From: Candidatus Pacearchaeota archaeon
GTDB taxonomy: Archaea > Nanobdellota > Nanobdellia > Pacearchaeales > GW2011-AR1
Length of the DNA stretch: 43,920 nucleotides
Assembly (NCBI GenBank): GCA_016188895.1
Contig: JACPGZ010000017.1
Span: 66,538-110,457, forward strand
Reading direction: 5' to 3'
In this document: positions 1 to 43,920 of the stretch, one piece after another
How the letters are laid out: each line of letters opens with the position of its first letter
How positions within the stretch are numbered: position 1 is the first letter of the stretch
Position numbers and translations under genes: made by a program
Notes under the pieces: generated by a model
Database searches by the model: none
What the model saw: only the letters and a program-made list of their open reading frames with translations
What the model was told of the DNA's origin: nothing

Positions 1-162
1 CGGAAAAATGGGATAGAAATAGATTTTATAGGTGAGGATTTTTTGATTGAAGCTAAATATGATAGAGATATGGATGAAAAACATAAAATTGTTTTTGATG
101 GAATTAGGAAGAGGAATAAGATATTAGCAGATGGTGTAGATTTTTTTGCGAGGATTTTTTGA
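1..162 (+). CDS. C-terminal end of a protein truncated by the window edge; resembles the nuclease-like tail of archaeal AAA ATPase/DUF4143-type proteins
   Basis: Open frame from base 1 to TGA at 160-162: RKNGIEIDFIGEDFLIEAKYDRDMDEKHKIVFDGIRKRNKILADGVDFFARIF*; D...EAK pattern of PD-(D/E)xK folds. Confidence 0.6.
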   Translation, partial: RKNGIEIDFIGEDFLIEAKYDRDMDEKHKIVFDGIRKRNKILADGVDFFARIF

Positions 163-254
163 AGAGGATTGGAGAATAGAGAATAGTTATGTGTATTGTT
201 AAATTAAAGGGAGCTGGTTTTTATCCTGATTCAAAATAATCTAAATTTAGCCCA

Positions 255-1274
255 CTAACTTCTAAAGAATTTAAACAGATTTTTACCTGTTAAAGTTAGA
301 TATATCACAAGTATAAGTATAACCACAAAAATAATTAAAATAAACCACTTTAGAACTTTTTCTTTAAGCGGTGTTGAACAAATTCCATCTTTACCATATC
401 CGCTCTTACACTCAAATTCACAAGAGTAAGATTGCCCTTTCTCCTTAATTTTTGGCTCTAAACAAGACTGATTGTTACAATTTTGTAAATCTTCTGAACA
501 ATCAATTACCTTTTGTGACCCACAATACCCTGCAATATTGCAAACACCGGAACCGCATTCAACATCAATGTTGCACTCTATACCATCATTTAAACAGACT
601 TCACCATTACATAGTTTGCAAATTTCCTCTTTCTTTTTTTCAGGTTTAACTTCCAAATCGTTATTAGATAAGTAAGTTATTCTTATATTACCAACGCTAG
701 AAGTTCCATAAAGTATCCCAGAGGTACCAGTATTTACTATTGTAATCGTTTCAAGAGGTTTTATATCGTGAAACTCTTCATTGTTTGGCCAAAATGTCCC
801 ACCAGAATGGCTTATCTCATAATTAACTTTAACTGAAACAGACAAAGGTATTTTATTAACTAAGTCAAAAGAAATTCTCCCCTGACCTCCAGCAATGTTT
901 TTTATTTCAACAGGATTTTCATACCTATTCCCTTGCTTATCATATAAAACCTGAATAAATTCGCTAGTCTCTTTTAATTCCTTATACTGGCAAGACTCAT
1001 TTGTTGAAGAAACTATTAAATTAGTAGTATTATCTAATTCAGAATCGGCTTTATTACCTGCTATATTGAAAACAACTATAGAGCCGATTAAAATAAAAAG
1101 AATTAAAACTACAAATAATCCATAACTTTTATTAGTCGGTAAAGGTTCTGTACCATTTGAATAGACACCATCATAACTTTGTTCCTTTGCTTCTCTAGAA
1201 TTTCTACAATATGAACAATATTTTTTGCCAGCTCCCCTTATAATTCCCCCACAAACTTCACATTCTCTTACCAT
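255..1274 (-). CDS. Membrane protein with N-terminal zinc ribbon and Cys-rich C-terminal part
   Basis: ORF track; CEVCGG...CSYC ribbon, two hydrophobic segments, Cys-rich region before the last TM; abuts the next minus-strand ORF. Confidence 0.7.
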   Translation of the reverse strand: MVRECEVCGGIIRGAGKKYCSYCRNSREAKEQSYDGVYSNGTEPLPTNKSYGLFVVLILFILIGSIVVFNIAGNKADSELDNTTNLIVSSTNESCQYKELKETSEFIQVLYDKQGNRYENPVEIKNIAGGQGRISFDLVNKIPLSVSVKVNYEISHSGGTFWPNNEEFHDIKPLETITIVNTGTSGILYGTSSVGNIRITYLSNNDLEVKPEKKKEEICKLCNGEVCLNDGIECNIDVECGSGVCNIAGYCGSQKVIDCSEDLQNCNNQSCLEPKIKEKGQSYSCEFECKSGYGKDGICSTPLKEKVLKWFILIIFVVILILVIYLTLTGKNLFKFFRS

Positions 1275-2345
1275 TTAAAATAAAACCCTCCAGATTATTA
1301 TAAAGATAATAGCAAGAACTCCTAAACGAATTGCTAATTTGATCAGTTTTTTCTTAAACACAGCTTTATCTAAATCATAATCATAACCTTTTCTTTCAGC
1401 ATTGGAAATTCCACTCTTGCTTGCTCCAATTTCTTTTGTTTTTTCTTTAAATCTTAGATATGCCTTTAAAGAAATTTTTCCTTCTTTTCTTAATTCCTCT
1501 AACTTATCTAATTTTTCATCTCCCCAATCTTCATTGGAAGACTCTTCTTGTTGTTTTTCTAAAAAAGTTTTTATTTTTTCAACTGCCAAGATTCTTTTTG
1601 ACTTTTCAGAAAGGTTAGGTATTTCTCCGATCTTATTTATTATAGCATACCTTTTTGAGAAGTTTAAGGTGGAAGAATTTGTTAATCTAAAAAGTTCTTC
1701 AAATTCAATATCTTCTACCTTTTCTTTACTCTGTTCTTCAATTTCTTTTTCTTTCTCCAGTAAAATTTCATTTTCAATTTTCTTTAATTGTATCTCTCTT
1801 TTAGTATAATCGGTAAATTCCAATTTTTCTAATTGCTCAAAAATTGAGTTTTTCTTCTTATCTTCAAGATTTTCTATTTTTTCATATAAAGAATTTAGTT
1901 TCTCTTCCTCGTATTCTTTTATTCTTTTCAAAACTTCTTTAATCTCTAAATTTTTACCAATTTCCTCATATAAATCTATTAAATCTAAACCCCTAAGCTT
2001 TCTCAAATAATTTTCGTTCCATAAATAAATTCCTTTTTGTTTTGCTTTTTTTATATAATCATCATTAATATTTTTATGTCCAGTCACAATAATTAAAATC
2101 TTATCTACACTAACTTTATCCCCCTTCTCTTTCCATTCTTCAATAAGTGAATCTATATCTATCTGGGTTTCATCATATCTTTTTGCTTGTATCAAAATTA
2201 TAAAATTGCCTCTAGTCGCAATAACATCAGACTCAAATTCGAATTTTTTAGAACGGATTTCGGTTTTAAAACCAATTTTGCTAAACATATCACTTATTTC
2301 ATTTTCGAGGGAATTCCCCTTCCTTTCTCTATTATTATCTATCAT
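1275..2345 (-). CDS. Mrr-like PD-(D/E)xK restriction endonuclease-fold protein with coiled coil and C-terminal TM helix
   Basis: NSLENEISDMFSKIGFKTEIRSKKFEFESDVIATRGNFIILIQAKRYDE (ESD...QAK core), long charged coiled coil, C-terminal hydrophobic helix. Confidence 0.7.
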   Translation of the reverse strand: MIDNNRERKGNSLENEISDMFSKIGFKTEIRSKKFEFESDVIATRGNFIILIQAKRYDETQIDIDSLIEEWKEKGDKVSVDKILIIVTGHKNINDDYIKKAKQKGIYLWNENYLRKLRGLDLIDLYEEIGKNLEIKEVLKRIKEYEEEKLNSLYEKIENLEDKKKNSIFEQLEKLEFTDYTKREIQLKKIENEILLEKEKEIEEQSKEKVEDIEFEELFRLTNSSTLNFSKRYAIINKIGEIPNLSEKSKRILAVEKIKTFLEKQQEESSNEDWGDEKLDKLEELRKEGKISLKAYLRFKEKTKEIGASKSGISNAERKGYDYDLDKAVFKKKLIKLAIRLGVLAIIFIIIWRVLF

Positions 2346-2563
2346 TCTTCTTCTCCTTCAAGGTTTATATTTTGGATATTCCCACATTTCCTACATAATA
2401 GCTTTTTATCTTTTCTTCTTATATAAACAAAAGATGAATTACATTTATTGCATCTAAAACTTATGTCATCTTCCTTAACATATTTTTTTAATAATTTGTT
2501 TAAGTAACTAACTTCTTCGTTTATTGTATTCATTCTTTTAATAATTTCTTTGTTTATGTCCAT
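2342..2563 (-). CDS. Small zinc-ribbon protein
   Basis: 73 aa; CNKC...CRKC; overlaps the start of the Mrr-like ORF by 4 nt. Confidence 0.6.
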   Translation of the reverse strand: MDINKEIIKRMNTINEEVSYLNKLLKKYVKEDDISFRCNKCNSSFVYIRRKDKKLLCRKCGNIQNINLEGEEE

Positions 2564-2683
2564 TTTGTGTGTATTTTACATACTCACACATTATTTATAA
2601 ATCTTTCTATTTGGGAAATTGATTTTTAGTTAAATAACTCCCACTTACTTAACAATTCAGTAGCTATGTAATATATTTATATA

Positions 2684-2860
2684 ATGAAGATATGCTGGAG
2701 AATTAGTGTGAATAGAACAAAAATGTCAAATCCTTTATTTGAATTGATAAAAGCAATGTACCAAGCAGTTGGACCATTAGGAACTGTCTTTTTTATAATA
2801 TTAATTGTTTTTGTTGTTTTCATGTATCTTAGACACTATTATAATAGATTTAGAAATTAA
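2684..2860 (+). CDS. Small single-TM protein (58 aa)
   Basis: Manual translation MKICWRISVNRTKMSNPLFELIKAMYQAVGPLGTVFFIILIVFVVFMYLRHYYNRFRN*; stop abuts the next ATG at 2861. Confidence 0.45.
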   Translation: MKICWRISVNRTKMSNPLFELIKAMYQAVGPLGTVFFIILIVFVVFMYLRHYYNRFRN

Positions 2861-3601
2861 ATGGCGACGATTAACAAAATAATTCTTCTCGGCAAGTCTG
2901 CATTTTTAGAAGATGCAGGAATACTTGTATTTGGGGATTTGCATTTGGGATATGAAGAAGGGTTGAATGATGCAGGAGTGTTGATTCCAAGAACAATGTT
3001 TAAGGAGATGATGGATGAGTTAGGTATGATATTCGGGGAAATTGATAAAGAGGGTAAAACGGTAAGGAAGATTGTTGTGCTTGGAGACTTGAAGCATGAA
3101 TTTGGAAGTGTGCTTTATCAAGAATGGAGTGATGTCTCGCAGTTTTTGAAGAGATTAAAAGAAAAAGTTAAAGATGGGGAGGTTATTTTGATAAAAGGAA
3201 ATCATGATACAATACTTGAGCCAATTGTTAAACGAGAGGGATTGGAATTAAAGGATTTTTATGTTGATAGAGGATATGGATTTTTGCATGGGCATAAGAT
3301 GTTTGATGAGATTTTAGATAAGAATGTTAAAACTATTTTTGTAGGGCATATGCATCCCGCTATTACTTTGCGAGAAAGTGTGAAGAGTGAGAGATACAAG
3401 TGTTTTCTTGCTGGAAAGTGGAAAGGAAAAAAGCTTATTGTGACGCCGTCTTTTTTCCCGTTTGTTGAGGGAGCGGATATTTTTTATCAGGAAGGGAATC
3501 TTGCAATGAAAGTTAATGTAAAAAATATGGATGTTTATGTTGTTGGCTCTGGATTAGAGGTATTGAGGTTTGGAAAGATGAGAAGATTGGAGGAGAGATG
3601 A
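2861..3601 (+). CDS. Archaeal SbcD/Mre11-related metallophosphoesterase
   Basis: GDLHLG, GDLKHEF, KGNHD, GHMHPA metallophosphoesterase motifs. Confidence 0.85.
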   Translation: MATINKIILLGKSAFLEDAGILVFGDLHLGYEEGLNDAGVLIPRTMFKEMMDELGMIFGEIDKEGKTVRKIVVLGDLKHEFGSVLYQEWSDVSQFLKRLKEKVKDGEVILIKGNHDTILEPIVKREGLELKDFYVDRGYGFLHGHKMFDEILDKNVKTIFVGHMHPAITLRESVKSERYKCFLAGKWKGKKLIVTPSFFPFVEGADIFYQEGNLAMKVNVKNMDVYVVGSGLEVLRFGKMRRLEER

Positions 3602-4039
3602 CTACTTTTTCCTTCCCCTTAAAACGCCGACAATCGTTGTTGTTGCAAGGAGTAGAATCAATGCTATCCAGAAGAACGGATTTGAATAATATTCTATTAA
3701 GCTTTGTTGGGTGCCTGTTGCAAGTGATGATAATGAAAATATAATAATATCAAGAATTGTGCCAACTATGATCAGAATTAATCCAAAGTAGAATCCTTCT
3801 TTTGCATTTGGCTTTATTCTCTTGCCTTTGAAGTATAATAAAGTAAAGAAGACTGCAATAATTATTGTTAGTATAATGCTTATGTATAAGACATTGTTGG
3901 GAATTTCAGTTAGGTTTGTTGGATCAACTCCCATTATCATCATCACAATTAATCCAATTATAAATGAAATTGCGTATGTTAAAACAGCTACCCAAATTGC
4001 TCTTTTGAGATTCATATTTAGAGCAGGAAAATTGTGCAT
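3602..4039 (-). CDS. Four-TM-like membrane protein
   Basis: ORF track; hydrophobic throughout. Confidence 0.6.
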   Translation of the reverse strand: MHNFPALNMNLKRAIWVAVLTYAISFIIGLIVMMIMGVDPTNLTEIPNNVLYISIILTIIIAVFFTLLYFKGKRIKPNAKEGFYFGLILIIVGTILDIIIFSLSSLATGTQQSLIEYYSNPFFWIALILLLATTTIVGVLRGRKK

Positions 4040-4068
4040 TTAAATGTATTGATAATATTTAATTTAGA

Positions 4069-4914
4069 TTATTTTCTATATACTTTTATTTTGCCGGTTT
4101 GCCAGTCTCTAAGAATAAGACGCGCTGTGCGATCGTGATCAACATGGCCTCCTTTTTTTAGGAAGTGAAGTTTTTTGCCAAGCTCTTCTATTAAGATTTC
4201 TGCATCGCCCTTTGATTCAATACCATAGAAGGTTTCTAGAATTGAATGATATTCTTTCATTAGATGGGCGACAATAAGCTCTGGATTTTTAACACTTGAA
4301 AATGTTTTAACTCCAATCTCTGCTGTTTTGGAAATATTTTCTTTTTGAGTGGCTGGAGCGTCTTCAAAAGAAATAACCCCTGGCGTGTCTATGACAATTA
4401 TATCTTTGCTGAAACGTATTTTTTGCATTCCTTTTGTAAATCCTGATTCTGCAGCAGCTCTTGAACGACCACCTCCTGCAAGCACATTGATTAAAGTGCT
4501 TTTTCCAGTATTGGGATATCCAATGATTCCTATATGTGCTTTTGCATGTTTAATTTTTAATCGGCTGACTTCAATCTTGATTCTTTCACGAAGATTTTTT
4601 TTACCAAGAGCTGTCTTGCATGATATGATTACATATGGTGAGAGATGCTGTTCTTTTATCTGCTCACGAACTTGATTAGTATCTGCTAGGTCTGATTTAT
4701 TCAGAACATATATGAGCTTTTTCCCCATCTTTTTTATAAGCTCTTCGAGTTCTATATTTCGTGTTTTTTCAATAAATCGTGCGTCAATAACTTCAAGAAC
4801 TATGTCTGATATTCTTATTACATATTTTACAATACTTGGAAAAGGCCTTGCATGGCTGCTACTAGGGTCAATAAGTCCTGTTCTCCTTGATGAAAAAGAA
4901 TAACGAATTCTCAT
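4069..4914 (-). CDS. Circularly permuted GTPase (YlqF/MMR_HSR1-type)
   Basis: G4 NKSDL precedes G1 GYPNTGKSTLIN and G3 DTPGV. Confidence 0.85.
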   Translation of the reverse strand: MRIRYSFSSRRTGLIDPSSSHARPFPSIVKYVIRISDIVLEVIDARFIEKTRNIELEELIKKMGKKLIYVLNKSDLADTNQVREQIKEQHLSPYVIISCKTALGKKNLRERIKIEVSRLKIKHAKAHIGIIGYPNTGKSTLINVLAGGGRSRAAAESGFTKGMQKIRFSKDIIVIDTPGVISFEDAPATQKENISKTAEIGVKTFSSVKNPELIVAHLMKEYHSILETFYGIESKGDAEILIEELGKKLHFLKKGGHVDHDRTARLILRDWQTGKIKVYRK

Positions 4915-4984
4915 ATTATTCTAAAAATTTGATGCTTTAAGAAGATTTTGGACGCTAAAATCAAAAATGTCTTAAATTTCTGGG

Positions 4985-5143
4985 TTAAATTTGACTAGTT
5001 TGAATAAACTTTCTCATTGCCTGTTCAATAATTACTTGAGGAGCAAATCCTTTTCTGCTGCAGACTTTCATGAATTCGTCAAATGTATGCTGGTCTATCA
5101 TATAATCCATCTTTCTTTTCTTTGCGCCAGGTGGGTGTTCCAT
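4985..5143 (-). CDS. Small RHH-like protein (52 aa), not in the supplied ORF track
   Basis: Manual translation MEHPPGAKKRKMDYMIDQHTFDEFMKVCSRKGFAPQVIIEQAMRKFIQTSQI*. Confidence 0.5.
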   Translation of the reverse strand: MEHPPGAKKRKMDYMIDQHTFDEFMKVCSRKGFAPQVIIEQAMRKFIQTSQI

Positions 5144-5178
5144 TATTTATAGATACTAAATGGCTTTATAAATATAAT

Positions 5179-6027
5179 TTATCTTTTTTTATGCGCTGAC
5201 AAATATCTTCTAAAGAAATATATAACAAAACCCTTTTCATCTTTTTGTAAGGCCTTATAGTAAGATTTTCTCTTCTTATACTCTATAATAATCATAGGAT
5301 ACCCTGAATGCCATAAAATATGATTCATTAAAAGTCTGCCTATTCTGCCATTTCCATCCCCAAATGGATGTATTTTCTCGAATTTATAATGAGTTCTTGC
5401 AGATAATTCCACTGGATTGATTTTTCTATTTTTCTTAATAAAATCTATAAGTTCATTCATCATCTTTTTAACTTCTTGCCAATCTGGAGCAAGATGTGGC
5501 CCAACTCTAACTAAATAATCTCTATATTGCCCAGCAATATCTGGTTTTGTTTCTCCAAATATTTCTCCATGCCATCTCAATAATAAGTCATTGCTAATCT
5601 CTTCTTTTTTATTAAGCATATTAAGAAATACTCTACTGTGTGCTTCTGTTTCTTTTACATCTCTCAATGGTTTATTCGGAGATATTTTATCATGTATTAT
5701 CTCTCGCGTTTCTTCTAATGTAATTGTCGAACCTTCAATTGCATTCGTGTTGTATGTAAAGACGATAGAAATCTCTTCAAGTTCCTTATTTCTAGCACTT
5801 TGAGGTATTCTTTTCCATTCTAATTGAAAATTGTTCTTTATTGCCTCAAATTTCTTAATAACATCATCTTGGAATTCTCGCTTGAATTGAGAGGTAATCT
5901 TGTCTATATTTCCAGGAATTTCTATGCCAAGATATTTCTCTTTAGTTATGATTTTTTTTCCTTTCCTGAATGAGTGTTTTAAGTAGAAATATCTTTTATT
6001 TCCTTTTCTTTTGGTTGTTATTTTCAT
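5179..6027 (-). CDS. Fic family protein with N-terminal inhibitory motif
   Basis: HPFGDGNGRIGR active motif; TNAIEG matches the (S/T)xxxE(G/N) inhibitory motif. Confidence 0.9.
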   Translation of the reverse strand: MKITTKRKGNKRYFYLKHSFRKGKKIITKEKYLGIEIPGNIDKITSQFKREFQDDVIKKFEAIKNNFQLEWKRIPQSARNKELEEISIVFTYNTNAIEGSTITLEETREIIHDKISPNKPLRDVKETEAHSRVFLNMLNKKEEISNDLLLRWHGEIFGETKPDIAGQYRDYLVRVGPHLAPDWQEVKKMMNELIDFIKKNRKINPVELSARTHYKFEKIHPFGDGNGRIGRLLMNHILWHSGYPMIIIEYKKRKSYYKALQKDEKGFVIYFFRRYLSAHKKR

Positions 6028-6088
6028 ATTTTTATTATACCTACAAAGTATTTAAATATTGTGTTTTTAGATAAAATGTAGGTAGACA

Positions 6089-6128
6089 CGCCCTGACCAG
6101 GAATCGAACTGGGAAATCCGTGAGGAAA
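6089..6128 (-). pseudogene. Orphan 3' fragment of a class II (Ser/Leu-type) tRNA
   Basis: Minus strand GTTTCCTCACGGATTTCCCAGTTCGATTCCTGGTCAGGGCG: variable-arm-like segment, T arm, acceptor 3' strand; no 5' half adjacent; T stem appears one G short. Confidence 0.55.
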
Positions 6129-6221
6129 CGCCAGCGCTAGGAATTGAACCTAGACATCCTTGCGGACACGGTTGCCTTGCTGATTTCGAGACCGTTGCAT
6201 TAACCATTCTGCCACGCTGGC
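6129..6221 (-). tRNA. tRNA-Ser(CGA) with putative 11-nt intron (6174-6184)
   Basis: GCCAGCG...CGCTGGC acceptor, G73, long variable arm, T arm CTAGG-TTCAATT-CCTAG, anticodon stem ACGGT/ACCGT enclosing an 18-nt loop CTCGAA|ATCAGCAAGGC|A. Confidence 0.85.
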
Positions 6222-6335
6222 TTGGAATTGGGAATAATAATGTATTTAAAAGAATTTTTATTATAGGTTTAGGATGATTCATAAAAGAAACCAACTCATT
6301 GACTGGGTTGGTAAGGGTTTACCCTTACGTTTCTT

Positions 6336-6773
6336 TTATCCTGCATAGGATTTTGGCTCTGTATTTTTCTTCTCGCTTTCAAGAGAGAGACGGGGAAGAG
6401 GAATATGAAGAGGCAAACCTAGCTCTTCTGCAAGCTGGAATGCCTTGAGGTTTGTTTTTGTAAATATGACATTCATTATCTCTTCTCTGACGCTTTCGGC
6501 CACTTTTTTGTCCTTCCATTTTGAGAGGATTTCTTTTTTTTGCTTGTCGTCAAATAATGCAATGATAAATCCCTTGAAGGATAGTTTTGCAAAGTCTGGA
6601 TTGTAGTCAATTGCAACATCAAATGAAAATTTCAATGGTTTTTTTTCAATTGACTGGATTTCATCCTCTTTTATGTCAGAAATATTGATGTTTGATTTTA
6701 GCTCTAATCTCCCCCTTAGATTTCCGTAGCGTTCTGCATTTATTTTTTCAAAATTAAAACCAATGACTTGCAT
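6336..6773 (-). CDS. Conserved hypothetical protein
   Basis: ORF track; SecB-like look is only a guess. Confidence 0.6.
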   Translation of the reverse strand: MQVIGFNFEKINAERYGNLRGRLELKSNINISDIKEDEIQSIEKKPLKFSFDVAIDYNPDFAKLSFKGFIIALFDDKQKKEILSKWKDKKVAESVREEIMNVIFTKTNLKAFQLAEELGLPLHIPLPRLSLESEKKNTEPKSYAG

Positions 6774-6875
6774 ATTAATACTGAATAAAGCGGGTTTTTA
6801 ATCTTATCGCTGTTATTTTGATTAGTATGGTTATAATATAGAAAGGTTTATAAAGAATTTTTATATTTATGAGGT

Positions 6876-7133
6876 ATGGGTGAAAAAAATACTCTGCGGG
6901 ATTTACATGGCAAGCTTGTTGTGACAAAGGAAGGGAAGAGAATTGGTGTTGTAAAGGACTTAACATTTGAGAGCAAGAGCGGAGAACTCATCCAACTGGT
7001 TATAAAAGATCCTACTCCTTATACAAAAAACCTTAATCTTGAGGTAACAAATGAAAAGGAAGTACTGGTTCCCCATAATTCTATAATTGCAATTGGTGAC
7101 TTTGTTGTTGTTTCTGAAGAGGATTTTGCTTAA
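6876..7133 (+). CDS. PRC-barrel domain protein
   Basis: LHGKLVVTKEGKRIGVVKDLTFESKSGELIQLVI pattern. Confidence 0.75.
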   Translation: MGEKNTLRDLHGKLVVTKEGKRIGVVKDLTFESKSGELIQLVIKDPTPYTKNLNLEVTNEKEVLVPHNSIIAIGDFVVVSEEDFA

Positions 7134-7312
7134 ATTAGTAATTAAGATATTTTATTAAAATTGAGAATTGGTTTTATTTGATAGAATATTTTAAGCGTAC
7201 TTTAACTTGTTTTAATGGTTTTTAATTAATTTTTTATAAGAATTGGTGATTTTCATTTTATATTTTTAGAGCTTAATAATAAATTATTTTATGTTTTAGG
7301 ATTAGAGTTTAA

Positions 7313-7340
7313 CTCACCCCCTTATTTCGTCTGGAAAGAT
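7313..7340 (-). promoter_or_regulatory. ORB-like origin recognition element
   Basis: Minus strand TTTCCAGACGAAATAAGGGGGTGAG, close to archaeal ORB form TTCCAGTGGAAAC..GGGG. Confidence 0.6.
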
Positions 7341-7536
7341 TTAAAAATAAAATTATGTTTTTTATTTTTATTTTTATTTATAAATTTTTATATAGTATAG
7401 TATATATGATATAATTTTTATTTTATGATTATTTATTATTATATATTGTCCATCTTAATTTCAAGTATTATTTATCACTTTTTATAATTGTAATATATAT
7501 TATTTATATGCAAAATATAAAAAGAGATTTTTGTCT

Positions 7537-7560
7537 TTCCATAGGAAGTATATAAATTTT
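7537..7560 (+). promoter_or_regulatory. Weak mini-ORB-like core
   Basis: TTCCATAGGAAGT lacks the G string. Confidence 0.3.
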
Positions 7561-7631
7561 TATAGTTACTTTCAGATTAATAAATAAAACATAATTTTTA
7601 ATTTTTCGACGAAGATTTCATGAATTTTTTT

Positions 7632-7656
7632 AGTTCCAATGGAAATTGTGGAGTGA
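7632..7656 (+). promoter_or_regulatory. ORB-like origin recognition element
   Basis: AGTTCCAATGGAAATTGTGGAGTGAG; 17/24 identical by eye to the inverted element at 7313-7340. Confidence 0.6.
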
Positions 7657-7722
7657 GATTTGACATGGCGTGTAAATCTTTATAAAGAATTTTTAATTTT
7701 TTATAGAGCAAAAAGGTGTAAA

Positions 7723-8928
7723 ATGAGTAAACTAAATAAAATTTTTGATTCTTTCATTGATAATAAGATATTTGAGAATAAATCTGTATTGCAAAGCAAT
7801 TACACTCCTGACAATATTCCTCACAGGGACGAGCAGATAGAGCAAGTAGCAAGCATACTTGCGCCTACTTTAAGAAGCGAAAGGACAAGCAACCTATTTG
7901 TTTATGGCAAACCAGGAAGCGGAAAGACTTTGAGTGTGCAATATGTAACAAATGAGATTACTGACAGGTCAAAGAAGTTAGGAGTTAATTTAAGAATTGA
8001 CTATATAAACTGCAAAATGCGCAAAGTTGCTGATACAGAGTACAGGATTCTTGCTGAATTGGTTAAAAAGCTTGGCGGAAATGTGCCTGCAACAGGATTA
8101 CCTACAGAACAGATTTATAACAAGTTCATTGAGTTAATTGAGAGAGAGCCACAGCTTGTAGTCTTGATTTTAGATGAGATAGACCAGGCTGTTAAGAAGA
8201 TATCTGACAACTTTCTTTACAATCTCACAAGGCTTAATTCAGAGCTTGCAAGAAGCCAGATAAGCATTATTGGGATTAGCAATGATCTTACATTTGTTGA
8301 TAATCTGGATCCGAGAGTAAGAAGCAGCTTAAGCGAAGAAGAGATAATCTTTCCGCCATATAATGCATTGCAACTGCAGGACATTTTGAATAAAAGAGCT
8401 GTAATAGCATTCAAAAAAAGCGTGCTTGAAGACGGCGTAATTGCAAAATGCGCTGCTTATGCTGCAAGAGAGCATGGAGATGCCCGCAGAGCTTTGGATT
8501 TATTAAGGATTGCAGGAGAGATTGCAGAAAGAGAGAGTAGCTATAAAATAAAACTAGAGCATATAGATAAAAGCAACGAGAAGATAGAAAGCGAAAAGAT
8601 TCTTGATATTGTTGCAACAGAGCCAAAACAGTTCCAATTAACATTACTTGCAATCATTATTCTTATTGAATCAAAAAGCCTTGAAAAGATATTTACAGGA
8701 GACATTTACAATATTTACCAGGAGGTATGCAGAAAAACCAAGAATGAGACATTAACACAAAGAAGAGTATCTGATATTATTGCAGAGTTTGACATGCTAG
8801 GATTGTTAAACGCACGCGTAATTTCCAAGGGAAGATATGGAAGGACAAGAGAGATAAAACTAAATATTCCTATACAAATTATTCCCAGGGTGAAAGACAT
8901 ATTAAATAATTCATTGCATTTATCATGA
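7723..8928 (+). CDS. cdc6: Orc1/Cdc6 replication initiator
   Basis: GKPGSGKT Walker A, LDEID Walker B, C-terminal winged helix; start at MSKLNK preferred over the track start. Confidence 0.92.
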   Translation: MSKLNKIFDSFIDNKIFENKSVLQSNYTPDNIPHRDEQIEQVASILAPTLRSERTSNLFVYGKPGSGKTLSVQYVTNEITDRSKKLGVNLRIDYINCKMRKVADTEYRILAELVKKLGGNVPATGLPTEQIYNKFIELIEREPQLVVLILDEIDQAVKKISDNFLYNLTRLNSELARSQISIIGISNDLTFVDNLDPRVRSSLSEEEIIFPPYNALQLQDILNKRAVIAFKKSVLEDGVIAKCAAYAAREHGDARRALDLLRIAGEIAERESSYKIKLEHIDKSNEKIESEKILDIVATEPKQFQLTLLAIIILIESKSLEKIFTGDIYNIYQEVCRKTKNETLTQRRVSDIIAEFDMLGLLNARVISKGRYGRTREIKLNIPIQIIPRVKDILNNSLHLS

Positions 8929-8930
8929 AA

Positions 8931-9051
8931 GCCCACTGCGTAGGGCATTGCAGACACAGAGAACTGGCCCATTCCATAGGGCATCGGAAACACATAGTAC
9001 TGGCCCACTGCGTAGGGCATTGCAGTTGGATAGAACGAAGGCATCGGAGTT
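8931..9051 (+). repeat. Tandem 36-nt repeat array (3 units plus truncated unit)
   Basis: Units 8931-8966, 8967-9002, 9003-9038, then a partial; each contains GCCC-N8-GGGC. Confidence 0.9.
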
Positions 9052-10611
9052 GTGAAAATGAAGAATGATATATTAAAGATATGCATGGAGAAGGGCATAC
9101 TTTTGGATAAAGAGGGGTTTGAGCTGATAAACAATCTAGGAGACAGGGAGATTATCATTGATTTTCTAGACAAGCTAAACAAGGGATTTAGGGAGAGATT
9201 TATAACAAAATCTTTTATTGTGAGAAATATTAATAAGATTCAGGAGTTTTATTACGATTCTGAAAAAAAGAAAGTGATTGAAAAACTTCTTTTCCAGCTT
9301 GGCATAGACATATCAGTTGAGCGCGAAATCAGCGAAAAATCAGCAGAACCAACAGAATCAGCAGAGATTGTTAATGCAAGATTCAAAATAGTGGATTTTC
9401 CATTTTTACCCTCACAAAAGCTAGAGGTGGACCACTTTATAAGATATTTTAGAAATAGATTTGAAGATATGAAAAGGATAATTCAAGAAAGAGCAGAGAT
9501 GGAAGGAGTTATCTCAATAAACCGGCTAGTGCCGAGGAAACAAGCATCTTTTATTGGAATGGTTATCAATAAAAGATACACTAAAAATAAAAATCTGTTA
9601 ATTGAGTTTGAGGACCCAACTGCAAGAATTAATGTGCTTATAAATAAAAATATGCAGGCATATGCAAAAGCAAAAGAGCTATTGTTTGATGATATTGTAG
9701 GAGTGAAGGGCAGTGGCGATGGAGAGTTATTTTTTGCAAACGATATAATTTATCCTGATGTTTTTATTCATGAAAAGGCGTTTCTTGACAGAGAAGAATA
9801 TGCTTTGTTTACATCAGATGTTCATGTAGGAAGCACCATGTTCTTAAGCAGCAATTTTGAGCGCTTTATAAGATGGATTAACAGTGAGGTGGGGGATGAA
9901 AAGCAAAAAGCAACTGCAAGAAAAGTGAGGTATCTTTTTATTGTCGGAGATACAATTGATGGTGTTGGGGTGTATCCAGGACAAGAGCGTTTGCTAGGCA
10001 TCAAAGACATTAGGGAGCAATATAAAGAATTGGCGCGTTATCTCGGGATGATAAGAGAAGATATAACAATCTTTATGATTCCAGGACAGCACGATTCTGT
10101 GAGAGTTGCAGAGCCCCAGCCACCGATAGGAGCTGATTATGCAGAGCCAATTCACCAGCTGAAGAATGTAGTCTTGTTAGGAAATCCCGCAATGATAGAG
10201 ATTACAAATAATGGCAAGAAAGGAATAAAGATATTGATGTATCATGGCGCAAGCATGAATAGTTTTATTTCTGAGATTGAAGAGCTTAGAATGATAAAAG
10301 CGCATCATTATCCTGCAAAGGTTGTTAAATATTTGCTGAAGCGAAGGCATCTCGCACCAATACACTCCTCTGTTTTATATATTCCATCTGAGAGGGATCT
10401 TTTGATGATAAGAGAGATACCAGATGTAATAGTAACTGGCGATTTACATAGAAGCACTACTGATTACTACAATGGAGTGCAAATAATCACAAGCTCCTGC
10501 TGGCAATCAATGACTCCTTTTGAGGAAAAGGTTGGAAACACTCCTGATCCGTGCAAAGTTCCATTAATGAATTTAAAGACGAGGGAAGTGAAGATGCTGG
10601 ATTTTAGCTAG
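9052..10611 (+). CDS. polB: DNA polymerase D small subunit DP1
   Basis: SDVHVGSTMF, GDTIDGVG, PGQHDSVR, YHGAS, TGDLHRS phosphoesterase motifs; start GTG 9052 or ATG 9058. Confidence 0.92.
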   Translation: MKMKNDILKICMEKGILLDKEGFELINNLGDREIIIDFLDKLNKGFRERFITKSFIVRNINKIQEFYYDSEKKKVIEKLLFQLGIDISVEREISEKSAEPTESAEIVNARFKIVDFPFLPSQKLEVDHFIRYFRNRFEDMKRIIQERAEMEGVISINRLVPRKQASFIGMVINKRYTKNKNLLIEFEDPTARINVLINKNMQAYAKAKELLFDDIVGVKGSGDGELFFANDIIYPDVFIHEKAFLDREEYALFTSDVHVGSTMFLSSNFERFIRWINSEVGDEKQKATARKVRYLFIVGDTIDGVGVYPGQERLLGIKDIREQYKELARYLGMIREDITIFMIPGQHDSVRVAEPQPPIGADYAEPIHQLKNVVLLGNPAMIEITNNGKKGIKILMYHGASMNSFISEIEELRMIKAHHYPAKVVKYLLKRRHLAPIHSSVLYIPSERDLLMIREIPDVIVTGDLHRSTTDYYNGVQIITSSCWQSMTPFEEKVGNTPDPCKVPLMNLKTREVKMLDFS

Positions 10612-10651
10612 AAAGACGAGAATTTATAAATAATAAGATTTACATATAAAG

Positions 10652-11092
10652 ATGGGATGGAAGAATTGGCCGTATTGGTTGAAAGGCGGACTTGTTGGTC
10701 TTGTTATCACAATAATGTATTTTCTGTTTGGGGGATTGCCAAGACCATTAATTGCTCAGGGTATAAATACAGTTTCACTCTCGCAAACATTGTGGATATT
10801 GCTGATTTTTGTTTTTCTATTTGCCTTAATTTTCTTTATTGCAGGATTTATTATAAAAACATCATGGAATGCAGGATTAAAAGGAGCAATTATTGGTTTT
10901 GAAACTTATATTATCTTTGTTGCTTACTTATTTATTGCTGAAACATGGTCTTCTCGCAACGCCGTTGCACAAGGTTACAACGTGGCGGGAACGGAGGGGA
11001 TATTTACTGCTTGGGCGCTATTTATTCTCTGGATATTAATTCCTTTGTTTGCCCTCATTGGTTGGATTTATGGAAAAATAAAGAAACATTAA
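10652..11092 (+). CDS. Membrane protein
   Basis: ORF track; several hydrophobic helices. Confidence 0.65.
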   Translation: MGWKNWPYWLKGGLVGLVITIMYFLFGGLPRPLIAQGINTVSLSQTLWILLIFVFLFALIFFIAGFIIKTSWNAGLKGAIIGFETYIIFVAYLFIAETWSSRNAVAQGYNVAGTEGIFTAWALFILWILIPLFALIGWIYGKIKKH

Positions 11093-11185
11093 TTTCTCGA
11101 ATCCCTAGACACTGTGTTCTTAAGATAAAATTGCATTGAAATGTGTTTCAGTTAATTTTATATAATGGATTTTATTCTTTAGTGA

Positions 11186-11482
11186 ATGGCCAGGCAAAAG
11201 AGGAATTTGAATAGTTTGGAGGAAATAGTTGGAGAAGAAAAGACTGCTGTAAAGAGCAACAAGCATAAAGCTATAGCAGGATTTTTTCTGCTGGGATTCA
11301 TTGCGCTAGCGTTTGTGTTCTTTTTTTTCTCAGACCAGTTTACAGGATTGTTTATTGCTTTAGAGGAGGAAATCAGATACAAAATCAGCACTTTTGTAAT
11401 AGCTGTCTTTTTATTGTTTGTTATAATGATAGCTTTTATTCTTTATTGGTATATCAAACTGAGCAGCTTTGTTGTTGAATAA
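11186..11482 (+). CDS. Small membrane protein
   Basis: ORF track; two TM segments. Confidence 0.6.
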   Translation: MARQKRNLNSLEEIVGEEKTAVKSNKHKAIAGFFLLGFIALAFVFFFFSDQFTGLFIALEEEIRYKISTFVIAVFLLFVIMIAFILYWYIKLSSFVVE

Positions 11483-11533
11483 TGTCACTTCTCGCAGATG
11501 TTTTGTTCTGCACAATTATTTTTATATAGTTCA

Positions 11534-11601
11534 GCCCATTCCATAGGGCATCGGAAACATAAAGTACGGGCCCATTGTATGGGGTATCGGAGTTTAATAA
11601 C
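11534..11601 (+). repeat. 36-nt repeat family, second locus (1 full plus 1 near-full unit)
   Basis: gcccattccatagggcatcggaaacataaagtacgg + gcccattgtatggggtatcggagtttaataac, ending at the DP2 ATG. Confidence 0.88.
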
Positions 11602-14600
11602 ATGAAAATTGAGGGGTATTTTAATGAGCTTGGAAAAAGAGTTGATGAGACTTATGCGGTTGCAAGAGAGGCGAGAGAAAAGGGATTAGACCCGAAGAGG
11701 CATGTTGAGATTCCTATTGCAAAAAGTTTGGCAGAACGCGTTGTTGGCTTGATTTCAAATCTATACCCACAGATTCGCAATAATGAGATTATAGAATTTA
11801 TTATGAAACTTGAGATGGAATATGGGAAATTAGACCCTGCTATATGTTTAAAGATTGCAGAAGAAGTTGCGATGGAAAAGTTCTGCAAATTTGAAAATAA
11901 ATTGCAGGCAATTGAAGCAGGGATACGGATTGGCATAGCTTATCTTACACTTGGGGTGGTAAGCTCCCCGATAGAAGGATTTACAGGGCTGAAAATCGTG
12001 AAGAGAAGAGACGGCAAGGAATATTTCAGCCCTTATTATTCAGGGCCGATAAGATCTGCAGGAGGAACAGGAGCTGCATTCTCTCTTGTTATTGTTGATC
12101 ATCTAAGAGAGATTATGGGGTATTCAAAATATGATCCTGATTCACAAGAGATAAAGCGGAATGTTACAGAAGTATTAGATTACCATGAAAGGATAACAAA
12201 CTTGCAATATCTGCCAAGCGAAGAGGAGATAATTTTTTTGGCATCGCATCTTCCTGTTCAGATCAATGGAGAACCAAGCGAGGAGAGAGAGGTTTCTAAT
12301 TATAAAGATCTGAAGAGGATAGAAACAAATCTGATAAGAGGAGGATTCTGCCTTGTTTTTGCAGAAGGCATATCCCAGAAAGCTCCAAAAGTGTGGAATA
12401 TGATAAGAAAGCTAAGGGCCAGAGGATTTAAACTAAGTGGATGGGATTTTCTGGAGGAATTTGTATTATTTCAAAAAAAACTAAAAGAGAGCAAAAAAGA
12501 AAGCGGAACAGTCAGCGCGGTTTATATTCAGGATATTGTTGCTGGCAGACCTGTTCTTGGACATCCAACACGCTCTGGCGGATTTAGACTGAGATATGGG
12601 CGGGGAAGGGGAAGCGGGTATTCTGCATTAAGCATACACCCTGCGACAATGTTTTTGTTGGATTCATTTATTGCAGTCGGCGGGCAACTAAAAACAGAGA
12701 AACCGACAAAAGGCGCAGCAATATCTGTTTGTGATACAATTGACGGACCTATTGTCAAGCTTAGGGATAAAAGTGTCAGATATATTCGTGATGTTGAAAT
12801 AGCCAAGAAGATATACAAAGATGTTGAGGAGATTTTGTACTTGGGGGATATCCTGGTGCCATATGGAGATTTTGCAAATAGAAATCATGTTTTATTAAAG
12901 CCAGGATTTGTAAAAGAGTGGTGGTATCAAGAGCTTATTGAGGCAGGGTTTAAAGAAGAAATTAATTACCAAAATATAAACATAGATGATGCAATATCTT
13001 TTAGTGAGAGATATAATGTTTCTTTGCATCCATCATACATATTCTATTGGCGGGAAATAAGCTACGAAGATTTTATCGCATTAATTGATTGGATGAGCCA
13101 CGGAGTAATAAATAAAAAAATATTGCTTCCGTATAATAAGACAGAAAGAGAGAGATTTCAAAGAGGAAAGAGAGCTTTGGAACTGCTTGGTGCAGAGCAC
13201 AATTTAAGCTTAGAGCATGTCATGATAGAGGGAAAGACTGCAGAGGCATTTTTAGTTAATCTTGGTCTAGACAAAAATCTCCTAGAAAGAGAAAACTTTT
13301 TGATGGATAATCTTTTTACTAATATTTCAAAATTGGAAAAGAAGGATGTTTTGTTATTGATTAATGAAACCAGCAAATACGAGATCAGAGATAAATCAGG
13401 AACATTTATTGGAGCAAGAATGGGCAGGCCTGAAAAAGCGAAATTAAGAAAATTAGTGGGAAGCCCGCATACGCTTTTTCCAGTCGGTATTGAGGGTGGC
13501 AGGCTAAGAAGCGTGCAGGAAAGCATGGAGGCGGGATTTGTAAAAGCCGATTTTCCTCTGTATTATTGTGATAATTGCAAAAAAGAAACGATTTATTCTG
13601 TTTGCGAGGATTGCAGCAATGAAACAAAAGAGATGTATTATTGCAGGGAATGCAGGCAGAAGCTTTTTTCAAAATGCTTGCAGCATAACTTGGGACAGAG
13701 ATATATGTCAATGAGGATAGATAGCAGGCATTATTTCAATTCAGCTGTAAAAAAACTTGGGCTATATGATGCTGAAATTCCTGTGCTGGTTAAGGGTGTC
13801 AGGGGAACAAGTTCTGCCCATCACGCAACTGAAAATTTGGCAAAAGGGATTTTAAGGGCGCATTTCAGCTTGAATGTCAATAAAGACGGAACAATCAGAT
13901 ATGATGCTACTGAGCTTCCATTAACACATTTCAAACCAAGGGAGATTGGAACAAGTGTTGAAAAACTGAAAGAGATGGGGTATGATACAGACATTTATGG
14001 AAAAGAGCTTGTGAATGACAATCAAATTCTTGAAATACTTCCACATGATGTTGTATTGCCCGCATGCCCTGAATCTTTAGATGAAAGAGCAGATGATGTT
14101 TTTATTAGGATAGCAAAATTTGTAGATGAATTGCTTAAGAGATTTTATGCGACAAAGAGTTTTTATAATATATCAAAAAGAGAAGACCTTATTGGACATC
14201 TTGTTGCTTGTATCGCCCCGCATAATTGTGCAAGCGTTGTCGGAAGAATTATAGGGTTCAGCAAGACACAGGGCTTATTGGCTTCACCGTATATGCATGC
14301 TGCTATGAGAAGGGATTGCGTTTATCCTAAGACTAAATTACTTTTTTTTGATTCTAATAATGATTTACACTATCCAGAAATTGGGAGCTTTGTAGAGAAA
14401 CTTATACAAAAAGGGTGCAAGACAAAAATTATTGATGGAGTTGGTACACTAAGTATTCAACCGGATAAAGAATATTTTACTTATGGTGCAGATCCGGTTA
14501 CAAAAGATATGGTTAAAAAAAAGATTAAATATTTTATTAAAGGTCCGCTAGATAAGCAATGGATTAAAATAACAACTTCAACTAATAGAGAACTTATTAT

Positions 14601-16590
14601 GACCTTAAATCATGATTTTATGCATCTTAACTCAGAAAACAATATAGAATTTAAGAAGGCGAGAGATATAGCGATTGGCGATAAGGTTTTAATTATGGAT
14701 CATTTAAATTACCAAATTAAGAACCCAAATAATATAGATTTGATTAAATCATTTATTGAGAAACTTCCAGAGGATGTTAAACCTAAGATAAGAATTGTCA
14801 ATTGCAGGGAATTTTTTAAATCATTAGTTGCACGTATTGGGAAACCCTCTCTTTCAGAAATTCTTAATTTTAACAAAACTGCAATGAGGAATTTACATGA
14901 TTGGTATAGTGCAGTTCCTTTGAATCATATAGAATCTCTTATTCTTCATAAAAAATTGAAATATGATGATATACCTAAACAAGCAGGGGTTAGATATTGG
15001 TTTAGCAACTATACATTTCCAAGATTTGTAGATATCAATCAATCTCTTTGTCGTTTATTGGGATATTATACAGCAGAAGGACATTGTAGAGAAAACAAGA
15101 CAACAAGACAGGTAAGCTTTAGAATTTGCAACAACGAGTTAGTTAACAAACTTCTTGAGTGTATAGAAAATTCTTTTAGTATAAAACCAGCAATAGAAGA
15201 GAATAATACAAAGATAACTATCTCTCACGCAATTTTATATTACTTATTTAAGTATGTGTTTGATGCAGGGGTTAATGCAAAAAATAAGAAAATTCCACAG
15301 ATTATTTATTCAATGTCAGACGATTTAGTTTTAGATTATATATCAGGATATACTGATGGGGACGGCAGTATTATTCCAGAAAGAGGAGCTATTGTTTTTT
15401 ATTCTGCAAGTAGATCTTTACTTGATGATTTTGCATTACTACTATCACGATTTCATATTATAGGAAGGTATCAAACCACTAGAGAGCGATTGCCGGGAAA
15501 AAGATTAATTGAGAGATATCATGCCTTAGGATTAGAACCTAGAAAATTTGGTTTATATCATCTTGTTTTTAATGGCAAGGATTGCATGCATCTTGCTTCA
15601 TTGTTGAAATTATCTCATTCAAGGAAATTAAATAAGAGAGATGAGATCTTATCTTTGAAGGTAGAGTCAAGAATTTTAAAATTAAATGGCAGATATATTC
15701 CACTGCATTCTTTTGGAGACTCTTTTATAGATTATATAAAAAAGGTGGAGTTTATTGAGGATGTTGCACATTCTTATTGTGTTGAAGTAGATTGGAATAA
15801 AAAGGAAGAGCGAAGTGTTGTGTGGGGCGAGCAGATTATTAATACAAGATGTGATGGCGATGAGGCCGCTGTTATGCTCCTGCTTGAGATGCTTCTTGAT
15901 TTTTCAATGGAATTTATCCCAGCTCATAAAGGAGGCACACAAGACTGCCCGCTTGTTTTAAATTCAAGAATAAGCGCTGGAGAAGTAGATGATATGATTT
16001 TTGATTTTGATATTGGAAAAAGAATTCCTTTAAGATTGTACAGGGCTGCATGCGAGGGGAAAATGCCATATGAAGTAAAGCTTGAGCAGATAAAAGACAG
16101 AATTGGAAAAGAAGAGTTCAGCAATTTATGGTTTACACATGACACAGAAAGCATTGATTCAGGGGTTTTGTTTTCAAACTATAAAAGACTTCCGACAATG
16201 CAGGAGAAGGTTAAGAGCCAGATGGAGCTTGTCAGCAAAATCCGGGCTGTTGATACAACAGATGTAGCAAGATTGATAATAGAAAGGCATTTTATAAGGG
16301 ATATAAGAGGAAACTTAAGAAAATTCTCATTGCAGCAGTTCAGATGCGTGAAATGCAATGAGAAATATAGGCGACCGCCATTAGCTGGAAATTGCAAGTG
16401 CGGGGGAAGATTGATATTTACTATTTCAGAAGGAAGCATTATCAAGTATTTGGAGCCAGCTATCCTGCTTGCAGAAAATTATAATGTTCCTGCATATGTA
16501 AAGCAGAGCCTTGATTTGACAAAAGGATATATTGAAAGCATTTTTGGAAGGGCAAAAGAAAAACAGGAAGGATTGGGTAAGTGGATTTGA
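11602..16590 (+). CDS. polC: DNA polymerase D large subunit DP2, interrupted by an intein
   Basis: DP2 sequence including CDGDEAAVMLLLEMLLDFS catalytic region; start MKIEGYFNELGKRV (ATG 11602) rather than 11575, which lies in the repeat. Confidence 0.93.
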   Translation: MKIEGYFNELGKRVDETYAVAREAREKGLDPKRHVEIPIAKSLAERVVGLISNLYPQIRNNEIIEFIMKLEMEYGKLDPAICLKIAEEVAMEKFCKFENKLQAIEAGIRIGIAYLTLGVVSSPIEGFTGLKIVKRRDGKEYFSPYYSGPIRSAGGTGAAFSLVIVDHLREIMGYSKYDPDSQEIKRNVTEVLDYHERITNLQYLPSEEEIIFLASHLPVQINGEPSEEREVSNYKDLKRIETNLIRGGFCLVFAEGISQKAPKVWNMIRKLRARGFKLSGWDFLEEFVLFQKKLKESKKESGTVSAVYIQDIVAGRPVLGHPTRSGGFRLRYGRGRGSGYSALSIHPATMFLLDSFIAVGGQLKTEKPTKGAAISVCDTIDGPIVKLRDKSVRYIRDVEIAKKIYKDVEEILYLGDILVPYGDFANRNHVLLKPGFVKEWWYQELIEAGFKEEINYQNINIDDAISFSERYNVSLHPSYIFYWREISYEDFIALIDWMSHGVINKKILLPYNKTERERFQRGKRALELLGAEHNLSLEHVMIEGKTAEAFLVNLGLDKNLLERENFLMDNLFTNISKLEKKDVLLLINETSKYEIRDKSGTFIGARMGRPEKAKLRKLVGSPHTLFPVGIEGGRLRSVQESMEAGFVKADFPLYYCDNCKKETIYSVCEDCSNETKEMYYCRECRQKLFSKCLQHNLGQRYMSMRIDSRHYFNSAVKKLGLYDAEIPVLVKGVRGTSSAHHATENLAKGILRAHFSLNVNKDGTIRYDATELPLTHFKPREIGTSVEKLKEMGYDTDIYGKELVNDNQILEILPHDVVLPACPESLDERADDVFIRIAKFVDELLKRFYATKSFYNISKREDLIGHLVACIAPHNCASVVGRIIGFSKTQGLLASPYMHAAMRRDCVYPKTKLLFFDSNNDLHYPEIGSFVEKLIQKGCKTKIIDGVGTLSIQPDKEYFTYGADPVTKDMVKKKIKYFIKGPLDKQWIKITTSTNRELIMTLNHDFMHLNSENNIEFKKARDIAIGDKVLIMDHLNYQIKNPNNIDLIKSFIEKLPEDVKPKIRIVNCREFFKSLVARIGKPSLSEILNFNKTAMRNLHDWYSAVPLNHIESLILHKKLKYDDIPKQAGVRYWFSNYTFPRFVDINQSLCRLLGYYTAEGHCRENKTTRQVSFRICNNELVNKLLECIENSFSIKPAIEENNTKITISHAILYYLFKYVFDAGVNAKNKKIPQIIYSMSDDLVLDYISGYTDGDGSIIPERGAIVFYSASRSLLDDFALLLSRFHIIGRYQTTRERLPGKRLIERYHALGLEPRKFGLYHLVFNGKDCMHLASLLKLSHSRKLNKRDEILSLKVESRILKLNGRYIPLHSFGDSFIDYIKKVEFIEDVAHSYCVEVDWNKKEERSVVWGEQIINTRCDGDEAAVMLLLEMLLDFSMEFIPAHKGGTQDCPLVLNSRISAGEVDDMIFDFDIGKRIPLRLYRAACEGKMPYEVKLEQIKDRIGKEEFSNLWFTHDTESIDSGVLFSNYKRLPTMQEKVKSQMELVSKIRAVDTTDVARLIIERHFIRDIRGNLRKFSLQQFRCVKCNEKYRRPPLAGNCKCGGRLIFTISEGSIIKYLEPAILLAENYNVPAYVKQSLDLTKGYIESIFGRAKEKQEGLGKWI
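14317..15843 (+). mobile_element. Intein with LAGLIDADG endonuclease in the DP2 catalytic site
   Basis: Starts CVYPKTKLLFFD; TLNH block B; LLGYYTAEGH and ISGYTDGDGS motifs; ends near VVWGEQIIN|TRCDGDE. Confidence 0.9.
16561..16590 (+). repeat. Direct repeat copy 1 (DP2 3' end)
   Basis: aaacaggaaggattgggtaagtggatttga. Confidence 0.95.
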
Positions 16591-16606
16591 GCTTGAGACT
16601 TGATTA

Positions 16607-17107
16607 CTACATGCTCTCGATTTGTTCTAGGAGGGCGGCGTAGACTTCGTTTTTAAGGCGCATTCCTGACCCGATTAGTTCAAGGAGAGTTTGTTTTGTT
16701 TCTTTTTTAGACATTATTTTTTTCTTTAGGCATTCGAGGAGAAAGGTAGTTAACCACCAGCATTCTACTCCTTTGATTCTGGCTACTTTGATAAGGGCAT
16801 AGTCATTGGAAAGCAATATTTCTTTTTGCTCTTTTGCCAGCAGGATGATTGAGGCGTCTGCTTCTTCTATACTTTCTAATTTGCTTATTTCTTTTGCTTC
16901 ATTGAAGTTTTTTTTATTTATCAGTATCCAGTGTTTACAGGCTTCTTCAAATTCACTAGCTCCATGTTTTCCCGCTTTTATTTCATCATGAATTTGTTCT
17001 GTGATTTTGATTGTTTTGAAGAAATCTTTAAGGAGAGAGAGTTTTCCGATTCTGAGAAGATGAATTAGTACAGAAGAGTCTACAATAGTCATCCTATTTT
17101 TCCACAT
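16607..17107 (-). CDS. DUF3368/PIN-like toxin
   Basis: MTIVDSSVLIHLLRIGKLSLLKDFF...EADASIILLAKE...LLSNDYALIKVA; overlaps the upstream antitoxin ORF. Confidence 0.75.
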   Translation of the reverse strand: MWKNRMTIVDSSVLIHLLRIGKLSLLKDFFKTIKITEQIHDEIKAGKHGASEFEEACKHWILINKKNFNEAKEISKLESIEEADASIILLAKEQKEILLSNDYALIKVARIKGVECWWLTTFLLECLKKKIMSKKETKQTLLELIGSGMRLKNEVYAALLEQIESM

Positions 17108-17384
17108 CTCTTTTTAATTCTTGAAGTGTGTAGCCTATATCGATGTCTGCTTGAGCCATGACATCGAGCATTTCTGCGTAAGAAAGTTCAGCAAAAGACG
17201 CGGCTTTTCTTATGGTTATCTTTCTGTGCTTGAGAAGCTCTAGAGCTTTTTTCATTTTCCAATCTTTGATGGCTCTTGTGAGGAGTTTTCTTACTACTTC
17301 AGCTCTTTCTGTCTTTTCATCCTTCTCAATGGTTTTGAGGTCTTCAAAATCTTTCTCTTCTATTCTGGCGGTTATGACTTCCAT
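17094..17384 (-). CDS. UPF0175-family antitoxin
   Basis: RHH-like N-terminus then ALELLKHRKITIRKAASFAELSYAEMLDVMAQADIDIGYTLQEL. Confidence 0.8.
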   Translation of the reverse strand: MEVITARIEEKDFEDLKTIEKDEKTERAEVVRKLLTRAIKDWKMKKALELLKHRKITIRKAASFAELSYAEMLDVMAQADIDIGYTLQELKRDVEK

Positions 17385-17504
17385 TTTCGTTACAAAAGTA
17401 TATTTTTGTAACTATTTAAATCTTTCGTGTTTTTTGGATGGTGCGAGGAATAATAACTCATAAATATCTTCCTGTATTTTTGTAGATTTTTGTAGGTATG
17501 GATG

Positions 17505-17534
17505 AAACAGGAAGGATTGGGGAAGTGGATTTGA
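17505..17534 (+). repeat. Direct repeat copy 2 (DP2 3' end)
   Basis: aaacaggaaggattggggaagtggatttga; 29/30 identical to 16561-16590. Confidence 0.95.
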
Positions 17535-18014
17535 TTATAAAATAAACCACCTGAAACCTAATATTATTAAAACAATAAAGATGAATATTGCAAATACAAG
17601 ATATAAATAACCGGCCTTAACAGCATCTTTTTCTTTTAAAGGTATTTCATTAACTAAATTGAAGATGAGCAGAAACCACATACGTGGCATCTTTGCACGA
17701 ACCATTTCTTTTTTGGATATTCCTAAGTTTGCAAAGATTAATAGTTCAATCATCATTAAAAGACCAGTTGTCATCAACAAAACTTGAAATAATCTTTGTA
17801 TCGGAAAGAGAATAGAAAGTATAAATATAATAAATGTTATAAAGGTTAATACTTCAATCTTATGAGCTAATCTCCACTGGTTAGGATATTGTGAATCAAT
17901 TTTTGGTGATTGAAATAGACCCATATTATTCTGATTCCACACACCTTTATAAATATAACTTGCCAAAAGTAGATTTCCAAACCTATATAAATTAGACAAA
18001 CATGTTATTTTCAT
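17535..18014 (-). CDS. Membrane protein; start may be MGLFQSPKID further downstream
   Basis: ORF track; hydrophobic helices. Confidence 0.55.
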   Translation of the reverse strand: MKITCLSNLYRFGNLLLASYIYKGVWNQNNMGLFQSPKIDSQYPNQWRLAHKIEVLTFITFIIFILSILFPIQRLFQVLLMTTGLLMMIELLIFANLGISKKEMVRAKMPRMWFLLIFNLVNEIPLKEKDAVKAGYLYLVFAIFIFIVLIILGFRWFIL

Positions 18015-18048
18015 GTTCGAGATATTAATAAAAAGAGGGATGGCATAG
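17981..18048 (+). pseudogene. Orphan promoter and 5' stub of the SpoIIM-like gene
   Basis: acctatataaa...ATGTTCGAGATATTAATAAAAAGAGGGATGGCATAG (MFEILIKRGMA*) vs 19280-19346 (MFEMLIKRGKAEK). Confidence 0.7.
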
Positions 18049-18082
18049 AGATTAATCTGGGAATCTTGAGAAATCTAGGGGA

Positions 18083-18439
18083 TCATAGATTTTCATCTTG
18101 AAACTCTATTTCTTTTATCAGTTTATCAACTTCTGATTCTATGGTTTCTACGTCTATGTTTCCATACCCTTTAGATATTCTTATCAAAAGCTCTACTCTA
18201 ACCTTTTTTATTATCTTGTCTTTAATGAAACTTATATCTTTTTGTGATAATTTCTCATTTATTGGATTTATCTTTTCTCTGTATCTCTTGGCTATTTCAA
18301 AGCTTGCAAGGAACTCTTTTCTGTATTTTCCTGACAATTCTTCTTTATCAGTTATTGATTTTTCTAAAATTCTATGAACTGCAGAATTGGATAAATTGCC
18401 GATAAGCAACTTAATCAGCTTGTTTCTGTTTTGACTCAT
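18083..18439 (-). CDS. Helical hypothetical protein paired with the nucleotidyltransferase
   Basis: ORF track; overlaps the end of the 18411-19223 ORF. Confidence 0.55.
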   Translation of the reverse strand: MSQNRNKLIKLLIGNLSNSAVHRILEKSITDKEELSGKYRKEFLASFEIAKRYREKINPINEKLSQKDISFIKDKIIKKVRVELLIRISKGYGNIDVETIESEVDKLIKEIEFQDENL

Positions 18440-19223
18440 TTTTTATTCCTTCTAATATTTTATTATAAGTTTCCTTATATATTTTCCCAAATTTATTTAA
18501 AAAAGATTCTTTATTAATTATATTTCTTTTTATTTCGCTTATTGAACTAACTTTGAATAGCGAGAGTATTTTTTTATGTATTTTTTCAATTGTTACCTTT
18601 TCCTTTTTTAGGAAAAGATATATTGCAATTAAATTTCTTATTAAATCATATTTTTCATTTCCATTCAAAATATCAAAATTATCAATCAAAATCCTGCTTT
18701 TTAAAAGGTGCATATCAAGAAGCTTATAGTTAATTTTTTGTTTTTTAACAGGAGTTAGTCTTTTTCTGGCAACACAACAGCTTAACATTGTATGGTATAA
18801 AGGGTCTGTTTCCAATCCCTTAATAAGAGAGCTGTTACTTAATATTATCATATGGCTTTTAATCCCCAACTTCTCATCTATCTCATTTTCTATTGACGAA
18901 GTTTTAATTGGTCTTTCAGAAACTATTAATATATCAATATCATTAAAATCAAACCCTTTATGGAGAAAAGATCCGGTTATTATTATGTTATCTGCTCTAA
19001 CATATTTTTCTATGATTCCTACTAGTTCTTTTATTATAGAGAGTTTTATAGGCTCCAGCTCCTTTGTTCCATAGAAATATATCTTATCAGATTTTATCTT
19101 TTTCTTTTGTGAATAAAGGGGTTTTATAACAGCAAATTCTCCAATATTTAAGATAGCTCTTTGTTTTGGGATGTATATCTGGTCCATCTTACTCCCTCTA
19201 CTAACTCTGGCTATTATTTCCAT
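18411..19223 (-). CDS. Nucleotidyltransferase-domain protein (pol beta superfamily)
   Basis: IITGSFLHKGFDFNDIDILIVSE (GS...DxD). Confidence 0.75.
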   Translation of the reverse strand: MEIIARVSRGSKMDQIYIPKQRAILNIGEFAVIKPLYSQKKKIKSDKIYFYGTKELEPIKLSIIKELVGIIEKYVRADNIIITGSFLHKGFDFNDIDILIVSERPIKTSSIENEIDEKLGIKSHMIILSNSSLIKGLETDPLYHTMLSCCVARKRLTPVKKQKINYKLLDMHLLKSRILIDNFDILNGNEKYDLIRNLIAIYLFLKKEKVTIEKIHKKILSLFKVSSISEIKRNIINKESFLNKFGKIYKETYNKILEGIKNESKQKQAD

Positions 19224-19311
19224 ATTACGTAATAATACGTAATATTTATAAATGTTTCGGCAGATTTTATATCCTCAAAACCTATATAAATAATGCAAAT
19301 GTTATATTCTT

Positions 19312-20106
19312 ATGTTTGAGATGCTTATAAAAAGAGGCAAGGCTGAAAAAAATCCGTTTGAGATGTTTTTTATAGGATTTGTTTATTCGTCTCTTGCTAT
19401 TCCAGTTGGGTTGTATATATTTTACTCGCAGGCATCGCTTGTGATTGTTTTTTTGACAGTACTTGCTTCAATCCATCTTATGCACGGAGTAATGTCTCTT
19501 GAGGAGAAAAAAGAAAGATTCTCAAAATCAGAAATGTGGATATTAAGAGAGCATGGAAAAGCATTCTTGTTTTTTTTGTTCTTGTTTTTGGGATTTGTGT
19601 TTTCTTTTTCTTTCTGGAGTGTTGTTCTTCCACTTGAGGTTTCAGAGCATGTTTTTTCTGTGCAAAAAGCCGTGATTTTTGAGATAACCAGCATTACTGG
19701 AAATGCAAGCGCTTTTATGGATTTTCAGGCAATTTTCAGAAATAATCTAAAGGTGCTTGTATTATCATTTCTGTTTTCACTGGTTTATGGCGCTGGCGTG
19801 ACATTTATACTTGCATGGAATTCTTCTGTGATAGGTTTTGCAATTGGAAATCTTGCAAGAAGCGAGCTAGGGCTTGCCTCTCTTCCTTTTGCATTTAGCA
19901 AGTATCTTGCTCATGGATTGATTGAAGTGCTCGCTTTTTTTGGAGTGGCTCTGGCAGGAGGAATATTAAGCATTGCAATTGTGAAAAGAGATATTAAGAA
20001 AAAATTCCGCAAGATACTGCTTGATGTTTTTGTTTTAATGATGATTAGCATTATTATGCTAGTTATTGCAGGGCTTATTGAGGTTTATATTACTCCTTGG
20101 ATTTAG
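19312..20106 (+). CDS. SpoIIM (stage II sporulation protein M)/DUF95-like membrane protein
   Basis: Multi-TM; GAGVTFILAWNSSVIGFAIGN and HGLIEVLAFFGVALAGG signature-like segments. Confidence 0.75.
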   Translation: MFEMLIKRGKAEKNPFEMFFIGFVYSSLAIPVGLYIFYSQASLVIVFLTVLASIHLMHGVMSLEEKKERFSKSEMWILREHGKAFLFFLFLFLGFVFSFSFWSVVLPLEVSEHVFSVQKAVIFEITSITGNASAFMDFQAIFRNNLKVLVLSFLFSLVYGAGVTFILAWNSSVIGFAIGNLARSELGLASLPFAFSKYLAHGLIEVLAFFGVALAGGILSIAIVKRDIKKKFRKILLDVFVLMMISIIMLVIAGLIEVYITPWI

Positions 20107-20141
20107 CAAGATTTAAGTATATAACAAATTTATATAAGACA

Positions 20142-20336
20142 ATGAGACAAAAAACCTTTTTTTGGATAACAGGAATTGTTTTTACAATTCTTGCTGTTAT
20201 TAGTTTGTTAAGAGTAATTTTTAGATGGAATGCTGTTATTAATGAATTTGCAATCCCAATATGGATATCTGTAAGTGCAGTTATTATTGCAGGGTTTTTA
20301 GCATTTAGTTCTTTTAGGTTTCTTAAAAAGATTTAA
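20142..20336 (+). CDS. Small two-TM protein
   Basis: MRQKTFFWITGIVFTIL...; internal start preferred over 20097. Confidence 0.5.
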   Translation: MRQKTFFWITGIVFTILAVISLLRVIFRWNAVINEFAIPIWISVSAVIIAGFLAFSSFRFLKKI

Positions 20337-20341
20337 TAGAA

Positions 20342-20914
20342 TTACTTCCCTCTTCTCTGCCATGCCCTTAAAGAAGGGCGTACCTTAAGCATCCTGCTTT
20401 TTGAGCTTAATCCACGGCTTTTCTTTGCAGCTGATGTTAGTCCGCGAAATACTCTTCCTTTGCTTGAAGGATTTGTTATCCAGCTTATTCTTGGGTCATT
20501 TTGAATCTCTGGCTTTGAAGGATCAACCATTATGACTTCAAAAAAATAATGCTGTCCGTCTTTGCCTATCCAGTATGAATTAAGAACCTCAAGATTTCTG
20601 AATTTACGGGATGCTCTCTGCTCTGCAACCCACTGATAGCTCATTTTCAGGATTTTTTTATTTGACTGCCTTTTGCTTCTTCTTCCTTTATTTATTTTTG
20701 GATTTTTTCTTCCCCCTCTTTTTAGCCTTACTCTTACAACAACAAAACCTTTTTTTGCTTTGTATCCTAAACCGCGGGCGCGGTCCAATCTTAATGGCTT
20801 TTCAACTTTAGCTATTGCATTAGAGTTTCGCCATTCAATCATCCTTTCTCTTAATACTTGCATATCTGGTTTCTTCCATGCCTGTTTTAAATAATGATAA
20901 AATCCACGAGCCAT
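20342..20914 (-). CDS. rpl15e: Ribosomal protein L15e
   Basis: RLDRARGLGYKAKKGFVVVRVRLKRGGRKNPKINKGRRSKRQ and HYFFEVIMVDPSKPEIQNDPRISWI. Confidence 0.95.
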   Translation of the reverse strand: MARGFYHYLKQAWKKPDMQVLRERMIEWRNSNAIAKVEKPLRLDRARGLGYKAKKGFVVVRVRLKRGGRKNPKINKGRRSKRQSNKKILKMSYQWVAEQRASRKFRNLEVLNSYWIGKDGQHYFFEVIMVDPSKPEIQNDPRISWITNPSSKGRVFRGLTSAAKKSRGLSSKSRMLKVRPSLRAWQRRGK

Positions 20915-20972
20915 TCCTCTCCAAGAATATAGTGGTTTTTAAAACTTCCCAAAGAAAATGCCTTAAAGAAAA

Positions 20973-21070
20973 TGAGCCTGCACAGATTTGAACTGTGGAC
21001 CCCCACCTTATCAGACTCACCTTTTGCTTGAACAAAATGTGGTGCTCTAACCAGGCTGAGCTACAGGCTC
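20973..21070 (-). tRNA. tRNA-Ile(GAT) with non-canonical 23-nt intron (21016-21038)
   Basis: GAGCCTG...CAGGCTC acceptor, A73, CTGATAA anticodon loop, 3' stem GGTGG; 5' strand interrupted by ATTTTGTTCAAGCAAAAGGTGAG in a bulge-helix-bulge. Confidence 0.85.
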
Positions 21071-21172
21071 ATGATATAATTGAGATAAAAGTCCATTTAA
21101 AATCTTTTGCTTAATTTTATGACTGGAAGGATCCTTCCTAGGATTTATATACTGATATTTTTATGATTATTA

Positions 21173-21967
21173 ATGACAAGGATAAAAGAAGAGCATGTAA
21201 AGAGGAGTCTTTTTGCATTCATAATATTCATTATAGCGATTTTTATTATTTTGAATGCAGTGTTATTTTCATTTAGATTATCTGGGGATAATATTAAACC
21301 AAATAAAGAGATAAGCTTTAGCAGCGAGAGATATGAGCCATTATTTTTCAATGATTTTAATGGGACTACAGTTGAGATGCTTCTGCCTGCTGTTGACAGC
21401 AATAAAAAAGGGGTCGCAACTATTTTAAGAGTGCAAGCAACAAAAGGAGATGACAAGACTCTTGTTGAGATTGGGAACCTTCTATTTTGGGCAGATACAC
21501 AAAGCAGCATAAGGACAGCACGAGATGTTGCAGAGAATATTACCGGAATTTCACTTGATGATGTAGATTTAATTTATTCTGTTGATGCTAATGCTTCTGT
21601 TATTGGAGGGCCTTCGGCAGGAGCTGCAATAACAATTGCTACAATTGCCGCAATTCAAGGCAAGAGGCCGAGAGCGGATGTGATGATTTCTGGAGCAATA
21701 AATCATGATGGAACTATCGGGCCTGTAAGCGAGATTCTGGAAAAGGCCAATGTTGCAAAAGCTAATGGAGCTGTTTTATTTTTAGTTCCGCTTTTGCACA
21801 GTGGAGAGATTGTTTACGAGACGAGAGAGTATTGCAGGGATTTTGGAAGTGCTGAATTTTGCACACAAGAAACATACCCAAGAAAGATTGATGTTGGAAA
21901 GGAATCTGGAATAGAAGTAAGGGAAGTGCAGGATATTAAAGAAGCTATGAAGTATTTCTTTGATTAA
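21173..21967 (+). CDS. Membrane-anchored Lon-type (S16) protease domain protein
   Basis: N-terminal TM; VIGGPSAGAAITIATIAAIQGK catalytic Ser region; ISGAINHDGTIGPVSEILEKANVAKANG. Confidence 0.85.
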   Translation: MTRIKEEHVKRSLFAFIIFIIAIFIILNAVLFSFRLSGDNIKPNKEISFSSERYEPLFFNDFNGTTVEMLLPAVDSNKKGVATILRVQATKGDDKTLVEIGNLLFWADTQSSIRTARDVAENITGISLDDVDLIYSVDANASVIGGPSAGAAITIATIAAIQGKRPRADVMISGAINHDGTIGPVSEILEKANVAKANGAVLFLVPLLHSGEIVYETREYCRDFGSAEFCTQETYPRKIDVGKESGIEVREVQDIKEAMKYFFD

Positions 21968-21970
21968 TAT

Positions 21971-22576
21971 TTAAATCTCAAAGAATTCAATTACAAACTT
22001 CTCATTTTCTAAGAAATATCTCTTAACCGGAAGATTTACCGGGATTGATTTAATGAAAACATGCTTATCAGATGCTGCTTTGAGCTCCATGCTTTTTTCC
22101 AGCTTTGTCAGAATTATATCCTTTATTGAGTTTACGCCCGGGAGATTTATCTCATATATAATCCGGTCCCCAAATCTTCTTATATCTGCTTTTGCCTCTT
22201 TTCTTGGCAGAGTCATTAATTTCTTTATCAATTCTTCATTTAGGATCTTCTTATTTTTTATATCTTTGACATTGTCTTTAACCTTATCTATTTTTAAGAT
22301 TGGACTGAACCCATCTGATGTTATGCTTATTGTGACGCCGTTTTCTGTATTCCCCCTTACAATTTCTTTCTCAAGGCTTTTGAACTGCTTGTTAAGCTGT
22401 TTTAAGAGAGAATTAAATATCTTATTGAATCCAAATGGAAAATCTGCTTGCTGCATACTATCGTCTCTGCCAAGAATTCCATAATCTGCTTTGTCACTTG
22501 ATGCGCCGCAATACGGGCAAAAGCTAAATTCTTTCTTTATCTTTGATTTACAATTGTCGCATTTCTTAGAGAACAT
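21971..22576 (-). CDS. Zinc-ribbon protein with HSP20/ArsA-like C-terminal domain
   Basis: CDNCKSKI...CPYCG; beta-rich C-terminus IIYEINLPGVNSIKDI. Confidence 0.65.
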   Translation of the reverse strand: MFSKKCDNCKSKIKKEFSFCPYCGASSDKADYGILGRDDSMQQADFPFGFNKIFNSLLKQLNKQFKSLEKEIVRGNTENGVTISITSDGFSPILKIDKVKDNVKDIKNKKILNEELIKKLMTLPRKEAKADIRRFGDRIIYEINLPGVNSIKDIILTKLEKSMELKAASDKHVFIKSIPVNLPVKRYFLENEKFVIEFFEI

Positions 22577-22711
22577 GTATTTATTCAGAAATGCAGATTT
22601 AAAAATCTTTCTTTCTTGGCGCTGTTTTCAAGTGAAATTCCTAAAATTTTAATTTACTTTATTTAACGATAAATACGCAAGTTTTTTAATAAATAAATTA
22701 CTATACTTATT

Positions 22712-23371
22712 ATGGAAAAAGAGGAGATTGCCCGCAAGTATGGGATTGATTTGAAGAAATTAGAGAGTGAGCAGCGAGCATTAGCAAAGCACATCTCTGC
22801 AAAAGACGAGATTGATTTCTCCAAGGTTGAAAAAATCGGGGGAGTTGACACAATATTTGTAAAGAACAGGATTATTTCAGCTGCTGTTGTAATTAATCCG
22901 CAAATGGAGATACTTGACCAGCAGCATTTTTCAGATAAGGCAAGATTTCCCTACATTCCAGGATTTAGAGCTTATAGAGAACTGCCTGCAATGCTCGAAG
23001 CTTTTAATAAACTAGAGTTCAAGCCAGAGGTTGTTTTTATCAAGGGGCATGGGATTGCGCATGAAAGATTGGGGCTTGCCAGCCATTTTGGTTGGAGTGC
23101 AGGCGTGTCAAGTATTGGAGTTGCCAACAAGCTTTCATTTGGCGAGGTTCACGGAGATGATATAATCATTTTAGGAAAGAAGGCTGGAAAGGTTGTTATA
23201 ACAAAAGATGGAGCAAAACCGCTTTATGTAAGCCCTGGGCATGGAGTTGGCATAAAGTCAGCTGTTGAGCTTGTAAGAAGATTTGTTGTTCCGCCACATA
23301 AACTGCCAGAGCCCCTTGCACTTGCGCATAAACATGCAAAACGGGTTAAGATGGAGATGGTCTGGGATTAG
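22712..23371 (+). CDS. nfi: Endonuclease V
   Basis: GGVDTIF, PYIPGFRAYRE, KGHGIAHERLGLASHFG. Confidence 0.92.
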   Translation: MEKEEIARKYGIDLKKLESEQRALAKHISAKDEIDFSKVEKIGGVDTIFVKNRIISAAVVINPQMEILDQQHFSDKARFPYIPGFRAYRELPAMLEAFNKLEFKPEVVFIKGHGIAHERLGLASHFGWSAGVSSIGVANKLSFGEVHGDDIIILGKKAGKVVITKDGAKPLYVSPGHGVGIKSAVELVRRFVVPPHKLPEPLALAHKHAKRVKMEMVWD

Positions 23372-23374
23372 ATT

Positions 23375-23812
23375 TTGAAGAAGAATGAGTCAAAATCATT
23401 TATGTTATCAAAGTGGGAATTACTGGATTGGATGCAAAGGAGACTTAATCAATGTGATGAGGGCAAATTTAATATATTAAAACCAGCTCTAATTATTATG
23501 ACATTAAGTGATAGACATCATGAGATTGTTGATTTATTAAAAGAAGAATATAAGGATTTACAAAGATTAAATCCAAAACACGAGTTATTAAGCTTGATAG
23601 AAATTACTGAATATGGCTTTGAGGTTGTGAAGAGAGAGGAATTTGAAAGAAGATTTATGGTTTTGCCTGCAGATAATCCTACAAATAATCTTTATTACAG
23701 GACTTTTGCTGTTATTAAATATAAAAGAGCTATTAGAAAGGCTGTAAGAGAAGAACTTGAGAGTAAATTAGAGCAACAAGAATTGCTGGAAATGGTAAGA
23801 AGGTATTTTTGA
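23375..23812 (+). CDS. Hypothetical protein
   Basis: ORF track only; start codon uncertain. Confidence 0.5.
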   Translation: MKKNESKSFMLSKWELLDWMQRRLNQCDEGKFNILKPALIIMTLSDRHHEIVDLLKEEYKDLQRLNPKHELLSLIEITEYGFEVVKREEFERRFMVLPADNPTNNLYYRTFAVIKYKRAIRKAVREELESKLEQQELLEMVRRYF

Positions 23813-23846
23813 TATCTTTAAATACTTCTTTGATATTTTTATTCTG

Positions 23847-24617
23847 ATGATAAAAATTGGGCCTGCTGGGCTTGGAGGAGTTAAAGAAGCTGCTGCTAAT
23901 CTGCATGAATTTGCAAAGAAAGAGATTAAGGCATGCGAGATTGCTTTTACTTATGGAGTTTACATAAAAGAGCAGGATGCACTGGAAATTGGAAATACTG
24001 CAAGGGATTTAGACATAAGTTTAAGCATTCACGCACCCTATTGGATAAACCTTAATTCTGATGACAGGAATAAGATTGAGCAAAGTAAGAAGAGGATTCT
24101 TGATTCATGCAATATTGGAGATAAACTTGGAGCAAGGTATGTTGTGTTTCATCCAGGATATTATAACAAAAATAAGGAGAAATCATTTGATAACATAAAA
24201 AATGCTGTGATTGATATTAGAAACAAGATTAAGGAGCAAGGCTGGAGTTGTGATGCAATTCCAGAGACAATGGGAAAAGTGAATGTGTTCGGCTCAATTG
24301 ATGAGACTTTGAAACTTGTTAAGGAAACAAGTTGCTTTTTCTGCATTGATTTTGCTCATCTGCTTGCGAGAAGCAATGGGAAGATGACATATAAGGAGAT
24401 GTATCATAGAGTTGAGGAATTTCCAATACTTCATTGCCATTTTTCAGGAATTGTATATGGGGATAAGGGCGAGAAGCACCATAAGATAACTCCAGATGAA
24501 GAATGGACGGCTTTGCTGAAAGTTCTGCCAAAGGCGAAGGACATAACTATTATCAACGAAAGTCCTGAGCCTGTTGATGATAGTGTTAAAGGACTTAAGA
24601 TATTAGATACCATGTAA
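23847..24617 (+). CDS. nfo: Endonuclease IV-like TIM-barrel protein
   Basis: SIHAPYWINL, VFHPGYY, CIDFAHLLAR, HCHFSG, INESPE. Confidence 0.82.
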   Translation: MIKIGPAGLGGVKEAAANLHEFAKKEIKACEIAFTYGVYIKEQDALEIGNTARDLDISLSIHAPYWINLNSDDRNKIEQSKKRILDSCNIGDKLGARYVVFHPGYYNKNKEKSFDNIKNAVIDIRNKIKEQGWSCDAIPETMGKVNVFGSIDETLKLVKETSCFFCIDFAHLLARSNGKMTYKEMYHRVEEFPILHCHFSGIVYGDKGEKHHKITPDEEWTALLKVLPKAKDITIINESPEPVDDSVKGLKILDTM

Positions 24618-24627
24618 ATTATTATAT

Positions 24628-24664
24628 CAGAAATTGAAAACCACATACTTACTTTCAATTTCTG
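24628..24664. other. Perfect 12-bp inverted repeat (terminator or structured RNA)
   Basis: CAGAAATTGAAA-N13-TTTCAATTTCTG. Confidence 0.8.
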
Positions 24665-24858
24665 AGCATCCCGAAAACCCATGAACAAAAACAAGAGGGT
24701 TTTTCTGATGTTCAAGTGGCAAAATCTTCTTATAGTGTTTTTGTAACAATCAGTAACAAAACAATCGAGAGTATTTTCATCCTCATGCAGTAACTATAAA
24801 ATAGAGACTTTTTTGTTACTACAGAAAAGTTTATAAACATTAAAAAATCATCATTTTT

Positions 24859-26133
24859 ATGAAATCTAAATTTAAAATGAACAGAAGCTTATTGGTTTCC
24901 TGTGTAGCATTATTTGCTATACTTTCAGTGTTTACAGTAAGTGCTGGAGAACTTGCAGAGCAGGTTCATATAAACTTTAACGGAATCAGAGTATCTGAAG
25001 GTTCAAGCGCTGTTTTGACTGCATTTGCAGGAGATAGAATACCTTTAGAGGTATTTTTTGTTGCTGCAGATAATGGAGACAGCACGCTAGACTCTATAGA
25101 TAATGTCAAGATAGAAGTTGAAATTTCAGGGCTTAGAGACGATATTGAAGCAGAGACAAGCAGGTTTGATGTATTTGAAAACAATTCATATGTGAAGCTG
25201 TTGACTCTGGAAATCCCAAGCGATTTAGAAGATGAGCTTACAGAAGGATCAGGAGACATCTTTACTCTTGTAGTAAGCATTAAGAGCAAGGGACTTGTGC
25301 ATGAGGCAGAGTTTAATCTGCACTTGCAACGCGAATCTTTTGTTGTAGAGCCGTTGATAGTTCAAGTAGCTCCATCTGTACAAGCTGGCGAGAATCTTGA
25401 AGTAGACATTGTAGCAAAGAACAGAGGATCTGCGAAGCTTAATGACGTGATTGCATTGATAAGCGTCCCGGCATTAGGCATAGAGAAGCTGGTTTTCATA
25501 GATGATTTGTTCCCTGTAGACCGAGGGGATGAAGATGACGCAGACGATGACGCAGAAAGATTAGTGCTTCTAAAGATTCCAGAGAATGCATTAGCAGGAG
25601 TTTACACATTGGATATAGTTATTGAGAACCCTGATGCAGTATCTGAAGTGATAAGAAGGCAATTTGTTGTTGAATCAGCTGTAATGAGAGGATCAGATGT
25701 ATTGGTTCCATTGAGCGCAAAGACGGCAAGAGTTGGCGAAGAGCTTACATTTGACCTTGTTATCCTCAACAGAGGAGACAGAACAGCTGTTTATGAGATA
25801 ATTCCAGAAGCAACTGGAAGCATCTTTGTTTCAGCTATAGAGCCAATTGTTGTTGTTAGCGGAGATTCAAGCAGAACAGTTAAGATAAGGGCTGTTGCAC
25901 AAGAATCAGGCAATTATCCAATAACTGTTACAGTGAACTCTGAAGGGCAACTTGTTGAAAAAGCAACATTGAGCGCGCAAGTGCAAAGAGGAACAACTTC
26001 TATTGCTGCTAGAGGAGATGGAATAGTGGTTTTGACAATAGTGTTGGCAATAGTATTTGTTGTGCTGCTGGTAATCTTGCTGGTATTGCTTACAAGGAAG
26101 CCTAAGAAAGAATCTGAAGAAAGCTATTACTAA
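24859..26133 (+). CDS. Secreted cell-surface protein with signal peptide, Ig-like domains and C-terminal TM anchor
   Basis: N-terminal signal, beta-rich body, C-terminal TM followed by RKPKKESEESYY. Confidence 0.75.
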   Translation: MKSKFKMNRSLLVSCVALFAILSVFTVSAGELAEQVHINFNGIRVSEGSSAVLTAFAGDRIPLEVFFVAADNGDSTLDSIDNVKIEVEISGLRDDIEAETSRFDVFENNSYVKLLTLEIPSDLEDELTEGSGDIFTLVVSIKSKGLVHEAEFNLHLQRESFVVEPLIVQVAPSVQAGENLEVDIVAKNRGSAKLNDVIALISVPALGIEKLVFIDDLFPVDRGDEDDADDDAERLVLLKIPENALAGVYTLDIVIENPDAVSEVIRRQFVVESAVMRGSDVLVPLSAKTARVGEELTFDLVILNRGDRTAVYEIIPEATGSIFVSAIEPIVVVSGDSSRTVKIRAVAQESGNYPITVTVNSEGQLVEKATLSAQVQRGTTSIAARGDGIVVLTIVLAIVFVVLLVILLVLLTRKPKKESEESYY

Positions 26134-26249
26134 ACCTTTTTTTTTGTTTTTATTTATTTTTATTTTTTTAATTTATATCAGTTTTTTATAAAAAGAAGGA
26201 TCAACAATAAAAATATAGATATAATTCTGTCTAATATAAGTTTCATTAA

Positions 26250-26717
26250 TCAATCTTCCAGTAAAATTGGTATAATCTGTTCAAGGTATTTTTTATCTGT
26301 TTCGTCAAAAGCATTATATGTTTTAGCATCAACATCAAAAACTCCGATAACCCTGCCGTTTTCTATAATCGGAATAACAATTTCTGACTTTGATTGGACA
26401 TCACACACAATATGTCCTGGGAATTTGTGAACATCAGGCACAATTATTGCTTCTTTTTTTTGTGCAGATGTGCCGCAAACACCTGTATAAGCTATATTCG
26501 GGCATGCAGATGTTCCTTGATATGGGCCAATAACAAGCTCTTTTTCCTCTGCAAAATAAAATCCGCACCAGAAATAATGAGGCATTGCATGCTTTAGAAC
26601 TGCAGCAATAGTTGCCATTTTTGGAATTATATCTCCCCTGACATTTTCCAATTTTGATTTTATCTCTGCTATTGCATTTTTATACAATTCTTCTTTGTTG
26701 AATGTTTTTATCTGCAT
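26250..26717 (-). CDS. GAF-domain free methionine-R-sulfoxide reductase-like protein
   Basis: YFWCGFYFAEEKELVIGPYQGTSACPNI, GVCGTSA, DVHKFPGHIVCDVQSKSEIVIP. Confidence 0.85.
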   Translation of the reverse strand: MQIKTFNKEELYKNAIAEIKSKLENVRGDIIPKMATIAAVLKHAMPHYFWCGFYFAEEKELVIGPYQGTSACPNIAYTGVCGTSAQKKEAIIVPDVHKFPGHIVCDVQSKSEIVIPIIENGRVIGVFDVDAKTYNAFDETDKKYLEQIIPILLED

Positions 26718-26837
26718 TTTCCATAAAAAATGAAAAAGTTCGTTTTTAAGCTTTTCTGTTTATAGGGTTTAATGAATTTTATGACAGAAAGGTATAAAAG
26801 CAATATAGTCCTTAGAGATTCGCTCCAATTTTAAAAC

Positions 26838-27272
26838 ATGGAAGATATTATTCAGGAGAAGATTAGCGCAGATCATCTTTTATATGTAAGTCTTAAATAT
26901 ACTAAGACAGGGGATGTTATTATTAATTTGATTTTAAGATGGAAGAGCATTATTAACAGATGCTTTGATGCGCTTTTAGCAGATGCTAAAAAAAGGAAAA
27001 AAATAAAGGAAATACCAACAATACCAAAACACAGGATAGAAATTCTTAAAGAAATGTTCAAGGATAATGAAAATGTCACTAAAGTGATAGAGGTTTACGA
27101 ATTTTTTAACAAGATTCAGGGTCTGGATAAAAATGTGGAGCACGAATACAGGAAGAATTTAACGCTTAATGTTTTTTACAACGGGCAGTGGATTGCCATA
27201 AACATGGACAAGCTGAAAGAGTATAATGCACTGCTGGAAAGCTTTATAAGTTTTGTTAAACAGTCTTTTTAA
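26838..27272 (+). CDS. Hypothetical helical protein
   Basis: ORF track; directly precedes MinD. Confidence 0.6.
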   Translation: MEDIIQEKISADHLLYVSLKYTKTGDVIINLILRWKSIINRCFDALLADAKKRKKIKEIPTIPKHRIEILKEMFKDNENVTKVIEVYEFFNKIQGLDKNVEHEYRKNLTLNVFYNGQWIAINMDKLKEYNALLESFISFVKQSF

Positions 27273-27273
27273 C

Positions 27274-28032
27274 ATGGCAAAAGCAATTGTAATCACATCT
27301 GGAAAAGGCGGAGTTGGCAAGTCAACAAGCGCTATAAATATTGGCATTGCATTAAATGCGCTGAAAAAAGATGTTCTTATTGTTGATGCGAATCTCACAA
27401 CTCCAAATGTAGGATTGTATCTTGGAGCTCCAATTGTTCCTGTAAGCCTTAATCATGTGCTAGCTGGAAAAGCAGGCATAGATGATGTTATTTACGAGCA
27501 TGAATCAGGGACAAAAGTCATTCCCTCGTCTATTTCTGTAAAAGAAATTTATAATATAAAATATGACAAGCTTCCGAGCATTATCAAAAAATTAAAGAGA
27601 TTTGCGGATTATATTATCGTGGATTCTGCAGCTGGTTTGGGAGAAGATTCACTAGCAGCTCTTGAGTCTGGCGATGAGGTGATTATTGTGACAAATCCTG
27701 AAATGCCTGCTGTAACAGATGCCTTAAAGACATTAAAAGTTGCGCAAAGCCTTGGCAAAAAAGTCTCAGGAGTTATATTGACAAGATATTCCGGGACAAA
27801 AATTGAGATGTCTGTTGATGGAATAAGAGATTTGCTGGAGATTCCACTGATGGGGGTTGTGCCAGAGGACAAGAGAGTAAAGGAATCGCATTTCATGAAA
27901 AATGCTGTTGTTTTGACACATCCAAGAAGCAAGGCTGCCCGGGAATACAAGAAGATTGCAGCACGCATCTGCGGCAAAGAAGTTCCGCAAGACACTTTAT
28001 ATGAGAGATTTCTTGATGTAGTGAGGGGATAA
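27274..28032 (+). CDS. minD: MinD/ParA-family ATPase
   Basis: SGKGGVGKST deviant Walker A at MAKAIVIT start. Confidence 0.92.
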   Translation: MAKAIVITSGKGGVGKSTSAINIGIALNALKKDVLIVDANLTTPNVGLYLGAPIVPVSLNHVLAGKAGIDDVIYEHESGTKVIPSSISVKEIYNIKYDKLPSIIKKLKRFADYIIVDSAAGLGEDSLAALESGDEVIIVTNPEMPAVTDALKTLKVAQSLGKKVSGVILTRYSGTKIEMSVDGIRDLLEIPLMGVVPEDKRVKESHFMKNAVVLTHPRSKAAREYKKIAARICGKEVPQDTLYERFLDVVRG

Positions 28033-28073
28033 TCCATTTAGAAAACCCTCCTTTATAATGGCTCATAATATGA

Positions 28074-28155
28074 TGCGCCGACCGGGAGTTGAACCCGGAC
28101 TATCAGCTGTTTCCAATTTTGGGAAGCTGAGATTCTACCATTAAATTATCGGCGC
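28074..28155 (-). tRNA. tRNA-Gly(CCC) with 11-nt intron (28109-28119)
   Basis: GCGCCGA...TCGGCGC acceptor, A73, anticodon stem TCAGC/GCTGA enclosing TTCCCA|AAATTGGAAAC|A. Confidence 0.88.
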
Positions 28156-28158
28156 TAA

Positions 28159-28215
28159 GCCCATTGCATAGGGCATCGCAGTTGCATAGTACGGATGGCA
28201 TCGGAAACATAGAGT
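28159..28215 (+). repeat. 36-nt repeat family, third locus (1 full plus truncated unit)
   Basis: gcccattgcatagggcatcgcagttgcatagtacgg + atggcatcggaaacatagagt. Confidence 0.88.
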
Positions 28216-28295
28216 TATTCCTCCTTAGACTATCTCCTAATATCTTTATATTTCTTTATAATTAATTTTATATATAAAATCTCTTTTTGTTATAA

Positions 28296-28826
28296 ATGGC
28301 TAAATCAAGGAAAAAGAAAGAAGAAATTAATCTTGATGAATTAGATATCAACCAGTTATTAAATGAAGCAGTTGCAACTTCTCGTTTAGGAAGGGCATTA
28401 GCGAGTTTGGGAGCTACTTTAACAGGCAGGGAGAAACATGATGCAGGTTTAGTCTATCTTTTGCTTAAAGCTGGAAAAGAATATTCAGGAAAATTTCCAG
28501 TTGTAGCAGAAATAAAAGATGTACCAGAATTAAAAAAGTATACCCCAAAAGAAGCAATTGATTGGTTTGCTGGTCGCTATCCAAAAGAAGCAGGACCTCT
28601 TCTCAAAAAATTGGAGGAAGAATATACAAAACCCAAGACAGAAATTAACTATGGGTTAAGAAAGAACAAGGATTTGTCAGATTCGCTTTATATAGAAACT
28701 TTGTCACAAATTCTTAATATATCAGATGATCGAGCCAGAGTTTTGTATCATGGCATTATTAAACCATATCTTGATCAACAAGAAGAGGAGAGTAAACTTG
28801 TTAGTATAACAATCAAAGAAAACTAA
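28296..28826 (+). CDS. Hypothetical protein
   Basis: ORF track, lysine-rich N-terminus. Confidence 0.65.
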   Translation: MAKSRKKKEEINLDELDINQLLNEAVATSRLGRALASLGATLTGREKHDAGLVYLLLKAGKEYSGKFPVVAEIKDVPELKKYTPKEAIDWFAGRYPKEAGPLLKKLEEEYTKPKTEINYGLRKNKDLSDSLYIETLSQILNISDDRARVLYHGIIKPYLDQQEEESKLVSITIKEN

Positions 28827-28865
28827 AAAAGAAAGTCTTTTATATCTTTTATTTCTTCAATTTAA

Positions 28866-28949
28866 ATGACAGCGAGCAAGTTTTATGTTACAACCCCGAT
28901 GATCACTTTCCACTTTTCACACTTTTCAGGCACTAACATAAAGTATTAA
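28866..28949 (+). pseudogene. Orphan 5' stub of methionyl-tRNA synthetase
   Basis: MTASKFYVTTPM... then unrelated residues and stop; compare metG start MASKKFYITTAIDYVNAHPHIGHAY. Confidence 0.75.
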
Positions 28950-28952
28950 TAA

Positions 28953-29948
28953 ATGAATTTCCATATAAACTGGATGAAAAGTATCAATATTTCTAGGGAA
29001 AGTCTAGAGGATTTATATAAAAAAGATAAATTATCAACATATGAAATAGCAGAAGAATTTGGTTGTTGTCAGGCAACTATATGGAAAAGATTAGTAGAAT
29101 TTGATATTAAAAGAAGAAAACCTCACGAGCTTAATTCTAATGTTCCTACAAAGGAAAAATTGATTGAATTGTATTTTAATAAGAGATTATCTACTTGGAG
29201 AATAGAAAAGGAATATGGATACTCTAGAGGTACGATTTACAGAAAGTTAAAAGAATTTGGATTGAAAACAAGGGATTTAGCTGACTCTCATATAATTTAT
29301 CCTAGACAAAATTTTTCTGGTGACCCAATAGAAAAAGCATATTTGATAGGATTTAGAATTGGAGATCTTGGTGTCAGAAAAATCTATCCAAATAGTAAGA
29401 CTATTTGTGTAGCAAGCGGAAGCACTATTAAAGAACAAATAGACTTAATAAAAAGTTTATTCGAAAAATATGGTAAGACTTGGATTCAGACTAAAAACGG
29501 CAAGATAAACATCCAAATTAATTTGAATGAATCTTTTGAGTTTCTATTAAGTAAAGATGTACCTAAATGGGCTCTGGATAAGGAAGATTATTTTTTCTCA
29601 TTTCTTGCAGGTTTTACAGATGCAGAAGGAAGTTTTTATATATCTAAAGGTATGGCTGCCTATTCTATAGGAAACTGCGATTTTAATTTGCTATCTATTA
29701 TTAAAAAAAATCTTAACAGATTCGGGATATCTTGTGGTAGAATATCAACTCATAAAAGAAAAGGAAAACCAACAACAGACGGTTATTTTTTTAGTTCTGA
29801 TTATTATCAACTAAGAATAGATAAAAAAGCAGTTTTATTGCAGCTTTTTACTAAATTAAAAACATTTATTAAACATGAAAATAAGATGAAAGCATTAAAT
29901 ATAGCTACTGAAAATATTAATTGGAGAAATCTAAAATATGGCAAGTAA
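28953..29948 (+). CDS. LAGLIDADG homing endonuclease with tandem N-terminal HTH motifs
   Basis: Two HTH repeats (LSTYEIAEEFGCCQATIWKRL / LSTWRIEKEYGYSRGTIYRKL); AYLIGFRIGDLG and FLAGFTDAEGSFYI motifs. Confidence 0.9.
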   Translation: MNFHINWMKSINISRESLEDLYKKDKLSTYEIAEEFGCCQATIWKRLVEFDIKRRKPHELNSNVPTKEKLIELYFNKRLSTWRIEKEYGYSRGTIYRKLKEFGLKTRDLADSHIIYPRQNFSGDPIEKAYLIGFRIGDLGVRKIYPNSKTICVASGSTIKEQIDLIKSLFEKYGKTWIQTKNGKINIQINLNESFEFLLSKDVPKWALDKEDYFFSFLAGFTDAEGSFYISKGMAAYSIGNCDFNLLSIIKKNLNRFGISCGRISTHKRKGKPTTDGYFFSSDYYQLRIDKKAVLLQLFTKLKTFIKHENKMKALNIATENINWRNLKYGK

Positions 29949-31383
29949 AAAATTTTACATAACAACTGCAATTGATTATGTAAATGCACATCCTCACATC
30001 GGGCACGCATATCAAAAGATTGCAGCTGATGTTTTAGCTAGATGGCATCGTATTCAAGGAGATAAGGTATTTTTTTTGACAGGAACTGATGAACATGGAC
30101 AAAAAATAGCAAAAGCTGCTAAAGAAGCTGGACTGAGTGAAAAGAAATTTGTTGATAAAATTAGCAGTGAATTTATAGATGCTTGGAAAAATCTAGGAAT
30201 TAGTTATAATAGATTTATTAGAACAACTGATAAAGATCATGAAGAAGTTGCTAAAAAATTTGTAGAACTAATGAATAAGAAAGGTGATATTTACAAAGGA
30301 ACTTATGAAGGATTGTATTGCGAGGGATGCGAGGCTTTTATTACTGAAAAGGAACTTGTTAATGGAAGATGCAGGTTTCATCCTAATTTAGAGCCAAAAA
30401 GATTAAAAGAGGATACATATTATTTCAGATTGAGCAAATATCAAGATAAACTTCTAAAACTTTATGAGAAGAACAAGGAATTTATCTCTCCATCAAAAAG
30501 AAGAAATGAGATAATAAATAGGGTTAAAGAAGGGTTGAAGGATTTGAGCATTACAAGAACAAGTGTGACATGGGGAATTCCTTTTCCATTAGAAAAAGGA
30601 CATTCCATTTATGTTTGGTATGAGGCCTTGCTTAGTTACCTTGCTGGAATCGGATGGCCTAATAAAAAATATGAAAAGTTTTGGCCTGCTGATGTTCAGT
30701 TGCTTGGCGTTGATAATAGTTGGTTTCATTGCGTGATTTTGCCTGCAATGCTGATGTCTGTTGGAATAGAACCCCCAAAAAAGATTTACATTCATGGTTT
30801 TCTTACATTTAACAGACAGAAGATAAGTAAATCCTTAGGAAATGTGATATCTCCTAAGTATCTTGTTGATAAATATGGATATGATTCTGTTAGATATTAT
30901 GCTATGAGAGCTAATCCTTTCGGAGATGACGGTGACTTTTCAGAGCAGGCATTGAAAGATAGGCATAACAATGAGCTTGCAAACAAGCTTGGCAATTTAT
31001 TCAGCAGGATTACTGCACTTGGGGAAAAGCATGGATTGGAAAAAGGTAAGAATGAGTTACTGAAAAAACTTGATATTAAGAAAATAGATAAATTATTTGA
31101 TAGTCTGGAATTTGATAAGGTATTGAATGAAATTTTTGCCTTTATTGATTTATGTAATGAATATGTTCAGAGAAAAATGCTTTGGGAAGCAGAAAATAAA
31201 AAACAGATTTATGAAGTGCTTGATAGTTTAAAAGCAATTGCAATTTTGCTTTATCCATTCATGCCTGCTTCTTGCGAGAAAATTGCAAAGCATCTTGGGT
31301 TTAAAATTGCATATAACGAGATAGAGAAGCCTCTGCGGGAACGCAGTGTCGAAAGAGCAGAGGCGTTGTTTAAGAAGATTTAG
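29938..31383 (+). CDS. metG: Methionyl-tRNA synthetase
   Basis: YVNAHPHIGHAY (HIGH), CEGCEAFI zinc knuckle, WFHC, QKISKSLGN (KMSKS-like). Confidence 0.95.
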   Translation: MASKKFYITTAIDYVNAHPHIGHAYQKIAADVLARWHRIQGDKVFFLTGTDEHGQKIAKAAKEAGLSEKKFVDKISSEFIDAWKNLGISYNRFIRTTDKDHEEVAKKFVELMNKKGDIYKGTYEGLYCEGCEAFITEKELVNGRCRFHPNLEPKRLKEDTYYFRLSKYQDKLLKLYEKNKEFISPSKRRNEIINRVKEGLKDLSITRTSVTWGIPFPLEKGHSIYVWYEALLSYLAGIGWPNKKYEKFWPADVQLLGVDNSWFHCVILPAMLMSVGIEPPKKIYIHGFLTFNRQKISKSLGNVISPKYLVDKYGYDSVRYYAMRANPFGDDGDFSEQALKDRHNNELANKLGNLFSRITALGEKHGLEKGKNELLKKLDIKKIDKLFDSLEFDKVLNEIFAFIDLCNEYVQRKMLWEAENKKQIYEVLDSLKAIAILLYPFMPASCEKIAKHLGFKIAYNEIEKPLRERSVERAEALFKKI

Positions 31384-31418
31384 TAAGATTTATATAAATT
31401 CATTCTTCATTATAGAAG

Positions 31419-34400
31419 ATGGTGAAAAAGATAGGCAAAAAGAGAGGCAAAGAAGAAAAAAGAAGAGGCAGGTCAAAGAATAAAGGACTTTATTATCTTA
31501 CTTTCTTCTTAGTATTTGTTATCGCATTTATCTTGTTTTCAATTGTATTTTTGAATGTTCTTTCAGCGTTTCCTGACAAGCCTCGTGTGCGAGGCTTGTT
31601 TCAGAGTATTGATGAATTGAATGTTCCGTTTTTCAAGGCGTTTGTGATAACAGGGAGACAGATAAGCGGACAGGCGACTCTTGTTTGTACGAATGGATTG
31701 GCTGATTGCGCTGCTAGTATGCAGTCGGGAGATTGGGCTGAATTGCAGACTAATAATATTAATCCGACTTTAGATGCAGATGGCTCAAGCGGATTTTTGC
31801 TTGGATTTGCAGAGAGCATTCGGTGGGATCCTACCTCTAGAAAGTTATTCTTCGTAGGAGCAGATCATGGCGATAGCACCCATTTTGTGATTTACGATGA
31901 GCTGACTAACGATTGGTATCGCAATGACGCTGGAGCGCCTCTTCCAGGGGGAGTTAATCATGGGTATGACCATATGGCTGTTGATCCTACAAGAGGGTAT
32001 TTTTATGTAAGGCATGGGTACACAGGAACTTATTTGGATCGGTACCATATTGCTAGTGAAACTTGGACAGCGACTCCTTCCAATAGTGATAATGGGTGTT
32101 GTAATGGAATAGATTATTTTTCTGAGTTGGATGGCGTGCTTTGGTACGGAGGCATGAGCCTTCTTCTTTACAAGGAAACCACGAATCAATGGACAACGCT
32201 TACGACGAGCGCTCCCGCAGGAACCTACAATAATTTCTTGGAGTCTAACCCAATTCACAAAGTGGCGATTTTTGGAGGAGGAAATGGAGATAGGCGTCTT
32301 TATAAAGTGAATGGCAGTGAGCAGGTGAGCGCTCTCTCAAATGCCTCTATTGATCTTGGAACACAAGATAGCATGGTGACTTTTGATCCTATTGAAGGGG
32401 ATTATTTGGTCTTTGCTAATGGAAGACAGTTTTGGCGATACAATGTCGTGACAGATTCATGGCAGAACTTAACTGCAACCGCGAATATTCCTGCGCGTGT
32501 TTGGCGTGATACTGACCGTGTCCATGGTATGGTAACTGGAGCGATTCCAACCCATGGTGTTATTGTTGTTGTGACTTGTGATGGGGGCAGTCCTCTTCCA
32601 GATTGCAGAGTGCATTTGTATAAGCATGCTCCTTCTGCGCCAGATACAAATCCTCCCGCTACTATTTCTAATCTTGCTGTTAATTCTTGCTCTCAGAATA
32701 ATTGCACGCTTTCTTGGACAGCGCCTGGAGATGACGGGAATACAGGGGCTGCTGTTTCGTATGATGTTAGGTATTCAACATCTCCTATTACGACGGCAAA
32801 TTGGGCGAGTGCTACACAAGTTTCAGGAGAGCCTTTTCCTCAAATTGCCGGGACTTCGCAGAATATGATAGTTTCTGGATTACAATCTGGAGTAAGTTAT
32901 TATTTTGCTATTATAGCAAGTGATGATGCTGGGAATCAAGGAGGATTGAGCAATGTGGCTAGTGGGTTAACGGCTCTACCTCCTGTTTACATAGGCGGAT
33001 ATCCCATGCCTTTACTTGAAGATGAAAAGAATGCTTACCGAAAATGGAATTGGACGTGGACAACGAGTATAGAGCCTGATCTTCCTTGTTCCTATCCTTC
33101 AGATACTCCGCCTTGCAGTCAGTATTTTGTTTCAGACCCCGATATTCACTATGATACAGAAGGCGATGATTTGTGGACTTACTTGATGATGTATCTTCGT
33201 ACTGGGGAGAATGGGTACCTGGATCGTGCCAATGCTTGGGCGCGTTATTTCAAAGATGATTATAGGAATTGTGTAGGCAGTCCTAGTTTGACTTTTTGTA
33301 ATGATAAAGCGGGATATGGCATAGATCATATGTATGGATGGGGGCTTGTGGCTTTGTATGAATACACAAAAGATACTGACCCTATTGGTGCGCAGGAGGC
33401 TCTCACAGAAGCAGAAAATCTTGCTGCTGAAGTTGAATCCCAATGGATTGGTGCTGTGCCAGGACAGTATAGGATGGCAGATACTGGCATGCGACGAGCT
33501 GCACGACATCTTCTTCTGGTAACTCGTGTGGCTGAAGCCACTAAGAAACAACGCTGGATTGATCTCAGAGATAGATTGATTGAGCTCTGGATACAATCTC
33601 CTGATTGGGATGCCAGAGGAATGTATTTTGTAGGGCAATGGTCTACTGATACTATTACATATCCTGGATATAATGGCGGGACTTATGCTGATGGTGTTCG
33701 CAAGCAATCAGCATTCCACATTGGTCTTGTAGCTGAAGCTTTTTTTCAGGCATATAGGGTGACAGGGCGTCAGGAGCTAAAGGATCGCGCGATTGCCATG
33801 GCAAGATATGTTGAGCAATATGGGCTCGAGCCCACATCTCAATATACTGCAGCCTTTTTTGGATTTAATGCGACTGGCGGGCTTTGGTATAGCTATATAG
33901 ACCCTGTCTATACCACAGACTTGGTGAATATCTTGATGCTCGGATATAAATATACTGGTGAGCAGCATTTTTACGACCAGGCAGTTTACTTTTTTAATCG
34001 TGGAACGAAAGGAGCTTATTCCACTGGAGCGCGTCTTGCTGCTGACAACGAGGTTCATCATTTCATAGATACTCTCTTTGATAGTTCGTACGGCAATTTT
34101 TATCTTTCTAGAAATAAGGGAGAGCTGCTTTTCACTTATTTGATCTTTGAGTCTGGGAATTCTCCTGTGTCAGACACAACTCCTCCAACAACACCAACAG
34201 GATTGACAGCAAATGCAGTGAGCAGTTCAAGAATAGATTTGACATGGACAGCATCAAGTGATGATGAATCTGGGATTGCTAATTATAAAGTTTATAGGAA
34301 TAATGTTAATGTGGGGCAGCCGACTACAACTTCATTTAGTGATACAGGATTGAGTGAAGGGCAAAGTTATAGCTATGAAGTTAGTGCTGTGAATGGGGCT

Positions 34401-36062
34401 GGATTAGAATCAGCAAGAAGCAGTGCTGTAAATAGAGCAACATTAAATGTTGCTCCTTCAATAAGTTCAGTTAGCGCAACTTCACAAACAAGTGTAAGAG
34501 TGATTTATAGCGAGGCAATGAACAGGAGCACAATACAAACAATAGGGAATTATTTGATAAATGGAATAACAATATCAAGCTTAAGTGTTTCTGCAGATAA
34601 TACAACAGCAACATTGACAACATCTGCAATGACAAATGGAACTTCTTATGCATTAACAATAAGCAATGTAAGAGATTTAGCAGGCAATTTCATAAGTCCA
34701 AATCCAACTAATGTTAATTATCTTTATCAGGAAATTGTAATACCTTCTGGTTTAGCTGCTCACTGGAAGTTTGATGAAGGAACAGGGAGTAGTGCAGCAG
34801 ACAGCTCTGGAAATGGAAATAATGGAGCGATAACAAGCCCGAGCTGGACAATAGGAAGAATAGGAAATGCTTTGAGTTTCTCTGGAGCAAGTTATATAAC
34901 AGTTCCTAATTCAGCATCATTGGATATTGTAGGAAGGAATATTAGCATAGCGGCATGGTTGAGTCCTCTAGATACTCCTGGAGATGCGGTTTTAATAGAA
35001 AAGCAATGGACAGCAGGAAGTATGACAAGCCCTTATTATCAGTATGGGATTGAATTGGACAATAACGGGGATGGCTCTTATGATTTTATTTTTGGAGATA
35101 GTTCTGGAGTGTTAAGAATAGGTGCTTTTAGCACAGCACAATATGGAACATGGCAGCATTTAGTCATAACATATGATGGAGCAAATATAAGAGCATATAT
35201 AAATGGAGTGCAAGCAGGAAGTATTGCACAGACTAATTCACTGCAGGCAAGAGGAAATTCACTTATTATAGGAGCAGATGCTTTATTAGCACAAAGATAC
35301 CAAGGATTATTGGATGAAGTTATGCTCTTCAATAAAGCATTAACTGTACAAGAAGTGAGTGATTTGTATAATTCAGGAGGAACTTCTCAACAATGCGGAA
35401 ACTCAATTACAGAAACAGGAGAGCAGTGCGATGACGGAAATTCAAACAATAATGATGCATGCAAGAATGATTGTACATTAAATGTATGCAACGATGGTTA
35501 TGTATATACAGGAGTTGAGGCATGTGAAATTGGGCAGACACAGGCATGCACAATAAATAGTTATTCTGGCTTAAGAGAATGTTTAAGCGATTGCACTGGA
35601 TATGGAAGCTGCATTACAAGTGAATCATGCGGAGATGGTATTGTAAATGGAAATGAGACATGCGATGACGGAATATACAATGGACAGCCGAATTATTGCA
35701 ATGCTCAATGCATTGGAATTACAACTCCAGCTTGTGGAAATAATGTTCAGGAATCTGGAGAGCAATGTGATGGAAGTGACAATGCTTTATGCGGAGGAAA
35801 TTCATGCTTATTGAATTGCACATGCGCAATACCACCTCCTGCAACAATGCAGATAATCTCTCCTACAAATAATGATGTAATAACAATCCCAGCTGGAGAA
35901 AACAATACAAATGTAACAATAACATTCAATGCAATTAACTTTAATATTGGAGGAAAAGGCGGAAATCACATACACTTTTCATTGAGTAATGTTTCTGGAT
36001 TGGATATACATTCAATGACGAGTTTATGTTTTACAATGCTCCTTCAAACATTGTTGAATTGA
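31419..36062 (+). CDS. Giant surface protein: N-terminal TM anchor, propeller-like region, FN3, toroid-like region, LamG, DUF4215-like Cys-rich repeats; frame lost near its 3' end
   Basis: ORF track; domain look of DTTPPTTPTGLTANAVSSSRIDLTW, GLAAHWKFDEGTGSSAADSSGNGNNG, CGNSITETGEQCDDGNSNNNDACKNDC. Confidence 0.8.
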   Translation: MVKKIGKKRGKEEKRRGRSKNKGLYYLTFFLVFVIAFILFSIVFLNVLSAFPDKPRVRGLFQSIDELNVPFFKAFVITGRQISGQATLVCTNGLADCAASMQSGDWAELQTNNINPTLDADGSSGFLLGFAESIRWDPTSRKLFFVGADHGDSTHFVIYDELTNDWYRNDAGAPLPGGVNHGYDHMAVDPTRGYFYVRHGYTGTYLDRYHIASETWTATPSNSDNGCCNGIDYFSELDGVLWYGGMSLLLYKETTNQWTTLTTSAPAGTYNNFLESNPIHKVAIFGGGNGDRRLYKVNGSEQVSALSNASIDLGTQDSMVTFDPIEGDYLVFANGRQFWRYNVVTDSWQNLTATANIPARVWRDTDRVHGMVTGAIPTHGVIVVVTCDGGSPLPDCRVHLYKHAPSAPDTNPPATISNLAVNSCSQNNCTLSWTAPGDDGNTGAAVSYDVRYSTSPITTANWASATQVSGEPFPQIAGTSQNMIVSGLQSGVSYYFAIIASDDAGNQGGLSNVASGLTALPPVYIGGYPMPLLEDEKNAYRKWNWTWTTSIEPDLPCSYPSDTPPCSQYFVSDPDIHYDTEGDDLWTYLMMYLRTGENGYLDRANAWARYFKDDYRNCVGSPSLTFCNDKAGYGIDHMYGWGLVALYEYTKDTDPIGAQEALTEAENLAAEVESQWIGAVPGQYRMADTGMRRAARHLLLVTRVAEATKKQRWIDLRDRLIELWIQSPDWDARGMYFVGQWSTDTITYPGYNGGTYADGVRKQSAFHIGLVAEAFFQAYRVTGRQELKDRAIAMARYVEQYGLEPTSQYTAAFFGFNATGGLWYSYIDPVYTTDLVNILMLGYKYTGEQHFYDQAVYFFNRGTKGAYSTGARLAADNEVHHFIDTLFDSSYGNFYLSRNKGELLFTYLIFESGNSPVSDTTPPTTPTGLTANAVSSSRIDLTWTASSDDESGIANYKVYRNNVNVGQPTTTSFSDTGLSEGQSYSYEVSAVNGAGLESARSSAVNRATLNVAPSISSVSATSQTSVRVIYSEAMNRSTIQTIGNYLINGITISSLSVSADNTTATLTTSAMTNGTSYALTISNVRDLAGNFISPNPTNVNYLYQEIVIPSGLAAHWKFDEGTGSSAADSSGNGNNGAITSPSWTIGRIGNALSFSGASYITVPNSASLDIVGRNISIAAWLSPLDTPGDAVLIEKQWTAGSMTSPYYQYGIELDNNGDGSYDFIFGDSSGVLRIGAFSTAQYGTWQHLVITYDGANIRAYINGVQAGSIAQTNSLQARGNSLIIGADALLAQRYQGLLDEVMLFNKALTVQEVSDLYNSGGTSQQCGNSITETGEQCDDGNSNNNDACKNDCTLNVCNDGYVYTGVEACEIGQTQACTINSYSGLRECLSDCTGYGSCITSESCGDGIVNGNETCDDGIYNGQPNYCNAQCIGITTPACGNNVQESGEQCDGSDNALCGGNSCLLNCTCAIPPPATMQIISPTNNDVITIPAGENNTNVTITFNAINFNIGGKGGNHIHFSLSNVSGLDIHSMTSLCFTMLLQTLLN

Positions 36063-36838
36063 ATTTAATTGCTGGCACAACTCAATATGCAACAAGAATT
36101 GATAACAATACAATAAGATTCAATGATGTTCCATTAGGAGAGCGTACATTAAGAGCAAGATTAGTTGATTCTTCTCATTTAGCATTAACAAATGCAGAGG
36201 CAGAAACAACAATTATATTCAGGATTAATGCAAGCAGCGCGGTTGCTGGATATTGCGGAGATAATATTTGCGACGGAAGCATCATTGGAGAGTCATGCTC
36301 ATCATGTTCAACAGACTGCGGGCAATGTCCGACTCCTGATACAGGAACATCTGGCGGCGGTGGCGGAGCTCCGAGAGTTATTGCAAAGCCAATAAATGAA
36401 ACAATATTGATTCCAACAATTGAGAAGATTGATATTGTTGAAGGAGCAACATCTTCAATTGAGATTGATAAGGAAGAAAGCATTGTCATTGATGTTTATG
36501 GAAGTTCTTATGAATTATCATTTGTTATTACAGATGAAGGAGTTATTGTCAAGTCATTTTCAGGAGATTATTTGATTCCAAGAAACGAGGTAACACCTGT
36601 TGTTGTTGGGAACAGAGAAATGTTTATTGGGATTGAGAGATTTGAGGAAGATAAAGCAAGTCTTGTTATGGGATTGGATGAAGGATTGATTGCTCAACAA
36701 ATAGAAAGAGGAATTGAGGAGGAAATTGCAAGAGAAAAATTGAAAAGCACTTTGTTTAATATAATTGTTGCTTTTGTTGTTGTGTCGCTTGTTGTTTTAG
36801 TTATTGTGATTGTTGCGATGTGGAGGAAGAGAAGATGA
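36026..36838 (+). CDS. C-terminal continuation of the giant surface protein in a different frame, with TM anchor
   Basis: Frame continues MFYNAPSNIVELNLIAGTTQYATRIDNNTIRFNDVPLGERTLRARLVDSSH; ends in a TM helix and WRKRR. Confidence 0.7.
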   Translation: MFYNAPSNIVELNLIAGTTQYATRIDNNTIRFNDVPLGERTLRARLVDSSHLALTNAEAETTIIFRINASSAVAGYCGDNICDGSIIGESCSSCSTDCGQCPTPDTGTSGGGGGAPRVIAKPINETILIPTIEKIDIVEGATSSIEIDKEESIVIDVYGSSYELSFVITDEGVIVKSFSGDYLIPRNEVTPVVVGNREMFIGIERFEEDKASLVMGLDEGLIAQQIERGIEEEIAREKLKSTLFNIIVAFVVVSLVVLVIVIVAMWRKRR

Positions 36839-37242
36839 AGAAAGAAAACATTAAAGAAGAGGTTAAAAAGGAAAAAGATAAAAGACTAAACTTTCTCAAA
36901 CAGCTTGGTTTAGTATTTGTTATTGTTATTATAGCAACAATTATTGATTGGATGACTCATTCACTAAGCCCTAGATTTTATGTTACATTTGAGTATTATA
37001 GAAATAAGATTATCTTTTCAATGCTGTGGGGAATAGTAATTTTATTTGTTTTTAGAAAAATGAAGAATCTTACTGGAAAGGCATTTATCTTTGCAGGCAT
37101 TATTGCATTAGTGTTGCAGGTAAAATACTTTCTTCAAGGATATGACAGATTTTTTGTATTCTTATTTATGTTTTTGCATTTCTTTATGTTTCTTGCTCCG
37201 GCATGGATAATATTCAAGAGATATGCAAAATATTTTAGATAA
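36835..37242 (+). CDS. Membrane protein
   Basis: ATGA overlap with the previous stop; four TM-like helices. Confidence 0.65.
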   Translation: MKKENIKEEVKKEKDKRLNFLKQLGLVFVIVIIATIIDWMTHSLSPRFYVTFEYYRNKIIFSMLWGIVILFVFRKMKNLTGKAFIFAGIIALVLQVKYFLQGYDRFFVFLFMFLHFFMFLAPAWIIFKRYAKYFR

Positions 37243-37283
37243 TGGAATTTAAAAGGATATTTGATAATGTAACTTATGTCTAA
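37242..37283 (+). pseudogene. Candidate orphan 5' stub of pgk
   Basis: ATGGAATTTAAAAGGATATTTGATAAT (MEFKRIFDN...) vs pgk ATGGAATTCAAAACAATAAATGATTTT (MEFKTINDF); TAATG coupling to the upstream gene. Confidence 0.5.
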
Positions 37284-37284
37284 T

Positions 37285-37349
37285 ATGCGAAAGATTTAAA
37301 TATAACCATTATTATGGTTATAGTAACCTTGATTGAGGTTATTTCGCAT
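37285..37349. promoter_or_regulatory. Nested palindromes over the MNT/HEPN promoter
   Basis: TATAACCAT-TATT-ATGGTTATA (37301-37322) inside ATGCGAAA...TTTCGCAT (37285-37292/37342-37349). Confidence 0.65.
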
Positions 37350-37848
37350 GGGATTATTACGATTTTTGAAAACGCATGAAAACGCAAGGAAGATATTTGG
37401 AAAAAGAGAATTAAAGATTATTGAGAAACAACTTTGGGGAATGCGATTAAGCCAATCAGAAAAAAATCGCCTTTCTAGAGATATAAGAAAAAAGCTCAAT
37501 TTCATAAAAGATGTCTCTCAATTTCATAAAGAATTTTCATTAAAATATGCAGTAGAAATAAATGATCTTGTCAATGAGGCGAAAGAAGTAATTCTCGAGC
37601 ATAAATGGTTTAGAAAAATCAAGAAGATATATCTTTTCGGCTCGGTTATCAATAAGGAGCATAATTTAAGCTCTGATATCGATATAGCAGTTATTTTTGA
37701 TACAATTAACCAGGAAGAAGCAATCATATTTAGAAAAGAAATAATGGGTAAACTCCCTCCTAAAATAGACATACAAGTATATAATGTTCTGCCATTAAAA
37801 GTAAGGAAATCAATAGATGCAGAAAAAAGAGTTATATATGAAAGATAG
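37348..37848 (+). CDS. MNT-type nucleotidyltransferase (antitoxin candidate)
   Basis: YLFGSVINKEHNLSSDIDIAVIF (GS...DxD); start at MGLLRFLK. Confidence 0.82.
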   Translation: MGLLRFLKTHENARKIFGKRELKIIEKQLWGMRLSQSEKNRLSRDIRKKLNFIKDVSQFHKEFSLKYAVEINDLVNEAKEVILEHKWFRKIKKIYLFGSVINKEHNLSSDIDIAVIFDTINQEEAIIFRKEIMGKLPPKIDIQVYNVLPLKVRKSIDAEKRVIYER

Positions 37849-38263
37849 AATAGAAGAAAAAATTAAGGAAGTAGAGAAATACCTTATAGAGTTAGAAGAT
37901 TTTACACCAGAAAATTTTGATGCTTATCAAAAAGACAATATGAAGAAAGCAGCATGCGAAAGATATTTTGAAAAGATTGTAGAGGCTTGCGTTGATTTAG
38001 CCTCACTTACTATACGCTATAAAAAGCTTAAAATTCCTGAAGATGATGAGAAAGCTTTTTATGTACTCGCGCATAACAATATAATTACTGGTGATTTAGC
38101 TAAGAAGTTAAAAGAGGCAAAAGGCATGAGAAATATAATTGCTCATGAATATGGCGAGGTAGACGACATAATTGTTTTTCATTCAATTCATGAAGAACTT
38201 AATAAAGATGTTCAAGAATTTATTCAAAAAATAGAAGAGGTCTTATGGAATTCAAAACAATAA
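37838..38263 (+). CDS. HEPN-domain protein (toxin candidate)
   Basis: MRNIIAHEYG carries RxxxxH; overlaps MNT upstream and pgk downstream. Confidence 0.82.
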   Translation: MKDRIEEKIKEVEKYLIELEDFTPENFDAYQKDNMKKAACERYFEKIVEACVDLASLTIRYKKLKIPEDDEKAFYVLAHNNIITGDLAKKLKEAKGMRNIIAHEYGEVDDIIVFHSIHEELNKDVQEFIQKIEEVLWNSKQ

Positions 38264-39399
38264 ATGATTTTGAGCTTAAAGGAAAGAGGATTTTGGTTAG
38301 AATAGACCTTAATTCTTCAGTTGTTAATGGCAAGGTTCTTGAATCAGCACGGTTTTTAAGACATGCTCATGCAATTAAAAGCGTTTTAAAGAAAAATCCT
38401 GCAAAGATTGTGCTTCTTGCACATCAAGGAAGAAAAGGTGAAAAGGACTTTACAGATTTAAGGCAACATGCAAGGATTTTAAATAAATATGTCAAAGTGA
38501 AATTTACTCCAATTTTGCCTGGAAAAGAGGCTTTGAGAAAGATAGAAAATCTGCATGATAAGATATTTTTGTTAGATAATGTCAGGTTTCTTGATGATGA
38601 AACTAACATTGCAAAAAATGATAACGTTATTGTAGATTTTGCAAAAGGTTTTGATATTTTTATTCAAGATGCATTTTCAGTTTGTCATAGAGCGCATGCA
38701 ACAACTGTACTGATTCCCAGAATAATTAAAAGCTGCATTGGACCTAATGTTGATGAAGAACTGAAGAATATTAATCAATTAGTGAATAGAAGGCCATTGC
38801 TATTGCTTATTGGAGGGCAGAAGGTTGCGGATTATCTTCCTATTGTAAAATTGCTTGAGAAAGACAAGAGAAACAAGCTTCTTGCATCTGGTTATTTAGA
38901 TTTTTTGATAAGAATCTCGCAAGGTTTTGATTATGGAATGCAGAATCAGATTATGAAAGATATAAAATTTATTAGCGAATTTAAGAATTTATATAATAAA
39001 TTTTCAGGGCAGATTGTGCTTCCTATTGATTATGCAATTGAGAAAGATGGAAAAAGAAAAGAGGTATTACTTTCTAATTTTCCTAGTGATTTCAAAATTT
39101 GTGATATTGGAAAGAAAACAATTGAACTTTTTTCAAAAGAAATTGGAAAAGCAAATGCTGTTTTTGTCAAAGGTGCTTTAGGATGTGTTGAAGACAAAAG
39201 ATTTGCAGAAGGAACTGTTTCTATTTTAAAAGCAGTTGCTAAATCCAGAAAGTTTAGCTTTATAAGCGGAGGGAGCATCTCAACTGCTATCAAAAGATAT
39301 AAAATAAAAGGCAAATTTTCTTATATAAGTTTAAGCGGAGGGGCGCTTATCGCTTATCTCGGAGGCAAGGAGCTTCCTGGGTTGGAGGCGTTGAGATGA
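38245..39399 (+). CDS. pgk: Phosphoglycerate kinase
   Basis: KGKRILVRIDLNSSV, FIQDAFSVCHRAHATTVLIP, FVKGALGCVED, FSYISLSGGALIAYLGG. Confidence 0.93.
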   Translation: MEFKTINDFELKGKRILVRIDLNSSVVNGKVLESARFLRHAHAIKSVLKKNPAKIVLLAHQGRKGEKDFTDLRQHARILNKYVKVKFTPILPGKEALRKIENLHDKIFLLDNVRFLDDETNIAKNDNVIVDFAKGFDIFIQDAFSVCHRAHATTVLIPRIIKSCIGPNVDEELKNINQLVNRRPLLLLIGGQKVADYLPIVKLLEKDKRNKLLASGYLDFLIRISQGFDYGMQNQIMKDIKFISEFKNLYNKFSGQIVLPIDYAIEKDGKRKEVLLSNFPSDFKICDIGKKTIELFSKEIGKANAVFVKGALGCVEDKRFAEGTVSILKAVAKSRKFSFISGGSISTAIKRYKIKGKFSYISLSGGALIAYLGGKELPGLEALR

Positions 39400-39587
39400 T
39401 GATATGTCCAAACTGTAAATCAAGGCTAAAAAAAGTAAAGGTTAATGTAGAGGATGCTAAAACAAAGGCAATAAGTTATCAATGTACTAATTGTGATTAT
39501 TTTACCTTTGAGCCAAGCTCTTCAATACAAGTTCTTAGAGAAATAAAAGAAAAAGAATCTCCATTAAAAATAAGACGAAAACAATAA
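39396..39587 (+). CDS. Small zinc-ribbon protein
   Basis: CPNCKSRL...CTNCDY; overlaps the pgk stop. Confidence 0.65.
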   Translation: MMICPNCKSRLKKVKVNVEDAKTKAISYQCTNCDYFTFEPSSSIQVLREIKEKESPLKIRRKQ

Positions 39588-39627
39588 AAAGACAGGTTAG
39601 TATCATGTTTGTATCAAAAGAGGCCAG

Positions 39628-40257
39628 ATGATAATAATAAACTTTAAAACATACAAGGAAGGAACAGGCAAGAATGCATTGAAACTAGCGAGGATTTCCT
39701 CAAGGTTTAAAGATGTTTATCTTGCTGTTCAGGCCGCAGATATTTTTCCTGTTGCTAAATTGAATAAAAAAGTTCTTTCTCAGCATATTGATCCAATTGG
39801 GCATGGAAGAAATACAGGATATATTCTACCAGAAAGCGTGAAAGAAGCAGGAGCAATTGGAACACTTATTAATCATTCAGAGCACCGCATGTATTTTGCA
39901 GATATTAAATCAATTGTTGAAAGATGCAAGGAATTAAAGATGATGAGTGTTGTTTGTGTTAAGAACTTATGGGAAGCAAAAAGAATCATGAAGCTTAGTC
40001 CAGATGTTATTGCTTATGAAGAGCCGAAACTTATTGCTGGCAGGATTCCAATAACAAGCTTAACTGGAAAGATAAGAAAGTTTATTCAATCAGTTAGGAA
40101 AAGAAATTCCAAGATAAAGGTATTGTGCGGGGCAGGGATTTCAAAGCCACAAGATCTAGAAGTTGCTTTGAGAGAGGGTTATGATGGAGTGTTGATTTCA
40201 AGTGCTATTGTTCAGGCTAAGAATCCTGCATTGTTGATTAGGGAGTTTATAGATTAG
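39628..40257 (+). CDS. tpiA: Triosephosphate isomerase (archaeal type)
   Basis: INFKTYKEGTGKNALKLA, GHGRNTGYILPESVKEAGAIGTLINHSEHR, AYEEPKLIAG, CGAGIS. Confidence 0.93.
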   Translation: MIIINFKTYKEGTGKNALKLARISSRFKDVYLAVQAADIFPVAKLNKKVLSQHIDPIGHGRNTGYILPESVKEAGAIGTLINHSEHRMYFADIKSIVERCKELKMMSVVCVKNLWEAKRIMKLSPDVIAYEEPKLIAGRIPITSLTGKIRKFIQSVRKRNSKIKVLCGAGISKPQDLEVALREGYDGVLISSAIVQAKNPALLIREFID

Positions 40258-40714
40258 TATTTGTTGTCTGTAATTCTCTTGGGATGCCACAGAACATTTC
40301 TAAATAGTGGAGAGCCTTATCATGCAATTCAGTAAGCATTTTTTCCAAACCGACCACTTCAACAGCCTTTTGAATACTTTCATTATCTTCGGGTAAGTTT
40401 GTAAGAATTTTTAATAGTGATATATATTGTTTTGGCAAATCGGTTTTCGGCGCAAAATTATATGACGCAATAGCAACTTTTGTGATAGGATGATATTTTG
40501 GATCCTTAAGCATTCTTATCCTCCACTTTTCATATCTTTCATTATCTGTGCACCCAAACATTTGTCTTTGATTCATTCCTTCTATAACTGCTTGTGCAAA
40601 ATCTGTAATGTCTTTAGGGCGTAATTCTGTTTCATTTGCATGAAGTTTAGTATAATCTACTTCCAGATTTTCAAGCATTCTGCGATAATTTTCAATTCTA
40701 TCTTTCCAATTCAT
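40247..40714 (-). CDS. Hypothetical protein
   Basis: ORF track only. Confidence 0.6.
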   Translation of the reverse strand: MNWKDRIENYRRMLENLEVDYTKLHANETELRPKDITDFAQAVIEGMNQRQMFGCTDNERYEKWRIRMLKDPKYHPITKVAIASYNFAPKTDLPKQYISLLKILTNLPEDNESIQKAVEVVGLEKMLTELHDKALHYLEMFCGIPRELQTTNTNL

Positions 40715-40811
40715 CTTGCACCTATGATACTACTTGTTAGTTACTATTTATAAACTTTTCTGACACGTTTATATAAGAAAAGTTTAAATACATGCACATA
40801 CACTTACTAAT

Positions 40812-41045
40812 ATGGCTACTAAAACAATTACTATAACTAGTGAAGCATATGAAAGACTTTTTGCTTTTAAAGAGCCAAATGAGAGTTTTAGCGATGTAAT
40901 AACTAAAATCATGAGAAAGTACTCTTTTCTTGATTTAGTTGGAATACTTTCGCCAGGAGAAGCTGAGAAATTAGAGAAAAATATAAAAGAAATTAGAAAG
41001 CGAATGAGGGATCAATTAAATAAAACAGCATTAAAATTAGAATGA
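40812..41045 (+). CDS. VapB-like antitoxin
   Basis: TITITSEAYERLFAFKEPNESFSDVITKIMRK; overlaps the PIN ORF. Confidence 0.8.
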   Translation: MATKTITITSEAYERLFAFKEPNESFSDVITKIMRKYSFLDLVGILSPGEAEKLEKNIKEIRKRMRDQLNKTALKLE

Positions 41046-41434
41046 TTTTTGATACTACTTTTATAATTGATATAATGAAAAACGATGAAAAAGCTATTTC
41101 AAAATTAAATGAGATTATTAAGAAGGGAGAAACGCAACTAATTACAGCATTAACTATATTTGAACTTTTTAGTGGTATTTCTAGAAGTAATCAACCAGAA
41201 AAAGAGAAAAATAAAGTTATAAAGATTCTTAAAGGCCAACTTATTTTACATCTTGATAATGATTCAGCTGAAAAGGCAGGAGAAATTGACGGAAATCTTA
41301 TAAAGAGAGGGGAGGATATAGGACCTATTGATTGCATGATATCTGGAATTGCATTAGTTAAAAAAGAAAAGGTTTTAACACGGAATATAGAAGATTTCAA
41401 AAAAATTAAAGGGTTAGAAATTGAAACATACTAA
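41042..41434 (+). CDS. vapC: VapC-like PIN-domain toxin
   Basis: IFDTTFIIDIMKND, TALTIFELFSGI, IGPIDCMISGIAL, VLTRNIEDFKKIKGL. Confidence 0.88.
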   Translation: MIFDTTFIIDIMKNDEKAISKLNEIIKKGETQLITALTIFELFSGISRSNQPEKEKNKVIKILKGQLILHLDNDSAEKAGEIDGNLIKRGEDIGPIDCMISGIALVKKEKVLTRNIEDFKKIKGLEIETY

Positions 41435-41490
41435 TTTTCTTACAATTCTTAAAAGATAGATTTTAATATTGCTTCTTGTATATTTTAGCA

Positions 41491-42879
41491 ATGGCGGATG
41501 AAGAAAAAGAGGTTGAAACTAATGAAGAGATAAAATTAAGTGATGAAGAGAGAAAAAGAAATATGTCTCTTGGAATCAAGGAAGGAAGCGCGTCCACTGT
41601 TATGTCTATTATTACAGATACATATATGACTCCATTTGCTCTGGCGCTTGGAGCAAACAGCGTTCATATCGGTTTTTTAAATTCTTTCTCAGGCCTGCTT
41701 TCGCCCCTTGCGCAGGTTTATGGCTCCACCCTGAAGTATCAAAGAAAGCTTATAATACTTTTCACTGTTGCATGGCAAACATTAATGCTTCTTCCAATAT
41801 TATTTCTAGGGATTTTTTTTGTTTTTGGTATAAGAACAGGATTACCAACAATCCTGATTTTGTTTTATTCACTTTATATTGTATTTGGGGCGATTTCAGC
41901 TCCTGCATGGTTTTCATTGATTGGAGATATTGTGCCTGAAAAAGATAGGGGAAAATATTTTGGAAAGAGGAACTCTATTCTTGCAGGCATAGGCATTGTT
42001 GTTACATTGATCGGCTCTTTTATTCTTGATTATTTTAAAACAGGTGGAATGGTATTAGCAGGATTTTCTATTTTATTCCTAGTTGCAATATTCTCAAGAA
42101 TTATTTCATATGTTATATTAAAGAGGATAAGTGATATAGATGGTGGGTCACCTGTTCATGAAGGATTTGTATACTTTTTTAGGAATTTACATAAAACAAA
42201 TTACGGAAGATTTGTTATTTATATAGCGCTTATAAATTTTTCTGCAATGATTGCTTCCCCGTTTTTTACTGTTTATATGCTTGAAGAATTGAATCTAAGC
42301 TATGTTTGGTTTGCAATTATAAGCCTTAGCCAGGCTGTTTCAATGATGGCATTTATGCTTGTTTGGGGAAAATTTGCAGATCGTTATGGCAATAAAGAAT
42401 TACTTATTATTGGAAGTTTGCTAATTCCAGTTTTGCCGTTATTATGGATTTTTAATCAAAATCAGTACTATCTTTTAATTCCAATGTTTGTTGGAGGAAT
42501 TGGCTGGGCTGCATTTAATCTTTCTTCCAGCAATTTTGTTTATGATTCTGTTGGAAGAGAAAAAAGAGCAACATATCTTGCTTATATGAACATTTTTGCA
42601 GGAATTGGAATATTTTTAGGAGCAGCTCTTGGGGGATTGATGATTAAATATCTGCCTATAAAATTCATGAACATTTTTTTATTTGTTTTCTTGGTTTCAG
42701 CAATACTAAGGGCTCTGACAGCTGTCATAATGATGCCTCTTATTAAAGAGGTAAGAAAAGTTGAGAAGTTTTCTTTTGTAAGAAGAGTAATGCCTTTATT
42801 GCACTTGAGGATGTTAGGGCATCATACAACACTAAGCCACCATACACATCATGGAGCTACGATAAATAAGAAAGAATGA
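41491..42879 (+). CDS. MFS transporter
   Basis: About 12 hydrophobic segments; start at MADEEKEVE preferred. Confidence 0.8.
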   Translation: MADEEKEVETNEEIKLSDEERKRNMSLGIKEGSASTVMSIITDTYMTPFALALGANSVHIGFLNSFSGLLSPLAQVYGSTLKYQRKLIILFTVAWQTLMLLPILFLGIFFVFGIRTGLPTILILFYSLYIVFGAISAPAWFSLIGDIVPEKDRGKYFGKRNSILAGIGIVVTLIGSFILDYFKTGGMVLAGFSILFLVAIFSRIISYVILKRISDIDGGSPVHEGFVYFFRNLHKTNYGRFVIYIALINFSAMIASPFFTVYMLEELNLSYVWFAIISLSQAVSMMAFMLVWGKFADRYGNKELLIIGSLLIPVLPLLWIFNQNQYYLLIPMFVGGIGWAAFNLSSSNFVYDSVGREKRATYLAYMNIFAGIGIFLGAALGGLMIKYLPIKFMNIFLFVFLVSAILRALTAVIMMPLIKEVRKVEKFSFVRRVMPLLHLRMLGHHTTLSHHTHHGATINKKE

Positions 42880-42926
42880 TCCCTTTTTATGCAAAGATTT
42901 AAATTCATGTAACTTATAGTTATGAT

Positions 42927-43550
42927 ATGGTTAGCAGAGAAGAATTTTTACCTGTAATTATTTCAATATTATTGCTTGGGGTTATTTTAGGATTGCGTGA
43001 TCTTGGCAGTATCCCTATATTAATTTTGTTTGCAGCAATTGTTATTGCTGTGAATATTGCTGCTAAGGAGCTGGTTGCTTATTTTCTTGATGCAGGGCTT
43101 TCAATTAATTTTTGGTATTTTCAGAGATATGGCTTTAGAAGGCACGAGCAACTGAAAAAGCCATTTCCAGTAGGGCTTATTGCTCCAATTGCTACAGCCC
43201 TTGTTACATTTGGGTATTTTGTGTGGATGGCTATTTTGCAATATGATGTTTATGCGCTTAAATCAAGAGTTAGCAAGAGATTTGGGCCTTACAAGTTCTC
43301 AGAGATGACTGATTTTCATGTTGGTCTGATTGGAGCTTTCGGAATTATTGCTAATCTCTTAATTGCATTTATTGCTTATATTATCGGATTTGAGGAGCTG
43401 GCTTTAATCAGCCTTTATTATTCATTCTTCAATTTAATCCCTATTTCAAATCTTGATGGGACAAAAATATTCTTTGGCAACATGATTTTATGGTTTGTCC
43501 TGGCTATATTAACTATAATATCAATTTTGTTTTCATGGGTTGTTGTGTAG
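42927..43550 (+). CDS. M50/site-2-protease-like membrane protein, apparently lacking HExxH
   Basis: Multi-TM; FNLIPISNLDGTKIFFG resembles the M50 NPxxxLDG motif; KELVAY where HExxH is expected. Confidence 0.5.
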   Translation: MVSREEFLPVIISILLLGVILGLRDLGSIPILILFAAIVIAVNIAAKELVAYFLDAGLSINFWYFQRYGFRRHEQLKKPFPVGLIAPIATALVTFGYFVWMAILQYDVYALKSRVSKRFGPYKFSEMTDFHVGLIGAFGIIANLLIAFIAYIIGFEELALISLYYSFFNLIPISNLDGTKIFFGNMILWFVLAILTIISILFSWVVV

Positions 43551-43571
43551 GATGGAGGATATATTTTTGAA

Positions 43572-43920
43572 ATGGCAAGAAAAAAGAGGGCGCGCAAAGA
43601 GGAAAAAAGCAGAGGCAGGTCAAAGAATAAAGGACTCTATTATCTTACATTCTTTGCAGTATTTGTTATAGCTTTTGTCTTGTTTTCTATTGTTTTCTTG
43701 AGTGTTTTGTCAGCGTTTCCTGACAAGCCTCGAGTGCAAGGCTTGTTTGAGAGCATAAAGATATTGGATATTCCTTTTTTCAAGGCATTTGTGATAACAG
43801 GGAGGCAGATAAGTGGTTATGACGGCACTTGCAATACACCACAAGATGTGGATGATTTGCCCATATGGGATTGGTGCAGGGTGCCGAATTCACATTTGAG
43901 AGATGTTGCTCCATGTGGCG
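43572..43920 (+). CDS. Paralogue of the giant surface protein, N-terminal part, truncated by window end
   Basis: MARKKRARKEEKSRGRSKNKGLYYLTFFAVFVIAFVLFSIVFLSVLSAFPDKPRVQGLFESI...FFKAFVITGRQISG, near-identical to 31419 N-terminus. Confidence 0.85.
   Translation, partial: MARKKRARKEEKSRGRSKNKGLYYLTFFAVFVIAFVLFSIVFLSVLSAFPDKPRVQGLFESIKILDIPFFKAFVITGRQISGYDGTCNTPQDVDDLPIWDWCRVPNSHLRDVAPCG

Follow-up and report, generated by a model that had tools for sequence, protein, structure and literature searches.

The usual way for an endonuclease gene to live in an essential gene is within an intein or a self-splicing intron, and LAGLIDADG enzymes are commonly borne by one or the other. The LAGLIDADG group I introns and inteins of archaea and CPR bacteria, such as the CPR rRNA insertions, involve the same endonuclease superfamily as the locus described here and partly the same hosts, whereas at our locus there is no splicing element and the gene appears to be rescued at the DNA level by a complete 5′ end (PMC11270868). 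The nearest known case is that of the mobile ORFs of fungal mitochondria, which carry foreign C-termini (Allomyces atp6; Glomus atp6, atp9, cox2 and nad3; PMC3630166). There, as here, an essential gene harbours an endonuclease gene and, with it, a foreign gene end of diverged sequence, the native end is kept as a stub, and the two copies have diverged at synonymous positions. In the fungal elements, however, it is the C-terminus that is replaced, the remnant lies downstream and the setting is mitochondrial, whereas in the archaea and bacteria described here the element replaces the N-terminus or the 5′ part of a tRNA gene and leaves the remnant upstream (PMC3630166).

Two further systems bear comparison. 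The intronless homing of the T4 Seg and Mob enzymes also involves a free-standing endonuclease gene adjoining a conserved gene, and it spreads by break repair with co-conversion, a route that we infer for the present loci (PMC2988022). The T4-type genes either lie between genes, at a distance of hundreds or thousands of bases from their cut sites, or split a gene into two working parts, as mobE does with nrdA (PMC2988022); here, in contrast, the gene start is broken and rebuilt, a stub is left, and the ends of the stubs suggest cutting at the insertion site. Engineered home-and-rescue drives are built on a like plan, in which the cutter is inserted into the essential gene that it cuts and a functional version of that gene comes with it, but they use Cas9 in Drosophila, whereas the enzymes described here are natural LAGLIDADG proteins whose mechanism is deduced from gene anatomy (PMC7968924). 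In the open-access literature that we searched we found no prokaryotic or N-terminal precedent.

A displaced metG start in the window

The window, a stretch of 43,920 nucleotides, is part of contig C37 of the 970-kb draft genome of a small archaeon (G000). Behind a conserved 176-aa gene it contains the first codons of metG, then a free-standing endonuclease gene and then an intact metG (Table 1). Reading from 28866 gives MTASKFYVTTPM ITFHFSHFSGTNIKY and two stops, with unrelated sequence after MTASKFYVTTPM. The first-pass annotation had described this arrangement as an orphan metG stub ahead of an endonuclease gene and an intact metG, and translation, a profile of metG N-termini and synteny bear it out; ORF coordinates likewise confirm that the end of the LAGLIDADG gene (LKYGK and the stop codon) overlaps the metG ATG. 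The description of the stub as running into unrelated sequence holds with two corrections: homology extends through codon 11 and two further bases (CCG AT), and what follows is a 54-nt repeat that is present at nine places in the genome. The true start of the endonuclease is probably 28974 and not 28953. The product of the intact gene has a methionyl-tRNA synthetase match in Pfam, and the gene is the only strong metG match in a search of G000, which makes it the presumed functional copy.

Table 1. Positions of features at the metG locus of the window and at the kae1 locus of the same genome.
Feature	Position	Strand	Basis
Conserved 176-aa gene (synteny marker)	28296..28826	+	tblastn against relatives' loci, spacer measurement
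39-nt leader with TATA-like CTTTTATATC	28827..28865	+	spacer of 36/44 nt ahead of metG in relatives
Orphan metG 5′ stub MTASKFYVTTP (codons 1-11 and two further bases)	28866..28900	+	translation, metG N-terminal profile
Left-end repeat, about 54 nt, with TATA-like AAAGTATTAATAA	28904..28959	+	DNA search of G000, 9 strong sites
Predicted homing endonuclease gene, free-standing, 331 aa	28953..29948	+	ORF, Pfam, AlphaFold model, PDB fold matches
First LAGLIDADG motif AYLIGFRIGDL, acidic residue D138	29337..29369	+	alignment
Second LAGLIDADG motif FLAGFTDAEG, acidic residue E225	29601..29630	+	alignment
Endonuclease stop/metG start overlap, 11 nt	29938..29948	+	ORF coordinates
Intact metG, methionyl-tRNA synthetase, 481 aa, start MASKKFYITTAIDYVNAHPHIGHAY	29938..31383	+	Pfam, genome search
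kae1 locus L056 (G000:C56)	stub 1533-1565, endonuclease 1632-2918, restart 2891

In two endonuclease-free relatives the 176-aa gene directly precedes metG, with 36 nt (G018) and 44 nt (G101) between its stop and metG, and in the window its stop lies 39 nt from the stub. From this similar spacing we conclude that metG originally began where the stub now lies. A TATA-like box is found about 25 nt 5′ of metG in most endonuclease-free relatives, and a similar box stands ahead of the window stub; we take the 39-nt leader to be the ancestral metG promoter, now placed ahead of the stub. The proposal first made from this locus, that an endonuclease gene displaced the metG start, is thus supported by synteny with endonuclease-free relatives; other genomes, in which homologous insertions interrupt the gene at the same codons, and the same layout at unrelated genes add to the support, as described below. 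An upstream MTASKFYVTT reading frame in genomes that lack the endonuclease would speak against it, and among 42 endonuclease-free loci none has a match as good as the stub of G152 or that of G000.

Recurrence at metG and at other genes

Homologous endonucleases lie directly 5′ of metG in six further genomes of the order (G072, G040, G211, G152, G102 and G104), and in three of these (G040, G152 and G104; loci L041, L073 and L076) a single open frame runs through both genes. The stub is clear in G152, G000 and G040 and weaker in G072, G104 and G102, where 1, 2 and 16 of 300 shuffles respectively score as well; by the same metG N-terminal profile and shuffle test it is absent from G211. The G152 stub, MAKKFYITTAIDY, is identical to the metG start of the endonuclease-free G029. 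The stubs of these genomes end at about codons 11–16. They also fall into recognizable types, the stub being TTAIDY(V/I)N and the intact metG TTPIYY in G152, G040, G102 and G104, with the two reversed in G000. Named relatives that carry the endonuclease include Nanoarchaeota, Pacearchaeota and Woesearchaeota MAGs, and nearly all of the genomes are draft metagenome assemblies.

A wider collection, found with a metG-seeded profile, comprises 88 distinct loci of the endonuclease family in archaea and bacteria. The gene behind the endonuclease is metG at 42 of these, lepA at 11 and yebC at five, proportions that are biased by the seeding with metG. Relative to the endonuclease stop, metG begins within −35 to +29 nt at 40 of the 42 loci where it follows. 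The significance of stubs was assessed with target-gene profiles, an all-against-all null being inflated because many loci share a target. Native stubs are statistically clear (at most 5/500 shuffles) at 9/42 metG loci; among the nine are the stubs of a Hadesarchaea MAG (34 aa) and of a Woesebacteria MAG, and there are clear ones in CPR bacteria. Roughly three quarters of the metG loci and all five yebC loci are without a statistically clear stub when scored with the target profiles, an absence that counts against the mechanism proposed below but could be explained by decay. We saw no clear 3′ remnant of the old metG in 37 loci; candidates at five of them were read as neighbouring class I synthetases, and the one case followed in detail was an N-terminal match.

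Among the other protein-gene targets, lepA has clear stubs at six of its 11 loci when scored with the target profile, and these end at IRNF.IIAH, immediately ahead of the P-loop. Stubs of the matching gene also stand ahead of endonucleases at the genes for the 3-methyladenine glycosylase AAG (L043), an AmmeMemoRadiSam radical SAM protein (L042/L214) and miaB (L198). In the reading set out below, related endonucleases use the same strategy at lepA and apparently also at miaB, AAG, yebC and the radical SAM gene. A tree of 58 endonucleases has two changes of target label (metG, lepA or yebC), which is the minimum and compares with a mean of 15 after shuffling, and seven changes of host domain; these few target changes and seven host-domain changes indicate enzymes that are tied to a target gene and move between hosts.

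A different LAGLIDADG_3 endonuclease occupies kae1 in G000 (contig C56; Table 1), where the stub MTIILGIESTC is followed by the endonuclease and then by a new start. About 11 nt inserted just behind this start put kae1 out of frame, possibly as a cutting scar or through an assembly error.

The layout extends to tRNA genes. A further LAGLIDADG_3 subfamily, collected with a query from G000 contig C29 (loci L225–L254, for example G000:C29:9874-10767), is flanked by a tRNA 5′ stub on one side and by a complete tRNA gene on the other, the 5′ end of the latter overlapping the stop of the endonuclease. This overlap is present at all 29 readable loci and measures 10–16 nt in 25 of them. At eight loci the 5′ stub is unmatched in 500 shuffles; the stubs end near tRNA position 25. 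Isotypes were taken from ARAGORN with introns allowed and are uncertain.

Proposed mechanism and alternative readings

We consider it likely, from sequence comparison, that a free-standing LAGLIDADG endonuclease invades a conserved gene by homing and makes the gene whole again with a 5′ part of diverged sequence. The ends of the stubs suggest that the enzyme would cut an uninterrupted metG near codons 10–17, just ahead of the HIGH-motif codons, and repair of the break from the invaded allele would then involve two exchanges, one within the leader or 5′ end of metG and the other farther downstream in the gene. The old 5′ end, seen at the loci as a stub, would decay in place behind its putative promoter, the endonuclease would gain a promoter of its own, and metG would restart from the ATG that overlaps or abuts the endonuclease stop. 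Neither an intron nor an intein would be needed, since the invading allele carries a complete, diverged metG 5′ part directly behind the endonuclease. This replacement part is probably uncleavable, and the restored copy would escape cutting through its differing sequence. The other LAGLIDADG_3 endonuclease at kae1 and the further subfamily at tRNA genes would follow the same strategy. Somewhat less firmly, we suggest that these loci represent a broad class of prokaryotic homing endonucleases that, without intron or intein, swap the 5′ part of essential protein genes and tRNA genes after cuts at conserved 5′-proximal codons, acting as a natural home-and-rescue drive that leaves stubs behind and, in archaea and CPR bacteria alike, turns core genes such as metG and lepA into mosaics.

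Breaking a gene and returning a diverged front end would be an alternative way into essential genes, and, if true, a natural counterpart of engineered home-and-rescue drives in two domains of life and at several targets. It would also give a specific cause for mosaic aminoacyl-tRNA synthetase genes, which can mislead phylogenies. The loci would also offer ready sets of cutter, target and resistant copy for cleavage tests.

The first-pass annotation had suggested that the downstream metG start came from a foreign metG together with the endonuclease and not by local duplication. The latter part stands: many synonymous differences separate stub and intact copy in all 12 pairs compared, such that of 112 codons for the same amino acid 43 are identical as codons, and this divergence rules out local duplication. 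Stub and intact copy are moreover of different metG types in G152 and in the Hadesarchaea MAG. Arrival together with the endonuclease has support at shallow depth only. G102 and G104, whose endonucleases are 68% identical, have about 82% identity over metG codons 1–60 and about 50% thereafter, and the last 60 residues of the G104 MetG are 91% identical to those of the endonuclease-free G107 of the same genus. Mosaic metG of this kind, also present in the pair G040 and G152 described below, speaks for the proposed mechanism. Across 34 loci, in contrast, a Mantel test finds no correlation between endonuclease distance and the first 40 residues of MetG (r 0.03, p 0.34); the 3′ part is tracked weakly, slightly better than the 5′ part. 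We infer that the 5′ part was transferred with the endonuclease at the event and that the link was then eroded by recombination.

Alternatively, the new 5′ end was not brought by the endonuclease and came from a second metG acquired by horizontal transfer, or from a pre-existing resistant allele recombined at the locus. Consistent with this are the missing deep correlation and the pair G040 and G152, in which metG codons 1–360 are common (75–89% identity) before identity drops, although their endonucleases belong to different clades (42% identity); a second metG-like gene is present in G211 and in G094. However, the constant geometry between endonuclease and start, at 40 of the 42 metG loci and at the lepA, yebC and tRNA loci, would be unexpected from unlinked events. 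Furthermore, metG is normally single-copy and needed by the cell, so that breakage of the old 5′ end requires a complete one already at hand, most likely delivered by the same event. We therefore regard a separate origin as unlikely and favour delivery of the 5′ part with the endonuclease.

The HTH-LAGLIDADG protein itself could be read as a domesticated regulator of the downstream gene in place of an active endonuclease. WhiA, a transcription factor derived from LAGLIDADG, offers a parallel, and the genes always adjoin their targets. The window protein has a LAGLIDADG_3 match above the Pfam cut-off and weak HTH matches, and is laid out as two HTH units at the N-terminus followed by a two-motif LAGLIDADG domain. 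Its AlphaFold model has a pLDDT of 90.7, and a Foldseek search against the PDB places PI-PfuI, E-DreI and I-DmoI as the nearest solved folds (E about 1e-8 to 1e-9). Residues G137, D138 and L139 and residues D223, A224 and E225 are invariant in 25 aligned endonucleases, with D138 and E225 as the catalytic acids. The model and its structural matches confirm the LAGLIDADG fold in silico. The invariance of both acids argues against a purely regulatory role, as do the patchy distribution (10 of 92 relatives), transfers between archaea and bacteria and the stubs that mark insertion events, and we judge such a role very improbable.

We give even less credence to the insert being an intron or intein, with the stub as exon 1 spliced or ligated to the metG interior, despite the common residence of LAGLIDADG enzymes in such elements and the three genomes in which endonuclease and metG form one open frame. 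A permissive Rfam search of 26000-32000 returned nothing from the group I and group II intron families at E ≤ 5, Pfam gave no Hint or intein domain, and stop codons lie between the stub and the endonuclease. The insertion had been described as free of intein and intron, in agreement with these searches; the empty results and the stops between stub and metG speak strongly against splicing, and at many loci the stub is frameshifted or gone and the downstream start is complete. A chance resemblance or a small unrelated ORF can be dismissed as an explanation of the stub with still greater assurance, for although the stub has just 11 codons, and over 1.3 kb scanned the window scores 6.7 bits and the best endonuclease-free control 5.7 bits, it scores 12.0 bits against the profile of metG N-termini, a value reached by 0/300 dinucleotide shuffles of the same region, its ancestral position by synteny contradicts chance, and longer stubs of the matching gene occur at other targets and in other genomes. 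That best control match, ATATAACAACGGCGATTATC at the metG promoter of the endonuclease-free G025 (L019), reads Y/I-ITTAII and could be chance or the scar of a lost insertion.

The upstream repeat and other mobile-looking genes

The repeat of about 54 nt between stub and endonuclease is CACTTTTCACACTTTTCAGGCACTANCATAAAGTATTTATAA. Its sites in G000 are in the window, on contigs C28, C56, C39, C12, C62 and C33, and at C37:28048 and C29:4333, and it precedes LAGLIDADG endonucleases (including the kae1 insertion), a tyrosine-recombinase-like ORF and an HTH-repeat protein with a nuclease-like end. We dropped an interpretation of the repeat as an element end, since the recombinase-like gene also has it upstream; it looks like a shared promoter of mobile or selfish genes. 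A defence-system scan gave nothing beyond one marginal match.

Several other genes have related domains. On the same contig a gene for a 348-aa HTH-LAGLIDADG protein (L006; G000:C37 ~61772-62818) lies 41 nt 5′ of a large helicase gene, with no stub seen. Elsewhere in the window, at ~15052-15504 (G000:C37:81589-82041), an open reading frame about 1675 aa long contains two LAGLIDADG_3 matches, which may belong to an intein in a large protein. Arrays of several HTH units akin to the endonuclease N-terminus are present in frames of 440–850 aa, for example in G071 (C1:199941-200612), G038 (C19) and G192 (C2).
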